Assembly (NCBI GenBank): GCA_039028635.1 | Contig: JBCCHV010000003.1 | Location: forward strand, 62,001 to 126,000 | DNA length: 64,000 nucleotides | Direction of reading: 5' to 3' | Source: Acidobacteriota bacterium | GTDB taxonomy: Bacteria; Acidobacteriota; Thermoanaerobaculia; Multivoradales; JBCCEF01 | Part shown: positions 1 to 64,000 of the stretch, piece by piece | Layout of the letters: the number at the start of each line of letters is the position of its first letter | Numbering within the stretch: the first letter of the stretch is position 1 | Translations under genes and position numbers: made by a program | Notes under the pieces: generated by a model | What the model was told of the DNA's origin: nothing | The model's input: the letters and a program-made list of their open reading frames with translations, nothing else | The model's database searches: none

Positions 1-3
1 CCT

Positions 4-795
4 ATGACTGGCTACTTCCTGATTCTGTTACTCACATCCTCGGCCTTCGGCGAAGCATCAGCCTCGGGTGCGCGTATCGCACCGCCGCTCGACGCTGGCT
101 CTCAATCGAAGACCGAATCCCCTCTCACTCTCGAACCACCGCACACGCTCTGGAACCTCGAAGAAAAAACAGGGGCTGCGCTCTTCATTTCGGGGGACCT
201 GATCGACCAAGTACCAAGGGACGAGCTCCCCGCCGACGACTATTGCCTGAGGGCTCTCTCGAGATCCGCCGATTTTCACAAGATGGCGACGTCACCAGAG
301 ACCTGGTACGTAGGGCTACCAAAACAAGGGTGCTCATTTGTTGGATCGCGCCGTGATGATTCGACAGTAGACCGCGAGGCAGAGATCTCGAATACGGTCC
401 AGACCGCCAAGATCCTCCTCACAGCCAAAGTTCGAAGTGATCGCATCGGCTGGAACTGCCATCGCTCGCGCGTCGAACGGATCGTTGTCGTCGACATCCT
501 CGAAGTGATCAAGGGGGACTTGTCCGACCAAGATCCACAGCAAGCTCTATTTCTCGACACCGGCGGATCTCTCACTTTCGAAGGCCGAAAGCTCTGTACC
601 TTCCCGATTCGAAATCAATATCGACCTCAGATCGGCGACACCGTCGTGGTCGCCGCGAAACACTTCGAACCAAGCAATCGCCTCCTGCACCAAGTCACAG
701 TGCTGCCATCCGAAGACGGATCGATCTACTGGCTCACCGACTCCCTGCGTGAAGGGCCCAGCGTTTTGATGCGAGATATGCCGAGGACTCCATGA
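4..795 (+). CDS. Secreted conserved protein of unknown function, upstream partner of the metalloprotease gene
   Basis: The 263-residue product begins with a hydrophobic segment (residues 4-13, FLILLLTSSA) followed by small residues, so it looks like an exported protein with a cleavable signal peptide. The C-terminal half has a beta-rich segment (VVVDILEVIKGDL, then GDTVVVAAKHF) that resembles secreted hypothetical proteins in which a cargo-like domain carries 'EVxKGD...GDxVVV' strands; no catalytic motif is visible. Its stop codon overlaps the ATG of the metalloprotease gene (ATGA), so the two are probably co-translated. The start lies three bases inside the window, so a more upstream start cannot be excluded. 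I do not recognise a named family. Confidence 0.7.
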   Translation: MTGYFLILLLTSSAFGEASASGARIAPPLDAGSQSKTESPLTLEPPHTLWNLEEKTGAALFISGDLIDQVPRDELPADDYCLRALSRSADFHKMATSPETWYVGLPKQGCSFVGSRRDDSTVDREAEISNTVQTAKILLTAKVRSDRIGWNCHRSRVERIVVVDILEVIKGDLSDQDPQQALFLDTGGSLTFEGRKLCTFPIRNQYRPQIGDTVVVAAKHFEPSNRLLHQVTVLPSEDGSIYWLTDSLREGPSVLMRDMPRTP

Positions 796-3632
796 TGCGT
801 TCCATATCTCCGGCTGTCGGTATCTTAGCTTGCTCAATAACCTTTTGCGCCGCCGGCCAGCCCAGCTTCTGCCCGAGGGGAACCTCTCTGGAAGAAGGCA
901 ATACGATCCCCTTTCTCGGCAATAGATACGCCGGCATTCACCAAGTCACAATCTACGCGAACGGAGAAGCCCGATCGACCAACTTTCTCGACCTCCAGGA
1001 TGTCGAGACCGGTGCAAACGAATGGAACGACGCATGTCCTCAGGAAGAAAGTTCCCCCTATCGGGGATTCCCGAGCTTTAACGTCGACTGGGAAGGAACC
1101 CGGCCTCCTCTCGAGGGCGGCCAGAACGGAATGACCTACCGTAGCTCGATCCAGCTCAATTACCTCCCAAACGAGAGGGCCTACATTGAGGCCATTGCCG
1201 GAACGAGCAAACTCGTCGCTGCAAAGTGGATCCCTGAAGACAACTCCCTAGAACTTTACGGAAGATGCCCTTCAACAGACGCCGGCAACCTACCTTGCAT
1301 CCCAGGGCCCAATGGAAAAATAAATTTCTCAACGCCATGGGGCCGCAAGCTCATTGCCCATGAACTAGGACATGCCCTGGGATTCGATCATGATGCGACG
1401 ACGGGCTGCTCCGGCCCTTCAGTAATGCAGGCCTCCATCGATCCCGTAGACGCTCATCTCCTCGGCGTTACACCGGCAGCCGCCCAGCTCGCAAAGAACA
1501 TCAATGACGAGGAGTCAGGCTGCCATAGTGAGGAGCCCGCGCCAGGCCACACCAGCCCCTGCGATCCCCTGACTCCGCGTGAGGCAGGTCAAGACCCTCG
1601 ATCGGAGACTCGCATCGACGGTGCAGGCGCCGACCTCTGCCTGCGGACGCCCGACGCCTGTAACCAACCCAACGTACCCGGCGGACCCTGGATTCACTGC
1701 GGCTGGGCCTGCGTCACTGTGAAGGACGGGGCAGGGAATATCATCTCGACCCACTGCTCTTGGCAATGTGACCAGTTTGCCCTAGCGAGCGCCCCGGCCA
1801 ACGGCCTCGGTCCTCTGGTCGCGCTGACCGATCCCGGTCCGGGCACTGTCCTCAGCGGCACTGTCCGGCTCTCCGGATGGGCAGTCGACTACGCCGGCGT
1901 GCCGATCCTGAAGGCCAGCGTCGACGGCGCGGAGATCCCTCTAACCCAGCTCAATCTCGGTTTGCACAACCCTGCAGCCTGTCAGCCACCCTTCGGCTGG
2001 AATCACTTCGCCTGTGATCCAAACAGCGGCTTCACGGCCCTATGGGACACTACGACCGTGGCCGATGGAGCCCATGAGCTGCAGATCATTGCCTTCGACT
2101 CCAACGGCTGGGTGACACCCCTTCACCGCGACATCATCGTCGATAATTCGGTCTGTAGCGATTCCGTTCTCCCCTCAGCAGTCATCACTTCACCTTCTGA
2201 GGGCTCCACCGTCGCCGGCACGACAACGGTTCGAGTCAACGCTTCGGACAACGGGGTGGTGACGAAAGTCCAGTTGCTGATCGATGGTCAATTTCACAGC
2301 AGCGATAGCTCTCCCCCGTACTCATTCAGCTGGAACACGACCAACCTTCCAGACGGGCTGCATAAGCTGCGGGTTCGGGTCATCGATGGATGTGAAAATC
2401 GGGCGCTTTCGAGCCCCGTTCAGATCACGGTCCAGAACTCCGATCCACCGCCGCTACTTCACATCGCTGCGCCCATTCAGGACGCGACCGTGACGGAAAT
2501 CGTCTCTCTAACGGGCTGGGCGACGGCAACCGATGGCGTGCAAAGGCAGGACGGAGTGACCTTCAGTATCGACGGCCAGCCTTTAACCCTCCACTCAACG
2601 CTCACCTGGACGGGACGCCAGGATGTCTGCGACAGTCACCCGATAGGGGATCCCTTCTGCCCTTGGGTTGGCTGGACAGCTGCCTTCGACTCGTCGGTTC
2701 TCGCCGACGGACCAAAAACCCTTCGCGTAGAGGCAGATGACGGGAGATCGTCTTCGGTTGTAGAACGACAAATCGTCATTGCGAACAACTCCAGCGGACC
2801 GCGTCCACTGTTGGTCATCGACTGGCCACAGCAGAACCAAGTAGTCTCTGGTCCTCAAGTGACCCTGGAAGGCTGGGCCTCTGACCCCAGCGGAATCGAA
2901 GACTTGGTGTTCACTATCAATGGCCAACCTCTCGTTCTCAACGCAACCTGGAGTAGAGGCCCGAGGCCAGAGGTCTGTGACGGAATCGGTTCCGGCGACC
3001 CTTTGTGTCCGGACATTGGCTGGCGCGCATCCTTTGATTCCGGCGCGATTGTGGACGGCCTTCACACTCTCGCCGTGGAAGCCGACAACGGCAATGCTAG
3101 GTCCCTTGCCGAGCGGGTGATTACGGTCAACAATAACCCCGCAGGAACGACCACGGATTTTTACCCTGAGGCCGACAGCTACGCCCAACAACTCTACCCT
3201 GATTCAGCTCTCGGAGGCTTCCGGCCGAATCTCTCGATTCGCGGTCCAGGTAGTGGCTTCGGGCGACGGTCTTTCGTCCGCTTCCACGTCACCGGGCTTT
3301 CCGGCCCGGTCACTTCAGCCAAGCTCATCCTGTCGGAGTCCGACGGTGTCGATATCCCCGAGATCAGGGTCTGGCACGTTCCGGATTCGTCGTGGAACGA
3401 GCAGAGTCTCACTTGGAACATGACGCCTTCAGGGCCCTACGTCCAGCACTCGGTCAGCTACGACCTGATCCGCTGGGGTGCCCACGAGCTCGACGTCACT
3501 CCTCTCGTGCAAGGCAATGGCCTCCTCACGATCGGGCTCTCGACAAACACCGACGCCGAGAGCTTCCTTGGAAGCCGAGAGAACCAGAGTCCGAGCAGGC
3601 GACCGGTCTTGAGGATCACCAGCCTGCCCTGA
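792..3632 (+). CDS. Secreted zinc metalloprotease-like protein with Ig-like repeats and a DNRLRE-type C-terminus
   Basis: The 946-residue product has a signal-peptide-like N-terminus. It carries a metzincin zinc site HExxHxxGxxH at residues 190-200 (His190, Glu191, His194, His200), typical of matrixin/reprolysin-like peptidases, with the N-terminal ~250 residues as the probable catalytic domain. From about residue 335 to 780 there are four repeats with the pattern 'xVxGTVxLxGWAxD ... DGxxxxLxxxxxDxxG', which read as bacterial Ig-like modules. The last ~160 residues (FYPEADSYAQ ... RFHVTGL ... LDVTPLVQGNG) match the DNRLRE/CBM96 beta-sandwich pattern found at the ends of secreted proteins. Cysteines are frequent, consistent with an extracytoplasmic fold. 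It is coupled to the preceding gene by an ATGA overlap. Substrate is unknown. Confidence 0.85.
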   Translation: MMRSISPAVGILACSITFCAAGQPSFCPRGTSLEEGNTIPFLGNRYAGIHQVTIYANGEARSTNFLDLQDVETGANEWNDACPQEESSPYRGFPSFNVDWEGTRPPLEGGQNGMTYRSSIQLNYLPNERAYIEAIAGTSKLVAAKWIPEDNSLELYGRCPSTDAGNLPCIPGPNGKINFSTPWGRKLIAHELGHALGFDHDATTGCSGPSVMQASIDPVDAHLLGVTPAAAQLAKNINDEESGCHSEEPAPGHTSPCDPLTPREAGQDPRSETRIDGAGADLCLRTPDACNQPNVPGGPWIHCGWACVTVKDGAGNIISTHCSWQCDQFALASAPANGLGPLVALTDPGPGTVLSGTVRLSGWAVDYAGVPILKASVDGAEIPLTQLNLGLHNPAACQPPFGWNHFACDPNSGFTALWDTTTVADGAHELQIIAFDSNGWVTPLHRDIIVDNSVCSDSVLPSAVITSPSEGSTVAGTTTVRVNASDNGVVTKVQLLIDGQFHSSDSSPPYSFSWNTTNLPDGLHKLRVRVIDGCENRALSSPVQITVQNSDPPPLLHIAAPIQDATVTEIVSLTGWATATDGVQRQDGVTFSIDGQPLTLHSTLTWTGRQDVCDSHPIGDPFCPWVGWTAAFDSSVLADGPKTLRVEADDGRSSSVVERQIVIANNSSGPRPLLVIDWPQQNQVVSGPQVTLEGWASDPSGIEDLVFTINGQPLVLNATWSRGPRPEVCDGIGSGDPLCPDIGWRASFDSGAIVDGLHTLAVEADNGNARSLAERVITVNNNPAGTTTDFYPEADSYAQQLYPDSALGGFRPNLSIRGPGSGFGRRSFVRFHVTGLSGPVTSAKLILSESDGVDIPEIRVWHVPDSSWNEQSLTWNMTPSGPYVQHSVSYDLIRWGAHELDVTPLVQGNGLLTIGLSTNTDAESFLGSRENQSPSRRPVLRITSLP

Positions 3633-3732
3633 GATTGCCCGGGGACTTGACTTACTCCAGGCTGAAGACTCGGCTTCCTCGAAAACCGTGCCTGTTCTAA
3701 AACCACCAGAACAATGACCTCGGACGGTAGCC

Positions 3733-4599
3733 ATGACCCACTCCGATATCGAAGAATCCGCAGCCTATTGGGATCAGCACAATCTTGCGCCAACTGACGA
3801 CATTCGCTACTGGCTGGCCGTTCCCGAGTTGCGGCAGGACATCAATCAGCGCCTGAGTGGCGATCCGGCGGTGCTTTTCATCGCCAGGTTTCTCGACGGA
3901 CTGCCTTGCCCGGCGGAAAGAGCACTCTCGATCGGCTGCGGTACCGGAGACCTCGAAAGAGGCGTGGCCAATCTGCAGGCGGCCCGAGAGGTACACGGCG
4001 TCGATGTCAGCACTGCTTCCCTGGACGAAGCGCGGAGGCTCGCCGACGAATCCGGACTGTCAGAGCGGGTCCAGTACTTCCTCGAGAACGCTTCGACTTG
4101 GCTCGGCCGCCAGCCATCGGCATCCTATGGACTGGTGTTCTTCCACGGCAGTCTCCACCACATCGAAGATCTGGAAGGAGTCCTCGACGGCGCCGCCAGG
4201 GTTCTCAACGGTAGCGAGCCAGGACTTCTCTACGTCGACGAATACATCGGACCTTCGCGAGGGGAGTGGTCCGACCAGAACCTGATCACGGCACGCGAGT
4301 TGTTTGCGCAAATCCCCGAGCGATTTCGCCGAACCCCAGAGGTTTGGCCACCGATCGCCATGGAAGATCCTACGGAGATGATCCGGTCCTCAGAAATCCC
4401 CACCATGCTCGAAGAACGTTTCGAGATCATCGATCGGCAACTCTATGGAGGACAAATTCTCTCCCCCTTGGTTTCAGCCCTGCGGGGAAGCACCCTCGAG
4501 CATCCGGCGGTGGCACCAATTCTCCGCGAAGCTCTCGAGCTCGAGCAACGGGATATCGAGAGCTCTCACTACGGAATCTTCACGGCGCGACCGCGATAA
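3733..4599 (+). CDS. Class I SAM-dependent methyltransferase
   Basis: The 288-residue protein has the Rossmann-fold methyltransferase motif I at about residues 56-64 (SIGCGTGDL), an acidic strand-2 end (VDVSTASLDEA) and a post-motif segment (FFHGSLHHIEDLEGVL) typical of methyltransferase type 11/12 families in which a class I enzyme methylates a small molecule or lipid. The N-terminal ~50 residues (EESAAYWDQHN) resemble those of UbiE-like or glycan/lipid methyltransferases that sit beside polysaccharide genes. No neighbour indicates the substrate. The ATG follows only a weak purine stretch (GGACGG). Confidence 0.85.
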   Translation: MTHSDIEESAAYWDQHNLAPTDDIRYWLAVPELRQDINQRLSGDPAVLFIARFLDGLPCPAERALSIGCGTGDLERGVANLQAAREVHGVDVSTASLDEARRLADESGLSERVQYFLENASTWLGRQPSASYGLVFFHGSLHHIEDLEGVLDGAARVLNGSEPGLLYVDEYIGPSRGEWSDQNLITARELFAQIPERFRRTPEVWPPIAMEDPTEMIRSSEIPTMLEERFEIIDRQLYGGQILSPLVSALRGSTLEHPAVAPILREALELEQRDIESSHYGIFTARPR

Positions 4600-4630
4600 A
4601 GGGGGACCTCACTCTCCCGAAAGAAAGCCC

Positions 4631-5185
4631 TCAGTCCTGCTCCCGCTCGCCGGTCCACCAGAGCTTCGACTCCGGGGTTCCGGCATCTAAGAAGCGCCCG
4701 ACGAAGGAGGCGCCGTCGGCGAAGGCCAGGAACTCGAGCTTGCCGGTGGCGAGGGTGCCTTCGCCGCGCTCTTCCCAGGTGGCGTTGAGTCGCGCTCCCG
4801 ACGCCTGACCTTCGATGCGACCACGAACCGGTTGCTGACGCTCGGGATCGAGGTACTCGTAGCTGCCGACGACCTCCCCCGCCGCCGCAGTCTCGAAGAC
4901 GACCACGATGTTGCTCGGCGTGTCGTTGATCGAGGTACCCCAGGCGGTGTTCCAGGTTCCTTCCCAGGAGACCGTGGGCGGAGGCGAATCTGCCGCCACG
5001 GGCACCTCCTGGCTGAGATAGCCGCTCCTTCCGAGGGCCAGCAGCGTGAAGACCACCCCGATGACGGCAGCGATCACCCGTGCCGGCACCTGATCGGTGC
5101 CGACCTTGATTTCACGAGCCTCGACGCGGCCGATCAGGCCGAGCAGAAACAGGACGACGCCGAAGCTGAAGATGACCGTGTCCAT
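4631..5185 (-). CDS. Small membrane-anchored protein with a periplasmic beta-rich domain, unknown function
   Basis: The ATG at 5185 is chosen because GGTGAGGAG lies just upstream, which makes a 184-residue product; an in-frame codon at 5212 lacks this support. Two transmembrane segments are visible at the N-terminus (residues ~2-20 and ~35-53). The remaining ~110 residues (WEGTWNTAWG ... NIVVVFE ... GSYEYLD ... GRIEGQ ... LNATWEERGEG ... GTLATGKLEF) have repeated short beta-strand patterns like a small lipocalin/calycin-type barrel, as in many 'W-G-TW' hypothetical proteins. It lies 98 bases downstream of carB on the same strand but has no functional link to it. Confidence 0.7.
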   Translation of the reverse strand: MDTVIFSFGVVLFLLGLIGRVEAREIKVGTDQVPARVIAAVIGVVFTLLALGRSGYLSQEVPVAADSPPPTVSWEGTWNTAWGTSINDTPSNIVVVFETAAAGEVVGSYEYLDPERQQPVRGRIEGQASGARLNATWEERGEGTLATGKLEFLAFADGASFVGRFLDAGTPESKLWWTGEREQD

Positions 5186-5283
5186 GGCGGGCTCCTCACC
5201 CCTTGAGACCAACAGCCGGTTGCGGGAAGGCTTGCTGCGGGCAGCTTAGCAGCCGCGCAAGCCCTGCACTGCCGCCAAGGTCC

Positions 5284-8200
5284 TCAGGCTTCCGCTGCCC
5301 GCGTGACGGACGCCGTGAGGTCCTGCAGCGAGCGCACCCCCAGACCGTCGTCGCGCAGGGCGCGGATGGCGGCGGCGGCGGCGCGGGCGCCGGTCAGGGT
5401 GGTGACACAGGGCACGTCGTGCTTCAAGGCGGTCTGACGAATCACCCCGTCATCGATGTGAGACTCGGAGCCGAGGGGCGTGTTGACCACCAGGGCGATG
5501 TCGCCGTTGATCAGGCGATCGACGACGTGGGGGCGACCCTCGTGGACCTTGAGAACGGTCTCCACCTCGAGCCCCTCCCGACGCAGAAAGTCGGCGGTGC
5601 CGGCGGTGGCGACGAGGGCGAAGCCGAGCTCCGCGAAGGTCGCCGCGATCGGCGCCAGGGTCTGCTTGTCGCGATCGTGCACGGTGAGGAAGACGGTGCC
5701 CTCGAGGGGCAGGCTCTGGCCGGCCCCCAACCAGGCCTTGGCGAAGGCGTTGCCGAAGGTGCGACCGACCCCCATCACCTCACCGGTGGACTTCATCTCC
5801 GGGCCGAGCAGAGGGTCGAACCCCGGGAAGCGCCGAAAGGGGAACACCGGAGCCTTGACGAACACCCCGGGCACCGGCGGCTCACGGACGAAGTCGATCT
5901 CGGCGAGGCGCCGGCCGGCCATCGTCTGCACGGCGATGTCGACCAACGGCCGGCCCACGGCCTTGGCGATGAACGGCACGGTGCGGGAAGCGCGGGGGTT
6001 GACCTCGAGCACGTAGACGCGGTCTTCGTAAACGGCGAACTGGATGTTCATCAGGCCGACCACCCCGAGGCGCAGCGCGAGGCGCCGGGCGATGTCGCGC
6101 ATCTCGTCGAGGTGGGGATCGAAGAGGCGGTGCGGCGGCAACACCGCCGCCGAATCCCCGGAGTGGATGCCGGCTTCCTCGATATGGCCGAGGAGGCCGG
6201 CCACGACCGCCGTCTCGCCATCGCAGATCAGATCCAGGTCGAGCTCGGCGGCATCTTCGAGGAAGCGGTCGAGGAGCACCGGGTGCCCTTCGGAAACGTC
6301 GGTGGCGCGCTCCATGTACTCGATCAGCGAACGCTCGTCGTAGCACATCGCCATCGCCCGACCGCCGAGCACGTAGCTCGGCCGCACCATCACCGGAAAG
6401 CCGATGCGCCGCGCCACCTCGAGGGCCTCTTCGAGGGACTCGGCGGCGCCGTTCTCGGGCTGCAGGATGTTCTCCTCGGCGAGCAGGGCACCGAAGCGCT
6501 CACGGTCCTCGGCGAGATCGATGGCGTCCGGCGAGGTGCCCCAGATGGGCACCCCGGCAGCTTCGAGGCCACGGGCGAGCTTCAAGGGCGTCTGGCCGCC
6601 GAGCTGCACGATCACCCCCTCGGGCTGCTCGCGCTCGACCACCGCCAGCACATGCTCGAGGGTCAAGGGCTCGAAGTACAGCCGATCGGCGGTGTCGTAG
6701 TCCGTCGACACGGTCTCCGGGTTGCAGTTGAGCATGATGGTTTCGTAGCCGATACGCGACAGGGCGAAGGCGGCGTGGACGCAGCAGTAGTCGAACTCGA
6801 TGCCCTGACCGATGCGGTTGGGCCCGGAACCGAGAATCAGCACCTTCGGCCGGTCCGTCGGGTTGCTCTCGCACTCGTCGCCGAGGGTCGAGTAGAGGTA
6901 GGGGGTGGTGGCCGGGAACTCGGCGGCGCAGGTGTCCACCCGCTTGAAGACGCGCCGGATGCCGGCTTCGTCGAGGGCCTCGCGCAGCGCCGTTCGGGAA
7001 GCGCCCAGGAGGCCGGCGATACGCACATCGGAAAGGCCGGAGGCCTTGGCCCGGCGCAACAGACCCGGAGGCACCGAGGCGAGATTCCAGCAGCCGAGCT
7101 CCGTCTCGAGAGCGATGATGGCCTCGATCTCGCGCAAGAACCAGGGGTCGATGCGCGACAGGGCAGAGACCTCTTCGACGGTCCAGCCCTGACGCAGGGC
7201 GGCGAACACCGCGAACAGGCGCTCCCAGTTGGGCTCCGAAAGACGCTTGCGCAGGCGCACCGGATCGGCCATCCGGCGGTCGCGGGTGGCCTGCTTGCCG
7301 TCGAGCTCGAGGGAGGCCAGGGCCTTCATCAAGGCCTCCGGAAAGCTCGAGCCGAGGGCCATCACCTCGCCGACGGACTTCATCGACGGCCCGAGGTGCG
7401 CCTCGGAACCGGGGAACTTCTCGAAGGCCCAGCGCGGGATCTTCACCATCGTGTAGTCGAGGGAGGGCTCGAAGGCGGCGAAGGTCTTGCCGGTGATGTC
7501 GTTCTCGATCTCGTCGAGGGTGTAGCCGACCGCCAGCAGCGCCGCGATCTTGGCGATCGGGAAGCCGGTGGCCTTGGAGGCCAGGGCCGAGCTGCGGGAG
7601 ACCCGCGGATTCATCTCGATCACCACCTGATCACCGTTCTCCGGGTTGACGGCGAACTGGATGTTGGACCCGCCGGTGGCCACGCCGACCCGGCGGATCA
7701 CCCGAAAGGCGTCGTCGCGCATCCTCTGGTACTCGCGATCGGAAAGGGTCTGCTGCGGCGCCACGGTGATCGAATCGCCGGTGTGCACCCCCATCGCGTC
7801 GACGTTCTCCACCGAGCACACCACGATGGCGTTGTCGGCGACATCGCGAATCACCTCGAGCTCGTACTCCTTCCACCCCAGCACCGACTGTTCCACCAAC
7901 ACCCGATTCGCCGGGCTGGCCTGCAGCGCCGCGCTGACCACGTCCTCGAACTCGTCGCGGTTGTAGGCCACGCCGCCGCCCTCGCCGCCGAGGGTGAAGC
8001 TCGGCCGGATGATCACCGGATAGCCGACCTCGCCGACGATCTCGTGGGCCTCTTCGAGACTGCCCGCATAGCCGCTCTGCGGCACCTCGAGACCGATTTC
8101 CTCCATCGCCTGCTTGAACAGCAGGCGATCCTCGCCCAGGCGCAGGGCGGCGATATCGGCCCCCAGAACCTCGACGCCGAGGCGCTCGAGGACGCCGCTC

Positions 8201-8511
8201 TCGGAAACCGCAATGGCGAGATTGATGCCGGTCTGACCGCCGACCGTCGGCAGCAGCGCATCGGGGCGCTCTTTTTCGAGCACCTTTTCCACCACCTCCG
8301 GCACCAGCGGCTCGATGTAGGTGGCGTCGGCGAACTCCGGGTCCGTCATGATGGTGGCCGGATTCGAATTGATCAGGATCACCCGATAGCCGTGCTGGCG
8401 CAGGACACGGCAAGCCTGGGTTCCGGAGTAGTCGAACTCACAGGCCTGGCCGATGACGATCGGCCCAGAGCCGAGGACGAGAATGGAGCTCAGATCTTGA
8501 CGGCGTGGCAT
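5284..8511 (-). CDS. carB: Carbamoyl-phosphate synthase large subunit
   Basis: The 1075-residue protein has the length and duplicated architecture of CarB, which makes carbamoyl phosphate from bicarbonate, ATP and ammonia delivered by CarA, for pyrimidine and arginine synthesis. The first half starts with [20 protein letters not shown] and carries ATP-grasp segments ([18 protein letters not shown]). The second half repeats the pattern ([33 protein letters not shown]). The last ~130 residues form the methylglyoxal-synthase-like allosteric domain ([23 protein letters not shown]). A large ORF on the opposite strand is a high-GC shadow. There is no carA next to it, so the small subunit must be encoded elsewhere. 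Confidence 0.98.
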
Positions 8512-8576
8512 GTCTCGCGGTCCCTTTTCGAGGTCAGATCACGACAGGAAGGAGCGATCTCCAGGGGCGAGGCCGG

Positions 8577-8912
8577 TCAAGAAGGGCGCAGAACGTACAC
8601 GAAGGCCTCGACGGTCTGGCCGTCGTCGAGCCGCACGCGGGTCGCGACGCGCTCGTAAGCCTCCCCTTCGAAGGCGTCCAGCCTCTCCCAGTGGTCGGCG
8701 AGCTTATCCGAAGTCAGCACGAACCCGGACACCGGATCGCCGGCCGGGTCGAGGATCAGAGCGGGATAGCCGTAGGTCGCTCCCCAGCCGGCGGCATGGA
8801 GGGTTCCGCGCACCTCCGCCGGCTGCCAATCGCCGCCGAGGGCGGTCAGCTGATGCTGGTTGCGCCGGCCCGGCGCCAAGGTGCCGTAGACGAAGAGCCG
8901 AGATGGCCTCAT
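8577..8912 (-). CDS. Gamma-glutamylcyclotransferase (AIG2/YtfP-like) family protein
   Basis: The 111-residue protein starts with the family signature FVYGTLAPG (residues 7-15) and has the later elements GTLHAAGWGATYGYPALIL and LDAFEGEAYERV, whose conserved Tyr, Gly and Glu line the small GGCT-fold cavity. Members act on gamma-glutamyl amines or dipeptides, or are uncharacterised; the length matches the short YtfP branch. Its start overlaps the stop of the upstream Cys-rich gene (ATGA), so both are translationally coupled. The substrate is not predictable from sequence. Confidence 0.88.
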   Translation of the reverse strand: MRPSRLFVYGTLAPGRRNQHQLTALGGDWQPAEVRGTLHAAGWGATYGYPALILDPAGDPVSGFVLTSDKLADHWERLDAFEGEAYERVATRVRLDDGQTVEAFVYVLRPS

Positions 8913-9172
8913 GGCGATGGCGGCTCTTGGGGACGCTTTTCGTATCCCAGACAGACGTGCACCGGCAAGCGGGGATAGCGCGGGAAGCGCTCATCGTCGT
9001 CCGAGCGGCCACAGCGCACGAAGACGCTGGTTTTCGAAGCTTGCAGCTCGAGGAACTGACAGTTGGCACACAGCCCGGGATGGAGCGGTAGACGCTCCAG
9101 AGCGGAGCTATCGAGCTGGCCGCGGCGGCGCTTGCGGGCTCCGGCCCGAGGGCGCGACGAGGAATCGACCAT
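8909..9172 (-). CDS. Small four-cysteine (zinc-ribbon-like) conserved protein
   Basis: The 87-residue protein has an Arg-rich N-terminus and a compact C-terminal motif with four cysteines: Cys35-x2-Cys38, Cys54 and Cys74, in the context LCANCQFLELQASKTSVFVRC and LPVHVCLGYE. This arrangement suggests a small zinc-binding domain. I chose the ATG at 9172 because the conserved part begins soon after. An in-frame ATG pair near 9264 would add ~30 residues, but it crosses an AT-rich promoter-like stretch and the operator-like site at 9218-9229. The stop codon overlaps the start of the downstream GGCT gene (ATGA). Function is unknown. Confidence 0.72.
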   Translation of the reverse strand: MVDSSSRPRAGARKRRRGQLDSSALERLPLHPGLCANCQFLELQASKTSVFVRCGRSDDDERFPRYPRLPVHVCLGYEKRPQEPPSP

Positions 9173-9217
9173 AGACGAAAAAAATATCAGGAACTTTTGG
9201 TCAATCGGGCATAAAAC

Positions 9218-9229
9218 GAACACTCGTTC
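9218..9229. promoter_or_regulatory. Candidate operator GAAC-N4-GTTC
   Basis: GAACACTCGTTC has perfect 4+4 arms and lies 46-57 bases upstream of the four-cysteine gene (start 9172), in the only AT-rich part of this intergenic region. A second dyad, CTGTTC (9229-9234) with GAACAG (9249-9254), lies next to it. The core resembles LexA boxes of several phyla (CGAAC-N4-GTTCG type) and also TetR-type operators; the sequence cannot tell these apart. Confidence 0.35.
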
Positions 9230-9268
9230 TGTTCCGTATAGGTGAATAGAACAGGTCATCATCCTTCG

Positions 9269-9373
9269 GGGTGGCGACCTCCTACCGGGGACCCACCAGA
9301 TTGCGTCCGCGATCTGGGAAGCCCGGGGCCCCAGCGGCGGCAACGTCGCCCTTCCAGACCTCCTACCACCCCC
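9269..9373. ncRNA. Candidate structured RNA (strand unknown)
   Basis: This is the main content of the 375-base gap between 9172 and 9549. GGGGTGG (9269-9275) can pair with CCACCCC to close a branched structure. Inside are a hairpin at 9296-9317 (CCAGAT..ATCTGG), one at about 9337-9351 (GGCGGC-AAC-GTCGCC), and a direct repeat GACCTCCTACC on each side of the branch (9276-9286 and 9357-9367). No coding frame is convincing here. I recognise no known riboswitch, 6S, SRP or RNase P signature, and either strand could be the transcribed one. Confidence 0.3.
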
Positions 9374-9399
9374 GCGGTTTCGGCCGCGCGGTTCACATC

Positions 9400-9431
9400 C
9401 GAAAGGGGCCGAAATTCTTCGGCCCCTTTCG
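9400..9431. repeat. Perfect 14 bp stem-loop
   Basis: CGAAAGGGGCCGAA (9400-9413) pairs perfectly with TTCGGCCCCTTTCG (9418-9431) across a four-base loop. Neither side has a T-run, so it is not a standard intrinsic terminator. It may end the candidate RNA at 9269-9373 or lie in the leader of the hydrolase gene at 9549. Confidence 0.6.
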
Positions 9432-9548
9432 CCTGCCCGCTGAAAACAATTCGCCCGGCCATTCTGTTTCAGGCGGCGACTTGCCAGGGAAAGCCGATTG
9501 CGGCATGGTGACCGCTTCGAAGACCGGCCCGGAGAGAGGAACCGTCCC

Positions 9549-10697
9549 GTGACCAACAGCTCAACCCGCCTCACCAAGACCCTCGCCGCCATCGAGGGCG
9601 GCATCGCAGACCAGCTCCACCTCGGAGCCCAGCTCTACGTCTCCCTGGGAGGACAAGCCGTCGCCGATCTCGCCATCGGGACCGATCGCGAGGGCCAACC
9701 CTTGACCTCGGAGCACCTGACCCTCTGGCTGTCGGCCAGCAAGCCGATCACCGCCGTCGCCATCGGCCAGCTTTGGGAGCGCGGACGCCTCGAGCTCGAC
9801 GATCCGGTGGCCCGCCATCTGCCGGCCTTCGCCGCCCATGGCAAGGAGACGATTACGATTCGTCATCTCCTCACCCACACCGGCGGTATCCGTATGCTCG
9901 AGGTCGGCTGGCCCCACGCCACCTGGGAAGAGATCGTCGACAAGATCTGCAACCGTCGACCGGAGCCCCGCTGGATTCCGGGCGAAAAGGCCGGATACCA
10001 CCTGACGTCGAGCTGGTTCGTGCTCGGCGAGCTGGTGCATCGTCTCGATGGCCGTCCCTTCTCCACCTACGTGCGCCAGGAAATCTTCGAGCCCTTGCGG
10101 ATGGCCGATTCCTGGATCGGCATGCCGGAGGAGTCCTACCGCGGCTACGGCGATCGTATCGCTCGCTCCTACAACACTGCCGATGGCGAGGGCGCCCCGT
10201 TTCGGCGGCCGCGGGAGCATTCCTGGCACGGCATCGAGAGGGTGACACGGCCCTCCCCCGGCGGCAACGGCAGGGGACCGATCCGGGAGCTCGGGCGCTT
10301 CTACGAAGCCCTCGCCGCCGGCGGCAGTCTCGGTGGCGGCAGAATCCTGCAGAGCCCGACCGTCGAGGCACTCACCGCGCGCCACCGGGTGGGTCTCTTC
10401 GACCATACCTTCAAGCACGTTCTCGACTGGGGGCTGGGCTTCATCCCGGACTCCAAGCAGTACGGCGAAGACACCGTGCCCTACAGCTATGGCCGCCGCT
10501 GCTCGCGCCGTACTTTCGGCCACAGCGGCTACCGATCGTCGACGGGCTTCGCCGATCCCACCCACGGGCTGGTCGTCGCCCTGGTGTTCAACGGCACTCC
10601 CGACGATGCCGGTCACGACCGCCGCCAGCGGGCGGTGGTGGAGGCGATCTACGAAGACTTGGAGCTGAGCAGCGACGCGTCGACGGCCGCTGGCTGA
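9549..10697 (+). CDS. Serine hydrolase of the beta-lactamase (class C / EstB-like) family
   Basis: The protein of ~382 residues has the SxxK nucleophile motif SASK at residues 62-65 and HSG (in FGHSGY) near residue 325, the hallmarks of the serine beta-lactamase/DD-peptidase fold. The surrounding pattern (LWLSASKPITAVAIGQL; TIRHLLTHTGGI; FGHSGYRSSTGFADP) is that of EstB-type esterases and other non-lactamase members. No signal peptide is seen, which favours a cytoplasmic esterase or amidase over a penicillin-binding protein. The GTG at 9549 is preferred because GAGAGGA precedes it; an ATG at 9498 would add 17 unconserved residues. Its 3' end overlaps the convergent mtaB gene by 49 bases. Confidence 0.85.
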   Translation: MTNSSTRLTKTLAAIEGGIADQLHLGAQLYVSLGGQAVADLAIGTDREGQPLTSEHLTLWLSASKPITAVAIGQLWERGRLELDDPVARHLPAFAAHGKETITIRHLLTHTGGIRMLEVGWPHATWEEIVDKICNRRPEPRWIPGEKAGYHLTSSWFVLGELVHRLDGRPFSTYVRQEIFEPLRMADSWIGMPEESYRGYGDRIARSYNTADGEGAPFRRPREHSWHGIERVTRPSPGGNGRGPIRELGRFYEALAAGGSLGGGRILQSPTVEALTARHRVGLFDHTFKHVLDWGLGFIPDSKQYGEDTVPYSYGRRCSRRTFGHSGYRSSTGFADPTHGLVVALVFNGTPDDAGHDRRQRAVVEAIYEDLELSSDASTAAG

Positions 10698-12037
10698 GCC
10701 GCCAGCGGCGTCAGCGCCAGCCGGCGTCCGGCATCCAGAAGGTCCCGCGACGCCGCCAGGTCTCCGACCACACCTCCTCCGGTGGTTGCCACGACGGGGG
10801 TCGCCGTCAGGCGATTGAGGAAGTCGCGACCGTCGTCCGGCGCGAAGACCTTCAAGTAATTGTCACTCACCCCCGACCAGCGCCCCTCGCGGCAACGCTC
10901 CCAAAGGACCGGCAGGGTTTCGCCGACTCGACTTTCCTGGAAGCGCCGCTCGCTGTCGGCCGCCACTTCCAGCATCGCCTCCATGCGGCGGCGCTTGACC
11001 TCGTGAGGCACCGCATCCGGCAGCTCCGCCGCCAGCGTGCCCTCGCGCGTCGAGTAAGGAAAGACGTGAATCTTGGCGAAGTCCATCGAGCGCACGAAGT
11101 CGAGGCCGGCGGCAAACTCGTCGTCGCTCTCGCCGGGAAAGCCGACGATGACATCGGTGGTCACCGCCATGCCGGAGATCTCCCGTCGCACCGAGTCGAC
11201 CACCTCGCGATAGCGCTCGCCGCTGTAGGGACGGCGCATGCGTCGCAAGGTGGCGTCACAACCGCTCTGCAGCGACATGTGGGTGTGCCGGCACAGGCGC
11301 GGATCACGCCACAGGTCGATGATCCGGGGATCGAGCTGCCAGGGAGCGATCGAGGTCAATCGCAGGCGTGGCAGGTCGGTGTCGTCGAGAATCGCCCGGG
11401 CGAGATCGTAGAGGCGAGCCTGACCCGCCCGATAGGCGGAGATCTGCACCCCCGTCACCACCACCTCGACGGCACCGCCGGCCACCAGCTCGGCGACCTC
11501 CGCCACCACCTCCGCCACCGACCGGCTGCGCTGGCGACCGCGGGTGAAAGGAATGATGCAGAAGGAGCACTTCATGTTGCAGCCGTCTTCAGCCTTGACC
11601 AAAGCCCGGGTGTTGCCGAAGGCGAGGGCCTGCTCCGGCTGGCCGAGGGCGTCGAGAGGCAGCCCGCCACCCTTCGCCACTCCCGCCGCGGACAGCTCCG
11701 GGAAGCGCGCCTCGACCCGCTCGAGAAGCTCTTCCTTGTGGCTGTTCGGCACCACCAGATCGATGCCTTCATGGGCCGCCGCGGCGAGCTCCGGATCGCT
11801 GACATAGCAACCCGTGACCACCGTCTTGATGTCGCCTTCGAGGCGCCCTCCCCGTCGCGCCACCTTGCGCGAATCGCGCGCCGCCCGATGGGTCACGGTG
11901 CAACTGTTGACGACGTGGAGGTCGGCCTCTTCGAGGCGCCCGACGACCTGGTGCCCGGCGGCGTGAAAGCGCCGCGCCAGGCGTTCGAGCTCCGCCTGGT
12001 TGAGCTTGCAGCCGAGATTGGTGAAGTGGACGCGCAT
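10649..12037 (-). CDS. mtaB: tRNA (N6-threonylcarbamoyladenosine(37)-C2)-methylthiotransferase MtaB
   Basis: The ~462-residue protein begins MRVHFTNLGCKLNQAE, the MtaB/e-MtaB form of the N-terminal methylthiotransferase domain, with the auxiliary cluster cysteines in GCK, NSCTV and GCYVS. The radical SAM cluster motif CNMKCSFC (CxxxCxxC) follows, then a C-terminal TRAM-like region. The enzyme converts t6A37 to ms2t6A37 in tRNAs that read ANN codons. The ATG at 12037 matches the conserved N-terminus; a TTG two codons upstream is less likely. The gene is convergent with, and overlaps the 3' end of, the serine hydrolase gene. Confidence 0.93.
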   Translation of the reverse strand: MRVHFTNLGCKLNQAELERLARRFHAAGHQVVGRLEEADLHVVNSCTVTHRAARDSRKVARRGGRLEGDIKTVVTGCYVSDPELAAAAHEGIDLVVPNSHKEELLERVEARFPELSAAGVAKGGGLPLDALGQPEQALAFGNTRALVKAEDGCNMKCSFCIIPFTRGRQRSRSVAEVVAEVAELVAGGAVEVVVTGVQISAYRAGQARLYDLARAILDDTDLPRLRLTSIAPWQLDPRIIDLWRDPRLCRHTHMSLQSGCDATLRRMRRPYSGERYREVVDSVRREISGMAVTTDVIVGFPGESDDEFAAGLDFVRSMDFAKIHVFPYSTREGTLAAELPDAVPHEVKRRRMEAMLEVAADSERRFQESRVGETLPVLWERCREGRWSGVSDNYLKVFAPDDGRDFLNRLTATPVVATTGGGVVGDLAASRDLLDAGRRLALTPLAAQPAAVDASLLSSKSS

Positions 12038-12149
12038 GACCAACCGGTACGTTATCGCAGGACTCTCGAGGTCTCGCGCCGGCGCCCTGAGTCGCGGGAC
12101 TTGCCAAGACCAGGGCGCGGCCCGGCAGGGCCGCCGCGAGGGCGCTCTC

Positions 12150-12974
12150 CTACTCTCCCCAGGAAACCTCCAGCAAGCCGACCGAGCGCGGCTCCGGATC
12201 CTCCGGCAGGAGCAGGGTGTAGTTCGGCGTCAGCGTGAAGCGGCAGTCCTCCGGCACCGCCAGGGAAAGGCGGTGGACGCCGGCTCCGCGCAGCCAGGCC
12301 TCGCTGCCGCAGGTCGAGCTCACCCGCACCGTCTGCTCGCGCTCTTCGCCGAGAAAGGTCAGCCCCTGCGCCGCCGTCGGAAGCTCGACCAGTAGCTCGA
12401 GGGAACCGGCCCGCTCGACCCCACGCACCTCGAGGGTCGCCTCGCGGCGCAGCCAACGCTTGGCCAGAATCTGACGATCGGCTCCGGCCTCCACCGGCGA
12501 CCAAGGGCCCTCGAAGTGGAAGGTCGGGAAGGTCGCTCCCGGTGCCGGCACCTCGACGCGGGCAATCACCGTCTCGCGGCCATCGCCGCCGGCGAGAGGA
12601 AAGCGCTTGCCCGCCGGCACGAACAGCCCGGCGACCAGCTCGTAGGACCCGGCCTCGAGTGGCGGCGCCAGCATCGATTGGGTCAAGGGCAGGTCGTAGC
12701 GCGCCGTGTCCCCGGCCTGCCAGCGCTCCGGAAAAGGATGGTCGAAGGTTTTCACCAGGTCGCCCGCGGCGTTGCGCAGGTGAACGAACACCATCGGCCG
12801 CGGCACCGCCTCGAGGTCCATCCGCCACTGCCACTGCACCGCAACGTGGGCCGGGTAATCGAGGCGGATCTCCGCCGGTGACACGGTGAGCTCGCCGACG
12901 GCCGGCGGTGATGGCGAGCATCCCCAGAGGAGAAGCGGCAAGAGGGCGAGTAACGAAGCAGTCGTGCGCAGCAT
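12150..12974 (-). CDS. Predicted lipoprotein, unknown function
   Basis: The 274-residue product has a short positively charged start, a leucine-rich core and a lipobox-like LLWGC ending at Cys19, so it is probably lipid-anchored. The rest is beta-rich, with segments like 'MVFVHLRNAAGDLVKTFDHPFP' and 'GSYELVAGLFVPAGKRFPLAG'. These resemble the membrane-distal beta-sandwich found beside glycosyltransferase-type membrane proteins (e.g. 'vfvHl.d..G.l....dh.p....'). Start choice is strong: GGGAGGT lies seven bases before the ATG. The frame stays open far upstream to 14708, but that part is antisense to the pilus ATPase gene and is not real. The gene diverges from the PilT-type gene. Confidence 0.8.
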   Translation of the reverse strand: MLRTTASLLALLPLLLWGCSPSPPAVGELTVSPAEIRLDYPAHVAVQWQWRMDLEAVPRPMVFVHLRNAAGDLVKTFDHPFPERWQAGDTARYDLPLTQSMLAPPLEAGSYELVAGLFVPAGKRFPLAGGDGRETVIARVEVPAPGATFPTFHFEGPWSPVEAGADRQILAKRWLRREATLEVRGVERAGSLELLVELPTAAQGLTFLGEEREQTVRVSSTCGSEAWLRGAGVHRLSLAVPEDCRFTLTPNYTLLLPEDPEPRSVGLLEVSWGE

Positions 12975-13190
12975 TGGGAGTACCTCCCGGGTCGGGTTTT
13001 CAGCAGCTGGCGGCGACGCAAAGTAGCTCGTCGCCGCGCACCAAGTCAAGATTTGCCGGTGGCCCAGCGCCTCCGATCGCGTCTTCCGGGCCGCCCCTGG
13101 GAGCGGTCGCGGCGAGGGCCGGCGAGGCCTTGATAAACTCCCCATCCGCCTCGACTTCAATGGCGAAACGCTGGGAACGGAGCGATCTTC

Positions 13191-15113
13191 ATGGCAACGA
13201 TCGACAAGCTCTTGCTGGCTCTTGCAGCCAAGAAGATGGACTGTTTGGTGCTGGAACCCGGCCGTCGGCCCTGCCTGCGCAAGGGGGGAACCGACCACGA
13301 GGTGACCAAGACGCCCCTCGATGGTCCGGTGATCGATCGCCTGCTGCGCGAGATCGCTCCACCGGGCGAGGTCCCGGAGGCCCAGGAGCAGGATCGTTGG
13401 GAATTCGACTACGCGGTCGGCCAAAGAGTTTTTCGCTTCTTCGGCCTGAACACTCCCAATGGCTGGCTGGTCTCGGTGACCCACGACCCCACAGCCAAAG
13501 TCCCCGAGCCACCGCCGGAGACCATGCAGCCGCCGATGCCGGAGCCGGCCCTCTTCGAGCCGCCGGCGGCCGGCGATTCGCTGGAGAGCGCGCCTCCACC
13601 GCAGAATCTCTGGCCCAAGGGCGGCGGCGGCAGCTCCGCCGCGGCCGACTCCGTGCTGACGGCCGAGGCCGGTCCTTCCCTTGCCGAGCCGGTACAGACG
13701 GAGCTGCCCAAGATCGAGCCGCCGCAGCTCGAGCCCCCGAAGGTCGAGCCGACGGCACCGACGGCCGGGGCGCCATCGCCCCCCGAGGTACCCAAGATTC
13801 AGCCGACCGTCTCGCCACCGGTGCTTCCGGCAACGGAGACCGGATCTCCGCGGCCCAGCAGCCCCGAGCCGCCGGCAACCCCGACCGAGGCCGCTCAGGC
13901 ACCGCCCCGTCCGGTGCTGGTGACGGAGCCGCCACCGCCGGTCCCAGACCCACGGGACGAGACCGTCCCTCCGACCGACCCTCGTCTCGAAGCTTCCGCC
14001 ACCGGCTCCTTCGAGGTCTCCGATGTCCGACCGCTCCTCGTCGAGGTGATCGGTCGGGGAGCTTCGGACCTGCACCTCGCCCCGGGGCAGCAGCCGCGAC
14101 TGCGGATCGACGGCACCCTCGAGATCCTCACCGGCTATTCGGGCCCGCGAGCCGACGTCCTCGAGCGCTTGCTGCGGGACGTCACGCCGGACAGCGCCTG
14201 GCGCGAGCTCGACCGCGTCGGCGACACCGAGTTCGCCTTCGAGCTCGAGGGTCGCGGCCGCTTCCGCGCCCACCTCTATCGCGATCGTCGCGGCATCGGC
14301 GGTGCCTTCCGGCTGATTCCCCCGGAGATTCTTTCCCTCGAGGAGCTCGGCCTGCCGGAGATCACGAAGAGCCTGACCGGTTTGCCCGACGGCTTGATCC
14401 TGGTGGCCGGCTCGACGTCGTCCGGCAAGACCACCACCCTGGCCGCGCTGCTCGACGAGATCAACCGCAACCGGACGGCCCACATCGTGACCCTCGAAGA
14501 GCCGGTGGAGTTCATCTTCCCGACTCGCAAGAGCCTGGTGGTGCAACGCCAGATCGGTAGCGATAGCGAGACCTACAAGATCGCCCTGAAGGCCGCCTTG
14601 CGGAAGGACCCGGACGTCATCGCCGTCGGCGAGCTGCGCGATCCGGAGACCGCCTCCCTCGCGCTGGAGACCGCCGACACGGGCCACCTGGTGTTCTCGA
14701 CGGTGCACGCCAGCTCCGCGGCCAGCGCCGTGTCACGGCTGATCGACCAGTTCGCGCCGGCCGAGCAACCGCGCATTCGGCGCATGCTGGCCTCGAGCCT
14801 GCGAGCGGTGCTGCATCAGACCCTGCTGCGGCGCAAGGGCGGCGGCCGCGTCGCCGCCTACGAGATTCTCCTGATCACCCGTTCCATCGCCGAGCTGATC
14901 CGCAACCAGCGCAGCTCGGAGATTCCGAACGCCATGGAGCAGGGTCGCAAGCAGGGCATGGTGCTGCGCGATGACGCCCTTCACCGGCTGGTGGTCATGG
15001 GCCTGGTCGAGCCGCGTGAAGCCTACCGCCATGCCCAGGACCGTCCCACGTTCCAGGCCCGCCTCCGCAGCCTCGAAGAAGAGAGCGGAGCGTCGGGCGA
15101 CGACACCGCCTAG
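13191..15113 (+). CDS. PilT-type secretion/pilus ATPase with a duplicated N-terminal domain
   Basis: The 640-residue protein ends in a complete PilT-like ATPase. This has an N-terminal PAS-like domain (from ~residue 280, ASDLHLAPGQQPRLRIDGTL), Walker A GSTSSGKTT at residues 407-415, a His box and a Walker B region (DPDVIAVGELRDPE). PilT powers retraction of type IV pili. What is odd is the first ~100 residues, which look like a degenerate second copy of the same N-terminal domain (CLVLEPGRRPCLRKGG aligns with LHLAPGQQPRLRIDG). The two copies are joined by a ~170-residue proline-rich linker. Canonical PilT has ~350 residues. GGAG precedes the ATG. The SLC13 gene follows 18 bases later. It could serve gliding or social motility rather than simple retraction. 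Confidence 0.9.
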   Translation: MATIDKLLLALAAKKMDCLVLEPGRRPCLRKGGTDHEVTKTPLDGPVIDRLLREIAPPGEVPEAQEQDRWEFDYAVGQRVFRFFGLNTPNGWLVSVTHDPTAKVPEPPPETMQPPMPEPALFEPPAAGDSLESAPPPQNLWPKGGGGSSAAADSVLTAEAGPSLAEPVQTELPKIEPPQLEPPKVEPTAPTAGAPSPPEVPKIQPTVSPPVLPATETGSPRPSSPEPPATPTEAAQAPPRPVLVTEPPPPVPDPRDETVPPTDPRLEASATGSFEVSDVRPLLVEVIGRGASDLHLAPGQQPRLRIDGTLEILTGYSGPRADVLERLLRDVTPDSAWRELDRVGDTEFAFELEGRGRFRAHLYRDRRGIGGAFRLIPPEILSLEELGLPEITKSLTGLPDGLILVAGSTSSGKTTTLAALLDEINRNRTAHIVTLEEPVEFIFPTRKSLVVQRQIGSDSETYKIALKAALRKDPDVIAVGELRDPETASLALETADTGHLVFSTVHASSAASAVSRLIDQFAPAEQPRIRRMLASSLRAVLHQTLLRRKGGGRVAAYEILLITRSIAELIRNQRSSEIPNAMEQGRKQGMVLRDDALHRLVVMGLVEPREAYRHAQDRPTFQARLRSLEEESGASGDDTA

Positions 15114-15131
15114 AGCGCCGAATCGATCCCC

Positions 15132-16904
15132 TTGGAAGTCGCTCTACTCGCCGGCATCGTTCTCTTCACCACCGCTTCCTTCGCGAAGCAGTGGCTGCCG
15201 ATCGACGTCACCGCCCTCACCGCCTTGGGGCTGCTGCTGCTGTTCGATCTGGTCACGCCGCAGGAAGCCATCGCCGGCTTCAGCAATCCCGCCGTCATCA
15301 CCGTGATGATGATGTTCGTGCTCAGCGACAGCCTGGTGCACAGCGGGGTCGTCAACCGCCTCGGCCACCGCATCGCCCACCTTTCCGGGCGCTCCATGTG
15401 GAAAGCCGCCGTCCTCCTGTTGCTGTTGACCGGAGCGCTCTCGGCCTTCATCAACAACACCGCCGCCGTCGCCATCCTGATGCCCGTCGGCATCCTGATC
15501 GCCAAGCACTACCGCATCAGCCCCTCGAAGATTCTGATGCCGCTGTCCTTCATCTCGATTCTCGGCGGAACCTGCACCCTGATCGGCACCTCGACCAATC
15601 TCTTGGTCAGCTCGATGGCGGCCGAAAGCGGCCTCGAGCCCTTCAGCATCTTCGAGTTCGCGTGGGTCGGTGGGCTGCTGTTCGTCGTCGGCGGGGCCTA
15701 TCTCTTGCTGGTTCCCATGCGTTTCCTGCCGTCGCGCAGCATCCTGTCGAGCCTGACCCGCAAGTACCACATGGGTGCCTTCCTCACCGAGGTCAAGGTG
15801 CCCGCCGACTCGCGCCTGATCGGCAAGACCGTGGCCGAAGAGGAGATCAGCGACCGCTTCCAGCTCAACGTGCTGGAGATTCTGCGCGGCGAGCTCAAGA
15901 TCTCGATGGACCTGCGCAATACCCGCATCGCCGCCGGCGATGTGCTGATCGTCCGCGGCTCGATGGAAGACATCCTGTCGTGTAAGGAGCACTACAGCCT
16001 GCTGCTGCTGTCGGACACCAAGCTCGGCGATGAGAGCCTGAGTGACGAGTCCAACATCCTGGTCGAGGTCCAGCTCTCCCCGACCTCGCAGCTGGTGGGC
16101 CAGACCCTCAAGCAGATCGACTTCCGCAAGCGCTACGGCTGCTTCGTCCTCGCCCTCAACCGCACCGGCGAGATGATCCATCGCAAGATCGCCTTCATCC
16201 CTCTCGAGCACTGGGACACGCTGTTGGTGTTCGGCCCTCGGGCCCGCATCGAGGCCCTCAACGGCCTCGAAGACTTCACTCCCCTGCAGGAGGTCGACGT
16301 GCGGCTACGGCTGAGCCGACGGTGGTGGATCAGCGCCGCCATCATCCCGATCGTGGTGCTGCTGGCCGCCACCGGAGTGATGCCCATCTTGAAGGCTTCG
16401 ATCCTCGGTGTGGTGGCGATGCTGCTGACCCGGACGATTCAGATTCAGCAGGCCTACAAGGCGATCAACTGGACGGTGATCTTCCTGATCGCGGCCGTCT
16501 TGCCGATTGGCAAAGCGATGGTCAACACCGGCCTCGATTCTCTGATCGGTGATTCCCTGGCCGCCGTCGGCGGACCCTACGGACCGGTCGCCGTGCTCGC
16601 CATGATGGTGGTGTTCACCTCGCTTCTGTCGGAGGTCATCTCCAACAACTCGGCGGCGGTGATGATGGTGCCCATCGCCCTGTCGGTGGCGAGCACCCTC
16701 GGGGTCGACCCCAAACCGTTGTTGATGGGGATCACCTTTGCCGCCTCGATGAGCTTCATGACCCCCATCGGCTACCAGACCAACACCATGGTCTACGGCC
16801 CTGGCGGTTATCGTTTCACCGACTTCACCCGCGCCGGCGCTCCCTTGAGCATCTTCTGCTGGATCACGGCGATTCTGCTGATCCCGCGCATCTGGCCCTT
16901 CTAG
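15132..16904 (+). CDS. SLC13-family (divalent anion:Na+ symporter-like) permease with TrkA-C domains
   Basis: The 590-residue protein has an N-terminal and a C-terminal block of hydrophobic segments, each with an SLC13 hairpin signature (ALSAFINNTAAVAILMP and LSEVISNNSAAVMMVP, both with S/NN-T/S motifs). Between them are two cytosolic TrkA-C (RCK-C) domains at about residues 215-300 and 310-390. This layout is that of bacterial sulfate/dicarboxylate transporters of the YbiR/SLC13-like group. The TTG start at 15132 fits the conserved N-terminus; no strong Shine-Dalgarno sequence is visible. The stop codon TAG lies inside a copy of the CTAGCAGGCTGCTG repeat. Substrate (sulfate, phosphate, dicarboxylate) cannot be assigned. 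Confidence 0.9.
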   Translation: MEVALLAGIVLFTTASFAKQWLPIDVTALTALGLLLLFDLVTPQEAIAGFSNPAVITVMMMFVLSDSLVHSGVVNRLGHRIAHLSGRSMWKAAVLLLLLTGALSAFINNTAAVAILMPVGILIAKHYRISPSKILMPLSFISILGGTCTLIGTSTNLLVSSMAAESGLEPFSIFEFAWVGGLLFVVGGAYLLLVPMRFLPSRSILSSLTRKYHMGAFLTEVKVPADSRLIGKTVAEEEISDRFQLNVLEILRGELKISMDLRNTRIAAGDVLIVRGSMEDILSCKEHYSLLLLSDTKLGDESLSDESNILVEVQLSPTSQLVGQTLKQIDFRKRYGCFVLALNRTGEMIHRKIAFIPLEHWDTLLVFGPRARIEALNGLEDFTPLQEVDVRLRLSRRWWISAAIIPIVVLLAATGVMPILKASILGVVAMLLTRTIQIQQAYKAINWTVIFLIAAVLPIGKAMVNTGLDSLIGDSLAAVGGPYGPVAVLAMMVVFTSLLSEVISNNSAAVMMVPIALSVASTLGVDPKPLLMGITFAASMSFMTPIGYQTNTMVYGPGGYRFTDFTRAGAPLSIFCWITAILLIPRIWPF

Positions 16905-16934
16905 CAGGCTGCTGCAACGGTCGCGCAGCGACCG
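16901..16934. repeat. Copy of the CTAGCAGGCTGCTG hairpin repeat
   Basis: CTAGCAGGCTGCTG (16901-16914) is followed by a hairpin CGGTCGC-GCA-GCGACCG (16918-16934). The left arm matches the termini of the element at 36999-37209 and supplies the TAG stop codon of the permease gene. The right arm seen in the other copies is missing. It fills the 39-base gap between two convergent genes. Confidence 0.6.
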
Positions 16935-16943
16935 ATTGAGCGC

Positions 16944-17633
16944 CTACGATTCCACCTCGATCTGGCGCATTTCCCGGCGCAACCAGAGGCGCGACACCCG
17001 CCACTCGCGGGTGACGGTGCCGCGCGAGATTTCGAGCAATTCGGCGACCTCGGCGGCGGTCAGGCCGGCGAAGTAGCGCAGCTCGATGATCTGAGCCTGC
17101 CGTGGATCGATCACCGCCAGGCGGTCGAGGGCCTGATCGAGGGCCAAGATCTCGATGTCGAACGGATTGACGAGGTAATCGTCGGCGAGCTCGATGGGGA
17201 TCAGCTCGTCCTTGGGGATGCGCTTGCCGGCTGTCACCCGGCGGGCGTGATCGATCAGCACCCGGCGCATGGCAATCGCCGCCGAGCCGAAGAAGTGACG
17301 CCGGTCGTCCCACACCAGCGTGTCGCGATCGAACAGCCGCAGATAAGCCTCGTGGACGACCTCGGTGGCCTTCAGAGTGTGACCGGATCGCTCGCGCCGG
17401 ATCAGGCCCATGGCGACCCTTCGCAACTCCCCATAAACGAAGCCAATCAATCGCTCCAATGCATCGTCGCGGCCGCGCCGCAGCTCGCCGAGGAGCTGCG
17501 TCACTTCCCCGCGGGGATCTGGAGCTACCTGGTTCAAGTCTCGCCTGCGCTTTGGTCGACGTTCTCGGCCCTGACTCCATCCTACTCGCTGCTCGCCCGT
17601 CGCCGAAGCTCGGTTCGCCGACGACCCCTTCAC
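16944..17633 (-). CDS. ECF-type RNA polymerase sigma factor (PF07638-like)
   Basis: The 229-residue protein has sigma region 2 (GELRRVAMGLIRRERSGHTLKATEVVHEAYLRLFD) and region 4 (RQAQIIELRYFAGLTAAEVAELLEISRGTVTREW). The HTLKATEVVHEAYLRL pattern is that of the Sigma70_ECF group typical of Acidobacteria and Planctomycetes. Its putative GTG start at 17633 overlaps the stop of the upstream kinase gene (GTGA), indicating a shared transcript. The first ~38 residues are basic and unconserved, so the true start might be internal. No anti-sigma factor is adjacent; control by the co-encoded kinase is the natural hypothesis. Confidence 0.88.
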   Translation of the reverse strand: MKGSSANRASATGEQRVGWSQGRERRPKRRRDLNQVAPDPRGEVTQLLGELRRGRDDALERLIGFVYGELRRVAMGLIRRERSGHTLKATEVVHEAYLRLFDRDTLVWDDRRHFFGSAAIAMRRVLIDHARRVTAGKRIPKDELIPIELADDYLVNPFDIEILALDQALDRLAVIDPRQAQIIELRYFAGLTAAEVAELLEISRGTVTREWRVSRLWLRREMRQIEVES

Positions 17634-20458
17634 GAAGCGGCAGCGACGGCTTCGGCCCTGGCCTCCAAGAGCTCCGGATGGTCGTCCGGCAGGACGCCCT
17701 CGAAGATCTCGAGAGCCCGCCGCAGAAACTCGGCCCCTTCCTCGCGCCGCCCCTGCTTCAGGCGCAGACGGCCGAGCTGGAAGAGATCCTGAGCGACATC
17801 ACGGGTTGGAACATCGTAGAGGGTTTCGTGGGTCTTCAGGGCCTGGTCCAGCAGCGCTTCGGCCTCATCGTAGAGACCTTGCTCGATCCGGACCGTCCCC
17901 AGCCGGCGGAACATCACGGCGCTCACCGGGTGATCCTCGCCGCGCTGCCGAACGGACTCCGCCAGCAAGGGCTCGAAGGCGGCCACGGCGGAGGCGAGAT
18001 CGCCCCTTTTCCAGGCGACCTGAGCCAGGTCGGTTTGCACTCGACGGACCGCAAACTGGTCTTGTCCGTAGAGCTCGAGGGCGCGCCCTAAGACCCTCTC
18101 GGCGCCCGCGAAATCCTCGGCGAGCAACAGCGCCCTCCCCAACTCCCGAAGGGTCCTGCCGATCTCCCGGGCATCGCCCTCGCCCGCCGCCTCCTGCTCG
18201 GCCAGCAGGCCTTCCAGATGAACGATCGCTTCGTCCGCTCGCGACCCTCGGCGCCAGAGGGCGCCGAGGGCGCGACGCGCCAAGAGGGTGCGATGGTGGG
18301 TCGGGCCGTGCACCTCTTGCCAGGCGCTCGCCGCCCGTCGCAGCAGCCGCTCCGCTTCCTCCCAGCCGCCCAACTGCTCTTCGATCCCTGCCAGATTGAG
18401 CCAACACCCCACCACCAACGGGTGCTGGTCTCCAAAAGCCTCGATGAAGAAGCCCTCGGCTTCGCGAAGGATCGGTCGCGCCTCGCCATAGCGGCCGAAG
18501 CCGCGCAGCGCGACTCCCAAGTTGTTGAGCGACTCTCCGATCGCTCCGGGGTTGTCGGCCAGCTCGCTGCGCCGGATCTCCAGAGCCCGCCGGTGCCCGG
18601 CGATGGCCTCGTCGAACCGGTGCAGACGGTAGTGCAGGTTCGCCAGCCAGGTGACGGTGGCGGCGAGTCGCGCCGGATCCCGCTCGGCGGCGGACTCGAT
18701 CAGCTCGATAGCCCGCAAGCCGAGGGCTTCCGCCTCGTCGAAGCGCCCCTGGCGGCGATAAATGACCCCCAAGGAGCCGACACAGGTGATGATCTCGGGA
18801 TCGCCCGGATCCAGCTCCGCTTCGCGCAGCGCCAGCGCTCGCTCATAGAGGGCTGCCGCGCGATCGAGGTCGCTGCGCGTCATCGCGATCCGTCCGAGGG
18901 TCTGCAAGAAGCGAGCTCTGACCTGTGGTTGATCCGCCAGCTCGTCGCCCATCGACCCCTCCGCTCGGGCGATCAGCTCGTCCACCGACTCCGGGTCGTC
19001 CTCGCCACGATCCGGATCCGCCAGCTCGAAGAGGCCGATCAGGAAGTCCGACACCTGCTCGGCCTCGACCTGGGCCTGACGAGCGCGATCGGCTTCCAGA
19101 TTGGCGCGGCGCGCTTCCTGAGTGCGCGCCACCACTCCCGCGGTCAAGACGCCGATCACCGCCGCCACCGCCAGCACCGTCCCGACATTGCGCCGCAGAT
19201 AGCGCGACAGGTTGTAGCCCAGGGACGGTTCCCGAGCCTCCACCGGTCGATGTTGCAGGTAGCGCCTCAGGTCGGCCGCGAGACTCGCCGCGGAGTCGTA
19301 GCGGGCATCGCGATCCCGCGCCGTCGCCTTGACCAGCATGGCGTCGAGATCGCCCTGCAGATGGCGTCCGAGGGCTCGAGGGCCGACTGCGCGGCGTTCG
19401 GCGAGTGGCCCTCGACGGCCGGTGTCGAGCTCCGCCCAACGCCGGCTCGGCGGCGGCGGATCGATGGTTCGGGCGCGATGTAGCAGGGCCCCGACGCCGA
19501 GCTCCGAGGCCTCGTAGGGAGGCACCCCGACGAGCAGCTCGTAGAGCAGGATCCCGAGAGAGTAGACATCGGTTCGGGTGTCGACTTCGGAGCGAAGATC
19601 CCAACTCGCGGCCTCGGGGCTCATGTAGGCCGGCGAGCCCATCAACAGGCTCTGGCTGCGGTCCACCTTCAGATCGCCGACCCGTTCGGGGTCGGCATTG
19701 GGGGCCGAGGCCTCCGCTTCGTCGAGGGAACGGGCGATGCCGAAATCGATCACCTTGGCCACCGCCTGGCCATCGATCTCGGCGACCAACACGTTGGACG
19801 GCTTCAGATCCCGGTGCACCAGGCCCTTCTGGTGAGCGTGGCCGACCCCGGCACAGACGCCGAGAAAGAGCTCGATTCGAGCCCGGATCGACAGCCGATG
19901 GCGATCGCACCATTCGGTGATGTGAGAGCCCTCGACCCACTCCATGGCGACGAAGGCGCGGCGATCGTCCGCCACCCCGGCATCGTAGACAGCGGCGATA
20001 TTGGGATGCTTCAACCGGGCGAGGGCTCGGCACTCGGCGGCAAATCGCCGAGTGCCCTGGTCACCCTCGAAGCCGTGGATCACCTTGAGGGCGATACGGC
20101 GCTCGATCGGCTCCCGCTGCTCGACGAGATAGACCGTCCCCATGCCCCCTCGACCGAGCTCTTCGAGGACCCGATAAGGCCCGACATGATCCGGCAGCGC
20201 GGGCCGAGCCGCGTCGTCCGAAGCCTCGAGAGCCAGACGATGCTCATCGGCGATGACATCAACCGCCTGGAGCACCGCCGGAATGCCGAGGAAGTCGGCC
20301 TTGAGGGCATCTTCCTCGCCGAGCAGCGATTCGACTTCGGCCCTGAGCTCGGAGTCGTCGGAGCATTCTCGATCGAGAAAGGCGGAGCGATCCGGCGGCT
20401 CGAGCTCGAGGGCCGCGTCGACCAGCTCGACGACTCGACGATAGTCGGACGGTGCCAT
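17630..20458 (-). CDS. Transmembrane Ser/Thr protein kinase with C-terminal TPR repeats
   Basis: From the ATG at 20458 the product has 942 residues. A short N-terminal segment (residues 5-50, RRVVELVDAALELEP..., typical of this acidobacterial kinase class) precedes a Hanks-type kinase domain with the glycine loop GRGGMG (102-107), Lys125, HRD (215-217) and DFG (238-240). It is therefore predicted to be active. A transmembrane segment follows at about residues 440-460 (GTVLAVAAVIGVLTAGVVA), then ~450 residues of TPR-like repeats (e.g. AAALYERALALREAELDPGDPE). The kinase would sit in the membrane with the TPR part outside the cytoplasm. It lies 43 bases after udk and overlaps the sigma gene, in the order kinase then sigma. 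An upstream in-frame codon at 20569 would lie inside udk. Confidence 0.93.
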   Translation of the reverse strand: MAPSDYRRVVELVDAALELEPPDRSAFLDRECSDDSELRAEVESLLGEEDALKADFLGIPAVLQAVDVIADEHRLALEASDDAARPALPDHVGPYRVLEELGRGGMGTVYLVEQREPIERRIALKVIHGFEGDQGTRRFAAECRALARLKHPNIAAVYDAGVADDRRAFVAMEWVEGSHITEWCDRHRLSIRARIELFLGVCAGVGHAHQKGLVHRDLKPSNVLVAEIDGQAVAKVIDFGIARSLDEAEASAPNADPERVGDLKVDRSQSLLMGSPAYMSPEAASWDLRSEVDTRTDVYSLGILLYELLVGVPPYEASELGVGALLHRARTIDPPPPSRRWAELDTGRRGPLAERRAVGPRALGRHLQGDLDAMLVKATARDRDARYDSAASLAADLRRYLQHRPVEAREPSLGYNLSRYLRRNVGTVLAVAAVIGVLTAGVVARTQEARRANLEADRARQAQVEAEQVSDFLIGLFELADPDRGEDDPESVDELIARAEGSMGDELADQPQVRARFLQTLGRIAMTRSDLDRAAALYERALALREAELDPGDPEIITCVGSLGVIYRRQGRFDEAEALGLRAIELIESAAERDPARLAATVTWLANLHYRLHRFDEAIAGHRRALEIRRSELADNPGAIGESLNNLGVALRGFGRYGEARPILREAEGFFIEAFGDQHPLVVGCWLNLAGIEEQLGGWEEAERLLRRAASAWQEVHGPTHHRTLLARRALGALWRRGSRADEAIVHLEGLLAEQEAAGEGDAREIGRTLRELGRALLLAEDFAGAERVLGRALELYGQDQFAVRRVQTDLAQVAWKRGDLASAVAAFEPLLAESVRQRGEDHPVSAVMFRRLGTVRIEQGLYDEAEALLDQALKTHETLYDVPTRDVAQDLFQLGRLRLKQGRREEGAEFLRRALEIFEGVLPDDHPELLEARAEAVAAAS

Positions 20459-20501
20459 GATTGAGCTCCGCGGCCGGTCTCGCGGCGATTGAGGAGGCGC
20501 C

Positions 20502-21128
20502 CTAGCGGGTCGGAAGGGCTTTTTCGACTCGCGCCACCACCATCTCGAGCGCGACCTGATTCGCCCCACCTTCGGGAATGATGACGTCCGCCCAGCGCTT
20601 CGATGGCTCGACGAACTCGAGATGCATCGGTCGCACCGAGTCTTCGTACTGGCGCATGATGTCCTCGACCTCGCGACCGCGCTCGCAGAGGTCGCGCTTC
20701 AAGCGCCGCAGGACCCTCAGATCAGCATCCGTATCGACGAAGATCTTGAGGTCGAGCAGCTCGCGGATCTCCGGCTCGGTGAAGATCAGGATGCCTTCCA
20801 AAACCACCACCGGCAGCGGCTCGACGCGCCGCGTCTCGGCGGTGCGGCGGTGCTCGACGAAGTCGTAGATCGGCACATCCACCCCACTGCCGGAGCGCAG
20901 CGCCCGGAGGTGCGAGATCAAGAGTTCGTTGTCGAGGGCGTCCGGGTGATCGAAGTTGTGGCGACGGATTCCCTCGACGCCGCCCCACTTCACATCGCGG
21001 TAGTAGCTGTCCTGCTCGAGAAGCCCGATGCGGCCCTCGTCGACGGCGTCGAGAATGGCGCGGGCGACGGTGGTCTTGCCGGATCCGCTCCCTCCGGCGA
21101 CTCCGACCAAGAAGCATGGCGAGCTCAT
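20502..21128 (-). CDS. udk: Uridine kinase
   Basis: The 208-residue protein has the P-loop GVAGGSGSGKTT (residues 9-20), the base-contact region LLEQDSYYRD and the segment FDHPDALDNELLISHL, all standard for uridine/cytidine kinase of the pyrimidine salvage pathway (uridine + ATP to UMP). Length and motifs are normal. A TAGAAT hexamer (21135-21140) lies six bases before the ATG and no Shine-Dalgarno sequence is present, so a leaderless transcript is likely even though mutM ends only 37 bases upstream. Confidence 0.95.
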   Translation of the reverse strand: MSSPCFLVGVAGGSGSGKTTVARAILDAVDEGRIGLLEQDSYYRDVKWGGVEGIRRHNFDHPDALDNELLISHLRALRSGSGVDVPIYDFVEHRRTAETRRVEPLPVVVLEGILIFTEPEIRELLDLKIFVDTDADLRVLRRLKRDLCERGREVEDIMRQYEDSVRPMHLEFVEPSKRWADVIIPEGGANQVALEMVVARVEKALPTR

Positions 21129-21134
21129 GGCGCC

Positions 21135-21140
21135 ATTCTA
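21135..21140 (-). promoter_or_regulatory. Putative -10 hexamer of udk (leaderless)
   Basis: Read on the minus strand, TAGAAT is followed by six bases and then the ATG at 21128. This spacing would place the transcription start on or next to the A of the ATG. It matches five of six bases of TATAAT. Confidence 0.5.
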
Positions 21141-21165
21141 TGCCCAGCCGATAGGCGCCGACCGG

Positions 21166-21990
21166 TCAGGTCTGACAGGAGACACAGTAGAAGGTGCTGC
21201 GCCCGGTTTGGACGATGCGCCGCAGGGCCTGGCCACAGCGCCCGCAGGGTTCCCCCTCACGACCATAGACGTTCAGCGACACCTGGAAGTAGCCGCTTTG
21301 ACCCTCCCCGTCGGCGAAATCGCTGAAGGTGGTGCCGCCCTCACCGATGGCTTCGGACAGCACCGCCTTGACCGCCGCGACCAGCCGATCCCAGCGCGCC
21401 GGCGCGATCCGCGCCACCGAGCGCTTGGGATGGACACCGGCTCGAAACAGGGCTTCGGAGGCGTAGATGTTTCCCACCCCGACGACCACGTTGGCATTCA
21501 TCAGGAAGGGTTTGACCGGCCCGCGGCGGCCGCGAGCCGCGTCGCGCAGCGCATCACCGGTCCAGAGGTCGTCCAGGGGCTCGGGTCCGAGGTGGAGAAA
21601 ATGGCGGTCGAACTCCAGGTCCTCGGTGGGCAGCGCAAAGACCAGACCGAAGCGCCGCGGATCGACGAACCGCAGGCGGCGACCGGAAGCCAGGGCAAAG
21701 GCGACGTGCTCGTGTTTGTCGCGGCCCTCGGCGCCTTCCGAAACCAGCAACTGGCCGCTCATCCCGAGGTGCACCACCAGCGTTCGTCCGCCCTCGAGAT
21801 CGATCAGCAAGTACTTCGACCGGCGCCTCAGGCGCTCGATCCCGCGGCCGGCGACAGCCTGCTTCAATCCTCTCCGGTCGACCGCCTCGCGCAGATCCGC
21901 CGGTCCCACCCAGACCCCTTCGATGCGCTCTCCGACGAGGTGCGGCTCGAGACTTCGGCGCAGGACTTCAACCTCCGGTAACTCAGGCAT
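21166..21990 (-). CDS. mutM: Formamidopyrimidine-DNA glycosylase
   Basis: The protein begins MPELPEVEVLRRSL. After Met removal the N-terminal Pro is the catalytic amine of Fpg/MutM and the next Glu completes the site, which fixes the start at 21990 rather than at the in-frame ATG at 21999 or further upstream. The conserved H2TH region (MNANVVVGVGNIYASEALFRAG) and the C-terminal zinc finger (CGRCGQALRRIV ... FYCVSCQ) are present. The enzyme removes 8-oxoguanine and other oxidised purines and nicks the abasic site. Length (274 residues) is normal. The gene diverges from the radical SAM gene across a 83-base region with two related dyads and lacks an obvious Shine-Dalgarno sequence for this ATG. 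Confidence 0.96.
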   Translation of the reverse strand: MPELPEVEVLRRSLEPHLVGERIEGVWVGPADLREAVDRRGLKQAVAGRGIERLRRRSKYLLIDLEGGRTLVVHLGMSGQLLVSEGAEGRDKHEHVAFALASGRRLRFVDPRRFGLVFALPTEDLEFDRHFLHLGPEPLDDLWTGDALRDAARGRRGPVKPFLMNANVVVGVGNIYASEALFRAGVHPKRSVARIAPARWDRLVAAVKAVLSEAIGEGGTTFSDFADGEGQSGYFQVSLNVYGREGEPCGRCGQALRRIVQTGRSTFYCVSCQT

Positions 21991-21997
21991 ATCCGCC

Positions 21998-22022
21998 ATA
22001 TTACCGCCCCCGAAGGCGGTAA
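21998..22022 (-). promoter_or_regulatory. mutM -10 hexamer with dyad TTACCGCC-N6-GGCGGTAA
   Basis: The perfect 8+8 dyad occupies 22001-22022. On the minus strand its right end runs into TAATAT (22003-21998), which lies seven bases before the mutM ATG at 21990. The hexamer matches four of six -10 consensus bases; no good -35 is seen. The dyad therefore overlaps the probable core promoter. Confidence 0.5.
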
Positions 22023-22038
22023 TCGAACGCAAAATCTC

Positions 22039-22067
22039 TTGACTTACGCCCCAGAAAGGCGTAAATA
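22039..22067 (+). promoter_or_regulatory. Promoter of the radical SAM gene with dyad TTACGCC-N7-GGCGTAA
   Basis: TTGACT (22039-22044) and TAAATA (22062-22067) are 17 bases apart, and the dyad (22044-22064) fills exactly the space between them. The hexamer ends six bases before the ATG at 22074, so the transcript would be leaderless. The -35 is good (5/6), the -10 only fair. An activator that works on a promoter spacer (MerR-like) or a repressor would fit this layout. Confidence 0.55.
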
Positions 22068-22073
22068 GAGCGT

Positions 22074-23003
22074 ATGACAACGACGACCCTGCCCCTGTTT
22101 CCCACCCTCGCGCCGCTGCCGGCGCGCGTCGATGAACCGACGACGGAGCACATCGAGCTCGATCGCCGGCAGATTCTCCGCCGGGTGCAGGACGCACGCA
22201 CCGGGACGGTCTGGGCTCTCGATCCCTACCGCGGCTGCGAGGCGGCCTGCATCCACTGCCCCAACCGCCGCGGGCACCACGCCTTCCAGCTCCTGCGGTG
22301 GCGAGACTTCGAGACCAAGATCTTCGTCGAGACCGGCGCCCCCAAGGCCCTCGAGCGCCATCTCCTGTGGCAAGAGTTCGCGGGCGAGACGCTCTCCCTC
22401 GGCCACTTCGCCGATCCTTACCAGGAGGCCGAGGAGCGCTTTCGCCTCACCCGCTCGCTGCTCGAGGTGATGACCAAGTTCCGGGGCCTCGACCTGTCGA
22501 TCGCCACCCGCTCACCGCGCATCGTCGCCGACCTCGACCTGCTGATGGAGCTCGACCTGCGACACACGGTGACGGTCCACATGGGGATCGCGACCACCGA
22601 TGCTCGCCTGTCGCGGGAGCTCGAACCCGGTGGCGCCGATCCCGCGGACCGCTTCGCCGCCATCGAGCGGCTCACCGAGGCCGGCATTGCCACGGACCTG
22701 CGCTGCATTCCCCTGATGCCCGGTATCAACCATGAGGCCGAGCAACTCGCACCGCTCTTCGAGGCCGCCCGCGACGCCGGCGCCTTCGACATCGTCGGCC
22801 ACTGTCTCGAGCTACCGATGGCGACCCGGCCACGCTTCATGGCTTGGATCGAAGAGCGCAAGCCCCGGCTGATCAGCCGGTACCGGCGCCTCTATGGTCG
22901 GCGAAGCAGCCTGCGGCGACCGGACAAGAATCGCCTGCTCTCGGACTTTCGGCGGCTCTACCTGGAAATGGGCTACCCGCGCCCGACGATCAGCCGCGGT
23001 TGA
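22074..23003 (+). CDS. Radical SAM protein of the spore-photoproduct-lyase-like (SplB-type) family
   Basis: The 309-residue protein has the radical SAM cluster motif CEAACIHC with Cys55, Cys59 and Cys62, in the context DPYRGCEAACIHCPNRR. This is typical of the SplB-like group that includes Rv2578c-type proteins (usual form YRGCxHxCxYCxAR). Downstream are the conserved segments SLGHFADPYQEAE, IATRSPRIVADLDLL and ATTDARLSRELEPGG. True spore photoproduct lyase repairs a thymine dimer in spores. This protein lacks SPL-specific features I could verify, so its substrate is open. It is divergent from mutM and appears leaderless. Confidence 0.9.
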   Translation: MTTTTLPLFPTLAPLPARVDEPTTEHIELDRRQILRRVQDARTGTVWALDPYRGCEAACIHCPNRRGHHAFQLLRWRDFETKIFVETGAPKALERHLLWQEFAGETLSLGHFADPYQEAEERFRLTRSLLEVMTKFRGLDLSIATRSPRIVADLDLLMELDLRHTVTVHMGIATTDARLSRELEPGGADPADRFAAIERLTEAGIATDLRCIPLMPGINHEAEQLAPLFEAARDAGAFDIVGHCLELPMATRPRFMAWIEERKPRLISRYRRLYGRRSSLRRPDKNRLLSDFRRLYLEMGYPRPTISRG

Positions 23004-23051
23004 GGAACGCCACCGGCCGACCGATCGAGGCTGGAGGAATCTCGGACAAAG

Positions 23052-23077
23052 AAAAGAGGGCGGCTCCTGCCGCCCTC
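23052..23077 (-). terminator. Intrinsic terminator of the YHS gene
   Basis: GAGGGCGGC (23056-23064) and GCCGCCCTC (23069-23077) form a perfect 9 bp stem with a TCCT loop. On the minus strand the stem is followed by TTTTCTTTG, a U-tract. It lies ~30 bases past the stop of the gene at 23107. Confidence 0.85.
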
Positions 23078-23106
23078 GAGAAGTCCAGCCATCTGACCCG
23101 CCGGCC

Positions 23107-23601
23107 TCACAGCTCGTCGACGGCCACGGAGGCAATCTTCTGCCACTGCTTTTCGGCTTTGCGCAGGTTGCGCTCCAAGCTCTTTTCCCAAGTCGCCTGG
23201 ATCTCGGGATTGAGGTTGAAGTAAAGCCGACCGTCGACGATCTTGAAGACCTCCGGATCGCCGTCGAACTTCTTGCCCACCGACACACCATAGGCACAGA
23301 AGCCACCGAAGGCCGGCGCGTAGCGCTGCGGATCGGATTCGAAGGTTTCGAGATTGGCCTTGCTGGTGAAGCGATAGACCGCGCCCTGCCACTTGGTCTG
23401 GTGCTTCGCCAGACCGCGCCGGGACTCACCTTCCTGGTGATAGGCCACCGCGTCAAAGCCATGGATCGCCAGAGGCGCGCCGGCGCTGGTCAAGCCATTG
23501 GAAGCGCTGGTGGCGACACCGGCGGAGGCAACGCCGGCCCCCAGCATGAGAGCCACGGCAGCCAGGGCAAAGAGAAAGCGAAGTCGCGTGAAAGTCGTCA
23601 T
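23107..23601 (-). CDS. Exported YHS-domain protein
   Basis: The 164-residue product has a signal peptide (residues ~1-27, hydrophobic FLFALAAVALMLGAGVASA) followed by a YHS domain (GFDAVAYHQEG ... WQGAVYRFTSKANLETFESDPQRYAPAFGGFCAYGVSVG). YHS domains are small metal-binding modules found in metal transport and stress proteins; the exported form is common beside metal or oxidative-stress genes. AGGAG precedes the ATG. The gene diverges from an AraC regulator across 284 bases that hold a direct repeat, so regulation by that protein is plausible. Confidence 0.88.
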   Translation of the reverse strand: MTTFTRLRFLFALAAVALMLGAGVASAGVATSASNGLTSAGAPLAIHGFDAVAYHQEGESRRGLAKHQTKWQGAVYRFTSKANLETFESDPQRYAPAFGGFCAYGVSVGKKFDGDPEVFKIVDGRLYFNLNPEIQATWEKSLERNLRKAEKQWQKIASVAVDEL

Positions 23602-23700
23602 GGAACGGTACTCCTGAGCTCGATTGAGGTTTCCGACATCGACCGTTGGAGTATTGGTCTCTTCGCCCGCTCAGAGGAATGCCCTGACGGCCGCAGTTCC

Positions 23701-23844
23701 TGCTCGATCGTTCACGACTTCGTTCGATCTGCAAGATGCTCACATGGGCCTTTGCCAGCAGATATCCCAGAAAAGAACTCTCAGAAATAGCCTTCCGCCG
23801 CCACGGACCTGCTGATCCGTTCAACATTTCTGCTCGATCGTTCA
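23701..23844. promoter_or_regulatory. Pair of direct repeats TGCTCGATCGTTCA (candidate AraC-type operator)
   Basis: The 14-base sequence occurs exactly at 23701-23714 and again at 23831-23844, 130 bases apart, each preceded by a TTYC element. Both lie between the divergent YHS and AraC genes, and the second is 42 bases before the AraC start. AraC-family proteins often bind repeated sites around their own promoter. This is otherwise the main feature of the 284-base intergenic region. Confidence 0.55.
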
Positions 23845-23885
23845 GAATAATCCGCAAAGACATGACGATGAGTTAGCCTGGAGCC

Positions 23886-24818
23886 ATGGATGTTCTCAGC
23901 CGTATTCTCGATCGCGTCGCCATGCGAGGCAGCCTTTACTACCCCACAGAGTTTCGCGCCTGTTTCGGGCTCACCGTACCGGCGAACCGGCACGTGTGTC
24001 GCTTTCACGTGGCGGTCGAGGGAGGCTGCCTTCTCAGTGCCAATGGCCAGACCCTTCGCCTCGAACAGGGCGATCTGGCCCTGGTCCCGCACGGCCTCGA
24101 GCATCTGCTCCAAGACCAAAAGGCGACGCCACCGGTGCCCCTCGACGAAGCCATCGACGAGGCCGGCTACAGCGGTGATGGCCCCTTTCGATGGGGCGGA
24201 GAGGGTCCGGCCTGTCGCCTGATCTGCGGCCACTTCGATTTCGACAAGGACTTCAGCCAGACCTTCCTGCGGTCTCTTCCCCCCATCGTCCATGTCCCCG
24301 CCACGTCGACCTACGATTTCCGCTGGATCGACCAGGTCATGCGCTTCATCGGTGAGGAAGTCCACGACCGGCGCCCCGGCAGCGAAGCCATCGCCCGCCG
24401 CCTCTCGGAGGTGCTGTTCGTCCAGGTCATTCGACACTACGCCGAGTCGGCGGAGGCTCCCGTCCCGATCCTCGCCGGCATCGCCGATCCGCAACTGAGC
24501 CGAGTCCTCGATGCCGTGCACTCTCGTCTCGATCACCCCTGGACCCTCGAGGCGCTGGCGCGCGAAGGCGCCATGTCCCGCACCTCCTTCACCAGCCACT
24601 TTTCGAAGCTGATGGGCATGACACCGATGACCTACCTCACCGAGCAGCGCATGATTCAGGCTTGCAAGCTGCTGCGCGCCGGCGAGACCCTCGGCAGCGT
24701 CGCCGATCGAGTGGGCTACCGCTCCGAAGCCGCCTTCAGTCGCAAGTTCAAAGAGCACTTGGGACAAGGTCCCGGAGCCTATCGCCGCGCTCACCGCCAG
24801 TCGGCGGAAACACGATGA
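23886..24818 (+). CDS. AraC-family transcriptional regulator with cupin-like sensor domain
   Basis: The 310-residue protein has an N-terminal cupin_6-type domain (CRFHVAVEGGCLLSANGQTLRLEQGDLALVPHG) and a C-terminal AraC DNA-binding domain with two helix-turn-helix motifs (WTLEALAREGAMSRTSFTSHFSKLMGMTP and GSVADRVGYRSEAAFSRKFKEHLG). It most resembles the AraC/cupin_6 group that controls neighbouring stress or reductase genes. TGGAG precedes the ATG. The stop overlaps the start of the UDG-family gene (ATGA), and the divergent YHS gene is a probable target. Confidence 0.93.
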   Translation: MDVLSRILDRVAMRGSLYYPTEFRACFGLTVPANRHVCRFHVAVEGGCLLSANGQTLRLEQGDLALVPHGLEHLLQDQKATPPVPLDEAIDEAGYSGDGPFRWGGEGPACRLICGHFDFDKDFSQTFLRSLPPIVHVPATSTYDFRWIDQVMRFIGEEVHDRRPGSEAIARRLSEVLFVQVIRHYAESAEAPVPILAGIADPQLSRVLDAVHSRLDHPWTLEALAREGAMSRTSFTSHFSKLMGMTPMTYLTEQRMIQACKLLRAGETLGSVADRVGYRSEAAFSRKFKEHLGQGPGAYRRAHRQSAETR

Positions 24819-25411
24819 GCCTTTCAGGCCTTCTCGACGACGTCTCGCGCTGCGAAATCTGCCAGTCCCACCTGCCTCTCGGACCTCGTCCTCTGCTGCG
24901 CATCGAGTCCGCGGCTCGCTTGGTGATCATCGGACAAGCTCCCGGTCGCCTCGCCCACCAGAGTGGCATCCCATGGAACGACCCGAGTGGTGATCGCCTG
25001 CGGGACTGGCTGGGAATCTCCCGCGAGGAGTTCTATCGGCACCCAGCCCTCGCCATCATGCCGATGGGATTCTGCTTCCCGGGGACTGGTCGAGGCGGCG
25101 ATCTGGCGCCGCGACCGGAGTGCGCCTCTACCTGGCACGCGGCACTGCTTGCCGAGATGCCGCGACTCGAGACAACCCTCCTCATCGGCCGCTACGCCCA
25201 GAACACCTATCTCGATGGAACGAAGCGCTCGGTCACCGCCGCCGTCAAGACCTGGGCCGAGACCTTTCCGCGCCTTCTGCCGCTGCCACACCCCAGCCCG
25301 CGGAACAACCGCTGGCTCAAGCAGAATCCGTGGTTCGAAATCGAGGTCTTGCCGGCACTCCGGCGGAAAGTCGCCGAAATGCTCTCGGACCACACAGGCA
25401 CCGATCCGTAG
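24815..25411 (+). CDS. Uracil-DNA glycosylase superfamily protein
   Basis: The 198-residue protein has the superfamily motif 1 GQAPG (residues ~38-42) and the motif 2-like HPSPRNN in LPHPSPRNNRW, plus a conserved middle (IMPMGFCFPGTGRGGDLAPRPEC). This matches a widespread small UDG-like family ('GQAPGR ... HPSPRNN') and not UngA or the Fe-S UDG families; only two N-terminal cysteines are present. Base-excision activity on uracil or another lesion is inferred, not shown. The ATG overlaps the AraC stop (ATGA), so translation is coupled. A longer frame from 24662 lies inside the AraC gene. Confidence 0.88.
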   Translation: MSLSGLLDDVSRCEICQSHLPLGPRPLLRIESAARLVIIGQAPGRLAHQSGIPWNDPSGDRLRDWLGISREEFYRHPALAIMPMGFCFPGTGRGGDLAPRPECASTWHAALLAEMPRLETTLLIGRYAQNTYLDGTKRSVTAAVKTWAETFPRLLPLPHPSPRNNRWLKQNPWFEIEVLPALRRKVAEMLSDHTGTDP

Positions 25412-25480
25412 TCCCTGACGTCCGAAGACCCTGACGGAAGCATCTCGACTCGGCCGCCACCTCCGCGCCAGGGGCCGCGA

Positions 25481-25486
25481 TAGAGT
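25481..25486 (+). promoter_or_regulatory. Putative -10 hexamer of the PQQ-propeller gene (leaderless)
   Basis: TAGAGT lies six bases before the ATG at 25493 and no Shine-Dalgarno sequence is visible. Four of six consensus bases match. No -35 is recognised at the usual distance. Confidence 0.35.
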
Positions 25487-25492
25487 CGAGCC

Positions 25493-26854
25493 ATGGCCAT
25501 CAACCGCTCGTCCGCCCTCCCTGCCGTCGGCCTCGCTCTCCTCCTCTTCACGCTCCTCGGCACCACCGCCTCAGCCCAGCAGTGGCCGCAGTTCCGCGGC
25601 GAAGGGGCTCGCGGCATCGCCGAAGGCCATCCCCTGCCGGAGAAGTGGGACGGTGAGAGCGGCGAGGGCATTCTGTGGCGCACCGCCATTCCGGGTCTCG
25701 GCCATTCGAGCCCGGTGATCTGGGGCGACAAGCTCTTCCTGACCACCGCCGTCAGCGAGAAGGACGATGCCGGCATTCGCACCGGTCTCTACGGTGACAT
25801 CGACCCGGTGAAGGACGACTCCAGCCATCGCTTCGAGCTCTACTGCCTGGACCGCCAGAGTGGCAAAGTGCTGTGGCGGCGCACCGCCGTCGAGACCGTG
25901 CCCCAGGTCAAGCGCCACCTGAAGTCCACCCACGCCAACCCGACAGTGGCGACGGACGGCACCCATCTGGTGGTCTCCTTTGGCTCCGAAGGCCTCTACG
26001 TCTACGACTTCGACGGCAACCTGAAGTGGAAGAAGAGCCTCGGGTTGCTCGACTCGGGCTTCTTCCTGGCGCCTGATGCCCAGTGGGGATTCGGCTCCTC
26101 GCCGGTGCTCGTCGACGGCCGCATCATCATCCAGGCGGATGTCCAGAAGGGCTCGTTTCTGACTGCCCTCGCCATCAAAGACGGTCGCGAGATCTGGCGG
26201 GTTCCGCGCAACGATGTTCCCACCTGGTCGACCCCCACGGTGCACGACGACGGCAAGCGCAAGCAGGTGATCGTCAATGGATTCCGCCACCTCGGCGGTT
26301 ACGACTTCGCCACCGGCGAGGAGCTCTGGAAGATGGCCGGCACCGGCGACATTCCAACGCCGACACCGTTCGTAATCGACGACCTGATCTACTTCACCAG
26401 CTCCCACGGCGGCGGCAGCCCGATCTACGTCGTGCCGACCAGCGCCAGCGGCACGCTGACGCCCGACAAGCTGCCCTGGTTTCGCGAGCGCGGCGGCTCC
26501 TACATGCCCACCACCATCGTCTATCGCGGTCTCCACTTCGTCGGCCGCGACAACGGTGTGCTCACGGTCCTCGACGCCAAGACCGGCGAGCGCCACTACG
26601 CCGATCGCCTCGGCGGCGGCCGCTACAGCTTCGTCGCCTCGACCGTCGCCGGCGACGGCAAGATCTACTTCAGCTCCGAGGACGGCGTCATCCTGGTGGT
26701 CGCCGCCGGCAAGGAGCCCAAGGTTCTCGCCGAGAACGACATCAACGGCCGCATCCTCTCCACCCCGGCCATCGCCGAGGGCACGATCTACTTCCGCACC
26801 CTGAAGGAAGTGGTGGCGGTGGGCCACGCCAAGCCTGCCGAGGCGACTCGCTAG
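25493..26854 (+). CDS. Exported PQQ-like beta-propeller protein
   Basis: The 453-residue protein has a signal peptide (residues ~9-28) followed by WPQFRGEGARGIAEGHPLPEKW, the typical start of the secreted PQQ-binding-like propeller family of Acidobacteria, Planctomycetes and Verrucomicrobia. Blade motifs recur (SPVIWGDKLFLTTAV; ELYCLDRQSGKVLWRR; YDFATGEELWKMAG; VLDAKTGERHYADRLGGG). Family members resemble the propeller of BamB and of quinoproteins, but PQQ-binding residues are not evident, so a scaffold or binding role is likelier than dehydrogenase activity. The kelch gene follows after eight bases. Confidence 0.9.
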   Translation: MAINRSSALPAVGLALLLFTLLGTTASAQQWPQFRGEGARGIAEGHPLPEKWDGESGEGILWRTAIPGLGHSSPVIWGDKLFLTTAVSEKDDAGIRTGLYGDIDPVKDDSSHRFELYCLDRQSGKVLWRRTAVETVPQVKRHLKSTHANPTVATDGTHLVVSFGSEGLYVYDFDGNLKWKKSLGLLDSGFFLAPDAQWGFGSSPVLVDGRIIIQADVQKGSFLTALAIKDGREIWRVPRNDVPTWSTPTVHDDGKRKQVIVNGFRHLGGYDFATGEELWKMAGTGDIPTPTPFVIDDLIYFTSSHGGGSPIYVVPTSASGTLTPDKLPWFRERGGSYMPTTIVYRGLHFVGRDNGVLTVLDAKTGERHYADRLGGGRYSFVASTVAGDGKIYFSSEDGVILVVAAGKEPKVLAENDINGRILSTPAIAEGTIYFRTLKEVVAVGHAKPAEATR

Positions 26855-26862
26855 ATTGTCTC

Positions 26863-27876
26863 GTGCGACTCATCGCAACGGCCCTCCTCTTGCTCGCGAC
26901 GCTGTCCTGCAGCGAGTCGCCTCAGGACAGCGAGAGCGGCCCGCCGCCCCATCCGGGCGTGCGCAACGCCCACAGCATGAGCTACGACAGCTCTCTCGGC
27001 GCAGTGGTGATGTTCGGTGGCGCCGACGAGACCGAGGTGCGGGCAGACACCTGGACCTGGGATGGAGCTCATTGGGCACTCCTCGGCGACAGCGGCCCAC
27101 CGGGTCGGACCTTCGCCTCCATGGCCCACGACGCGGCCCGCGGTCAAACTCTGCTCTTCGGAGGCAATCGCGTCCTCTTCGGCCGGGGAGATGAAGGTCA
27201 GACCTTTCTCGACGACACCTGGCTGCTCGAGAACGGCCGTTGGCGGCGTCATTCGAGTCTCGCCGCACCACCCGCCAGAGCTGAAGCCGCGATGGCCTAC
27301 GACCCACAGCGCCGACGGATCGTCCTCTTCGGCGGCTACTCCGTCACCCAGGAGACGATGAACCGTCTCGCCGACACCTGGGAGTGGGACGGCAGCCAGT
27401 GGACGATGGTCTCAGGCCAGGGACCTCCCGCAGGGAATGGAGCCAGCATGGCATTTCAAGGGGATCCCGGCAGGCTGGTGCTATTCGGCGGTCGTGGAGC
27501 GCAAGGAACGACCTGGACCTGGACCGAAGATGGCTGGCAAGATCTCGGGGCTGACGCTCCAGGAAGATTCAATGCCGCCATGGCTGCTGAGCCCCACCTC
27601 GGTAGCCTGTTGCGCTTCGGAGGCTGGGATGGCGAAGGCCGCCGCAACGGCACCTGGCGCCTGGTGAAGAATCGGTGGTCCGAGATCTCCCAGCCTCAAA
27701 GTCCACCGGCTCGCAACCACAGCTCGATGGCCCACGACCCCGCTCGCCAACGATCCATCCTGTTCGGCGGCCACGACGGACAGAACATCTTCGGCGACCT
27801 GTGGGAGTGGGACGGGCAACGTTGGCTCGCCCTCGGAGGTGAGCCTCCCAGGCGGCGAGTCTCCAACGGGCACTGA
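26863..27876 (+). CDS. Kelch-repeat predicted lipoprotein
   Basis: The ~337-residue product starts at a GTG eight bases after the previous stop. It has a short hydrophobic N-terminus ending at Cys16 (LLLLATLSC), a weak lipobox. The rest is a series of about six kelch/galactose-oxidase-like blades with the pattern 'SMAYD..RRRIVLFGG......DTWEWDG..W' (e.g. FGGADETEVRADTWTWDGAHW; FGGYSVTQET; FGGHDGQNIFGDLWEWDG). Such propellers bind proteins or glycans outside the cell. A longer frame from 26083 is antisense-like and rejected. It probably forms an operon with the PQQ-like gene. Confidence 0.85.
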   Translation: MRLIATALLLLATLSCSESPQDSESGPPPHPGVRNAHSMSYDSSLGAVVMFGGADETEVRADTWTWDGAHWALLGDSGPPGRTFASMAHDAARGQTLLFGGNRVLFGRGDEGQTFLDDTWLLENGRWRRHSSLAAPPARAEAAMAYDPQRRRIVLFGGYSVTQETMNRLADTWEWDGSQWTMVSGQGPPAGNGASMAFQGDPGRLVLFGGRGAQGTTWTWTEDGWQDLGADAPGRFNAAMAAEPHLGSLLRFGGWDGEGRRNGTWRLVKNRWSEISQPQSPPARNHSSMAHDPARQRSILFGGHDGQNIFGDLWEWDGQRWLALGGEPPRRRVSNGH

Positions 27877-27936
27877 GTAACGTCTCGAGCAGGCCGACTT
27901 CCACGATCCCGCCAACCCGACGAGCCAACCAATCGG

Positions 27937-28389
27937 ATGCCCCAGATCTACGTCGACGCCGACAGCTGTCCGGTCAAAGAGGAGACTTACCGCGTCGCCC
28001 TGCGCCATCGGGTGCGGGTCTTCGTGGTCTCCAATTCCTACCTTCCGCGACCGCTCAGCGGCGATGTCGAGATGGTCTCCGTTCCGGGCGGCTTCGACGC
28101 CGCCGACGATTGGATCGCGGAGCGCGCAGGCCGAGGTGATGTCGTCGTGTCGGCGGACATTCCACTCGCCGCCCGATGCCTCGAAAGCGGAGCCCAGGTT
28201 CTCGACCCCAAAGGGCGCTTCTTCACCGAAGACTCGATCGGCGACGCCGTTGCGGTGCGCGAGCTGAGCTCTCAGCTCCGGGACATGGGTGTTCTCTCCG
28301 GCGGCCCGAAGCCCTTCGGGAAGCAGGATCGATCGCGTTTCTTGCAGAGCCTGGAGCAGGCACTGCGCCGGGCGGCGAAAAGAAAGTAG
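27937..28389 (+). CDS. UPF0178 / DUF188 family protein (YaiI/YqxD-like)
   Basis: The 150-residue protein starts with the family hallmark IYVDADSCPVKEE (residues 4-16) and carries the later motifs DAADDWIAERAGRGDVVVSADIPLAARC and DPKGRFFTEDSIGDAVAVREL. The conserved Asp residues suggest a PIN-like nuclease fold, but no member has an established function that I know. Length is normal. It is convergent with holA, with nine bases between the stops. Confidence 0.92.
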   Translation: MPQIYVDADSCPVKEETYRVALRHRVRVFVVSNSYLPRPLSGDVEMVSVPGGFDAADDWIAERAGRGDVVVSADIPLAARCLESGAQVLDPKGRFFTEDSIGDAVAVRELSSQLRDMGVLSGGPKPFGKQDRSRFLQSLEQALRRAAKRK

Positions 28390-28398
28390 CTCCTGAGG

Positions 28399-29883
28399 TC
28401 AGCGCCGCCGGCCGACCTTCTCCCGCCCCCTCTTCGGCGCCGCCCGCGCCGAGGCCAACCGCGCCACCAGCGCCCCGAGGGCGGCGTCGGGCTCGTCGCT
28501 CTCACCCTTGAGCCGCAGCTCCGTTTCGAGCACGTCGGCAGGCAGCCGCGCGACGGCGCGGGGGTCGAAGCGGCCGGCCGCCAGGTAGGCTCGATGGAGC
28601 CGGAAGGGGTGGAGCTTGGCCACCGGATTGGTCAGGCCGCCCGGCAGGCTGCCCTGGAGCTTGGGTGCGTGGCGCGACTTGAAGCGCGGGTAGGAGCGCT
28701 CGCCGGGCGGCACCCGGAAGGCCTCCATCAATCCCCGGATGGCGGTGAGCTGGCGACAGAATCCGGCGAGGAGGGCGAAGAAGGAGAGGCGCGCCGCGAT
28801 CGGGTCGCTGGCGGAGGAAAAGTAGCGCTGCAGGCGTGCGAGGGCTTCGCCGGCCTTGCCGGCGCCAATCGCATCGAGGAGCTGCCAGACATCCTGCTCG
28901 CCGCGGTCTTCGACGACCTCTTCGACCAGGGCTCGGGTGATTCGGCTGCCCTCGGGGGCCAGGCTCGCGAGCTTGCGGTACTCGGCCGCGAGGCGAGCGG
29001 TCGATTCGGCCGCCGCCCCGCCGCGCTGAGCCGTGTCCTGACGCAGCGTCCGGTGGGCCAAGAGGTCGAGGGCGACGCAATCGATGCCGCGGCCGGTCTC
29101 GCGCTCGAGCTCGGCGGCGAGCAGCTCGAGCCCCTGCCAACCACCACCGCGCTCCCCCGCCAGCTCGCCGACCCGCACCAGAGCCCCGCGCTCCTGGAGG
29201 GCCGACACCACCGGATGCTCGGCCGCCACCGATCGCTCCGCCAGAACCAAAGAGTGGTTCTCCGGAAAACCGCCTTCGACGGCTTCCGACAGCAGAGCCG
29301 CTTCGCTGTCGGACCAACCCTTGAGATCCCCGGCGCGTGCGGCCTCGAGCAATTCGACCAGTCCGGCGCGAAAGGTCTCCACCTGCTTCTTGCCGCGCCC
29401 CCTCCCCTTGCGCTTCTTGCGGAATGACGTGCCGCCAGCGAGAGTCTGGGCCGGGACCTGCTCGAGCACCGCCTGCGAAGACCCGGCCTCGGGATCGAGA
29501 CCGAGAAGCCGCAAGCCCTGGAGCAATCGCGAAGCGGCCTGGCGACCGCGGCTGTTGAGATCACCGCTGCCCACCGGCAGAGCACCCTCGGCGTCGTCGA
29601 GCAGGTCGGCGACCGCATGGCGGTCCGCCAGCACCGCCGTGTCGGTGGCGAGGAGAACCTTCGCCGGCGCGAAGAGAGAAAAGGTCCGCAGGTCGTCGAG
29701 CAGGTCGCCCAAGCGATCCGGCCGGCGGTAGATCTCGACCTCGCAACCGGCCTTCGCAGCCAAGGCATCGGCCACCCGCTGCGCCGCCGGCTCGGCAAGC
29801 ACCAGATCCCCGGCCACCAAGTACACGGCTCCCCCATCACCGGCCGCAATCGCAGCCAGAACCTTGTCGACCGCCGAGCTCAA
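28399..29883 (-). CDS. holA: DNA polymerase III delta subunit-like protein
   Basis: The 494-residue protein has the layout of the delta clamp-loader subunit: an N-terminal region with VYLVAGDLVLAEPAAQRVADAL, a middle with LDDLRTFSLFAPAKVLLATD and 'ENHSLVLAERSV', and a C-terminal helical domain (VWQLLDAIGAGKAGEALARLQRYF). Delta proteins are usually ~340 residues. The extra length lies mainly in residues ~110-190, including a strongly basic stretch RKKRKGRGRGKKQ. The TTG start at 29883 is supported by GGAGG five bases upstream. The divergence leaves some room for another clamp-loader-like role. Confidence 0.78.
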   Translation of the reverse strand: MSSAVDKVLAAIAAGDGGAVYLVAGDLVLAEPAAQRVADALAAKAGCEVEIYRRPDRLGDLLDDLRTFSLFAPAKVLLATDTAVLADRHAVADLLDDAEGALPVGSGDLNSRGRQAASRLLQGLRLLGLDPEAGSSQAVLEQVPAQTLAGGTSFRKKRKGRGRGKKQVETFRAGLVELLEAARAGDLKGWSDSEAALLSEAVEGGFPENHSLVLAERSVAAEHPVVSALQERGALVRVGELAGERGGGWQGLELLAAELERETGRGIDCVALDLLAHRTLRQDTAQRGGAAAESTARLAAEYRKLASLAPEGSRITRALVEEVVEDRGEQDVWQLLDAIGAGKAGEALARLQRYFSSASDPIAARLSFFALLAGFCRQLTAIRGLMEAFRVPPGERSYPRFKSRHAPKLQGSLPGGLTNPVAKLHPFRLHRAYLAAGRFDPRAVARLPADVLETELRLKGESDEPDAALGALVARLASARAAPKRGREKVGRRR

Positions 29884-30039
29884 GAATGCCTCCGCCGACC
29901 CTTGCGAGGATGTAGAGAAGCGAGCACCATTACCGGCCGCAGTCTAGCCGATGATGGCTCGCATACCGAGGGGATCCAGGCCCGGCAAAGGGCAGAGGGA
30001 GGAGCGGCCAGCGACCCGCGCCAGGGGCTCGTCCCAAGC

Positions 30040-30226
30040 GAACAGCGAGGGCCGGAGACGAAGGTCGCCGAGGTCGGGCCGCCCTGGATTGGGCCGCCCT
30101 GGACGGGGGTGAGGGCGCACGACATGTGCGTGCTGCCGGGCCGCGCAGGCCTGAGGGGGGCGCCTTAGCCCCCCTGGATCAAACGACTAGCTGAAAGAAG
30201 TCGCCCGGCGACTGCGTTCAGCTAGT
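30040..30226. repeat. Diverged copy of the ~0.2 kb hairpin repeat
   Basis: This fills the 3' part of the 338-base gap 29884-30221; the earlier part (29884-30039) shows nothing recognisable. Two nested hairpins are clear: GGGGGGC-GCCTTA-GCCCCCC (30155-30174), and ACTAGCTGAA (30186-30195) pairing with TTCAGCTAGT (30217-30226) around AGTCG..CGACT. The order GGGGCGC..AGCCCC, then CTAGC..TGAAA.AAGTCGC, then TTCAGC..CTAG matches the element at 36999-37209. The right arm provides the TAG stop codon of the DksA-type gene at 30222. The left boundary is uncertain. Confidence 0.55.
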
Positions 30227-30611
30227 TCATATCGGGCAGCATGCCCTGCTCTTTAAGCTCCTGGCAGTCGATGCACAGCTTGGCCCAGGGCACCGCCTCG
30301 AGGCGGGCCGAGCCGATCTCGCGCTGACAGTGCAGGCACGAGCCATAGGTGCCTTCGTCCATGCGGGCGATGGCTTCATCGACTTCCACGAGCATGGCGC
30401 GCTCGTTATTCGAGAGCGAAAAGAGAAATTCCCGATTGTAGGAGTTGTTGGCACGATCGACGATGTCGTCCGTGCCCTCATCCGCCGAAGCCTGTCCCGC
30501 CTTGAGATCGCTGTTGTAGAGATCCAGGATCTGCTCCCGACGCTGCTCCAGTCGCTGGCGCAGGGGATGGCTATCGGCCTGCTGTACCTCGGCTGGTTCC
30601 GATTGGGGCAC
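30222..30611 (-). CDS. DksA/TraR-family zinc-finger transcription factor
   Basis: The 129-residue protein has an N-terminal coiled-coil-like region (HPLRQRLEQRREQILDLYNSDLKAG), a DEGTDDIVDRANNSYNREF segment and a C-terminal zinc finger with Cys92, Cys95, Cys113 and Cys116 (CLHC ... CIDC). DksA-type proteins bind the secondary channel of RNA polymerase and modulate initiation, often with ppGpp. The coiled-coil tip acidic pair typical of true DksA is not obvious, so a paralogue such as a TraR/YocK-like protein is possible. The start is GTG with AAGGAG upstream. The TAG stop lies in a repeat hairpin. Confidence 0.92.
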   Translation of the reverse strand: MPQSEPAEVQQADSHPLRQRLEQRREQILDLYNSDLKAGQASADEGTDDIVDRANNSYNREFLFSLSNNERAMLVEVDEAIARMDEGTYGSCLHCQREIGSARLEAVPWAKLCIDCQELKEQGMLPDMN

Positions 30612-30890
30612 GTTTCTCTCTCCTTTCTGACCTAAACCGGCAGAACTGGCCGGCGATCATATTTCTAACCGAGGAGCAAGGCAATCTGTTCCCATCTCGG
30701 GCGGAATCTCGGCACGCGACGAGCCCGGCTCCCACAGGCTACCGGGGTCCCGTCGGTCCGACCGTTGGGGGCCCCCGAGGCGCCGCCTTTGGGCAGATCT
30801 ACGTACGAACCTGGAGAGGAGTTCTCGCCCCCCGGCGAAGTGCCTCCCAACGGTGATCGAAATGGCCGGCGACGCGGGCCGGCGGCCACG

Positions 30891-31358
30891 TCAGTGGTGG
30901 TAGCCGCTGCCGCGCTGGATCTCGAGGGCGCGGAAGATCTGCTCGTAGAGGACCAGCCGTGCGAGCTCGTGGGGCAAGGTCATCGGACCGAAGGAGAGCA
31001 CTTGCCGAGCCGCTTTCCGGACTGCCGGATCGAGGCCGAGATCAGAACCGAGGGCGAAGGCGATGGGATGGGGCCACTCCTCCGAAAGACGGCCCAACAG
31101 GCGGGCGAAGTCCGGCGAGGAATAGGACTTGCCGCGGGCATCGAGGGCGAAGAGCCAGACCGGGTCGGGCAGAGCGGAGAGCAAGGCCTCGCCTTCATGG
31201 CGGGCGCGATCGGGACCGTCACCGCCGCGCCGCGCCCGGATCGGACGATCCTGGATGGTCACGCTGCGTGCAATGCGATCGCGGTACTCGCCGCAAAGGG
31301 CGTCCCATCGGGGGCGTCGATGGCGCCCCGCCCAGAGCACTTGGATCTCACGTCCCAC
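30891..31358 (-). CDS. rlmH: 23S rRNA (pseudouridine1915-N3)-methyltransferase RlmH
   Basis: The 155-residue protein has the SPOUT-family RlmH signatures: LFALDARGKSYSSPDFA, FALGSDLGLDPAVRKAARQVLSFGPMTLPHELARLVLYEQIFRA and the terminal GSGYHH that reaches the active site. It methylates pseudouridine 1915 in helix 69 of 23S rRNA. The GTG at 31358 has no clear Shine-Dalgarno sequence but fits the family N-terminus. def ends only 27 bases upstream, so the two form a small operon. The ~280 bases downstream, up to the DksA-type gene, show no convincing gene. Confidence 0.94.
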   Translation of the reverse strand: MGREIQVLWAGRHRRPRWDALCGEYRDRIARSVTIQDRPIRARRGGDGPDRARHEGEALLSALPDPVWLFALDARGKSYSSPDFARLLGRLSEEWPHPIAFALGSDLGLDPAVRKAARQVLSFGPMTLPHELARLVLYEQIFRALEIQRGSGYHH

Positions 31359-31385
31359 GAGCGTTACCGGGCGTCGCAGCCGGCG

Positions 31386-31919
31386 TCAGCCGACGGCCGC
31401 GGGCTCCCCCAGTCCCATGTCCTGGAGGAGCTGCTCCCACTCTTCGGTGAAGCACAGGGAGCGCAAGTCGCGCATGCGGTCGAGAAAGACGATGCCGTTG
31501 AGGTGGTCGTTCTCGTGCTGCAGGATGCGAGCCTCGAAGCCTTCGAAGGTCTCGTCGAGAGCTTCACCGGCGCGGTCGAAACCCTGCAGCCGCACCGCCG
31601 GATGGCGCGGCACCAGACCGCGCAGACCGGGTATCGACAGGCAACCTTCCCAGTCGTACACCAGCTCGCCGGGCTCGAGGGTGAGCAGCGGATTGATCAC
31701 CGCCCGAGCCTCTCCCTGATCCGGTTGAAAGACGAAAATCTGTCTCAGGTCGCCGATCTGGGGGGCCGCCAGGCCGACGCCGTCGGCATCATGCATGGTC
31801 TCGATCATGTGATCGAGCAGCTCTTGCACCGCCGGCGTATCGATCTGCTCCTGGGAGACCGGCTCGGCGGCCGTCCGCAGGGCGGGATGACCGAGACGTA
31901 GGAGCTCGAGAAGGGCCAT
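31386..31919 (-). CDS. def: Peptide deformylase
   Basis: The 177-residue protein carries all three deformylase motifs: GVGLAAPQIG (47-56), EGCLSIP with metal ligand Cys93, and HENDH (135-139) with both metal His residues and the catalytic Glu136. It removes the formyl group from nascent proteins and works with Fe2+ or a similar metal. The start at 31919 is chosen on a perfect AAGGAGGT seven bases upstream; the frame open further upstream is not supported. It is divergent from ileS and upstream of rlmH. Confidence 0.97.
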   Translation of the reverse strand: MALLELLRLGHPALRTAAEPVSQEQIDTPAVQELLDHMIETMHDADGVGLAAPQIGDLRQIFVFQPDQGEARAVINPLLTLEPGELVYDWEGCLSIPGLRGLVPRHPAVRLQGFDRAGEALDETFEGFEARILQHENDHLNGIVFLDRMRDLRSLCFTEEWEQLLQDMGLGEPAAVG

Positions 31920-31987
31920 CTTGAGACCTCCTTGGAAGCAGCTCGTCACCGCGACTTGCCCGCTTCGAGAGTTGGAAAAGGAGCGAC

Positions 31988-32007
31988 ATTATACCGCCCT
32001 TCGGGCG
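31988..32007 (-). promoter_or_regulatory. def promoter -10 hexamer TATAAT with adjacent dyad
   Basis: On the minus strand TATAAT (31993-31988) is a perfect -10 hexamer, ~70 bases before the def start. Immediately upstream is a small dyad CGCCC-GAA-GGGCG (32007-31995). A -35 hexamer is not recognisable. The dyad next to the -10 recalls the mutM and radical SAM promoters, but it is shorter. Confidence 0.5.
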
Positions 32008-32075
32008 TGCTATTCTCACGAGCTTCAAGTCACTTCCCCAGTTCCATCGACCGCCTCGGAAGAAACCATCTCGCC

Positions 32076-35000
32076 ATGAGCCGTCAGCCCTTTCCCAAGA
32101 TCCCGGCCGGCTACCCCTTCCCCGCCCTCGAGCAGGAGACCCTGCGCTATTGGCAGGAGCAGGAGATTTTTCGCAAATCCCTGGAGAAGGACTCCCCGCG
32201 CGGCGATTTCGTGATGTTCGAGGGTCCGCCGACGGCCAACAACGTGCCCCACGTCGGTCACGTCGTCACCCGCGCGGTGAAGGATCTCTTCCCGCGCTTC
32301 CGCACCATGCAGGGCTACCACGTGCCCCGCAAGGCGGGCTGGGACACCCACGGCCTGCCGGTGGAGATCGAGGTCGAGAAGCGACTCGGTTTTTCGGGCA
32401 AACAGCAGATCGAGGACTACGGCATCGCGGCCTTCAATCGGGCCTGCCTGGAAAGCGTCCACACCTACGAGAAGCAGTGGCGCGCCATGACCGAGCGGGT
32501 GGGCTACTGGATCGACCTCGACAACGCCTACTTCACCTTCACCAACGACTACATCGAGTCCGAGTGGTGGGCGCTGGCGGAGCTCGCCCGTCAGGGCCTG
32601 CTCGACGAGGGCTACAAGATCCAGCCCTACTGCTCCCGCTGCGGCACCACCCTGTCTTCCCACGAGGTGGCGCAGAACTACAAGGACACGGACGATCCTT
32701 CGGTGTGGGTGCTGTTCCCCGCCCGCGCCGGTCAGGCCATCGAAACCGTCTCCGGAGAGAGCTGGGAAGTCCCCGCTGACTGCGCCCTGGTGGCCTGGAC
32801 CACCACCCCCTGGACACTCCTCGCCCACGTCGCCCTGGCGGTCAATCCGGAGATGACCTATCGCGCCGTCGCCCTGCCCGGCGACGAGGGTCGGCTGGTG
32901 ATCTTCGGCGAGGACCTCGGCACGGCGGTCCCGGTGGTGGTCGAGATCGACGGCAAGCGCCGCCAGCTCGACCTGCGCGAGGAGGAGACGATCGCCCGCT
33001 TCACCGGCCAAGCGCTCCTCGGGTTGCGCTACGCCCGCCCCTTCGCCACCCAGGAACCGGACAAGACTTTTTCGCCGGCCTTCTTCGATCCCCCGCCGTC
33101 GGACGAAGCGGGATTCTGCGTGCTGACCGCCGACTACGTCACCGCCGACGAAGGCACCGGCATCGTTCACACGGCGCCGCCCTTCGGCGAGGACGACTAC
33201 AAGAGCGGCGAGCGCTACGGCCTGCCGTTCTTCCTCACCGTCGACGGCGAGGGCAAGATCACGCCGCGACCCGGCATCGAGGCCTTCGGCGGTCTCGACT
33301 TCAAGGCCGCCGACCCGGTGGTCAGTCGCGACCTCAAGGAGCGCCGGCGCCTGCTCCACAGCGACCGCTACAGCCACAACTACCCGTTCTGCTGGCGCTG
33401 CGATCGGCCGCTGCTCTACTACGCCACCAATAGCTGGTTCATCCGCACCCGCGGCCGCAAGGACGACCTGACGGCGCGCAATCGCGAGATCGCCTGGCAT
33501 CCGGAGCACGTCGGCGAGGGGCGCTTCGGCAACTGGCTCGAGAATGTCGTCGACTGGGCCCTCTCCCGGCGCCGCTACTGGGGCACACCGCTACCGGTGT
33601 GGCGCTGCGAAGATTGCGAGGGCAGTCTGCGGGTGATCGGCTCCTTCGCCGAGCTGTTCGAGGCCACCGGCCAGCCGGCCCCGGACGATCTCTACGACCC
33701 CGAGCAGTTCGATCCCCACCGCCCGGCGATCGACGAGTTCACCTGGGACTGCGAGAGCTGCGGCGGCGCGGTGCGCCGGGTGGAGGACGTCATCGACGCC
33801 TGGTTCGACTCCGGCGCCATGCCCTTCGCTCAGCTCCACTACCCCTTCGAAAACAAGGAGCTCTTCGAGCAGCGCCGCTTCCCGGCGGACTTCATCTCCG
33901 AAGCGGTCGACCAGACCCGCGGTTGGTTCTACACCCTGCACGTCCTCGGCACCCTGCTGTTCGACTCGCCGGCGTACCGCAACTGCATCGTTCTCGGCCA
34001 CATCACCGACGAGACCGGCCGCAAGATGTCGAAACGCCTGGGAAATGTCGTCGACCCGATGGAAGTGCTCGCCGAGACCGGCGCCGATGCCCTGCGCTGG
34101 TACTTCTACATCAGCAACCCGGAGGTCAACTCGCGTTTCTCGGCCCGCCTGGTGCGGGAGGCGGCGCAGAAGTTCCTCCTGCCGTTGTGGAACGCGGTGT
34201 CCTTCTTCTCGATCTACGCCAACCTCGACGGTTGGTCGCCGGCCGCCGCGGGCGATTCGCGAAGCCGCCTCGACTTCGGCCAGCGCCCGGCCCTCGATCG
34301 CTGGATCCTGCTGCGCCTCGGGCGCCTGGTGCGCGACACCACCGCCCATCTCGAGGCCTACCGCATCGACGAGACGGCCCGCGCCATCGAGACCTTCGTC
34401 GACGAGCTCACCAACTGGTACATCCGGCGCAGCCGCGACCGTTTCTGGGCACCTCACCAGGAGCCCACCGACGGCGACGACAAAGAGAGCGCTTATCAAG
34501 CCCTCTACGAAGTCCTCACCACCGTCACCCGCCTGCTGGCGCCGTTCACCCCCTTCGTCGCCGAGTACCTGCACGGCAACCTGGTGCGCAGCCAGGGGGA
34601 AAGCACCGAAAGTGTACACCTCGAGACCTGGCCCGAAGCCGCGGCCGAGCGCCAAGACGACCGCCTCGAGCACGGCATGGCGGCGGTGCAGCGCATTGTC
34701 AGCCTGGGCCACGCGGCGCGCAACTCGCACGGTTTCAAGACCCGCCAGCCGCTGGCGGCGGTCACCCTGGTCACCGCCGACGACGACCTTCCGGGGCTGG
34801 TGGAAGCCCACGGCGACCTGCTGCGCGAAGAGCTCAACGTCAAAGCGATCCACTGGGCCGCCGATCGTTCCCTCTACGTCCACCACGAAGTCCGCCCGTT
34901 CTTCCCCAAGACCGGCCCGCGCTTCGGCAAGCAGATGCGCGAAGTGCAACAGGCCCTGGGAGCGGCCGACGGCGATGCCCTGGCGGCCGCCCTCGAGGCC

Positions 35001-35408
35001 GCGGGCGAGATCACCTTGGAGCTGTCGACGGGAGCCGTTGCGCTGACCAGCGAAGAGCTCGAGGTCCGGTTGGTCGAAAAGGAGGGCACCGCCACCCAGG
35101 GCGACCGCGAACTGCTGGTCGTTCTCGAAACCCAGCTCGACGACGACCTCGTCGCCGAGGGCCTGGCTCGCGAAGTGGTGCATCACATCCAGAGCGCCCG
35201 CAAGACCGCCCAGCTCGACTACGCCGATCGCATCGCGGTGCGGTACCAGGCCGACGACGACCTCGAAGACGCGATCGCCAAGCACCGCCCCTGGATCGCC
35301 GGTGAGACCCTCGCCCTCGAGCTCCAGCGGAGCGCCGACGGCGACCTTCCGGCGGCAGCGATCGAAGGCCACCAGTTCGCTCTCGCAATCGCCCGCGAGG
35401 AGGGCTAG
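32076..35408 (+). CDS. ileS: Isoleucyl-tRNA synthetase
   Basis: The ~1110-residue protein starts MSRQPFPKIPAGYPFPALEQ. It has the class I motif HVGH at residues 59-62 (PTANNVPHVGHV), the IleS-specific context AGWDTHGLPVEIEVEK and the KMSKR signature at residues 650-654. Editing (CP1) and anticodon-binding regions are of full length, and the C-terminal domain (QLDYADRIAVRY...) resembles the longer IleS2/eukaryote-like type. It charges tRNA-Ile. The CP1 region contains the typical WTTTPWTL sequence. Start at 32076 fits the family; a longer frame from 31932 overlaps the def promoter region. Confidence 0.97.
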   Translation: MSRQPFPKIPAGYPFPALEQETLRYWQEQEIFRKSLEKDSPRGDFVMFEGPPTANNVPHVGHVVTRAVKDLFPRFRTMQGYHVPRKAGWDTHGLPVEIEVEKRLGFSGKQQIEDYGIAAFNRACLESVHTYEKQWRAMTERVGYWIDLDNAYFTFTNDYIESEWWALAELARQGLLDEGYKIQPYCSRCGTTLSSHEVAQNYKDTDDPSVWVLFPARAGQAIETVSGESWEVPADCALVAWTTTPWTLLAHVALAVNPEMTYRAVALPGDEGRLVIFGEDLGTAVPVVVEIDGKRRQLDLREEETIARFTGQALLGLRYARPFATQEPDKTFSPAFFDPPPSDEAGFCVLTADYVTADEGTGIVHTAPPFGEDDYKSGERYGLPFFLTVDGEGKITPRPGIEAFGGLDFKAADPVVSRDLKERRRLLHSDRYSHNYPFCWRCDRPLLYYATNSWFIRTRGRKDDLTARNREIAWHPEHVGEGRFGNWLENVVDWALSRRRYWGTPLPVWRCEDCEGSLRVIGSFAELFEATGQPAPDDLYDPEQFDPHRPAIDEFTWDCESCGGAVRRVEDVIDAWFDSGAMPFAQLHYPFENKELFEQRRFPADFISEAVDQTRGWFYTLHVLGTLLFDSPAYRNCIVLGHITDETGRKMSKRLGNVVDPMEVLAETGADALRWYFYISNPEVNSRFSARLVREAAQKFLLPLWNAVSFFSIYANLDGWSPAAAGDSRSRLDFGQRPALDRWILLRLGRLVRDTTAHLEAYRIDETARAIETFVDELTNWYIRRSRDRFWAPHQEPTDGDDKESAYQALYEVLTTVTRLLAPFTPFVAEYLHGNLVRSQGESTESVHLETWPEAAAERQDDRLEHGMAAVQRIVSLGHAARNSHGFKTRQPLAAVTLVTADDDLPGLVEAHGDLLREELNVKAIHWAADRSLYVHHEVRPFFPKTGPRFGKQMREVQQALGAADGDALAAALEAAGEITLELSTGAVALTSEELEVRLVEKEGTATQGDRELLVVLETQLDDDLVAEGLAREVVHHIQSARKTAQLDYADRIAVRYQADDDLEDAIAKHRPWIAGETLALELQRSADGDLPAAAIEGHQFALAIAREEG

Positions 35409-35550
35409 ATCACGCGGCACCGAGGCGGCGGCAATCCGCCGGCCACCGGCGCCCGAAGGATGAAAGAAAAGACCAAGCCCGGGCCGAGCCGAGCTGTCGA
35501 CCGGTCACCGACCGCCGTCACTCCGGCTCCCCGAGGAGTGAGGAGATCAC

Positions 35551-36897
35551 ATGGCTGGAATCTTCAAAGCGTATGACGTCCGGGGTCTGTACCCCGGCGA
35601 GATCCACGAGGAGATGGCGCGCAAGATCGGCCTCGCCTTTCAGTTCGTTCTCGACGACGAGGATCGTGCCGGCAGCAACACCGTGGTGGTGAGTCGCGAC
35701 ATGCGATCGCACAGCGTCGGTCTCTCGCAGGCGCTGATCGGCGGCCTGCTCGATGCCGGCTTCGACGTTCTCGACATCGGCCTCGCGACCACGCCGATGA
35801 ATTACTTCGCCGTCGGCAGCCTGGGCGCCGCTGGTGGCATCCAGGTGACCGCCAGCCACAACCCGGCGCGCTACAACGGCCTCAAGTTCAGCCGTCGCGG
35901 AGCCCGGCCGGTGTCCGGCGACCACGGCATTCCGCTGCTCGAAGAGAAGGTCTCGACGGGCGACCTGCCGGTGGCCAAGCAGCGCGGCAGCCTCTCCGAG
36001 GGCAGCGTCACCGAGGCCTACCGGCAGCACATCCTCTCCTTCCTGGAAGAGGGTCGCCGTCTCAAGGTGGTGATCGACGCCGCCAACGGCATGGGGACGA
36101 TCTACCGCCCGCTACTCGAAGAGATGGGGATCGACCTGGTGCCGATCTACTTCGAGCTCGACGGCACCTTCCCGAACCACGAGGCCAACCCCCTGAAGGA
36201 AGAGAACCTCGAGGACCTCAGGGCCGGCGTGCTGCGCGAAGGAGCCGACCTCGGCGTGACCTTCGACGGCGACGCCGATCGCTCCGCCTTCGTCGACGAG
36301 CGCGGAGTCGCCATCGGCAGCGACCTGATCACCGGCCTGATCGCCGGCGAGCAGCTCAGCCGCCATCCCGGCAAGGCAGCGCTCTTCGACCTGCGCTCGT
36401 CCCGCGCCGTGGCCGAGTACATCGAGGAGAAGGGCGGCGTTCCGGTGCGGGAGCGGGTCGGCCATTCCTTCATGAAGGCCACCCTGCGCAACCGCGACGG
36501 CATCTTCGGTGGCGAGCTCGCCGGCCACTATTACTTCCGCGACACCTACTTCGCCGACAACGCCCTGCTGGCGGTGGTCGAGATCCTCAACCTGGTGCGC
36601 CAGACGGGCAAGTCCCTGTCGCAGCTCGTCGAGCCGCTGCGGCGCTACCACAAGAGCCCGGAGATCAACTTCGAGGTCGAGGACAAGCAGGGCCGCATCG
36701 AGGCCCTCGCCGCGCGCTACGCGGATGGCGAGATCGACTATCTCGACGGCATCACCGTCAACTACCCGGACTGGTGGTTCAACGTTCGCCCGTCGAACAC
36801 GGAGCCCTATCTGCGGCTGGTGCTCGAGGCTTCCTCGGCGGAAGCCCTCGCCGCGCGCCGCGCCGAGCTCGAGGCTCTCATCGGTACGCCGGCATAG
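35551..36897 (+). CDS. Phosphomannomutase/phosphoglucomutase
   Basis: The 448-residue protein belongs to the alpha-D-phosphohexomutase superfamily. It has the phosphoserine loop TASHNP (residues 100-105, Ser102), the metal loop DGDADR (239-244) and the sugar/phosphate-binding end PSNTEPYLRLVLEA. It interconverts hexose 1- and 6-phosphates for nucleotide-sugar synthesis; the ManB/AlgC group fits best (AYDVRGLYPGEI at the start). GAGGAG precedes the ATG. It stands alone between ileS and a strong terminator. Confidence 0.95.
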   Translation: MAGIFKAYDVRGLYPGEIHEEMARKIGLAFQFVLDDEDRAGSNTVVVSRDMRSHSVGLSQALIGGLLDAGFDVLDIGLATTPMNYFAVGSLGAAGGIQVTASHNPARYNGLKFSRRGARPVSGDHGIPLLEEKVSTGDLPVAKQRGSLSEGSVTEAYRQHILSFLEEGRRLKVVIDAANGMGTIYRPLLEEMGIDLVPIYFELDGTFPNHEANPLKEENLEDLRAGVLREGADLGVTFDGDADRSAFVDERGVAIGSDLITGLIAGEQLSRHPGKAALFDLRSSRAVAEYIEEKGGVPVRERVGHSFMKATLRNRDGIFGGELAGHYYFRDTYFADNALLAVVEILNLVRQTGKSLSQLVEPLRRYHKSPEINFEVEDKQGRIEALAARYADGEIDYLDGITVNYPDWWFNVRPSNTEPYLRLVLEASSAEALAARRAELEALIGTPA

Positions 36898-36947
36898 CAG
36901 GCGCTACCGGCTCCCGGTGAGGAGCCGGCAGCAGCTCGGAGCACAAG

Positions 36948-36976
36948 AAAAGGCGGCCTCACGGCCGCCTTTTTTT
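36948..36976. terminator. Intrinsic terminator after the phosphohexomutase gene
   Basis: AAAAGGCGGCC (36948-36958) and GGCCGCCTTTT (36963-36973) form a perfect stem with a TCAC loop and a run of T on the plus strand. The A-run on the left makes it usable for minus-strand transcripts too. It lies ~50 bases past the stop at 36897. Confidence 0.92.
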
Positions 36977-36998
36977 CTCCTGATCGGGCGCTATGTCG

Positions 36999-37209
36999 CT
37001 AGCAGGTTGCTGAAAATTCATCGGCGACCTGCGACCGGGCCCGAGAGGGCCTGGCGGTGGCGTAGCCGCCGCGACGGGAGAGGAGGCCCAAGAACCGCGC
37101 TTCTTGGGCCGGAGCGGGACGCGTAGTCAGGGGCGCGTAGCCCCTCTCGGAAAAAACAGCTAGCAGCGCTGAAAAAGTCGCGAAGCGAACTTTTTCAGCA
37201 GCCTGCTAG
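36999..37209. repeat. MITE-like 211 bp element with inverted CTAGCAGG termini
   Basis: This fills most of the 308-base gap 36898-37205. The left end CTAGCAGGTTGCTGAAAA (36999-37016) and the right end, read on the minus strand, CTAGCAGGCTGCTGAAAA (37209-37192), are inverted with one mismatch. An internal copy (37160-37178) pairs with the right end to give a long hairpin with a TCGC-GAA-GCGA tip. Other stems are CCCAAGAA..TTCTTGGG (~37087-37108) and GGGGCGCGTAGCCCC (37130-37144). TCG flanks both ends. No transposase is present. The right end carries the TAG stop of the zinc protease gene. Confidence 0.65.
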
Positions 37210-37916
37210 TCGCGACCTCCCAGGAGGCCGGCTCGAATCAGGAAGTAGAGCAGCGTCATCAGGGTCGAGATCACCGCCGCCACGTAGGTCATGGCCGCCG
37301 CATTGAGCACCTTGTCCATACCGCGGCGCTCGGTCTCCATCACGATCCCCTGGCGCACCGCCAGCATTTTGGCGCGCCGCGAGGCATCGAACTCCACCGG
37401 CAGCGTCACGATCTGGAAGAGCAGCACCGCCGAGAAGAGCAGGGCTCCGAAGAGCACCACCTTCTGCCCCAGGGCCGGGTTCATGAAACCCATCAGCAAC
37501 AGGCCGCCGAACATCGCGAAGTAGCCGAACTTCGAGCCGATGTTGGCCGTCGGCACGAGCGCCGAGCGTAGCCACATCGGGGCGTACTTGCGAGCATGCT
37601 GGATGGCGTGACCGGCCTCGTGGCAGGCCACTCCGACGGCCGCGATGGAGGCCGAGTTGTAGACCGGCTCCGACAGCGCGAGGGTCTTGTTGACCGGGTT
37701 ATAGTGATCCGACAAGGTGCCGCGCACGGGCACGATCTTGACGTCGCCGATGCCGGCACCGTCGAGCAGGCGCTGAGCCGCCTGGGCACCGGTCATGCCG
37801 CTCATGGCTCGCACTCGCGAAAACTTGTTGAATGCCGACTTGGTGCGCCAGCTCGCCCACATGGACAAGCCAATGGCGGGAATCATCAGCAGGAAATAGA
37901 GAGGGTCGAAGAACAT
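37206..37916 (-). CDS. Neutral zinc metallopeptidase, YugP-like
   Basis: The 236-residue membrane protein has an N-terminal transmembrane segment (FFDPLYFLLMIPAIGLSMW), a conserved SDHYNPVNKTLALSEPVYN region and the zinc motif HEAGH at residues 99-103, then three further transmembrane segments. This matches the YugP/PF04298 family of membrane zinc proteases whose substrates are unknown. AGGAGG precedes the ATG. The stop codon is inside the terminal repeat of the adjacent MITE-like element. It is divergent from the SDR gene. Confidence 0.93.
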   Translation of the reverse strand: MFFDPLYFLLMIPAIGLSMWASWRTKSAFNKFSRVRAMSGMTGAQAAQRLLDGAGIGDVKIVPVRGTLSDHYNPVNKTLALSEPVYNSASIAAVGVACHEAGHAIQHARKYAPMWLRSALVPTANIGSKFGYFAMFGGLLLMGFMNPALGQKVVLFGALLFSAVLLFQIVTLPVEFDASRRAKMLAVRQGIVMETERRGMDKVLNAAAMTYVAAVISTLMTLLYFLIRAGLLGGRD

Positions 37917-38009
37917 GGACGAATTCCTCCTTCGGGAATACCAAACCTCGCGACGGGCAGGCCTTATTCCGCAATCGGCTGAGGCCCCATTGTACCGTTT
38001 CAGCGCGCC

Positions 38010-38720
38010 ATGAACGAATCACCGATCGCACTGGTCACGGGCGGCAGCCGGGGAATCGGTCTCGCCATCGTCAGCGCCCTCGCCACCGCGGGATGGCGGG
38101 TCCATTTCTGTAGCCGCCGGGAACAATCGGTCGAGGACGCCTTGTCCACCCTACCGGCCAGCCAGGTTTCGGGGCGGGCCGTCGACGTGCGCCAGCAAAG
38201 CGAGGTCGACGCCTTCGTCGAACACGTCGTGGCCGCCGAAGGGCGTCTCGATTGTCTGGTCAACAACGCCGGGATCGGACGGTTCGCGCCGGTCGACGAG
38301 ATCCGTGGCGACGAATGGCGGGAGCTTCTCGAGATCAACCTACACGGCGCCTTCTACTTCCTGCGTGCAGCGGCTCCGACGATGCGCCGCCAGGGATCCG
38401 GTTGGATCTTCAACATCGCTTCCCTCGCCGGCCGCCACGCTTTCGCCGGAGGCGCCGCCTACAACGCCAGCAAATTCGGCCTCGTCGCCCTTTCGGAAGC
38501 CGCCATGCTCGACTTGCGGCAGGACGGTGTCCGGGTCTCCGCCATCCTGCCGGGAAGTGTCGAGACGGACTTCGGCGGCGCCGGTCGCAAGAGCCCAGGC
38601 CACTGGCGTCTCGAGCCGGAGGACGTCGCCCGGACGGTGCTCGATCTGTTGCGTTATCCCGATCGCGCCCTGCCGAGCCGGGTCGAGCTACGCCCCACCC
38701 GGACGGCTCCTTCGGACTGA
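38010..38720 (+). CDS. Short-chain dehydrogenase/reductase
   Basis: The 236-residue protein has the NAD(P)-binding TGGSRGIG (residues 9-16), the NNAG motif (VNNAGIG), the catalytic Ser (FNIASLAGRHAF) and Tyr-x3-Lys (YNASKFG). This is a classical SDR that acts on an alcohol or ketone; the best general match is 3-oxoacyl-ACP reductase-like proteins, though no fatty-acid synthesis gene is adjacent. It ends at a strong bidirectional terminator. Confidence 0.92.
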   Translation: MNESPIALVTGGSRGIGLAIVSALATAGWRVHFCSRREQSVEDALSTLPASQVSGRAVDVRQQSEVDAFVEHVVAAEGRLDCLVNNAGIGRFAPVDEIRGDEWRELLEINLHGAFYFLRAAAPTMRRQGSGWIFNIASLAGRHAFAGGAAYNASKFGLVALSEAAMLDLRQDGVRVSAILPGSVETDFGGAGRKSPGHWRLEPEDVARTVLDLLRYPDRALPSRVELRPTRTAPSD

Positions 38721-38745
38721 CTGCGAGCAAAGCCGCGAGCCAACC

Positions 38746-38776
38746 AAAAAGGCCTCCCGCGAACGGGAGGCCTTTT
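38746..38776. terminator. Bidirectional intrinsic terminator
   Basis: AAAAGGCCTCCCG (38747-38759) and CGGGAGGCCTTTT (38764-38776) form a 13 bp stem with a CGAA loop, flanked by A-run and T-run. It serves the SDR gene on the plus strand and the anti-sigma gene on the minus strand. Confidence 0.92.
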
Positions 38777-38800
38777 CAATCTCGCCCAGGGCGAAGCGGG

Positions 38801-39661
38801 TCAGAGGTTCAGCATGTCGGCTTGCTCACCATAGAGCAGCATCGGCCCCGAGGGTCGCGCCGTCTGGCGACTCTGTTCCAAGGTCACCGCCACCGCCGTC
38901 ATGCCCCCACCCACCGGTAGAGCATCACCGGCCACCTGGACGCCGTGGCCTCCGCGCGCTTGGTCGGAGGTCAACACCCCAAGGGGAGAGGCCGCTTCGC
39001 CGTCGAGGGCCCAAAGCACATAGGCCGAACCCTCCGGTGCGGGATCGAGGTCCCGCGCTTGCAGGAACCATGACCGCTGCTCCTTGGACAGGAAGAGCGT
39101 CCCCTTGGCCGCCGGCTGCGGTGGATCATCGCCGGTCGGCCGCAGCAGGCAGACCTGGATGCCCGGAGCCGTCACCGTCATCAGCTTTTCGGAAATTTCC
39201 GCCAGCCGCTCATCGCTCACCGTCCGCGCCTGAATCTCGGCATCGAGCTGTTGCTCGACGCTCGCCAGCTGCGTCGACTGGCTCGAGATCTTGACTCCCA
39301 GCCAGGCGGCGAAGGCCAGCGCCAAAATGGTCAAGCTGGCGGCCACCGCGAGCAGCGACGAGAGCGAACGGCCCGGTGCCTTGTCAGGCGCCCGGAAAGG
39401 CCGGATTTCTGCAGTCCCGGAACCGTGCCGGGTTTCGTTTCGACGAGGCGGCAAGGACGCCATCAGGCGCTCCTTGACCTCCGGCGAGGGAGGTTCCGGC
39501 TCGAGCTCCATCGGAATCAGCCCGAGCAGCTCGTGGAACTCGCGTTCCAGAGCCCCTTCATCACCCTTCGCCGGTGCGGCGGGTCCATCGACCCGCGACG
39601 TTTCCAGCGCATCGAGGGCCGCGAGGATCGCACGATCCTCCCGATCGATTCGTTCGTCCAT
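38801..39661 (-). CDS. RskA-type anti-sigma factor
   Basis: The ~286-residue protein has a cytosolic N-terminal anti-sigma region (FHELLGLIPMELEPEPP...KERLMASLPP), one transmembrane segment (SLLAVAASLTILALAFAAWLGV, about residues 104-125) and an extracytoplasmic RskA-like domain (KGTLFLSKEQRSWFLQARDLDPAPEGSAYVLWAL). RskA-type proteins hold SigK-like sigma factors inactive until regulated proteolysis. Start at 39661 is an ATG that shares its A with the sigma stop (TGATG), so both are translationally coupled; a GTG one codon upstream is an alternative. Confidence 0.9.
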   Translation of the reverse strand: MDERIDREDRAILAALDALETSRVDGPAAPAKGDEGALEREFHELLGLIPMELEPEPPSPEVKERLMASLPPRRNETRHGSGTAEIRPFRAPDKAPGRSLSSLLAVAASLTILALAFAAWLGVKISSQSTQLASVEQQLDAEIQARTVSDERLAEISEKLMTVTAPGIQVCLLRPTGDDPPQPAAKGTLFLSKEQRSWFLQARDLDPAPEGSAYVLWALDGEAASPLGVLTSDQARGGHGVQVAGDALPVGGGMTAVAVTLEQSRQTARPSGPMLLYGEQADMLNL

Positions 39662-40248
39662 CACAAGAGCTCCCCAATCTCAGCGCCCAAGGCTTGGCGC
39701 AGCTTTTTCATCGCCAACAAAGTGCGGGTCTTGACCGTACCGAGCGGAATATTCGCCTCCCGGGCGATCTCGCTCTGGGTCATTCCCGAGTAGTAGGCCA
39801 ACTCGAGAACCTGCCTTTGTTCTTCGGGCAGGTGACGCATCGCGGCACCGATGCGCTCCCTCCTCTGATGAAGGAATACGTTACGCGACGCCTGGGGGGA
39901 TTCATGGGCGGAGCGATTCTCCTGGCGTGCCGCATCGGCGGTGCGGTCGATCACTTTTCGGCTGCGCAACCGGTCGATCGAACGGCTGCGGGTGATCAGC
40001 GCCAGCCAGGTGGTCACGGACGACCGAGCCGGGTCGTAGCCGGCGGCCCGACTCCAGGCATGAAGGAAGACTTCCTGCAGCACTTCCTCGGCGTCGGAGA
40101 CATTACCGACGATGCGAGTCGCCAGGCTGAGCAAACCGCCGGAGTAGCGATCGAACAGCTCACTGAGGGCATCCTCGCGGCCGGAGGCCACCTGGAGCAT
40201 CAAATCGGAATCGGAAAAACTACCGGGATCGGAGGGGTTCGCACTCAT
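39661..40248 (-). CDS. ECF sigma factor (SigK/RpoE-like) paired with an RskA anti-sigma
   Basis: The ~195-residue protein has region 2 (ALSELFDRYSGGLLSLATRIVGNVSDAEEVLQEVFLHAW) and region 4 (LPEEQRQVLELAYYSGMTQSEIAREANIPLGTVKTR). It is a short ECF sigma factor of the group with RskA-type regulators. The start at 40248 fits the family; the frame remains open to 40686, antisense to the TIGR00725-like gene, and is not used. The promoter region (105 bases) is shared with the divergent gene at 40354. Confidence 0.93.
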   Translation of the reverse strand: MSANPSDPGSFSDSDLMLQVASGREDALSELFDRYSGGLLSLATRIVGNVSDAEEVLQEVFLHAWSRAAGYDPARSSVTTWLALITRSRSIDRLRSRKVIDRTADAARQENRSAHESPQASRNVFLHQRRERIGAAMRHLPEEQRQVLELAYYSGMTQSEIAREANIPLGTVKTRTLLAMKKLRQALGAEIGELL

Positions 40249-40353
40249 GGCTCGAGCGGCGTCTGGCGCCGAAAAAAATAAGAACGCAATTGATGGAAGT
40301 CTTGGGCGTTGAACACGATAGCATGAACTCCCATGGGATCCGAGAGGCACCAA

Positions 40354-40842
40354 ATGGCGGTCGTCGGAGCCGGTCGGTGTGGTCCCGAGCTGACCGCTTT
40401 GGCCCACGAAACGGGGGAACGACTCGCCACCTCCGGGATCACCCTGTTGACCGGCGGCAGGGGCGGCGTGATGGCTGCCGCCTCGGCGGGAGCAAGGGCC
40501 GCCGGCGGCCGTACCGTGGCGGTGCTTCCGGGCCTCGGTGCCGAATCCAACAGCAGTGACGAGATCCTGATTCCCACCGGCCTCGGCCAAGGGCGCAATC
40601 TGGTCCTGGTGCTCTCTGCAAGGGCCGTGATCGCCATCGGCGGTGGCTGGGGAACGCTCTCCGAGATCGCCCTGGCTCTGAAGCACGGCATTCCCGTGAT
40701 CAGCCTGAGAAGCTGGCAGCCGCGACTTCCCGATGGGACGACGGAAGAACGCCTGGCGGCGGTGACCTCACCGGCCGACGCGGTGGAGGGAGCCTTGCGC
40801 GCCATGCAGCGCTGGCCGCGCCTCGGCCTTACAGCAGACTGA
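40354..40842 (+). CDS. TIGR00725-like Rossmann-fold protein (LOG/lysine-decarboxylase-like family)
   Basis: The ~162-residue protein carries GGRGGVMAAASAGARAAGG, a SDEILIPTGLGQGRNLVLVLSARAVIAIGGGWGTLSEIALALKHG region and a GG-G-T-E motif typical of DprA/LOG-like nucleotide-binding folds. Family members are annotated as 'TIGR00725 family protein' with no settled function, perhaps nucleotide hydrolysis. GAGAGG precedes the ATG at 40354. A more upstream ATG (40333) would follow a TAGCAT hexamer by eight bases and would allow a leaderless start; the choice is not certain. Confidence 0.85.
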   Translation: MAVVGAGRCGPELTALAHETGERLATSGITLLTGGRGGVMAAASAGARAAGGRTVAVLPGLGAESNSSDEILIPTGLGQGRNLVLVLSARAVIAIGGGWGTLSEIALALKHGIPVISLRSWQPRLPDGTTEERLAAVTSPADAVEGALRAMQRWPRLGLTAD

Positions 40843-40868
40843 ATCACTCACCGGATCCGGAGTCCGGA

Positions 40869-41462
40869 TCAACCGCGCTCGCTCACCGGCTCGGGCACCT
40901 GAGCCGGCGGCTCGAAGGCCTCGTAGCACTGCCGGCAGCGTGCCTCGTAGGCTTCCGTGTCGCCGACCTGGAGCTGCTCCGCTCCGCCCGCCGTGCGCTG
41001 GCTGTAGTGAGCCGCCCGCCCACAGCGAACGCAGATGGCGTGCATCTTGTCGACGAACTCGGCCACCGCCAGCAGTCGCGGCATGCAGCCGAAGGGACGG
41101 CGCAGGTAGTCGAGATCGAGACCGGCGACGATCACCCGAACGCCGCAGTTGGCTAGCTCTTCGACCAGCTCGACCAGGCCGTCATCGAAGAACTGGGCTT
41201 CATCGATGCCCACCACCTGCACACCAAAGCGCAGACGCTGGCGCAGCTCATCGCTGTCGGCGACGCTGATCGCTTCGAGCTCGCGGTTGTCACGCGTCAC
41301 CAGGCGCTGGGGCCCGAAGCGGGTATCGGCCACCGGCTTGAAGACCTGGATCGACTGGCGGGCGATGCTGGCCCGCCGCAAGCGACGGACGAGCTCCTCG
41401 CTCTTGCCGGAGAACATGCCTCCAGCCACGACCTCGATGTGCCCTCTCGACCGCTCCTCCAT
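40869..41462 (-). CDS. tdk: Thymidine kinase
   Basis: The 197-residue protein has the P-loop GGMFSGKSEEL (residues ~14-24), the DEAQFF motif (Walker B), the lasso region and a zinc-binding set (CVRCGRAAHYSQR ... CRQCYEA). Type II thymidine kinase phosphorylates thymidine to dTMP in salvage. GGAG precedes the ATG. A TAGAAT hexamer ~34 bases upstream is a reasonable -10. Neighbours are unrelated. Confidence 0.95.
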   Translation of the reverse strand: MEERSRGHIEVVAGGMFSGKSEELVRRLRRASIARQSIQVFKPVADTRFGPQRLVTRDNRELEAISVADSDELRQRLRFGVQVVGIDEAQFFDDGLVELVEELANCGVRVIVAGLDLDYLRRPFGCMPRLLAVAEFVDKMHAICVRCGRAAHYSQRTAGGAEQLQVGDTEAYEARCRQCYEAFEPPAQVPEPVSERG

Positions 41463-41648
41463 GCACGCTCCGATTCCCTACAGGGACGCCGATTCTAACA
41501 CCGCGAAATCACGAACGAAGGGCCGCGAGGGGCCGTTGTCGGCAAGGGTGGGCGGGGCCAAAGACTCGAACGCCGTCGCGAGACGCGGCGACACCGCGGG
41601 CCCGGAATCCGCGACTGGAGATCGCGGCAACCGCTCACCTGGCCCTGC

Positions 41649-42002
41649 CTAATTCAACGGCACGCGGCCTTCGAAGCCCTCGTCGTAGCCGTGGAAGTGA
41701 CAGACCGCCGCTTCCGGATAACGCCAGCAGTAGTAGCCGTCGCCGCTGTCCCAATCGACCAGCCATCGCCCCTTGACCTCACATCCCAAGGCGGTGACCT
41801 CGCTGGTCCAGGCGGCGACGATGCGCTCGATGGTCTCTTCGAGCTCGGAGCGCCGACCTTCCATTTCGTCCAGGCTCTGGAGACGGTTGGTGAGTGCCTC
41901 GATCTGACGCAGGGCAGCGCGCGTCAGGTCGCGCACCGCTGGAAAAGTCGAAAGCACCTCGTCGTAGCTGAAGATGCGGCGCGCTGGGGGTCTCTCGGCC
42001 AT
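41649..42002 (-). CDS. DUF2203-family protein
   Basis: The 117-residue protein starts MAERPPARRIFSYDEVLSTFPAVRDLTRAAL, has a helical middle (EALTNRLQSLDEMEGRRSELEETIERIV) and a conserved C-terminus (EVKGRWLVDWDSGDGYYCWRYPEAAVCHFHGYDEGFEGRVPL). The FxxxEV..LP.vR start and GLVDFP/WDSG-x-GYYCWR..E....FWH pattern are those of DUF2203, a family of unknown function. It lies 23 bases after the HAD gene. The ~190 bases on its downstream side show no gene. Confidence 0.85.
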   Translation of the reverse strand: MAERPPARRIFSYDEVLSTFPAVRDLTRAALRQIEALTNRLQSLDEMEGRRSELEETIERIVAAWTSEVTALGCEVKGRWLVDWDSGDGYYCWRYPEAAVCHFHGYDEGFEGRVPLN

Positions 42003-42025
42003 AGGGTGGCGAATCCTAGCAGGAT

Positions 42026-42733
42026 CTAACCATCGGACGAGGCAGTCATCAGCGCCAGAATGCGATCCCAGGTGAGATCCTCGACCTTGGCGGTGAAGGC
42101 CTGGGCCTTGGCGAGGCGCTCGGCGCCGTAGGTCTGGCCGATGGCGAGGGTCTGCAAACCCACCGACAAGGCGGATTCGAGGCCCGCCGGGCTGTCCTCG
42201 AGCACCAGGACCTCGTGCGGATGGATCAGCCGCTCCGGGAGCGGTGGCGCTGAATTGAGCAGCTCGAGACCGCGACGATAGCTCTCCGGATCCGGCTTGC
42301 TCGCGACGACGTCGTCTGCCGTCACCAGCAGCTTGAAGTGGTCGCGCACGCCGGCCTGGCGCAAAGCGCCATCGACCTCTTCCCGCAGCGCACCACTGAC
42401 CACTCCGAGGAGGGCACCGCTCGCCGCAACGGAGTGAATCAGCTCGATGGCGCCGGGGAAGAACGGATAGCCGTTCTCCCGGATCCAAGCCCCGTAGTAG
42501 GAGGCCTTGCGCACCACCAGTCGCGCCGTCTTCGCATCGTCCAGGGGGCGCCCTGCAGCCGCGAAGACGGCCTGAAAGCAACCGCGATCGTCGAAACCGA
42601 GGTAGTCGCTCCAGTAGGTCTCCTCGAGCAAATCCAACCCCTCTTCCCGCAGCACCTTCCGGAAGAGCTCGAAGTGCACCGGCTCGTCGTCCAGCAGCAC
42701 ACCATTGAAATCGAACAGCACCGCTCGAAACAT
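42026..42733 (-). CDS. HAD-family phosphatase (beta-phosphoglucomutase-like)
   Basis: The 235-residue protein has HAD motif I DFNGVLLDDE (residues 8-17), a helical cap, motif II (VVSGA) and motif III/IV (KPDPESYRRGLELL ... VLEDSPAGLESALSVG). The DxN variant in motif I and the cap resemble beta-phosphoglucomutase/GPH-type phosphatases, with an undefined sugar phosphate as substrate. A TAAGAT hexamer lies seven bases before the ATG and there is no Shine-Dalgarno sequence, so the mRNA is probably leaderless. Confidence 0.92.
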   Translation of the reverse strand: MFRAVLFDFNGVLLDDEPVHFELFRKVLREEGLDLLEETYWSDYLGFDDRGCFQAVFAAAGRPLDDAKTARLVVRKASYYGAWIRENGYPFFPGAIELIHSVAASGALLGVVSGALREEVDGALRQAGVRDHFKLLVTADDVVASKPDPESYRRGLELLNSAPPLPERLIHPHEVLVLEDSPAGLESALSVGLQTLAIGQTYGAERLAKAQAFTAKVEDLTWDRILALMTASSDG

Positions 42734-42740
42734 GGGCGTG

Positions 42741-42746
42741 ATCTTA
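42741..42746 (-). promoter_or_regulatory. Putative -10 hexamer of the HAD phosphatase gene (leaderless)
   Basis: On the minus strand TAAGAT is followed by seven bases and the ATG at 42733. Four of six bases match the -10 consensus. Confidence 0.4.
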
Positions 42747-42855
42747 GCTCGTCGGCGCCGTCGGTGGGGTCGCGACGCGGCGATTCGGCAATCCAGATCG
42801 ACCCGATTCCCGGCGCCTCCGGGGGAACTGGCGGAGCTCCCCGCGGACCACCCGG

Positions 42856-42884
42856 TTGACGCAGGAATTTCGCGGCGCTAATTT
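42856..42884 (+). promoter_or_regulatory. Promoter of the IscA-type gene
   Basis: TTGACG (42856-42861) and TAATTT (42879-42884) are separated by 17 bases, close to the sigma-70 ideal. The predicted start is ~65 bases before the coding region, leaving a leader with a GGCCCG..CGGGCC hairpin. Confidence 0.6.
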
Positions 42885-42955
42885 GGGGTTGGAAGGAAAG
42901 TTCGACAAACTCGGCGCGGCCCGACCGGACGGGCCCGCTTGCGGAGAACGGGATC

Positions 42956-43327
42956 ATGCAAGAAACAACCGAAATCCAGCCCGTGGCGCCGCCGGAGGGT
43001 CCCATCGTGGTCACCCCCAAGGCTGTCGAGATGGTCAAGATCACCCGCGACCAGGAGGGCATCGACCCGACCTACAGCCTCCGGGTGGCAGTGCGCGGCG
43101 GTGGCTGCAGCGGCTTCGAGTACGCCCTCGACTTCGACGACGAGAAGCGCGAGAACGACTTCGTGCTCGAGTACGACGGCTTGAACGTGGTGATCGACAG
43201 CGTCAGCGCCCGCTACCTCGAAGGCACCACAATCGACTACGTGTTGGGCATGACCGGAGCCGGCTTCAAGTTCAACAACCCGAAGGCCGTCGGCACCTGC
43301 GGCTGCGGCTCGTCCTTCGCCGTTTAA
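42956..43327 (+). CDS. Iron-sulfur cluster assembly protein, IscA/ErpA type
   Basis: The 123-residue protein has the three A-type carrier cysteines: Cys51 in GGGCSGFEY, and Cys115 and Cys117 in TCGCGSSF. The core LRVAVRGGGCSGFEYALDFDD is typical. A-type proteins carry Fe-S clusters from scaffold proteins to target enzymes. An N-terminal ~18-residue extension precedes the core. It overlaps the convergent YgfZ-type gene by four bases, so both are tied to Fe-S biology in one place. Confidence 0.95.
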   Translation: MQETTEIQPVAPPEGPIVVTPKAVEMVKITRDQEGIDPTYSLRVAVRGGGCSGFEYALDFDDEKRENDFVLEYDGLNVVIDSVSARYLEGTTIDYVLGMTGAGFKFNNPKAVGTCGCGSSFAV

Positions 43328-44238
43328 GGGACGACGCGCGCTTCGACGGAGTCGGCGGTGAGGACGACCCCTTCGTCCCAGGCCTTGCGGCGGACCATCG
43401 CCAGGGCCGCCCTGCCGCCCGACCCGACGGTACCGACGATCGCCATCTTCTTGCCGTCGAGCTCGAGGCTCTGCCCTTCGACCAAACCTCCGGTGGGCGC
43501 TTCGAGGCGGCGGATCTGCCGCTGAACGCCGCCCCGATAGTGGATGCGGGCGATCACTTCCTGCCCCAGATAACACCCCTTGGTGTAGCTCACCGCCTCG
43601 TCGAGGCCGGTCTCCTGAGGAAAGTGAGCCGTGTCGAAGTCGCGCCCGAAGCGCGGCAGGCCCTGCGCGACGCGCCAAGCGTCTTCGACCTGCGGATCCG
43701 CCGTCGGCGGTAGCTCCGTCGGCAGCACACCGTCGTCCGCCCACAGGGTCCAGGCCTCGACCCCGAGAAGCTCCTCGCGCCCGGCCCAAAGCTGCCGACC
43801 GTCGATCTCGAGTCGCAGGCCGCCCCAGCGGGGCACCGCTGAAAGATCGGCTCCCTCGGCGCGCTGCGCCAGCCATTCGCGACTGCCGTCGCCGGCGAGA
43901 ACCACGGCAGTCCCCTCGTAGGGCAGGATCTCGACCCGGTCGACGATGACGTACTTGGTGAGGTGCTCGGCGATCTCCTCTCGCAGCCCCTCCGGCAGGG
44001 CGAGCAGGAGATCGTCGCCGCGGTGATTCAGCACCGCATCGGCCTGGATCTTGCCCTTGGCGGTGGTCACGAACCCATAGGCCCCATCGCCAGGTGCCAG
44101 GCCTTTGACCTCGAAAGTCACCAGGCCGTGGAGGAAACGCTGGTTGTCCGCACCGCGCAGGATCAGGGCCGAGCGGCCGGTCGTCGCCAGGGTCGCCACG
44201 GCCGGGAGCTCTGCAGCCTTTGAATCATCTCCGCTCAT
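43324..44238 (-). CDS. YgfZ/GcvT-domain folate-binding protein
   Basis: The 304-residue protein has the diagnostic KGCYLGQEVIARIHYRGG signature (KGCYxGQE) of YgfZ-type proteins, here with the pair VSYTKGCY. YgfZ uses a folate and supports maturation or repair of some Fe-S enzymes. The N-terminal half has the GcvT-like sequence LRGADNQRFLHGLVTFEV. TAGGCT lies six bases before the ATG and there is no Shine-Dalgarno sequence, which suggests a leaderless mRNA. It is convergent with the IscA gene and divergent (41 bases) from a hydrolase gene. Confidence 0.92.
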   Translation of the reverse strand: MSGDDSKAAELPAVATLATTGRSALILRGADNQRFLHGLVTFEVKGLAPGDGAYGFVTTAKGKIQADAVLNHRGDDLLLALPEGLREEIAEHLTKYVIVDRVEILPYEGTAVVLAGDGSREWLAQRAEGADLSAVPRWGGLRLEIDGRQLWAGREELLGVEAWTLWADDGVLPTELPPTADPQVEDAWRVAQGLPRFGRDFDTAHFPQETGLDEAVSYTKGCYLGQEVIARIHYRGGVQRQIRRLEAPTGGLVEGQSLELDGKKMAIVGTVGSGGRAALAMVRRKAWDEGVVLTADSVEARVVP

Positions 44239-44244
44239 ATTCGC

Positions 44245-44250
44245 AGCCTA
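44245..44250 (-). promoter_or_regulatory. Putative -10 hexamer of the ygfZ-type gene
   Basis: On the minus strand TAGGCT is followed by six bases and the ATG at 44238. It fits TANNNT but is otherwise a weak match. The whole intergenic region is 41 bases, so very little space remains for an untranslated leader. Confidence 0.35.
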
Positions 44251-44267
44251 GCAGGTTCAAGCAGAGC

Positions 44268-44273
44268 TAGAAT
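44268..44273 (+). promoter_or_regulatory. Putative -10 hexamer of the alpha/beta hydrolase gene
   Basis: TAGAAT (5/6 match) is followed by six bases and the GTG at 44280. The position predicts a start at the first base of the coding region. Confidence 0.5.
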
Positions 44274-44279
44274 CGCCGC

Positions 44280-45116
44280 GTGATCGAGCAGACTTCCTTC
44301 TCCCTTCGCCTCTCCACCGAACGTGTTCTCCACGGCATCGTCGATCGGCCCGCCGGCCCGGGACCTTGGCCGGTGACGGTTCTTTGCCACGGCTTCAAAG
44401 GCTTTATGGAATGGGGCTTCTTCCCCTCCCTGGGACTGCTGCTAGCGGAGCGCGGCTTCGCCGCCGTGCGGTTCAATTTCTCCGGCGCCGGCATGGCCCC
44501 AGGGGACGACAAGGTCACCGACCTGGCAGCCTTCGAAGACAACACCTTCAGCCGCGAAGCGGAAGAGCTGCGGGAGCTGCTGTCGCGCCTGGCGGAGATC
44601 GGCGGTGACACCTTCGATCTCGACCGCCTCGGCCTCTTCGGCCACAGCCGCGCCGGCGCCGCCACCTTGCTCGCCGCCGCCGACGAGACATCGGGCGTGC
44701 GCGCCCTGGTGACCTGGGCGGCGATCGCGACCGTCGACCGCTGGACCGAAGAGCAAAAGGAACAATGGCGCCGGGAAGGCGTCTTCGGCATTCTCAACGG
44801 TCGCACCGGCCAGCGCCTAGCCCTCGGCCGCGGCCTTCTCGAAGACCTCCAGAACAGCACGACGAGTCTCGATCTGGAAGCCGCCGCGAAGCGCCTGAAG
44901 ATCCCCTGGCTGATCGTCCACGGTGTCGAGGACGAAACCGTCGCGATCGCCGAAGGCCGCGCCCTGGCGCAGGCCGCCAAAGGCCACGCCGAGATGGTCG
45001 AAATCGCCGATGGCAACCACACCCTCGGCGCCCGCCATCCCTTCATCGGGCCGACGCCGGCCCTGATTCAGGCCCTCAACGCCACCCAGGCCCTGTACCG
45101 GAGAATCCTGCGATGA
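44280..45116 (+). CDS. Alpha/beta hydrolase
   Basis: The 278-residue protein has a hydrolase fold with the oxyanion-region sequence LCHGFKGFMEWGFFP, the nucleophile elbow GHSRAG (LFGHSRAGAATLL), an acid in HGVEDETV and a His in IADGNHTLG. It resembles dienelactone hydrolase/BAAT-type enzymes; the substrate is unknown. The GTG start follows TAGAAT by six bases. The stop overlaps the isochorismatase-family start (ATGA). Confidence 0.9.
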   Translation: MIEQTSFSLRLSTERVLHGIVDRPAGPGPWPVTVLCHGFKGFMEWGFFPSLGLLLAERGFAAVRFNFSGAGMAPGDDKVTDLAAFEDNTFSREAEELRELLSRLAEIGGDTFDLDRLGLFGHSRAGAATLLAAADETSGVRALVTWAAIATVDRWTEEQKEQWRREGVFGILNGRTGQRLALGRGLLEDLQNSTTSLDLEAAAKRLKIPWLIVHGVEDETVAIAEGRALAQAAKGHAEMVEIADGNHTLGARHPFIGPTPALIQALNATQALYRRILR

Positions 45117-45775
45117 AGCGCAACGACTGGCTGTTCTGGGACATCGACACCCAGGTGGATTTCATCCACCCCGACGGCAAGCTCTATGTGCCGACGGCCG
45201 AGACCCTGACCGAGAATCTCGAGCGTCTGACAACCACCGCCCTGGCCGAGGGAGTTCCGATCTTCGCCTCGGCCGACGATCACGAGCTCGCCGACGACGA
45301 GATCAGCGAGCAACCGGATTTCCAGGACACCTTTCCACCGCACTGCATGCGCGGCACCGCCGGGGCGGCGCGGATCGCCGAGACCACCGTTGCCGGTGCG
45401 CGGGCCCTCGGCCCCAGCGCGATCCCGGCGGAGGAGATCGCGGCGCTGCTCGATGATCGACCGGCCGTGATCTTCCTCAAAAAGACCTTCGACGTCTTCT
45501 CGAATCCCAACACCGAGAAGCTCCTCGACGCCCTCGATCCGGCCCGGGTTGTGGTCTATGGCGTTGCCCTCGACATTTGCAATCGCTACGCCGTCGAGGG
45601 GTTGCTGGCCCGCAACCGCCGCGTCACTCTGATCACCGACGCCACCGCCGCCATCGACAGCCACCGCGGCGAGAACCTGCTGAGGAGCTGGAGCGACCGC
45701 GGCGTCGAGCTGATGACCTGCGACGACTTCCTCGCCGAGAACTTTCAGACAGCAAGAGTCGAGGCCAGTCCCTGA
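45113..45775 (+). CDS. Isochorismatase-family (cysteine) hydrolase
   Basis: The 220-residue protein has the catalytic Asp in DTQVDF (Asp16), a Lys in FLKKTFDVFSNP and the nucleophile Cys156 in GVALDICNRYAVEGLL, the triad of nicotinamidase/isochorismatase-fold hydrolases. The best resemblance is to nicotinamidase-like enzymes, but a metal-site HxH as in PncA is not evident, so the substrate (nicotinamide or another amide) is open. Its ATG overlaps the previous stop, so the two hydrolases are co-translated. A frame from 44765 is not used. Confidence 0.9.
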   Translation: MKRNDWLFWDIDTQVDFIHPDGKLYVPTAETLTENLERLTTTALAEGVPIFASADDHELADDEISEQPDFQDTFPPHCMRGTAGAARIAETTVAGARALGPSAIPAEEIAALLDDRPAVIFLKKTFDVFSNPNTEKLLDALDPARVVVYGVALDICNRYAVEGLLARNRRVTLITDATAAIDSHRGENLLRSWSDRGVELMTCDDFLAENFQTARVEASP

Positions 45776-45783
45776 TCGAGGAA

Positions 45784-46992
45784 TCAGCGCTGACCCTTGC
45801 GGGAAGCTCGTACGATCCAAAAGATCAGCAACAGAACCGAGACGAGAAGACCGATCCAGAGCGGGCTGAATGACGAGCCCGAGGCAGGCTCCGGCGGCGC
45901 CGCCGAAGGCTCGGCGATCTCGAGGGTTGCGACATTGGACGGCATGCCATCGAGGCCCGACGGGCTGATCGCCCTCACTTGCCAAAAGTAACTACCCGCC
46001 GCCAAACCGCTCGCAGCCCAACGCGCCTCTTCCGTGACCCCACGCGATACCGGTCGCGCACATCGGCGATCGGCACAGACGGCGATCCGATAGCCCTCGG
46101 CTCCCACCACCGGCTGCCACGATAGCTCGGCCGCCTGTCCGTCATCTGACCGCACCGCATTGACCCCCAAATTCGGGGGCGTCGGCAGTACCTCCGGCGC
46201 GCTGGGCTCACCGTTCTCGGCCACCACCGTTCCCATGCCGGACTCGAGTCGCACCTCTGATTCCGCTCCCCGCACGGTCGTCGCTCCTTCGAAGGCCATG
46301 AAGCGGGTCGTTCCCGCCTCATCGACTCTGCTCCTCAAGTGAGCATCCGAACTGTCAAGGGCCACCTTCGCGACCGCGCCCTTCGCCAGCAGCTCGACTT
46401 CCGCGGCAGTGGACGCTTCCGCGACCTGGGCCAAGACGTCGAGGGCTCCATCGACGATCTCGACCTTGCCGTAGCGACTGCGCGGACGCACCTGCCGATC
46501 ACGCAAGAAGACGATGGAATCCGCACCGACGGTGAGATCGACGTCGTCGAAGAAGGCCAGGCCAGCGGCGGACTTCTCGAAGGTTCGAACGGCATGCCCC
46601 CGATCGAGCTTCTCTCCCGTGATGGCCTGCTGCCACGGATTGGGCGGACGCTGTCCCTCGACCCTCTGGAGAGTCCATGCAATCAGGGCGGAGGTGGGCT
46701 CGGGGGCAGGAGTCGGTTCCGGGGCAACATCGGCCGGCGCCGATGCCTGGACCAGTGCACAGTCTGATGGCAGCTGAAGCATCGCCCCGACGGGAATCAA
46801 GTCAGGATCGGCGAGTTGAGGATTCGCTCGGGCCAGAGCGAGCCACTGATCACCATCGTCGTAGCACCTCTCGGCCAGTGACCAGAGCGTGTCGCCCGGC
46901 ACAACTTCATACTCGCCTGCCGAGATCTGGGTCCCCAAGACCGAGATCACGACAACGATCGACATCAGACAACCAACCATCTTCGAGTTCAT
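45784..46992 (-). CDS. LysM and FecR-like domain protein, membrane anchored, partner of the kinase gene
   Basis: The 402-residue product has a signal peptide, a LysM domain (YEVVPGDTLWSLAERCYDDGDQWLALARANPQL, ~28-75), a proline-rich spacer, and a FecR-like beta domain (EKLDRGHAVRTFEKSAAGLAFFDDVDLTVGADSIVFLR...). Next is a fibronectin-type segment (AAELSWQPVVGAEGYRIAV...SYFWQVRAISPSGL) and a C-terminal transmembrane helix (LWIGLLVSVLLLIFWIV). It would reach from the inner membrane to the peptidoglycan. It begins 20 bases after the Ser/Thr kinase gene and has GAGGA upstream, so the two form one operon. Confidence 0.88.
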   Translation of the reverse strand: MNSKMVGCLMSIVVVISVLGTQISAGEYEVVPGDTLWSLAERCYDDGDQWLALARANPQLADPDLIPVGAMLQLPSDCALVQASAPADVAPEPTPAPEPTSALIAWTLQRVEGQRPPNPWQQAITGEKLDRGHAVRTFEKSAAGLAFFDDVDLTVGADSIVFLRDRQVRPRSRYGKVEIVDGALDVLAQVAEASTAAEVELLAKGAVAKVALDSSDAHLRSRVDEAGTTRFMAFEGATTVRGAESEVRLESGMGTVVAENGEPSAPEVLPTPPNLGVNAVRSDDGQAAELSWQPVVGAEGYRIAVCADRRCARPVSRGVTEEARWAASGLAAGSYFWQVRAISPSGLDGMPSNVATLEIAEPSAAPPEPASGSSFSPLWIGLLVSVLLLIFWIVRASRKGQR

Positions 46993-47012
46993 GAGAGTCC
47001 TCGCGAGGAGCG

Positions 47013-49073
47013 CTATTGGTTCTTGGACCGCGGGTCCGTGACCGAATGGGTGGGGAGATTCGAGGAAGCGGACGAAGGAATCCGTACGGTTTGTAAGAGT
47101 TGCGCCGAAATGATCGCGCCGCCGAGATCGACCGTGGCGGTCGCGGGAGAAGCCTCGTCTTGCTCGCGCCGATCTGCCTCGGCCCCCTCCCAGGGATGCT
47201 GCCTCGCCAACTCGCCAAAACGGCGCGCAGCCTCACGTGCAGACGACAGCCGCTCTGCAGGATCTTTCCGAAGCAGATCCATGATCAGCTCGTCGAGTCC
47301 GGGAGGAATTCCAGGCCGGCGCGAGGCCGGCACTGCCACCTCGGCCTGCAATGTCTGCAGGAGCACCGCGCGCAGCGAACCGCCGGTGAAGGGCTCCTCA
47401 CCGACGACACAGCGATAGGCCATCACTCCGAGGGCGAAAAGATCGGAGCGCTCATCTCGCCCCTCGCCCAGGATCGTTTCCGGCGGCAGGTACCCTGGCG
47501 TGCCGTAGAGGAAGCCAGACTCCTTGCTCAAATTGGTCATCGCGTGGGAGATCCCGAAGTCGGTGATCTTGGTGCGACCGTCCTCCCGGATGAGGACGTT
47601 GCCTGGCTTGATGTCGTAGTGCAGGACCCCCTCGTGGTGAGCGGCCGCCAGCGCCGTCGCAACGGAATGGCAGACGTGGATGGCCATCGGGATGGGAAGT
47701 TGACGCTGACGGCCCAGGTGGGTCCGCAGACTGTCCCCCGAGACGAACTCCATGGCGATGAAGCTGGTCTCGGCGGCGTCCTGAACATCGTAGACCTGAA
47801 CGACGTTCGGATGATTGAGGCGCGCAATCGTCGCCGCCTCGGTCAGCAGGTCGCCAGAAGGCGTCAAGTCCGACTCGAGCTGCCCCGAAAGCTTGAGGGT
47901 TTTGATCGCGACCGGCCGCTTGAGGATCGGGTCCCAGCCCATGAAGACGCTTCCCATGGCCCCTTCGCCGATCACTTCCAACACCTGGTACCGCCCCAAG
48001 AACACTTTGTCGAGGGCCTCGTCCTGGGAAACGTGCCGCGCCAGCGCTTCGAAGGAGCTTTTGAGTCGCGAGATTTCGTCGCCACGAAAGTCCGCGGCTT
48101 CTCCCAGGACCTCGCTTTGACTGGCGATCAGCCGGCGCAGGGGAGCGACGACGGAGCGGTAGCCGAGAGCGGAGAGCAGCAACACCAAACCCAGTGCCAG
48201 GCCAATCGCGAGCACCGATCGCCGACGCATATCGCGGCTCACCCGCTCGGCCACGGCCGAGCTCTGCAGGGACACCACGAACCACGGGGAGTCGAGGACC
48301 GGCGAAAAGGCACCCAAGTACTCGACGCCGCGATGCCCGAAGCGGCCTGCACCAGAGAGGCGTTGCTCGGCAGCCAACGTCAACAGGGACGGCGGAACTT
48401 CCTCGCTGGAAGCACCGGAGCCCCAGAGAACCCGTTCCTCTTCGGCGAGCCAGACAGTGGCTTCGGGGCCGAGCTCGTCCGGATGGAGAGACCGATCCGT
48501 CTCGAGGGTGTCAAAGACTCCAACCAGGAAAAGACCCCGAGAGTCCCTGGCGAGCGCTCGCCGAGCCACGAACCAGCGAGCGCCTTCGAAGGCGACGAAG
48601 GTGTCGCTCGCAGCGCCCTGCTCCGCGATCAAGCGAGACACCTCGGCGGGAGCTACCTCGCGCTGCGCCCTGAGGACCTCGCGCCCACCGGCATCTGCCA
48701 GTGAAAGGGCGACGAGACCGAGATCCTCGGCCTCCTCGAGAAGGATCGACAGCCGACTCCGGATCGACTCGACTTCCACGGAACTCCAGCCGCCCTCGGC
48801 CGCGGCAACTCGCAGGAATGTGCGCCGAGCCGAGATCTCGACCTGGACCTGGGAGGCAGCCGCGTCGGCCGCAACGGCGTGCGATCTGAGAACCTGTTCG
48901 GTGAGAGCATTCCGGTTGACTCCCACCAGCTGCAGCGCCAGGGCGAGAATCGGTACCAGGCCGACGATCGCCAAAGCCAGGACCAGCCGAGGCAGCAAAC
49001 CGACACCACCCGACGTGGTCGGCGAGGGAGACGACGCTGTTTCCGGAGACGGCTTCTCTCGAGTCGGCTGCAT
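47013..49073 (-). CDS. Transmembrane Ser/Thr kinase with N-terminal extracytoplasmic sensor and HYD catalytic loop
   Basis: From the ATG at 49073 (GGAG upstream) the product has 686 residues. A transmembrane segment (~24-49) is followed by an extracytoplasmic sensor region of ~240 residues, a second transmembrane segment (SVLAIGLALGLVLLLSALGY) and a HAMP-like joint. The C-terminal kinase domain has the glycine loop IGEGAMGSVF, the Lys in VAIKTL, a catalytic loop HYD at residues 485-487 (LHYDIKPGNVL) and DFG (TDFGISH). Tyr replaces the Arg of HRD, so this is a non-RD kinase; the Asp and Lys are kept, so activity is possible. Its partner LysM/FecR gene follows after 20 bases. Confidence 0.93.
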   Translation of the reverse strand: MQPTREKPSPETASSPSPTTSGGVGLLPRLVLALAIVGLVPILALALQLVGVNRNALTEQVLRSHAVAADAAASQVQVEISARRTFLRVAAAEGGWSSVEVESIRSRLSILLEEAEDLGLVALSLADAGGREVLRAQREVAPAEVSRLIAEQGAASDTFVAFEGARWFVARRALARDSRGLFLVGVFDTLETDRSLHPDELGPEATVWLAEEERVLWGSGASSEEVPPSLLTLAAEQRLSGAGRFGHRGVEYLGAFSPVLDSPWFVVSLQSSAVAERVSRDMRRRSVLAIGLALGLVLLLSALGYRSVVAPLRRLIASQSEVLGEAADFRGDEISRLKSSFEALARHVSQDEALDKVFLGRYQVLEVIGEGAMGSVFMGWDPILKRPVAIKTLKLSGQLESDLTPSGDLLTEAATIARLNHPNVVQVYDVQDAAETSFIAMEFVSGDSLRTHLGRQRQLPIPMAIHVCHSVATALAAAHHEGVLHYDIKPGNVLIREDGRTKITDFGISHAMTNLSKESGFLYGTPGYLPPETILGEGRDERSDLFALGVMAYRCVVGEEPFTGGSLRAVLLQTLQAEVAVPASRRPGIPPGLDELIMDLLRKDPAERLSSAREAARRFGELARQHPWEGAEADRREQDEASPATATVDLGGAIISAQLLQTVRIPSSASSNLPTHSVTDPRSKNQ

Positions 49074-49222
49074 GGTGCTCCAGGCATTTCGTCCTGCAGC
49101 CAACGACGATGCTCAAAAGAAGGAAAGGAAGGACCAGATCTTACAGCCATCGAGCCGTGAGACGCCAGAACCCCGAAAGAACGGCAGCCGCCGACCGATG
49201 ATCCCGGAACCGGACTCCCGAG

Positions 49223-50710
49223 CTAGGCGAAATCGAGCCAGCCTTCGCGGCTTCCGAAGCGCGCTTCGTAGGCCTTGGCGTCGAGCTTGCGGCGGGTGCT
49301 GTCGGAGGTCATGTAGCGAATCTTGCCGAAGATCGGCCGCTCCGGCCCCCAGGCCCGATCGAACAGGCCGAGACACCAGAAGATGCCGCTGTAGGAGTTG
49401 GGGTTGCGGCCATCGAGGGCGTACTTGTTGTTGAGCTCCACCATGCGCTCGAGCGCTTGCCGCGGCGTCTCCGACCACTCGAAGATCTTCTTGCCCCACA
49501 GCATGCGCAGATAGTTGTGGATCCTGCCGGTGGTGACCAGCTCGTTCTGCGCCGCGTTCCACAGGGAGTCGTGGGTCTGGGAGCTCTCGAGCTCTTCGTC
49601 GCTGTAGAGGGTCGGCCGAGGGTCCTGGCGATGCTCTTCGAGGGTGGTGCGGGCCCAGGGCGGAAGAGCCTCGTAGGTGTCGTAGTCCGGCCGCAGTCGG
49701 GTCGAGTTGTAGCCCAGCTCGCGCCAGGTGACGAGTTGGTCGAGGTAGGCCTCCGCCGGCGGGCTCATGCCCCACCAGCCGTTGCGGCTCCCGGTGGCCT
49801 TCTCGGCCAGACGATCGACGTTCCAGTCTTCGTGCCCGCAGAGGGCGGCGAACACCCGATGGCTCGACAGGTGGCCGAAGTGGAGATAGGCCGAGAGCTC
49901 GCTGGTCGCCCGATCGCGGACTTCGAGGCGGCCATCGACATAGCGCGCGAAGCGACGCGCCATGAAGCTCTCGAGCGCACCTTCGGCGGCCCGCGGCCCT
50001 CCCGGCTCGGACGCCACCACGGTCACCCGGTGGTCGATGGGCAAGGACGCCAGGTCCAGCGACGCCGGTTCGGCGACCGGCCAACGATCGGTGACGGCGG
50101 CGGGCAGAGGGCCCGACCAGGGCGGCGCCTCGTAGGTCGACCAGGGATCCGAACGCGGCCTCTCGAGCAGATGGGGCGTCAGGGTCTTCTGCAAGAAGCG
50201 GCGAAAATCCACCGCCCGGGAGAACAGCCGATCGGTGGCGGTGAGCGGTAGCAGACCGTTCGAGTCCACCGCCTCGAGGCGTACCGACAAACCCTCGCCG
50301 GCCGCCGCCACCATGCGCGGCAGGAAGAAGCAGGGAAATTCGTCGGTCACCACCACGGCCGCCCGTTCCGCCAGGGCGGCCAGCAGACCCCGGCCGGCAC
50401 CGACCGTCGGCTCGACATAGGGGTAGTAGGCCACCGGCCCGGCCTCGAGCGCCCGGCGGTTGTCTTCCATCCCGGCGATCACGAAGCCGTGGAAGCGATC
50501 CGAAGCCCAGCGATAGTCGCAGCGCAGGGCTTCGAGGATCAGCAGGGGCTTGCCGAGGGACGCGGCCCATTCGACGGCCCGATCGAGGGCAAAGTTCCAG
50601 TCGGTGCGGCGGTTGGCGATCATCCAGTAGAGAACGTAGTCACCGGCGCCGTTCACTACTTCTCGGTTGACCTGCCGCACCCGCAGCGTGGGGACTTTCG
50701 AGGCTTCCAT
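49223..50710 (-). CDS. Class II deoxyribodipyrimidine photolyase
   Basis: The ~495-residue protein has the N-terminal cryptochrome/photolyase Rossmann domain (YVLYWMIANRRTDWNFALDRAVEWAASLGKPLLIL) and the FAD-binding C-terminal half with SAYLHFGHLSSHRVF and GRIHNYLRMLWGKKIFEW. These match class II CPD photolyases, which repair cyclobutane dimers with blue light. The ATG at 50710 has AGGAAG upstream; a TTG at 50725 precedes it in frame. It is divergent from ltrA. Confidence 0.94.
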   Translation of the reverse strand: MEASKVPTLRVRQVNREVVNGAGDYVLYWMIANRRTDWNFALDRAVEWAASLGKPLLILEALRCDYRWASDRFHGFVIAGMEDNRRALEAGPVAYYPYVEPTVGAGRGLLAALAERAAVVVTDEFPCFFLPRMVAAAGEGLSVRLEAVDSNGLLPLTATDRLFSRAVDFRRFLQKTLTPHLLERPRSDPWSTYEAPPWSGPLPAAVTDRWPVAEPASLDLASLPIDHRVTVVASEPGGPRAAEGALESFMARRFARYVDGRLEVRDRATSELSAYLHFGHLSSHRVFAALCGHEDWNVDRLAEKATGSRNGWWGMSPPAEAYLDQLVTWRELGYNSTRLRPDYDTYEALPPWARTTLEEHRQDPRPTLYSDEELESSQTHDSLWNAAQNELVTTGRIHNYLRMLWGKKIFEWSETPRQALERMVELNNKYALDGRNPNSYSGIFWCLGLFDRAWGPERPIFGKIRYMTSDSTRRKLDAKAYEARFGSREGWLDFA

Positions 50711-50927
50711 CCAACTTCCTCCCAAACTCGGCTTTTACCCTGGAACCGGCCCCTGCGGGCACCGGTTTTCGGCTCCGAACGGCCCTACTCGACCACCAAA
50801 TCTCGACAACTTGTAGACTTCAGGCCGACTTCCGACCAGCGATCGAGGTTGTGGATTCGTTCGAGCGCTCCTGCTTCGTGCGACCAATCCCGACCCGGTG
50901 AATCAGATCCCCGACTTCGAGGACTCC

Positions 50928-52124
50928 ATGGCGCTTAACGAGAGTAGCAAGTCCGTCTTGATCAATCCGATCGTCGTTCGCGGCGTCGAGGAGGACCACC
51001 GTGCCGCGACGCCCTTGGAGCTGTTCTATGACCTGGTCTACGTCGTGGCGATCGCCAGTCTCGCGGCTCAGTTCCATCACAAGATCTCCGATGGGGAGCA
51101 CGTCGGTTACGCCATTCTGATGTACCTCTGGATCTTCTGGTGTATCTGGTGGCCCTGGAATACCTACACATGGTTCGCCTCGGGCTACGACACGGATGAC
51201 GCCCAGTTTCGTCTCGCGTCCTTCGTCCAGATGGTCGGAGCCATCATCATCGCCGTCGGCGTCGAGTCGGCTTTCAAGAAGGAAGAGTTTCTGGTCATGA
51301 TGGTGGGTTACGTCGTCATGCGCCTCCCTTATGTCCTGCTCTGGCTCAAGGTGGCACGGGACGACCGCCGCTCCCGCCCCATTGCGCTGCGCTACGCAGC
51401 GGGGGTCTTCCTGGTCCAGGTCGGCTGGTCGCTGGCCGTTCTGTTCTTCCAGAACTGGTATGTGATGGGCGGTCTGCTGGTTCTCGAGATGCTGGTTCCC
51501 TTGGCGGCGGAAAGATCCGTCGACCGGGGTCGCAACACCTCCTACCACTTCCATCACATCGAAGAGCGCCTCGGCCTGTTGACGATCATCGTTCTCGGCG
51601 AATCGATCCTGGCCTCGGTGTACGCCTTCCGGAAGATGACCGAGCACTACACTCCCGAGTTGGCGACGCTCGCCGCGGGCACGCTGCTGATCCTCTTCTC
51701 CATGTGGTGGCTCTATTTCGACGATCGAGTCGCCGACGAGCTGGCCGATGAGCGAAAGGCCTTCGTGTGGGGCTACGGGCACTACTTCGTGTTCGCGGCG
51801 GCGACGGCCGTCGGAGCACTGATCAGCGTCAACGTGGACACCCTGACGGACCATGCGACGATTTCCTCGGACCAGGCGGTCGTGGGGTTGGCGTGGGCCA
51901 TCGCCGCTTACCTGGTGGCCGTCTGGCTGTGCCATGACTTCCTGATCGAGAAACCAGGGCTACCAAAGGTCGAGCTTCTCGGCCTCGCCGTGTTGGTGGT
52001 CGTCGTCGCGATGACGACCCGGAGTGTGCTGCTCATCGGGCTCACCTTCGTCGGCCTCAACGCCCTTCGGCTCGCCCGTCGACACCGCGCCCACCTCGCC
52101 GAGCGATCGGGCGCCGAAGGGTAG
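50928..52124 (+). CDS. LtrA-family membrane protein
   Basis: The 398-residue protein has about 11 transmembrane segments and the family hallmarks ATPLELFYDLVYVVAIA near the start, RNTSYHFHHIEERLGLLTIIVLGESIL in the middle and WWLYFDD later. LtrA ('low temperature requirement A') proteins are polytopic membrane proteins without a settled function. GAGGA precedes the ATG at 50928; a GTG at 50898 is a possible alternative that would add ten residues. Confidence 0.9.
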   Translation: MALNESSKSVLINPIVVRGVEEDHRAATPLELFYDLVYVVAIASLAAQFHHKISDGEHVGYAILMYLWIFWCIWWPWNTYTWFASGYDTDDAQFRLASFVQMVGAIIIAVGVESAFKKEEFLVMMVGYVVMRLPYVLLWLKVARDDRRSRPIALRYAAGVFLVQVGWSLAVLFFQNWYVMGGLLVLEMLVPLAAERSVDRGRNTSYHFHHIEERLGLLTIIVLGESILASVYAFRKMTEHYTPELATLAAGTLLILFSMWWLYFDDRVADELADERKAFVWGYGHYFVFAAATAVGALISVNVDTLTDHATISSDQAVVGLAWAIAAYLVAVWLCHDFLIEKPGLPKVELLGLAVLVVVVAMTTRSVLLIGLTFVGLNALRLARRHRAHLAERSGAEG

Positions 52125-52204
52125 CGGGATGAGAGTGCGCCGTGGAAAGGCGCGCGCAGAAATAGCAGCCGGTTCGGTTCTCCAAGGGTTCGGAGACCAG
52201 GCCC

Positions 52205-52885
52205 TCAATCGTCCACGTAGGGCCAACGGTCCTCGAGGACCGACAGATCGGCGACCACCCGATGGGCGCCTGCTGAGCGCAGCTCACTCGCCGAGCGGCC
52301 ACCGGTTTCGACCGCCAGGCAGCGCAGCCCATGGGCCCGCGCACAGTCGACGTCGTGCAGCGTATCGCCAATGATCCAGACCCGCTCGGGCGGATAGGAG
52401 CGTGAGGCTCGGCGCAGGGCCACTGGCGGCAGATCACGCCGTTGGCGGCCGTCGCCGCCGAAGGCTCCGAAGGAAAAGTAGTGATCGTAGCCGGCGCGGC
52501 GCAGCTTGATGCGAGCTCCTCGGTGCCAGTTGCCGGTCAACAGGCCGAGCTCGACGTCGGAGCGAGCGGCGAGACGATCGAGGGTCTCGCCAACGGCCGG
52601 AAAGTGATGAATATCGTCACCTCCGAGGCACTCGTCGAGCAGCCGCAACCAGGCATCGCGCACCCTCGGCACGGCCCGCCAGCCCTCTTCGTCGCTCCAC
52701 CCCGCGAGGACACAGAGGTCGCGCACGATGAGCGGATCGATCTTGCCCGCGAAGTCGTAGCTGGACAGACCGTCGCGCGGGATCCCAGCCTCGTCGAGAG
52801 CCCTTCCGAAGAGCTTCCGGATCACCGGACCACAGCGCATCAGCGTGCCGTCGATGTCGAACAACAAGAGGTATCCCGAGCTCAT
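52205..52885 (-). CDS. HAD-family hydrolase
   Basis: The 226-residue protein starts MSSGYLLLFDIDGTLMRCG with HAD motif I (DIDGTL, residues 10-15), a cap region, motif II (GLLTGNW) and an acidic motif IV (VWIIGDTLHDVDCARAHG). It resembles phosphoglycolate phosphatase-like enzymes. Its ATG overlaps the stop of the YfhO-type gene (ATGA), and it lies at the 3' end of a long minus-strand operon. Substrate is unknown. Confidence 0.9.
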   Translation of the reverse strand: MSSGYLLLFDIDGTLMRCGPVIRKLFGRALDEAGIPRDGLSSYDFAGKIDPLIVRDLCVLAGWSDEEGWRAVPRVRDAWLRLLDECLGGDDIHHFPAVGETLDRLAARSDVELGLLTGNWHRGARIKLRRAGYDHYFSFGAFGGDGRQRRDLPPVALRRASRSYPPERVWIIGDTLHDVDCARAHGLRCLAVETGGRSASELRSAGAHRVVADLSVLEDRWPYVDD

Positions 52886-55209
52886 CGCCACCTCATCGCC
52901 CATCCCAGGGTCAGCAAGCCGAGGCCGATCGCGAAGGCGCCGCGACCGAGGTCCCAGGTCCAGGGACGATAGCGCAGCTCGACCCGATGGCGACCGGCGG
53001 GCACCTCGAGACCGAGAAACGCACCGTTGACCCGCCGTAGCGGCGTCTCGACGCCGTCGAGCCACAGCCGCCAGCCGGGAATCGCGGGCTGACTGGAAGC
53101 GACCAGGAGAGGCCCTTCGGCGACCACCAGGGCATCGATCGTCGCGCCAGCCACCCGCAGGTCCTCGACCCTGCCGGGGCCATTGCGCCGACCACCGCCA
53201 GGACCGCCGCCAGGACTGCCGCCAGGCCTGCCGGAGACGATCGCGGTGCGGGCGAAATCGTCCAGTTGCACAGCCCGCCTCACGGCGTCGCCGGTCTCCG
53301 CCAGCTCGACGAATTGCGGCACGAAGAGCCGCGGCAAGGCTCCTGGATTTTCATAGATCACGGCATCCCGTCCCTGGTAGATCACCTCGACCCCCGGCCG
53401 CTGCACCATGCTGGGATCGTCGAACACGTAGCGCACCCCGAGAAAGTCCAAGGCCGGGCGGTCGGGATCGAGGATTCGTACCCAGCCGGTACGGCCGACC
53501 TCCCCCAGAGCAGCGCTGAACTCGCGGTAGGGTGCGAACTCCATCGGATCGTAGCTGCGAGCTTCTTCGAAGCCAAAGAAGGCCGCCGTCTGCGGCACCA
53601 AGGCGGCATCGAGACCGGCCACCCGATAGCCCACCGGCTCGCTCGCCGCGAGGCGCGCCGCCACCTCCCGAACGCCGAGGGTCTCGGGATAGAAGGCGTC
53701 CGCCGAAACCACCGGAACCCAGGTCGCGAACAGCGCCACCCGCGGCAGCAACAAGGCCACGATCACCGCCGGCAGGGCCCAGGCCTCCTTCCGCTTCGCC
53801 AAGCCGAGGGCGACGGCGGTCACCAGGATCGGAGTGAAGAAGAACATCTGCTCGGCCGGTGAATGACCGGCCATGACGGTGGCCACCGCCAGCGCCAACA
53901 CCGCCGACAGAGCCAGAATCCAGCGTCGTCTCACGCGGCCGTGGTGGTGCAGGGTCATCGCCGCCAACAAGGGGACCGCCAGACACCAGCCCAAAGCGAA
54001 GCGCTTGAGGAGCGAGTCTGCAACCAGGGGTATAGCGCTCAGGGGAGCCACCACCGGCGGCACCAGCGCCCCGGCGAGCAAGCCGAAGAGCCCGACCGCG
54101 GCGAGGGCCAGGACGACCTTGCGCCGTCGGCGCAGGGTGACCGCGAGGAGCCCCAGCAGGACCGCCGACGCTCCGACCGAGGCACCGCCGATCTCGATCA
54201 GGTTCTCCGGCCCCTGCCAATCGCCGCGCCGCGGATCGCCGTGGGCTCCGAGACTGAGGGCCGGCAGCAGGCGATCGACCGAGTCGGACCAGGAGCCTCC
54301 GGTCTGCACCAGCCGCGAGGTACGACCCTGCTGCCATTCCGCCGAGGCCGACAGGGTCTCGACCATCGGCAACAGCACCGGTGCCGCCAGCAGCAGCGCC
54401 AGCAAAGCCGCCACCAGACCCCAGCCGACGATCCGCCGTCGCTGACGCCAGCGCCCGCAGAACAGCGCCAGCGGCGCCGTCAGCAGCAAACCGTGAAGGA
54501 GAGTCTCGGGATGACCGGCGAAGACGCCGAGAGCCCCCGCCCAGGCGAGCCGCCGTGCGGCTCGCCAGCTCGGCGATCGGCTGAGATCGAGGGCGGCGGC
54601 GAGGATCCAGGGCAGGACCGCCGCCACCAGCGAGTGGGGGTGCAACCGCCAGAGCTGCAGGAAGCCGCTGCCGCCATAGAGCGCCGCCGCCACCAGCGCC
54701 GCCCGATCGCCGACGCCGAGGCGTCGCGCCACCAGGAACATCCCCCACAGAGCGATCAGTAACCGAGCCGCCTGGCGATAGGTGACGGCGCGGAATGGCG
54801 GGAGCAAGCGGGCGGCCAGCTCGGTCGGGAACAGCACCGCCGACTGGCCGTTGCCGAGCAGAGCCGAGCCGGCCCCCTGATGAGGATTGAACAGCAGGTC
54901 CCGCCGCGCCGCCCGCGACCAAGGGATCATCTGGGAGAGGGGATCGAGGAGCAGCGGATTGGCCGCCATCGAGGCCGCCCGGGACCGTTCCACCAGCTCG
55001 CCATCGGCCCACGGCGCGACGCCGGCGAGGGAGGCCGTCGGGGCCAAGGTCTTGCCGGGCAGAAAGCCCGCCCCGGTGAACAACAGCGGCACCAGCGCCA
55101 AGACGATCGGCACCCAGCGGGACGGCCGACCGCGCAGCCAACGCCGCCCGAGAGCGCTGATCGCGACGGCGGTGACGGCATAGAGCAGCGCCAGCCAAAG
55201 GGCTCCCAT
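52882..55209 (-). CDS. YfhO-family polytopic membrane protein
   Basis: The 775-residue protein has 12-13 transmembrane segments and a large C-terminal soluble domain. Typical YfhO features are FLPGKTLAPTASLAGVAPWADGELVERSR near the start, ARRDLLFNPHQGAGSALLGNGQSAV, GHPETLLHGL, and a C-terminal 'GVRYVFDDPSMVQRPGVEVIYQGRDAVIYENPGALPRLF ... AIPGWRLWLDG' region. YfhO proteins are glycosyltransferase-C-like membrane proteins, in Bacillus linked to lipoteichoic acid glycosylation. The polyglycine/proline stretch near residue 660 (PGGSPGGGPGGG) is unusual. It is co-oriented with the acyl-CoA genes upstream. Confidence 0.88.
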   Translation of the reverse strand: MGALWLALLYAVTAVAISALGRRWLRGRPSRWVPIVLALVPLLFTGAGFLPGKTLAPTASLAGVAPWADGELVERSRAASMAANPLLLDPLSQMIPWSRAARRDLLFNPHQGAGSALLGNGQSAVLFPTELAARLLPPFRAVTYRQAARLLIALWGMFLVARRLGVGDRAALVAAALYGGSGFLQLWRLHPHSLVAAVLPWILAAALDLSRSPSWRAARRLAWAGALGVFAGHPETLLHGLLLTAPLALFCGRWRQRRRIVGWGLVAALLALLLAAPVLLPMVETLSASAEWQQGRTSRLVQTGGSWSDSVDRLLPALSLGAHGDPRRGDWQGPENLIEIGGASVGASAVLLGLLAVTLRRRRKVVLALAAVGLFGLLAGALVPPVVAPLSAIPLVADSLLKRFALGWCLAVPLLAAMTLHHHGRVRRRWILALSAVLALAVATVMAGHSPAEQMFFFTPILVTAVALGLAKRKEAWALPAVIVALLLPRVALFATWVPVVSADAFYPETLGVREVAARLAASEPVGYRVAGLDAALVPQTAAFFGFEEARSYDPMEFAPYREFSAALGEVGRTGWVRILDPDRPALDFLGVRYVFDDPSMVQRPGVEVIYQGRDAVIYENPGALPRLFVPQFVELAETGDAVRRAVQLDDFARTAIVSGRPGGSPGGGPGGGRRNGPGRVEDLRVAGATIDALVVAEGPLLVASSQPAIPGWRLWLDGVETPLRRVNGAFLGLEVPAGRHRVELRYRPWTWDLGRGAFAIGLGLLTLGWAMRWR

Positions 55210-55247
55210 GGTCTTTCTCTACGCCCAACCTCGGCGGGTCAACGGCC

Positions 55248-56057
55248 TCACCTCCAGGTGGGAGGCCTCTTGTGATCCAAGACGTGGGCGATACCGCGCT
55301 TGCAGTCATCCGTTTCGCGAGCCAACGCGTTGACCTCGGCGGCATGGCGCAGACCATCCGCCAGGCTGCGCCCCGGAAGATCGAGCAGCAGGCGCTTGGT
55401 GCTGGCGATCGACCGCGAGCTGCCGTTGGCGAGGATGCCGGCGGCCAGCTCTTCACCGGCCTGCTCGAGCTCTTCCCGCGGCACGACGCGGTTGACCAGG
55501 CCGATCTCGAGGGCGCGCTCGGCCGACAGGAACTGCGGATAGAGCAACAGCTCGCGAATGTCCGAGCCCCGCAGGCGCAGCGACAGATAGGTCGCCACCA
55601 GGGCGGCGACGAAGCCGATGCGCACCTCGCTGTAGAGGTAGCGGGCATCCTGCGACGACACCACGAAATCGTGGGCCGTCGCCAATCCGCAGCCGCCGGC
55701 GACGCAGGAGCCGTGCACCAGGGCCAGGGTCAGCGTTTCCTGGCGCAGCACGGCCTCGAAGAGATCCATCAGCCGACGCGAGTCGACGGCGTTCTCCTCC
55801 GGTCCGGCATCGCGCAGCGAGCGCAGGTGGGCGAGATCGGCGCCGGCCGAGAAGTGGCGCCCATTGGCCTTCAGGATGAGCGCCCGAATGCCGTCGTCGA
55901 GGAGCGGCCGGCGATAGAGGTCGGTGAGCTCGTCGAGGAGCGCCGGTGACAGGGCGTTGGCCCGCTCCGGGTTGTCGAGGCTGACCCACAGCAGATCGTC
56001 CCGCCGCTCGATGGCCAGCCTCTCGAAGCCTGCGAAATCCGACTCCTCGGCACTCAC
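55248..56057 (-). CDS. Enoyl-CoA hydratase/isomerase family protein
   Basis: The 269-residue protein has a crotonase fold with the oxyanion-hole element GRHFSAGADLAHL and the HGSCVAGGCGLATAHDFVVSS motif. It adds water to, or isomerises, an enoyl-CoA. Its GTG overlaps the stop of the AtuA C-terminal-like gene (GTGA), so it is translated together with the AtuA genes. In the citronellol/leucine pathways this would be an isohexenylglutaconyl- or methylglutaconyl-CoA hydratase, but the sequence does not decide this. Confidence 0.92.
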   Translation of the reverse strand: MSAEESDFAGFERLAIERRDDLLWVSLDNPERANALSPALLDELTDLYRRPLLDDGIRALILKANGRHFSAGADLAHLRSLRDAGPEENAVDSRRLMDLFEAVLRQETLTLALVHGSCVAGGCGLATAHDFVVSSQDARYLYSEVRIGFVAALVATYLSLRLRGSDIRELLLYPQFLSAERALEIGLVNRVVPREELEQAGEELAAGILANGSSRSIASTKRLLLDLPGRSLADGLRHAAEVNALARETDDCKRGIAHVLDHKRPPTWR

Positions 56058-56395
56058 GGCATCGCCTCGAGCAGATGGTCGGCGATCTCGACCTCCATCT
56101 GCAGCAGGCCCTGAGCATGGGTCTTGCCCTGGGCGTCATTGATCAAGCTCTCGGTGCCGCCCCCGCCGAGGGAGTCGTGCAGGATGAAGTTGAAGGCGTG
56201 CAGGTTGGGCACGGCGAAGCGCTCGACGGGACCACGGCAGACCTGCCGAAAGTGCTCCTTCACCCGCTCCTCGGTGACCTGCTCCGTCAGCGCCTCGTAG
56301 ATCTCTCGCGAGTTGGCGATCAGGCCGATGTTGCTGGCATCGCCTTTGTCACCGGAGCGGGCGTGGGCGACCCGTGAAAGGGGAACTCTGGTCAT
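56054..56395 (-). CDS. AtuA C-terminal-like (DUF1446-related) small protein
   Basis: The 113-residue protein starts MTRVPLSRVAHARSGDKGDASNIGLIANS and has the C-terminal pattern FAVPNLHAFNFILHDSLGGGGTESLINDAQGKTHAQGLLQMEVEI, known as the separate C-terminal half of AtuA/DUF1446 proteins. It probably forms a complex with the AtuA protein encoded two genes upstream. Both ends overlap neighbours (ATGA with the membrane gene, GTGA with the hydratase). Confidence 0.9.
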   Translation of the reverse strand: MTRVPLSRVAHARSGDKGDASNIGLIANSREIYEALTEQVTEERVKEHFRQVCRGPVERFAVPNLHAFNFILHDSLGGGGTESLINDAQGKTHAQGLLQMEVEIADHLLEAMP

Positions 56396-56784
56396 CTCTC
56401 CTCCGCTGCCAAGAAGTACCGCCAGGAGGCGGCCAGGGTGAGCACCAGAGCCACCACCCAGGCACTCGCCGGACGGGTCCAAAGGGGGTGATAGAGGGAC
56501 GGCAGGGCCGCCCGGAAACCGAGGTCGTAGATTTCGCCGTGGCGCCACACCAGCAGACCGAGAACCAGCGCCGCCAGGGCGAGCAGGGTGAGGGCGCCGG
56601 CGACCCGGCGGCGGCGCGGCCAGGCGCGCTCGAGGCCGATCCGCAACCACAGGGTGTAGGCCAGGCCGAAGGCCAGCGCCCAGCCGGCGAAGGCCAGGCG
56701 ATTGGCCAGGGCACTGGCCAGGAAGCCGAGCAGCATCACCGGCAGGAGACCGCCGAGGAGCGGCAGGTACCACTCCCGGATCAC
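56392..56784 (-). CDS. Small four-helix membrane protein inside the AtuA operon
   Basis: The 130-residue protein has about four transmembrane segments (LLGGLLPVMLLGFLASALA; AGWALAFGLAYTLWLRI; GALTLLALAALVLGLLV; SAWVVALVLTLAASWRYFL) and no other motif. The GTG start at 56784 overlaps the AtuA stop (GTGA) and GGAGGAGGC precedes it; its own stop overlaps the next ATG. Thus it is inserted between the two AtuA parts with full translational coupling. I do not recognise a family. It may anchor or transport for the AtuA complex. Confidence 0.75.
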   Translation of the reverse strand: MIREWYLPLLGGLLPVMLLGFLASALANRLAFAGWALAFGLAYTLWLRIGLERAWPRRRRVAGALTLLALAALVLGLLVWRHGEIYDLGFRAALPSLYHPLWTRPASAWVVALVLTLAASWRYFLAAEER

Positions 56785-58148
56785 GCCTCCTCCACGCTCA
56801 CTTCGATGTGGTCTTCGACCTCTTCGCGGGCCAGCAGGGCGGGCCAGTAGGCCACCACCTTCTGCGGCTTCGGCCGGCCGCCGGCGAAGCCGGTGACCCC
56901 CGGTGGACCGGCGGTGACCAGCGGGGCGATCTCCTTGCCGAAGCGCAGCACCTTGTCGTAATCGGTGTCGCGCACGCCGAGGCGCAGGACCACCTCCGGC
57001 GGCTCCGCCGGAGGCGTCATCACCCCCGGCAGGCAGGCCCCGACGCCGAGGAGCTCCTGGGATCGGCAGCTCTCCGGAAAGGTCACCCCGGCGCGCTCCA
57101 GGCGCTTCCACACCAGCTCCGCCGCCAGCTCCGCCTTGTCCACCGCCCGCGGTCCGCAAAGGGTGATCTGGCCGGAGCTCTTGAAGCCATCGAGATGGGA
57201 GGCGGAGATCTTCAAGAAGGGCGTGTTGGGCCGGCCGCGAATGCCCGACACCTCGACCCGGTCCTCCCCCGCCTGTTGCAGATCGATGGAGGTGAAGTCG
57301 GCGACCACGTCGGGGGTGATGTACTCCTGCGGATTGCCCATCTCGTAGAGCAGCTGCTCGGCCACCGTGTCGACCGTCACCATGCCACCGGTTCCGGGAT
57401 GCTTGGTCACCACGAAGGTGCCGTCCTGGCGCGCTTCGACGATCGGATATCCGACGTTCCAGAGATCCGGAACTTCCCACCAACGGCTGAAGTTGCCGCC
57501 GGTGCATTGCGGACCGCACTCGAGAATATGGCCGGCGATGGTGCCCGCCGCCAGGCGATCCCAGTCGTCCTCGGCCCAACCGAACTCGTGGGCCAGCGGC
57601 GCCAGCGCGAGGGCGGTGTCCGTCACCCGGCCACAGAGCACGATCAGGGCACCCTCTTCGAGGGCATGGCAGACCGGTCGGGCGCCGAGATAGGCATTGG
57701 CGCTGGTGAAGCGGTCGGCCACCGGAGCGATGGGCTCACCGGTGTCCATGTTCTCCAAGGGATGCCCCGCCGCCACCAGCTCGCCGAGGCGCGGCAGGAT
57801 GTTGTCGCCCTCGATCACGCCGACCCGCACCCCGGAAACGCCAAGCTCCCGAGCGACCTCGAAGATCTTCTGGCGGCAGGCGTGGGGATTGAGGCCACCG
57901 GCGTTCGACAGCACCCGAACGTTGCGCTCCTTGAGCTCCGGCAGCACGTCGCGAATGAAGTCGATGAAATCCGGGGCATAGCCGAGCTCCGGATTCTTGA
58001 GCTTCTGTCGCATCATGATCGACAGAGTCACCTCGGCCAGGTAATCCATGCCGAGATAGTCGATCTCGCCACCGCGTAGCAGTAGCGAAGGGGCGTCGAT
58101 GTTGTCGCCCCAAAAGCCCTGGCCGTTGCCGACTCGGACGGTCTTCAT
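56781..58148 (-). CDS. AtuA-like (DUF1446) acyl-CoA/terpene catabolism protein
   Basis: The 455-residue protein matches the AtuA/DUF1446 family: VRVGNGQGFWGDNIDAPSLL at the start, VLSNAGGLNPHACRQ, LYEMGNPQEYITPDVVADFTS and GRVTDTALALAPLAHEFGW. AtuA is needed in Pseudomonas for growth on acyclic terpenes such as citronellol, in clusters with a carboxylase and a hydratase; its biochemical role is not established. Here it stands at the head of a tightly coupled four-gene block. GAGGAG lies ~10 bases before the ATG. Confidence 0.93.
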   Translation of the reverse strand: MKTVRVGNGQGFWGDNIDAPSLLLRGGEIDYLGMDYLAEVTLSIMMRQKLKNPELGYAPDFIDFIRDVLPELKERNVRVLSNAGGLNPHACRQKIFEVARELGVSGVRVGVIEGDNILPRLGELVAAGHPLENMDTGEPIAPVADRFTSANAYLGARPVCHALEEGALIVLCGRVTDTALALAPLAHEFGWAEDDWDRLAAGTIAGHILECGPQCTGGNFSRWWEVPDLWNVGYPIVEARQDGTFVVTKHPGTGGMVTVDTVAEQLLYEMGNPQEYITPDVVADFTSIDLQQAGEDRVEVSGIRGRPNTPFLKISASHLDGFKSSGQITLCGPRAVDKAELAAELVWKRLERAGVTFPESCRSQELLGVGACLPGVMTPPAEPPEVVLRLGVRDTDYDKVLRFGKEIAPLVTAGPPGVTGFAGGRPKPQKVVAYWPALLAREEVEDHIEVSVEEA

Positions 58149-58250
58149 CGCCTGGTCTCCTCGCTGGGCGCGGTCACGGCCCCCCGACCGGGGAACCCCG
58201 CGAAAGCCGCATCGGATCTTCGGATGCGTCGATGGTGTCGTGAAACGGCG

Positions 58251-60071
58251 TCAGACCTGCTTCACGGTGCCCGCATACATGCTCTCGAGAATGTCTTGAT
58301 TGCGGGTCTCGACCACCTTGCGTTTGATGCTCATCTTCGGCGTCAGCTCGCCCGTCTCCTGGGAGAAATCGGCCGACAGCAGGTGGATCTTCTTGATCGT
58401 CTCATAGGAAGCGAGATCGGCGTTGACCGCTTCCACCGCCTCCCAGATGAGCTGGTGGACCTCCGCCTTGCCGGACAGATCGGCGTAGTCCGTGTAGGAC
58501 AGGCCGTTGTCGCCGGCCCACTTGCCGACGGTCTCCTCGTTGACCGTGATCAGAGCGATGCAGAACGGCCGTTTGTCCCCCAGCATCACCACCTGGGAGA
58601 TGTATGGACAGCTCGCCTTGAGCTGATTCTCGACGTTCTGAGGCGCGATGTTCTTGCCGCCGGCGGTGACGATGATGTCCTTCTTGCGGTCGGTGATCTT
58701 GAGGTAGCCCTGCTCGTCGACGAAGCCGACGTCGCCGGTATAGAGGCGCCCTTCGGCGTCGAGGGCCTCGGCGGTGTCGTCGGGGCGGTTGTAGTAGCCC
58801 TTCATCACGCCGCGGCCCTTGATCAGGATCTCGCCGTCTTCGGCGATCTCGACCACCGTGCCCGGCATCGGCAGGCCGACGGTGCCGAACTTGTACTCCT
58901 TCGGCCGGTTGACGAAGCTCGCCGCCGAAGATTCGGTGAGGCCGTAGCCCTCGAGCACCAGGATGTCGGCAGCGTGGAAGAACTCGGCAATCTCCCGGGC
59001 CAGCGGCGCACCGCCGGAGACGAAGAAGCGAATCCGCCCGCCGAAGCGGTCCTTGAGCTTCGAGAACACCAGCTTGTCGGCGATCTTGTGCTTGAGACCG
59101 AGCAGCCCGCCGGCCTCCTTGCCGGCCTGGCGCAGGCGCGACACCTCCTTGCCGACCTCGAGGGACCAGAGGAAGATCTTGTACTTCAGGCCGCCGGCAT
59201 CGCGGGCGCCGGAAACCACCTTGTTGTAGACCTTCTCGAAGACCCGCGGCACCGCCGCCATCACCGTCGGCCGGGCCACCCCCAGGTTGTCCACCAGGTC
59301 GTCGATGGAGCCGTCGATGGCCGTCGGCACACCGATGCGGATCGAAGCCACCTCCAAAACCTTGGCGAAGGAGTGGGCCAGCGGCAGGAAGAGGTAGTGC
59401 TTGTCCGTTGGTGACAGCACTCCAATCTCTTCGATCGCCCCCGCTTCGTATACCCAGTTGTCGTGGGTCAGCATGACTCCCTTGGGCTTGCCGGTGGTGC
59501 CCGAGGTGTAAATCAAGGTCGCCAGGTCGGAGGCTCCGACACTGTCCGCCACCGCCTCGTACTGGCCAGGATTGTCGGCATCCCAGGCGGCACCGCGCGA
59601 CGTCAGCTCGTCGAAGGTCAGCATCCAACCGTCATCGCCACTCGCCTCGCCCTCGATCACCACCACGTGCTTGACCGTCGGAACCTGATCCCGCACCTCC
59701 GCCAGCTTGGCGGCCTGCTCAGGGTTCTCGGCGAAGCACACCACCGTGTCCGAGTCGGAGAGGATGTAGGCGCACTCTTCCGGCGTGTTCGAGGGATAGA
59801 TGGTGGTGGTGGCGCCGCCGGCGGCCAGAATCGCCATATCCACGATCACCCACTCCGGCCGGGTCATGCACAGAATGGCGCAACGCTCGCTCTTTTCGAG
59901 CCCGAGGCTGCGCAGGCCGCAAGCCGCCTGGCGGGCCTGTTCGCCGACCTCCCGCCATTGCATCGAGTACCACTCACCATTGCGGCGCCCGAACATGGCA
60001 TCGGCATCGGGGGACGCGGTGATCCGGTGATGGAACATCTCGACGACGGACGTGAAGGAACGGTCACTCAT
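58251..60071 (-). CDS. Long-chain acyl-CoA ligase (AMP-forming)
   Basis: The 606-residue protein has the ATP-binding loop YTSGTTGKPKGVMLTH (about 188-203), a GYGLTE(S) motif, and YTGDVGFVDEQGYLKITDRKKD (motif II). The layout, including the VPRVFEKVYNKV and VSGGAPLAREI segments, is that of FadD15-like long-chain fatty-acid-CoA ligases. It makes the acyl-CoA substrate for the genes downstream. GAGGAGG precedes the ATG. A 13-base palindrome lies just upstream at 60090-60102. Confidence 0.94.
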   Translation of the reverse strand: MSDRSFTSVVEMFHHRITASPDADAMFGRRNGEWYSMQWREVGEQARQAACGLRSLGLEKSERCAILCMTRPEWVIVDMAILAAGGATTTIYPSNTPEECAYILSDSDTVVCFAENPEQAAKLAEVRDQVPTVKHVVVIEGEASGDDGWMLTFDELTSRGAAWDADNPGQYEAVADSVGASDLATLIYTSGTTGKPKGVMLTHDNWVYEAGAIEEIGVLSPTDKHYLFLPLAHSFAKVLEVASIRIGVPTAIDGSIDDLVDNLGVARPTVMAAVPRVFEKVYNKVVSGARDAGGLKYKIFLWSLEVGKEVSRLRQAGKEAGGLLGLKHKIADKLVFSKLKDRFGGRIRFFVSGGAPLAREIAEFFHAADILVLEGYGLTESSAASFVNRPKEYKFGTVGLPMPGTVVEIAEDGEILIKGRGVMKGYYNRPDDTAEALDAEGRLYTGDVGFVDEQGYLKITDRKKDIIVTAGGKNIAPQNVENQLKASCPYISQVVMLGDKRPFCIALITVNEETVGKWAGDNGLSYTDYADLSGKAEVHQLIWEAVEAVNADLASYETIKKIHLLSADFSQETGELTPKMSIKRKVVETRNQDILESMYAGTVKQV

Positions 60072-60089
60072 ACGGGCCTCCTCGGTTCA

Positions 60090-60102
60090 ACGATCAGATC
60101 GT
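60090..60102. promoter_or_regulatory. Palindrome ACGATC-A-GATCGT upstream of the acyl-CoA ligase gene
   Basis: A perfect 13-base palindrome, ~20 bases before the ATG at 60071. On the minus strand TTGCAT and GACAAT, 17 bases apart, lie upstream as a weak promoter; the palindrome sits where a repressor of the operon would block transcription. A TetR/GntR fatty-acid regulator is possible but not shown. Confidence 0.45.
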
Positions 60103-60278
60103 CCGATTGTCTTCTGAGACAGCCACTTATGCAAGTCTCCGACGGCGGCGAGAGGCCCTGTTGACGGCTCTTCGAGGTCGCGACTGGCCGGCGAAGGGCG
60201 AAGTCCGCGCCCACGCCGGCGAAGAACCCTCCGATTAGCCTCCCGGGACTCTCGGCTGGCGCCGCCGATCAACGCTGC

Positions 60279-60284
60279 TACCAT
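60279..60284 (+). promoter_or_regulatory. Putative -10 hexamer of the NFACT-R gene (leaderless)
   Basis: TACCAT is followed by seven bases and the GTG at 60292. Four of six bases match the consensus and no Shine-Dalgarno sequence is seen. Confidence 0.35.
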
Positions 60285-60291
60285 CCCCGCC

Positions 60292-60666
60292 GTGGCGAGC
60301 AAGGGCAAGGGCTACCGCACCGAGGAACACGAAGGGTTCACCATCCTGGTGGGCAAGGGGGCGCGCGACAACGACCACCTCACCTTCGCCATCGCGGAGC
60401 CCAAAGACTTCTGGCTTCACATCGCCGGCGGCACCCCCGGCAGCCACGTGGTGGTGAAGAATCCGGACGACCTGCCGGAGCTGCCGCGGCCGGTGGAACG
60501 CCGCGCCGCGGCCCTGGCGGCGTACCATTCGAAGGCCCGCAACGCCCGGGGCAAGGTGGAAGTCCACCTCTGCCGCGTCGCCGATGTCCACAAACCGCGC
60601 GGCTTCGCCGCCGGCAAAGTGGCGCTGCGGCGCTGGAACAGCCTGCGCGTTTACCCCGAGTCTTGA
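60292..60666 (+). CDS. Stand-alone NFACT-R (DUF814) RNA-binding domain protein
   Basis: The 124-residue protein (GTG start) consists of the NFACT-R domain alone: YRTEEHEGFTILVGKGARDNDHLTFAIAEPKDFWLHIAGGTPGSHVVVKNP, then AAALAAYHSKARNARGKVEVHLCRVADVHKPRG. In RqcH/Rqc2 and Tae2 this domain sits at the C-terminus of a much larger ribosome-quality-control protein (~550-1000 residues), and here no other NFACT parts are present. Stand-alone copies occur in several phyla with unknown role. It is the sole gene in its direction here, followed by the 113-residue gene. Confidence 0.9.
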   Translation: MASKGKGYRTEEHEGFTILVGKGARDNDHLTFAIAEPKDFWLHIAGGTPGSHVVVKNPDDLPELPRPVERRAAALAAYHSKARNARGKVEVHLCRVADVHKPRGFAAGKVALRRWNSLRVYPES

Positions 60667-60721
60667 GGCTGGCGCGGCCCAGCTCCGCCGTCAGCGCCCT
60701 CTGAACCGATGAGACCCCGAC

Positions 60722-61063
60722 ATGCTCTATGAACGACTGGCTCCCGAGATGCAGCAGATGGTGGACACCTGGGCCAAACGCCTCGGCGGAGTCTCCTGGC
60801 AACGCCGCGGCGAGCTCCTGGCACAAGCGGCGGCACCCTTTGGCGAAGTGCTCGAGGGGGATCAGGCGACCACCGCCTCGCGCGGCTTCCTGACCGCCGT
60901 CCTCGAACGCATGGCGCCGCAACAGGTCGACGACCCCTATCTCGCCGCCCTCCTCCACCTGTCCCTGCGCCAAGACCACCGCGACCTCGCCGCCGCCTAT
61001 CTCGAAGATCACCCCGAGATGTCGCAGCTCTTCGAGCAAGAGCTCTCGGAAATCGATTTCTAG
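60722..61063 (+). CDS. Hypothetical helical protein
   Basis: The 113-residue product is mainly helical: MLYERLAPEMQQMVDTWAKRLG...FLTAVLERMAPQQVDDPYLAALLHLSLRQDHRDLAAAYLEDHPEMSQLFEQELSEIDF. It has no transmembrane segment and no motif I can name. Base composition and codon pattern match its neighbours, and it lies 55 bases after the NFACT-R gene on the same strand, which supports it as a real gene. No convincing Shine-Dalgarno sequence is seen. Confidence 0.6.
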   Translation: MLYERLAPEMQQMVDTWAKRLGGVSWQRRGELLAQAAAPFGEVLEGDQATTASRGFLTAVLERMAPQQVDDPYLAALLHLSLRQDHRDLAAAYLEDHPEMSQLFEQELSEIDF

Positions 61064-61142
61064 AGATTCAGGGCGGCTCGAGGCGCCCCTCGGGCACGCT
61101 GTGACTAGGCCTCAGAGCTGAAAGTGGCTGCGTGCACAGCCT

Positions 61143-62807
61143 TCAGGTCTGCAACACGCCGGTCTTGAACTCGGCGAGGTCCGGGTTTTCGGCCACCGCC
61201 GCCAGGGTACGGCCGAGCACCCGGCGGGTGGCGGCGGGGTCGATGATCGCGTCGACCCAGAGGCGGGCCGCCGCATAGCGCGGATCGAGGGCTTCGTCGT
61301 AGCGCTTCTGGATGCGCGCCAAGAGAGCCTGCTTCTCTTCCTCGGAGACATCGGCGCCACGATTCTTGAGCTGAATCGAGAGCAGGGTGTTGGAGGCCTG
61401 CGCCCCTCCCATCACGGCGATCGAGGCCGAAGGCCAGGCATAGAGGAAACGAGCGCCATAGGCCTTGCCGCACATGGCGTAGTTGCCGGCACCGTAGGAG
61501 TTGCCCACGAACAGGGTGATCTTGGGGACCGTCGAGTTGGCCACCGCATTCACCATCTTGGCGCCGTCTTTGATGATGCCGCCGCGCTCGGCGCGACTGC
61601 CCACCATGAATCCGGTGACGTCCTGCAGAAAGAGCAGCGGAATCTTCTTCTGGTTGCACAGTTGGACGAAGCGGGCGCCCTTGTCGGCGGATTCGGAGTA
61701 GACCACGCCACCGATCTGAAGCTCCTTGTCGCCGGCTTCGAGACCGGTCCGACGGTCGACGATGGAGCGCTGGTTGGCGACGATGCCCACGACTTGCCCT
61801 TCGATCCAACCGACGCCGCAGATCAGGGTCTTGCCGTAGGTGGCCTTGAACTCGTCGAGCTCGGACCCGTCGAGGAGCCGGGCGAGCAGCTCCCGCATGT
61901 CGTAGGGACGGGAGCGATCGACCGGCAGAACGGCCGCGATCTCTTCGCTCGCCTGCAGCGGCTCGAGGACCGGCCGACGAGCAAAGGGCGAAGCGCCGGA
62001 TGGGGCGAGCTGCTCGATCTGCCGGCGAATCGCCGCCAGGCACTCGCCATCGCTGCCGTGGCGGTGGTCGACGACGCCGGAGACGTCGACCTGCACCTCG
62101 GCCCCGCCGAGGGACTGGTTGTCGATCTCCTCCCCGATCGCCGCCTTCACCAGGTGGGATCCGGCGAGGAAGATCGAACCGGTGCCCTCGACGATGTGGG
62201 ATTCGTCGCTCATGATCGGCAAGTAGGCGCCGCCGGCAACGCACGAGCCCATGATGGCGGCGACCTGAAAGACCCCCTCGGCCGACAGCCGGGCATTGTT
62301 GAAGAAGGCCCGACCGAAGTGCTCCTTGTCCGGGAAGATCTCGTCCTGGAGCGGCAGAAAGACTCCCGCCGAATCAACCAAGTAGACGATCGGGAGGCGA
62401 TTCTCGAGGGCGATCTCCTGGGCCCTCAGCACCTTCTTGCAAGTCAGCGGAAACCAGGCGCCGGCCTTGACGGTGGCGTCGTTGGCCACCACCACGACGT
62501 CGCGCCCGTGCACCGTGCCGAGCCCGATCACGACCCCGGCGGCGGGGGCGCCGCCATACTCCTCATAAAAACCGTGAGCCACCCACAGGCCGAGCTCGAG
62601 AAACTCCGTGCCGTCGTCGCACAGGGCGACGATGCGCTCGCGGGCGGTCAGCTTGCCCCGTGCGCGCTGCTTGTCCTGCGCCTTGGCGCCACCGCCGAGA
62701 CGCAGACTCTCCTCCTCGCCCTGCAGCCGCTCCGCCTCCCGGCGCCAGTGATCCAGTCGCTCCGTGAAGCGCTCGTCCCGCTGCAAAGTACTGTCGAGAA
62801 TCGCCAA
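61143..62807 (-). CDS. Acyl-CoA carboxylase carboxyltransferase (beta) subunit
   Basis: The ~554-residue protein has the carboxyltransferase pattern (ARGKLTARERI; PLTCKKVLRAQEIALENRLPIVYLVDSAGVFLP; GVFQVAAIMGSCVAGGAYLPIMSDE; LFLQDVTGFMVG; YGAGNYAMCGKAYG). It is closest to MCC/PCC/GCC-type beta subunits, which carboxylate 3-methylcrotonyl-, propionyl- or geranyl-CoA. The TTG at 62807 is preferred because GGGGAG precedes it; a second TTG at 62915 would add 36 residues. No biotin carboxylase subunit is in the window. With the AtuA genes nearby, a methylcrotonyl- or geranyl-CoA carboxylase is plausible. Confidence 0.92.
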   Translation of the reverse strand: MAILDSTLQRDERFTERLDHWRREAERLQGEEESLRLGGGAKAQDKQRARGKLTARERIVALCDDGTEFLELGLWVAHGFYEEYGGAPAAGVVIGLGTVHGRDVVVVANDATVKAGAWFPLTCKKVLRAQEIALENRLPIVYLVDSAGVFLPLQDEIFPDKEHFGRAFFNNARLSAEGVFQVAAIMGSCVAGGAYLPIMSDESHIVEGTGSIFLAGSHLVKAAIGEEIDNQSLGGAEVQVDVSGVVDHRHGSDGECLAAIRRQIEQLAPSGASPFARRPVLEPLQASEEIAAVLPVDRSRPYDMRELLARLLDGSELDEFKATYGKTLICGVGWIEGQVVGIVANQRSIVDRRTGLEAGDKELQIGGVVYSESADKGARFVQLCNQKKIPLLFLQDVTGFMVGSRAERGGIIKDGAKMVNAVANSTVPKITLFVGNSYGAGNYAMCGKAYGARFLYAWPSASIAVMGGAQASNTLLSIQLKNRGADVSEEEKQALLARIQKRYDEALDPRYAAARLWVDAIIDPAATRRVLGRTLAAVAENPDLAEFKTGVLQT

Positions 62808-62881
62808 TTCACTCCCCTTGTCTCTCGCTCGCTCGGCACCGCCGGCCGGGAATCCGGCCGCGGCCTTCGTCGCCCACGGTT

Positions 62882-62911
62882 GTTCTCGCCGCAACTTATC
62901 AAGGCGAGAAC
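62882..62911. repeat. 9 bp inverted repeat upstream of the carboxyltransferase gene
   Basis: GTTCTCGCC (62882-62890) and GGCGAGAAC (62903-62911) are perfect inverted copies separated by GCAACTTATCAA, 75-104 bases before the TTG start of the carboxyltransferase gene. It may be an operator or a leader hairpin. Confidence 0.45.
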
Positions 62912-63003
62912 CCAACCGGGGAGTCCGGCGGCCTTACAGGGTCATCGAGGGGGAGTCCGTTCCGGCATCCGGCGCCGGATTACCGCGGGCTCCGAGGCCA
63001 AGC

Positions 63004-64000
63004 TCAGTCGCGGGGAGACTCCGGCAGATGAATGGGAGTCGACGTCCAGAACGCTCCACCGGAGCCACCATCGAAGCGCTCGTCGGCGAAGAGGAAGAGC
63101 AGAGAGAGGTCGTCGGTCGCGGCAATGCCTTCGATGACGAGCTCCTCGACACCGGAGGGATCCGCCGCCCCCAGACGAAGACGACCGAGCAGGTCGTCGG
63201 ATCCCTGCAGATCGTGGAACCGTTCGCCGACCCGTAGCTGGAGCCCGGTCGGCCGGAGCCCCTCGGGAAGAGGTGGAGTCGCCGCCAGGTTCAGCACCAA
63301 GCGGTGGTCCGCTCCGCTCACCGGGGGCGGTCGGTCACCGGTGCAAGGAACACAGGCGTTGGTTTCCGGCGTCCCCGTGTAGAGGTCGTCGACGAGCTGA
63401 ACCAGAGAGACCGCGCTGCTCGGTGAGCAATCGCTGCAGGCGCCGAGAGAGGCCCGGGCGAGACCGAGGTTGCGCCAGCAAGGGTGATCGTGATCGCTCG
63501 AGGCGGCGAGTACGGCATCGACAAAGGGCGACTCGGAGCCCACGATCGGCGCGCCGTCGCGAGCCAGCAGGAAGCGCTCCGCGTCGCCGTCGCCACGGAT
63601 CGGATGCCATAGGCCGGCACCGGGGTCCTCGAACGGCAGGTTCAGGGCTCCACGGCGATGGGCCAGCGCCAGCCAACCGGTTGCCATCGCCGTGGCGTAG
63701 GAGGACCCGGGCGGCGCGAGCCACGCGCTCTGGTCGACCACACCATGGTCGGAATAACAAAGCCCCGAGGAGGGAAAAAGCGCCTCGAGCTTGCCGGGTG
63801 GCTGGTGCCAGGGCGCCGGCGGGGTCTCCCAGCTCGACTGGACCACCGATTGACGAGCGAGGAACTGCGGCAGGGCCAGGGAGCCCACCGCGAGTACGGT
63901 CTCGCTGGCCGCCGGAAAGAGCAGCTCGCGATGATTGCCGGCGCTCGCCAACAAGGTCACCCCGTGATCCGAGAGGCGCTCGAGAGCGGCGCTGATCTCG
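63004..64000 (-). CDS. Subtilisin-family (S8) serine protease, C-terminal part
   Basis: The open frame runs to the window end, so the N-terminus is missing. The visible 330-odd residues include VTLLASAGNH (the Asn/oxyanion region), GSSYATAMATGWLALAH (the Ser nucleophile region, GSS in place of the usual GTS) and a C-terminal beta-rich extension (LVLNLAATPPLPEGLRP...). The catalytic Asp and His lie beyond 64000. Cysteines (CWRNLGL; CSDCS; CVPCTG) and the lack of cytoplasmic motifs indicate a secreted enzyme. Confidence 0.85.
   Translation of the reverse strand, partial: EISAALERLSDHGVTLLASAGNHRELLFPAASETVLAVGSLALPQFLARQSVVQSSWETPPAPWHQPPGKLEALFPSSGLCYSDHGVVDQSAWLAPPGSSYATAMATGWLALAHRRGALNLPFEDPGAGLWHPIRGDGDAERFLLARDGAPIVGSESPFVDAVLAASSDHDHPCWRNLGLARASLGACSDCSPSSAVSLVQLVDDLYTGTPETNACVPCTGDRPPPVSGADHRLVLNLAATPPLPEGLRPTGLQLRVGERFHDLQGSDDLLGRLRLGAADPSGVEELVIEGIAATDDLSLLFLFADERFDGGSGGAFWTSTPIHLPESPRD

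Follow-up and report, generated by a model that had tools for sequence, protein, structure and literature searches.

LexA is the chief regulator of the DNA-damage response in bacteria. The site that it binds varies between bacterial groups, and 17 motifs had been reported by 2021 (PMC8565304). Sites built as direct repeats have been described in Alphaproteobacteria and Balneolaeota (PMC3323433, PMC7739468, PMC8565304) and form a minority among the known motifs. The alphaproteobacterial box is GTTC-N7-GTTC (PMC3323433), that of Balneolaeota is the direct repeat TTACACATATTTTWTACATA (PMC7739468) and that of Bdellovibrio is the palindrome TTAC-N3-GTAA (PMC8565304). The gene splB (COG1533) belongs to the SOS genes of alpha- and betaproteobacteria and of Bacteroidetes (PMC3323433, PMC8565304). 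The locus described here lies in a 64 kb stretch of DNA from a member of the Thermoanaerobaculia, referred to as the window, in which the divergent starts of mutM and a radical-SAM gene are separated by 83 bp. This gap is probably a LexA-controlled SOS control region, a reading to which we assign a probability of roughly 0.87 on the basis of the sequences compared.

The two genes and the gap between them

The features of the locus are collected in Table 1. As MutM requires a proline directly after the initiating methionine, the ATG at 21990-21988, which gives MPELPEV, is the right start for mutM. The product of the divergent gene has an intact CxxxCxxC motif at residues 55-62, and these cysteines are invariant in 16 aligned sequences. 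It had been taken for a SplB-like protein in an earlier note on this DNA. However, its best NCBIfam matches were rSAM_Rv2578c (180 bits, 5e-53, below the cut-off of 430) and PA0069 (172 bits, 2e-50, below the cut-off of 360), no spore-photoproduct-lyase model was among the NCBIfam matches listed and no match to the PDB was found at E 0.01. The name SplB was dropped. A gene of the uracil-DNA-glycosylase superfamily (24809-25408) is located three genes away from the radical-SAM gene and follows a regulator of the AraC type (RclR-like); no LexA-type box was found there among the top matches in the window.

Table 1. Genes, promoter elements, dyads and LexA-type boxes of the locus, in window positions.
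Feature	Position	Strand	Sequence or match	Remarks
mutM, formamidopyrimidine-DNA glycosylase	21169..21990	-	PF01149/PF06831/PF06827; PRK01103.1 (NCBIfam) 327 bits, cut-off 212	
Radical-SAM protein, Rv2578c/PA0069-like	22074..23003	+	PF04055 8e-12	
mutM -10	22003-21998	-	TAATAT	Leaderless-type; 7 nt before ATG at 21990
Radical-SAM promoter	22039-22044 and 22062-22067	+	TTGACT-N17-TAAATA	Sequence read directly
Dyad 1	22001-22022		TTACCGCC-N6-GGCGGTAA	Seen in window's genome only
Dyad 2	22044-22064		TTACGCC-N7-GGCGTAA	Exact in window's genus only (N6 in G001)
Box A	22058-22075	-	ATACGCT-CTAT-TTACGCC (GGCGTAA-ATAG-AGCGTAT on +)	20.8 bits
Box B	22015-22032	-	TTGCGTT-CGAT-TACCGCC (GGCGGTA-ATCG-AACGCAA on +)	18.5 bits
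Box C (weak)	21991-22008	+	ATCCGCC-ATAT-TACCGCC (GGCGGTA-ATAT-GGCGGAT on -)	10.05 bits

The length of the gap, the TTGACT with its 17-bp spacer and TAAATA, the TAATAT and the distances of both -10 hexamers from their start codons, all as the earlier note had them, were confirmed from the sequence. The TAAATA of the radical-SAM gene ends 6 nt 5' of the ATG at 22074, and several relatives show TTGACA-N17-TAAAAA-GGCGTAA-ATG at this promoter. On the mutM side of the gap no good -35 was found; TA(C/G)AAT-like hexamers occur in relatives at a similar distance 5' of mutM. Both dyads pointed out in the earlier note are present and far above chance. The pattern of dyad 1 is expected 0.00 times in shuffled sequence, and the looser TTACN11-16GTAA occurs twice in the window against 0.14 expected, a number reached by none of 100 shuffles. 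The gap has the appearance of a control region for divergent promoters.

Inverted and direct repeats

About 20 genomes of the order, from families f1, f3, f5 and f9, have mutM and the radical-SAM gene as a divergent pair, often with udk beyond mutM. The aligned gaps keep TTGACA, the spacer and GGCGTAA-N4-GGCGTAA near the radical-SAM start. When up to two mismatches were allowed, this direct repeat was present in 20 of 21 radical-SAM promoters, that of the window included, whereas the inverted form was present in only 4 of the 21 and was exact solely in the two genomes of the window's genus. The single paired promoter lacking the direct repeat is at locus L014; the repeat is also kept in a genome (G031, locus L020) where the radical-SAM gene is not beside mutM.

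These counts bear on the earlier note's reading, in which the operator is formed by the inverted dyads. In its favour, the window has exact copies of both dyads, G001 (the other species of the genus) also has the radical-SAM dyad exactly, and LexA sites are palindromic in most phyla. However, the spacing between dyad arms varies (6, 7, 6), the direct repeat is what the promoters conserve and not even G001 has the mutM-side dyad. A regulon of inverted dyads was also rejected in the window's own genome of 6.28 Mb, where TTACN12-14GTAA occurs in six places, fewer than the 30 of the reversed control, and no further occurrence has GCC/GGC arms. We therefore regard the dyads as unlikely operators.

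What the earlier note overlooked is that the right arms of the dyads double as units of direct repeats with an 11-bp period, and these, unlike the dyads, match other genomes. Three such boxes lie in the gap (Table 1). Box A overlaps the radical-SAM -10 and ends inside the start codon, box B overlaps both the right arm of dyad 1 and the mutM -35 position, and box C lies across the mutM -10 and directly adjoins the ATG of that gene. The boxes were scored with a matrix trained solely on lexA boxes, from which the window's genus was left out. Boxes A and B were the best two of approximately 128,000 positions in the window, the next score being 12.2 bits. The second half of box A (AGCGTAT) deviates from the consensus. 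Markov sequence with an equal base composition is expected to reach the score of box A 0.004 times and that of box B 0.022 times per window. Box C ranked fifth, and with about 1.5 such scores expected per window it is not significant window-wide. The same box as box A, at 20.9 bits, is carried by the radical-SAM gene of G001, where box B is weak (4.0 bits). With an Infernal sequence-only model made from the same boxes, the radical-SAM site was among the five best in the own genome, the others being at a second radical-SAM gene, an XRE gene, imuA and dnaE2. The E-values were approximately 1 to 3, so that single sites are not significant alone and the case rests on the set of sites.

At three loci, L286 (G022), L291 (G029) and L294 (G015), several TTACGCC-type units form an array between mutM and its divergent neighbour, many of them spaced at 11-bp steps, which suggests that they might be filled cooperatively by LexA. 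Some radical-SAM homologues divergent to mutM have lost CxxxCxxC (it reads, for example, EPYRGSE) or are reduced (L023, L025, L026, L032/L290 and also L277, L276, L278, L294, L286, L291), and these retain open frames and strong LexA-type boxes. It is possible that they are SOS-induced pseudo-enzymes.

The box at lexA and SOS genes

A box resembling TTACGCY-N4-TTnCGCC was found at the start of lexA in 48 of 50 loci of the order, including the window's own genome, where it is ATACGCCCAATTACCGCC. The lexA boxes usually sit within TTGAC-box-TA (TAnnnT), filling the space from -35 to -10. Of the other two loci, one is a second LexA (L095) and one has an uncertain start (L129); near the lexA of the latter a perfect box lies at G029:C47:111217-111239, some 270 bp 5' of the domain match. 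LexA scored above the family cut-off in 57 of the 59 genomes of the order. The own genome (G000) has one copy (G000:C31:43618-44220; TIGR00498, 8.4e-54), with the Ala-Gly cleavage site, the serine in GDSM and the lysine all present, and it matches solved LexA structures (PDB, 1.6e-33).

When searched with one mismatch allowed, GGCGTAANNNNGGCGTAA was found in 49 of the 59 genomes, mostly one to seven times each, against few matches for the reversed control. The adjoining genes are largely a classical SOS set: dnaE2, imuA, dprA, a second radical-SAM gene, an XRE regulator, a member of the DinB superfamily (PF05163) and, in one genome (G002), lexA itself. In the own genome the box stands 5' of dnaE2, imuA, dprA, the second radical-SAM gene and the XRE regulator; a relaxed IUPAC pattern was too unspecific there (129 matches against 86 for the control). 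The lexA and radical-SAM boxes of the window's genus have in common a genus-specific first half, ATACGC. As recA is preceded by a box in several families only, the own recA promoter scoring 5.0 bits, it was ruled out as a universal target. The full promoter-type pattern occurred in 79 of 149 Thermoanaerobaculia genomes against about one control match, and outside the class it was sporadic at approximately the control level. The box is thus essentially confined to Thermoanaerobaculia. It is placed before lexA and core SOS genes, and the mutM/radical-SAM locus ranks high among its sites. The theme of DNA damage in the earlier note was right. Searching relatives for the motif, as that note suggested, did yield a gene set pointing to LexA, but the dyads themselves were not kept.

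It might be argued that a protein other than LexA binds the repeats, be it MerR-like, PhoB/OmpR-like or the regulon's own XRE regulator. Direct repeats of 11 bp also suit CarH/LitR and PhoB-type regulators, which were considered on account of this period, and the XRE gene itself carries the box in both species of the genus. Against this, the box precedes lexA across the families of the order and precedes classical SOS mutagenesis genes as well, and MerR/CarH and PhoB-type control were dropped once the lexA promoters had been seen. The MerR-like mechanism raised in the earlier note further conflicts with a spacer of 17 bp, rather than an overlong one of 19-20 bp, and with a dyad that is not conserved beyond the genus. 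LexA is the likelier regulator and a different protein very unlikely.

The second radical-SAM gene, of the same superfamily, has a top-scoring box in both species (L071, G000:C73:21641; L076, G001:C13:127875), which gives the genus two SOS-type radical-SAM genes. A 19.7-bit box lies right before an MraZ-like gene (L069 5403-5420, G000:C4:41402-41419), a gene which heads the division cluster in many bacteria; it was not among the G001 matches listed. The box of the XRE-family regulator is among the best in both species (L067:164-652, G000:C1:742; L073:4246-4953, G001). In Myxococcus, an XRE protein, DdiA, has been described as a co-regulator in the response to DNA damage (PMC12288472).

Control of the two genes and comparison with known LexA systems

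The family of the regulator and the placement of the sites suggest LexA binding, repression and induction by damage; leaderless transcription is a further prediction, as is, in particular, control of mutM. LexA of Thermoanaerobaculia would recognise the direct repeat TTACGCY-N4-TTnCGCC, whose period of 11 bp is one helix turn, and LexA dimers on such repeats would exclude RNA polymerase. On box A, LexA would block the -10 and start codon of the nearly leaderless radical-SAM promoter, and on boxes B and C it would lie over the mutM -35 and over the -10 and start. Upon DNA damage, LexA would cleave itself under stimulation by RecA, so that the promoters become free and the genes are induced.

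Control of the radical-SAM gene by LexA is well supported by the sequence comparisons. The case of mutM is less clear. Where a radical-SAM-like gene is divergent to mutM, boxes are present (the neighbour is not established in G040 and G044), whereas in 11 genomes where the two genes were not found side by side there is no box before mutM, the best score being 1.2 bits. The box is therefore primarily that of the radical-SAM gene, control of mutM is unsure and mutM may merely share the gap. The proposal that LexA controls the radical-SAM gene only, so that mutM is not regulated and boxes B and C are either additional radical-SAM operators or chance matches, has somewhat less than an even chance. 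It agrees with family f9, where the single box is at the radical-SAM start, and with the absence of the mutM-side dyad from G001. It does not agree so readily with box B, the second best in the window, lying over the mutM -35, with the boxes of 20-22 bits that G022 and G029 have over the start of mutM, or with a 15-bit box 18-35 bp before mutM in G001. Given these boxes together with boxes B and C, mutM may have been drawn into box control within some lineages. Of the mirror-image control of both genes put forward in the earlier note, the radical-SAM side stands with box A, but the mutM side has only one good and one weak box. Similarly, a single protein controlling the gap is plausible and would likely be LexA, but its control of mutM finds no support where mutM stands apart. 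The fuller proposal, that Thermoanaerobaculia have a LexA code of their own which in this genus has captured both mutM and the radical-SAM gene by mirror-image, nearly leaderless promoters with start codons in or next to the operators, is tentative, the odds being somewhat against it.

In a limited search of titles and abstracts in the open-access literature on LexA of Thermoanaerobaculia or Acidobacteria and on mutM in LexA regulons, the TTACGCY-N4-TTnCGCC box was unreported. The alphaproteobacterial box is likewise a direct repeat with an 11-bp period, but its half-site is GTTC rather than TTACGCC/TTnCGCC. According to its title, the study of Mazon et al. 2006 (cited in PMC3323433) reports an alphaproteobacterial lexA laterally acquired in Acidobacterium capsulatum; that organism belongs to another class of the phylum, and the box described here is unlike the alphaproteobacterial type so titled. 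The Balneolaeota site resembles ours in being a direct repeat with TTAC-like halves and in having a radical-SAM protein in its regulon, but differs in half-site, spacing and phylum. The Bdellovibrio site has the TTAC half-site in common but is a palindrome with short spacing. As with splB, a radical-SAM gene annotated as DNA repair is found under a LexA-type box, although the gene here is Rv2578c/PA0069-like, divergent to mutM and under another type of box. This is added evidence for SplB-like radical-SAM proteins, whose chemistry is unproven, recurring as SOS genes. A direct repeat serving as the box throughout a class of Acidobacteriota would be one more instance of change in the LexA site, and it allows the SOS regulon to be predicted in a mostly uncultured class.
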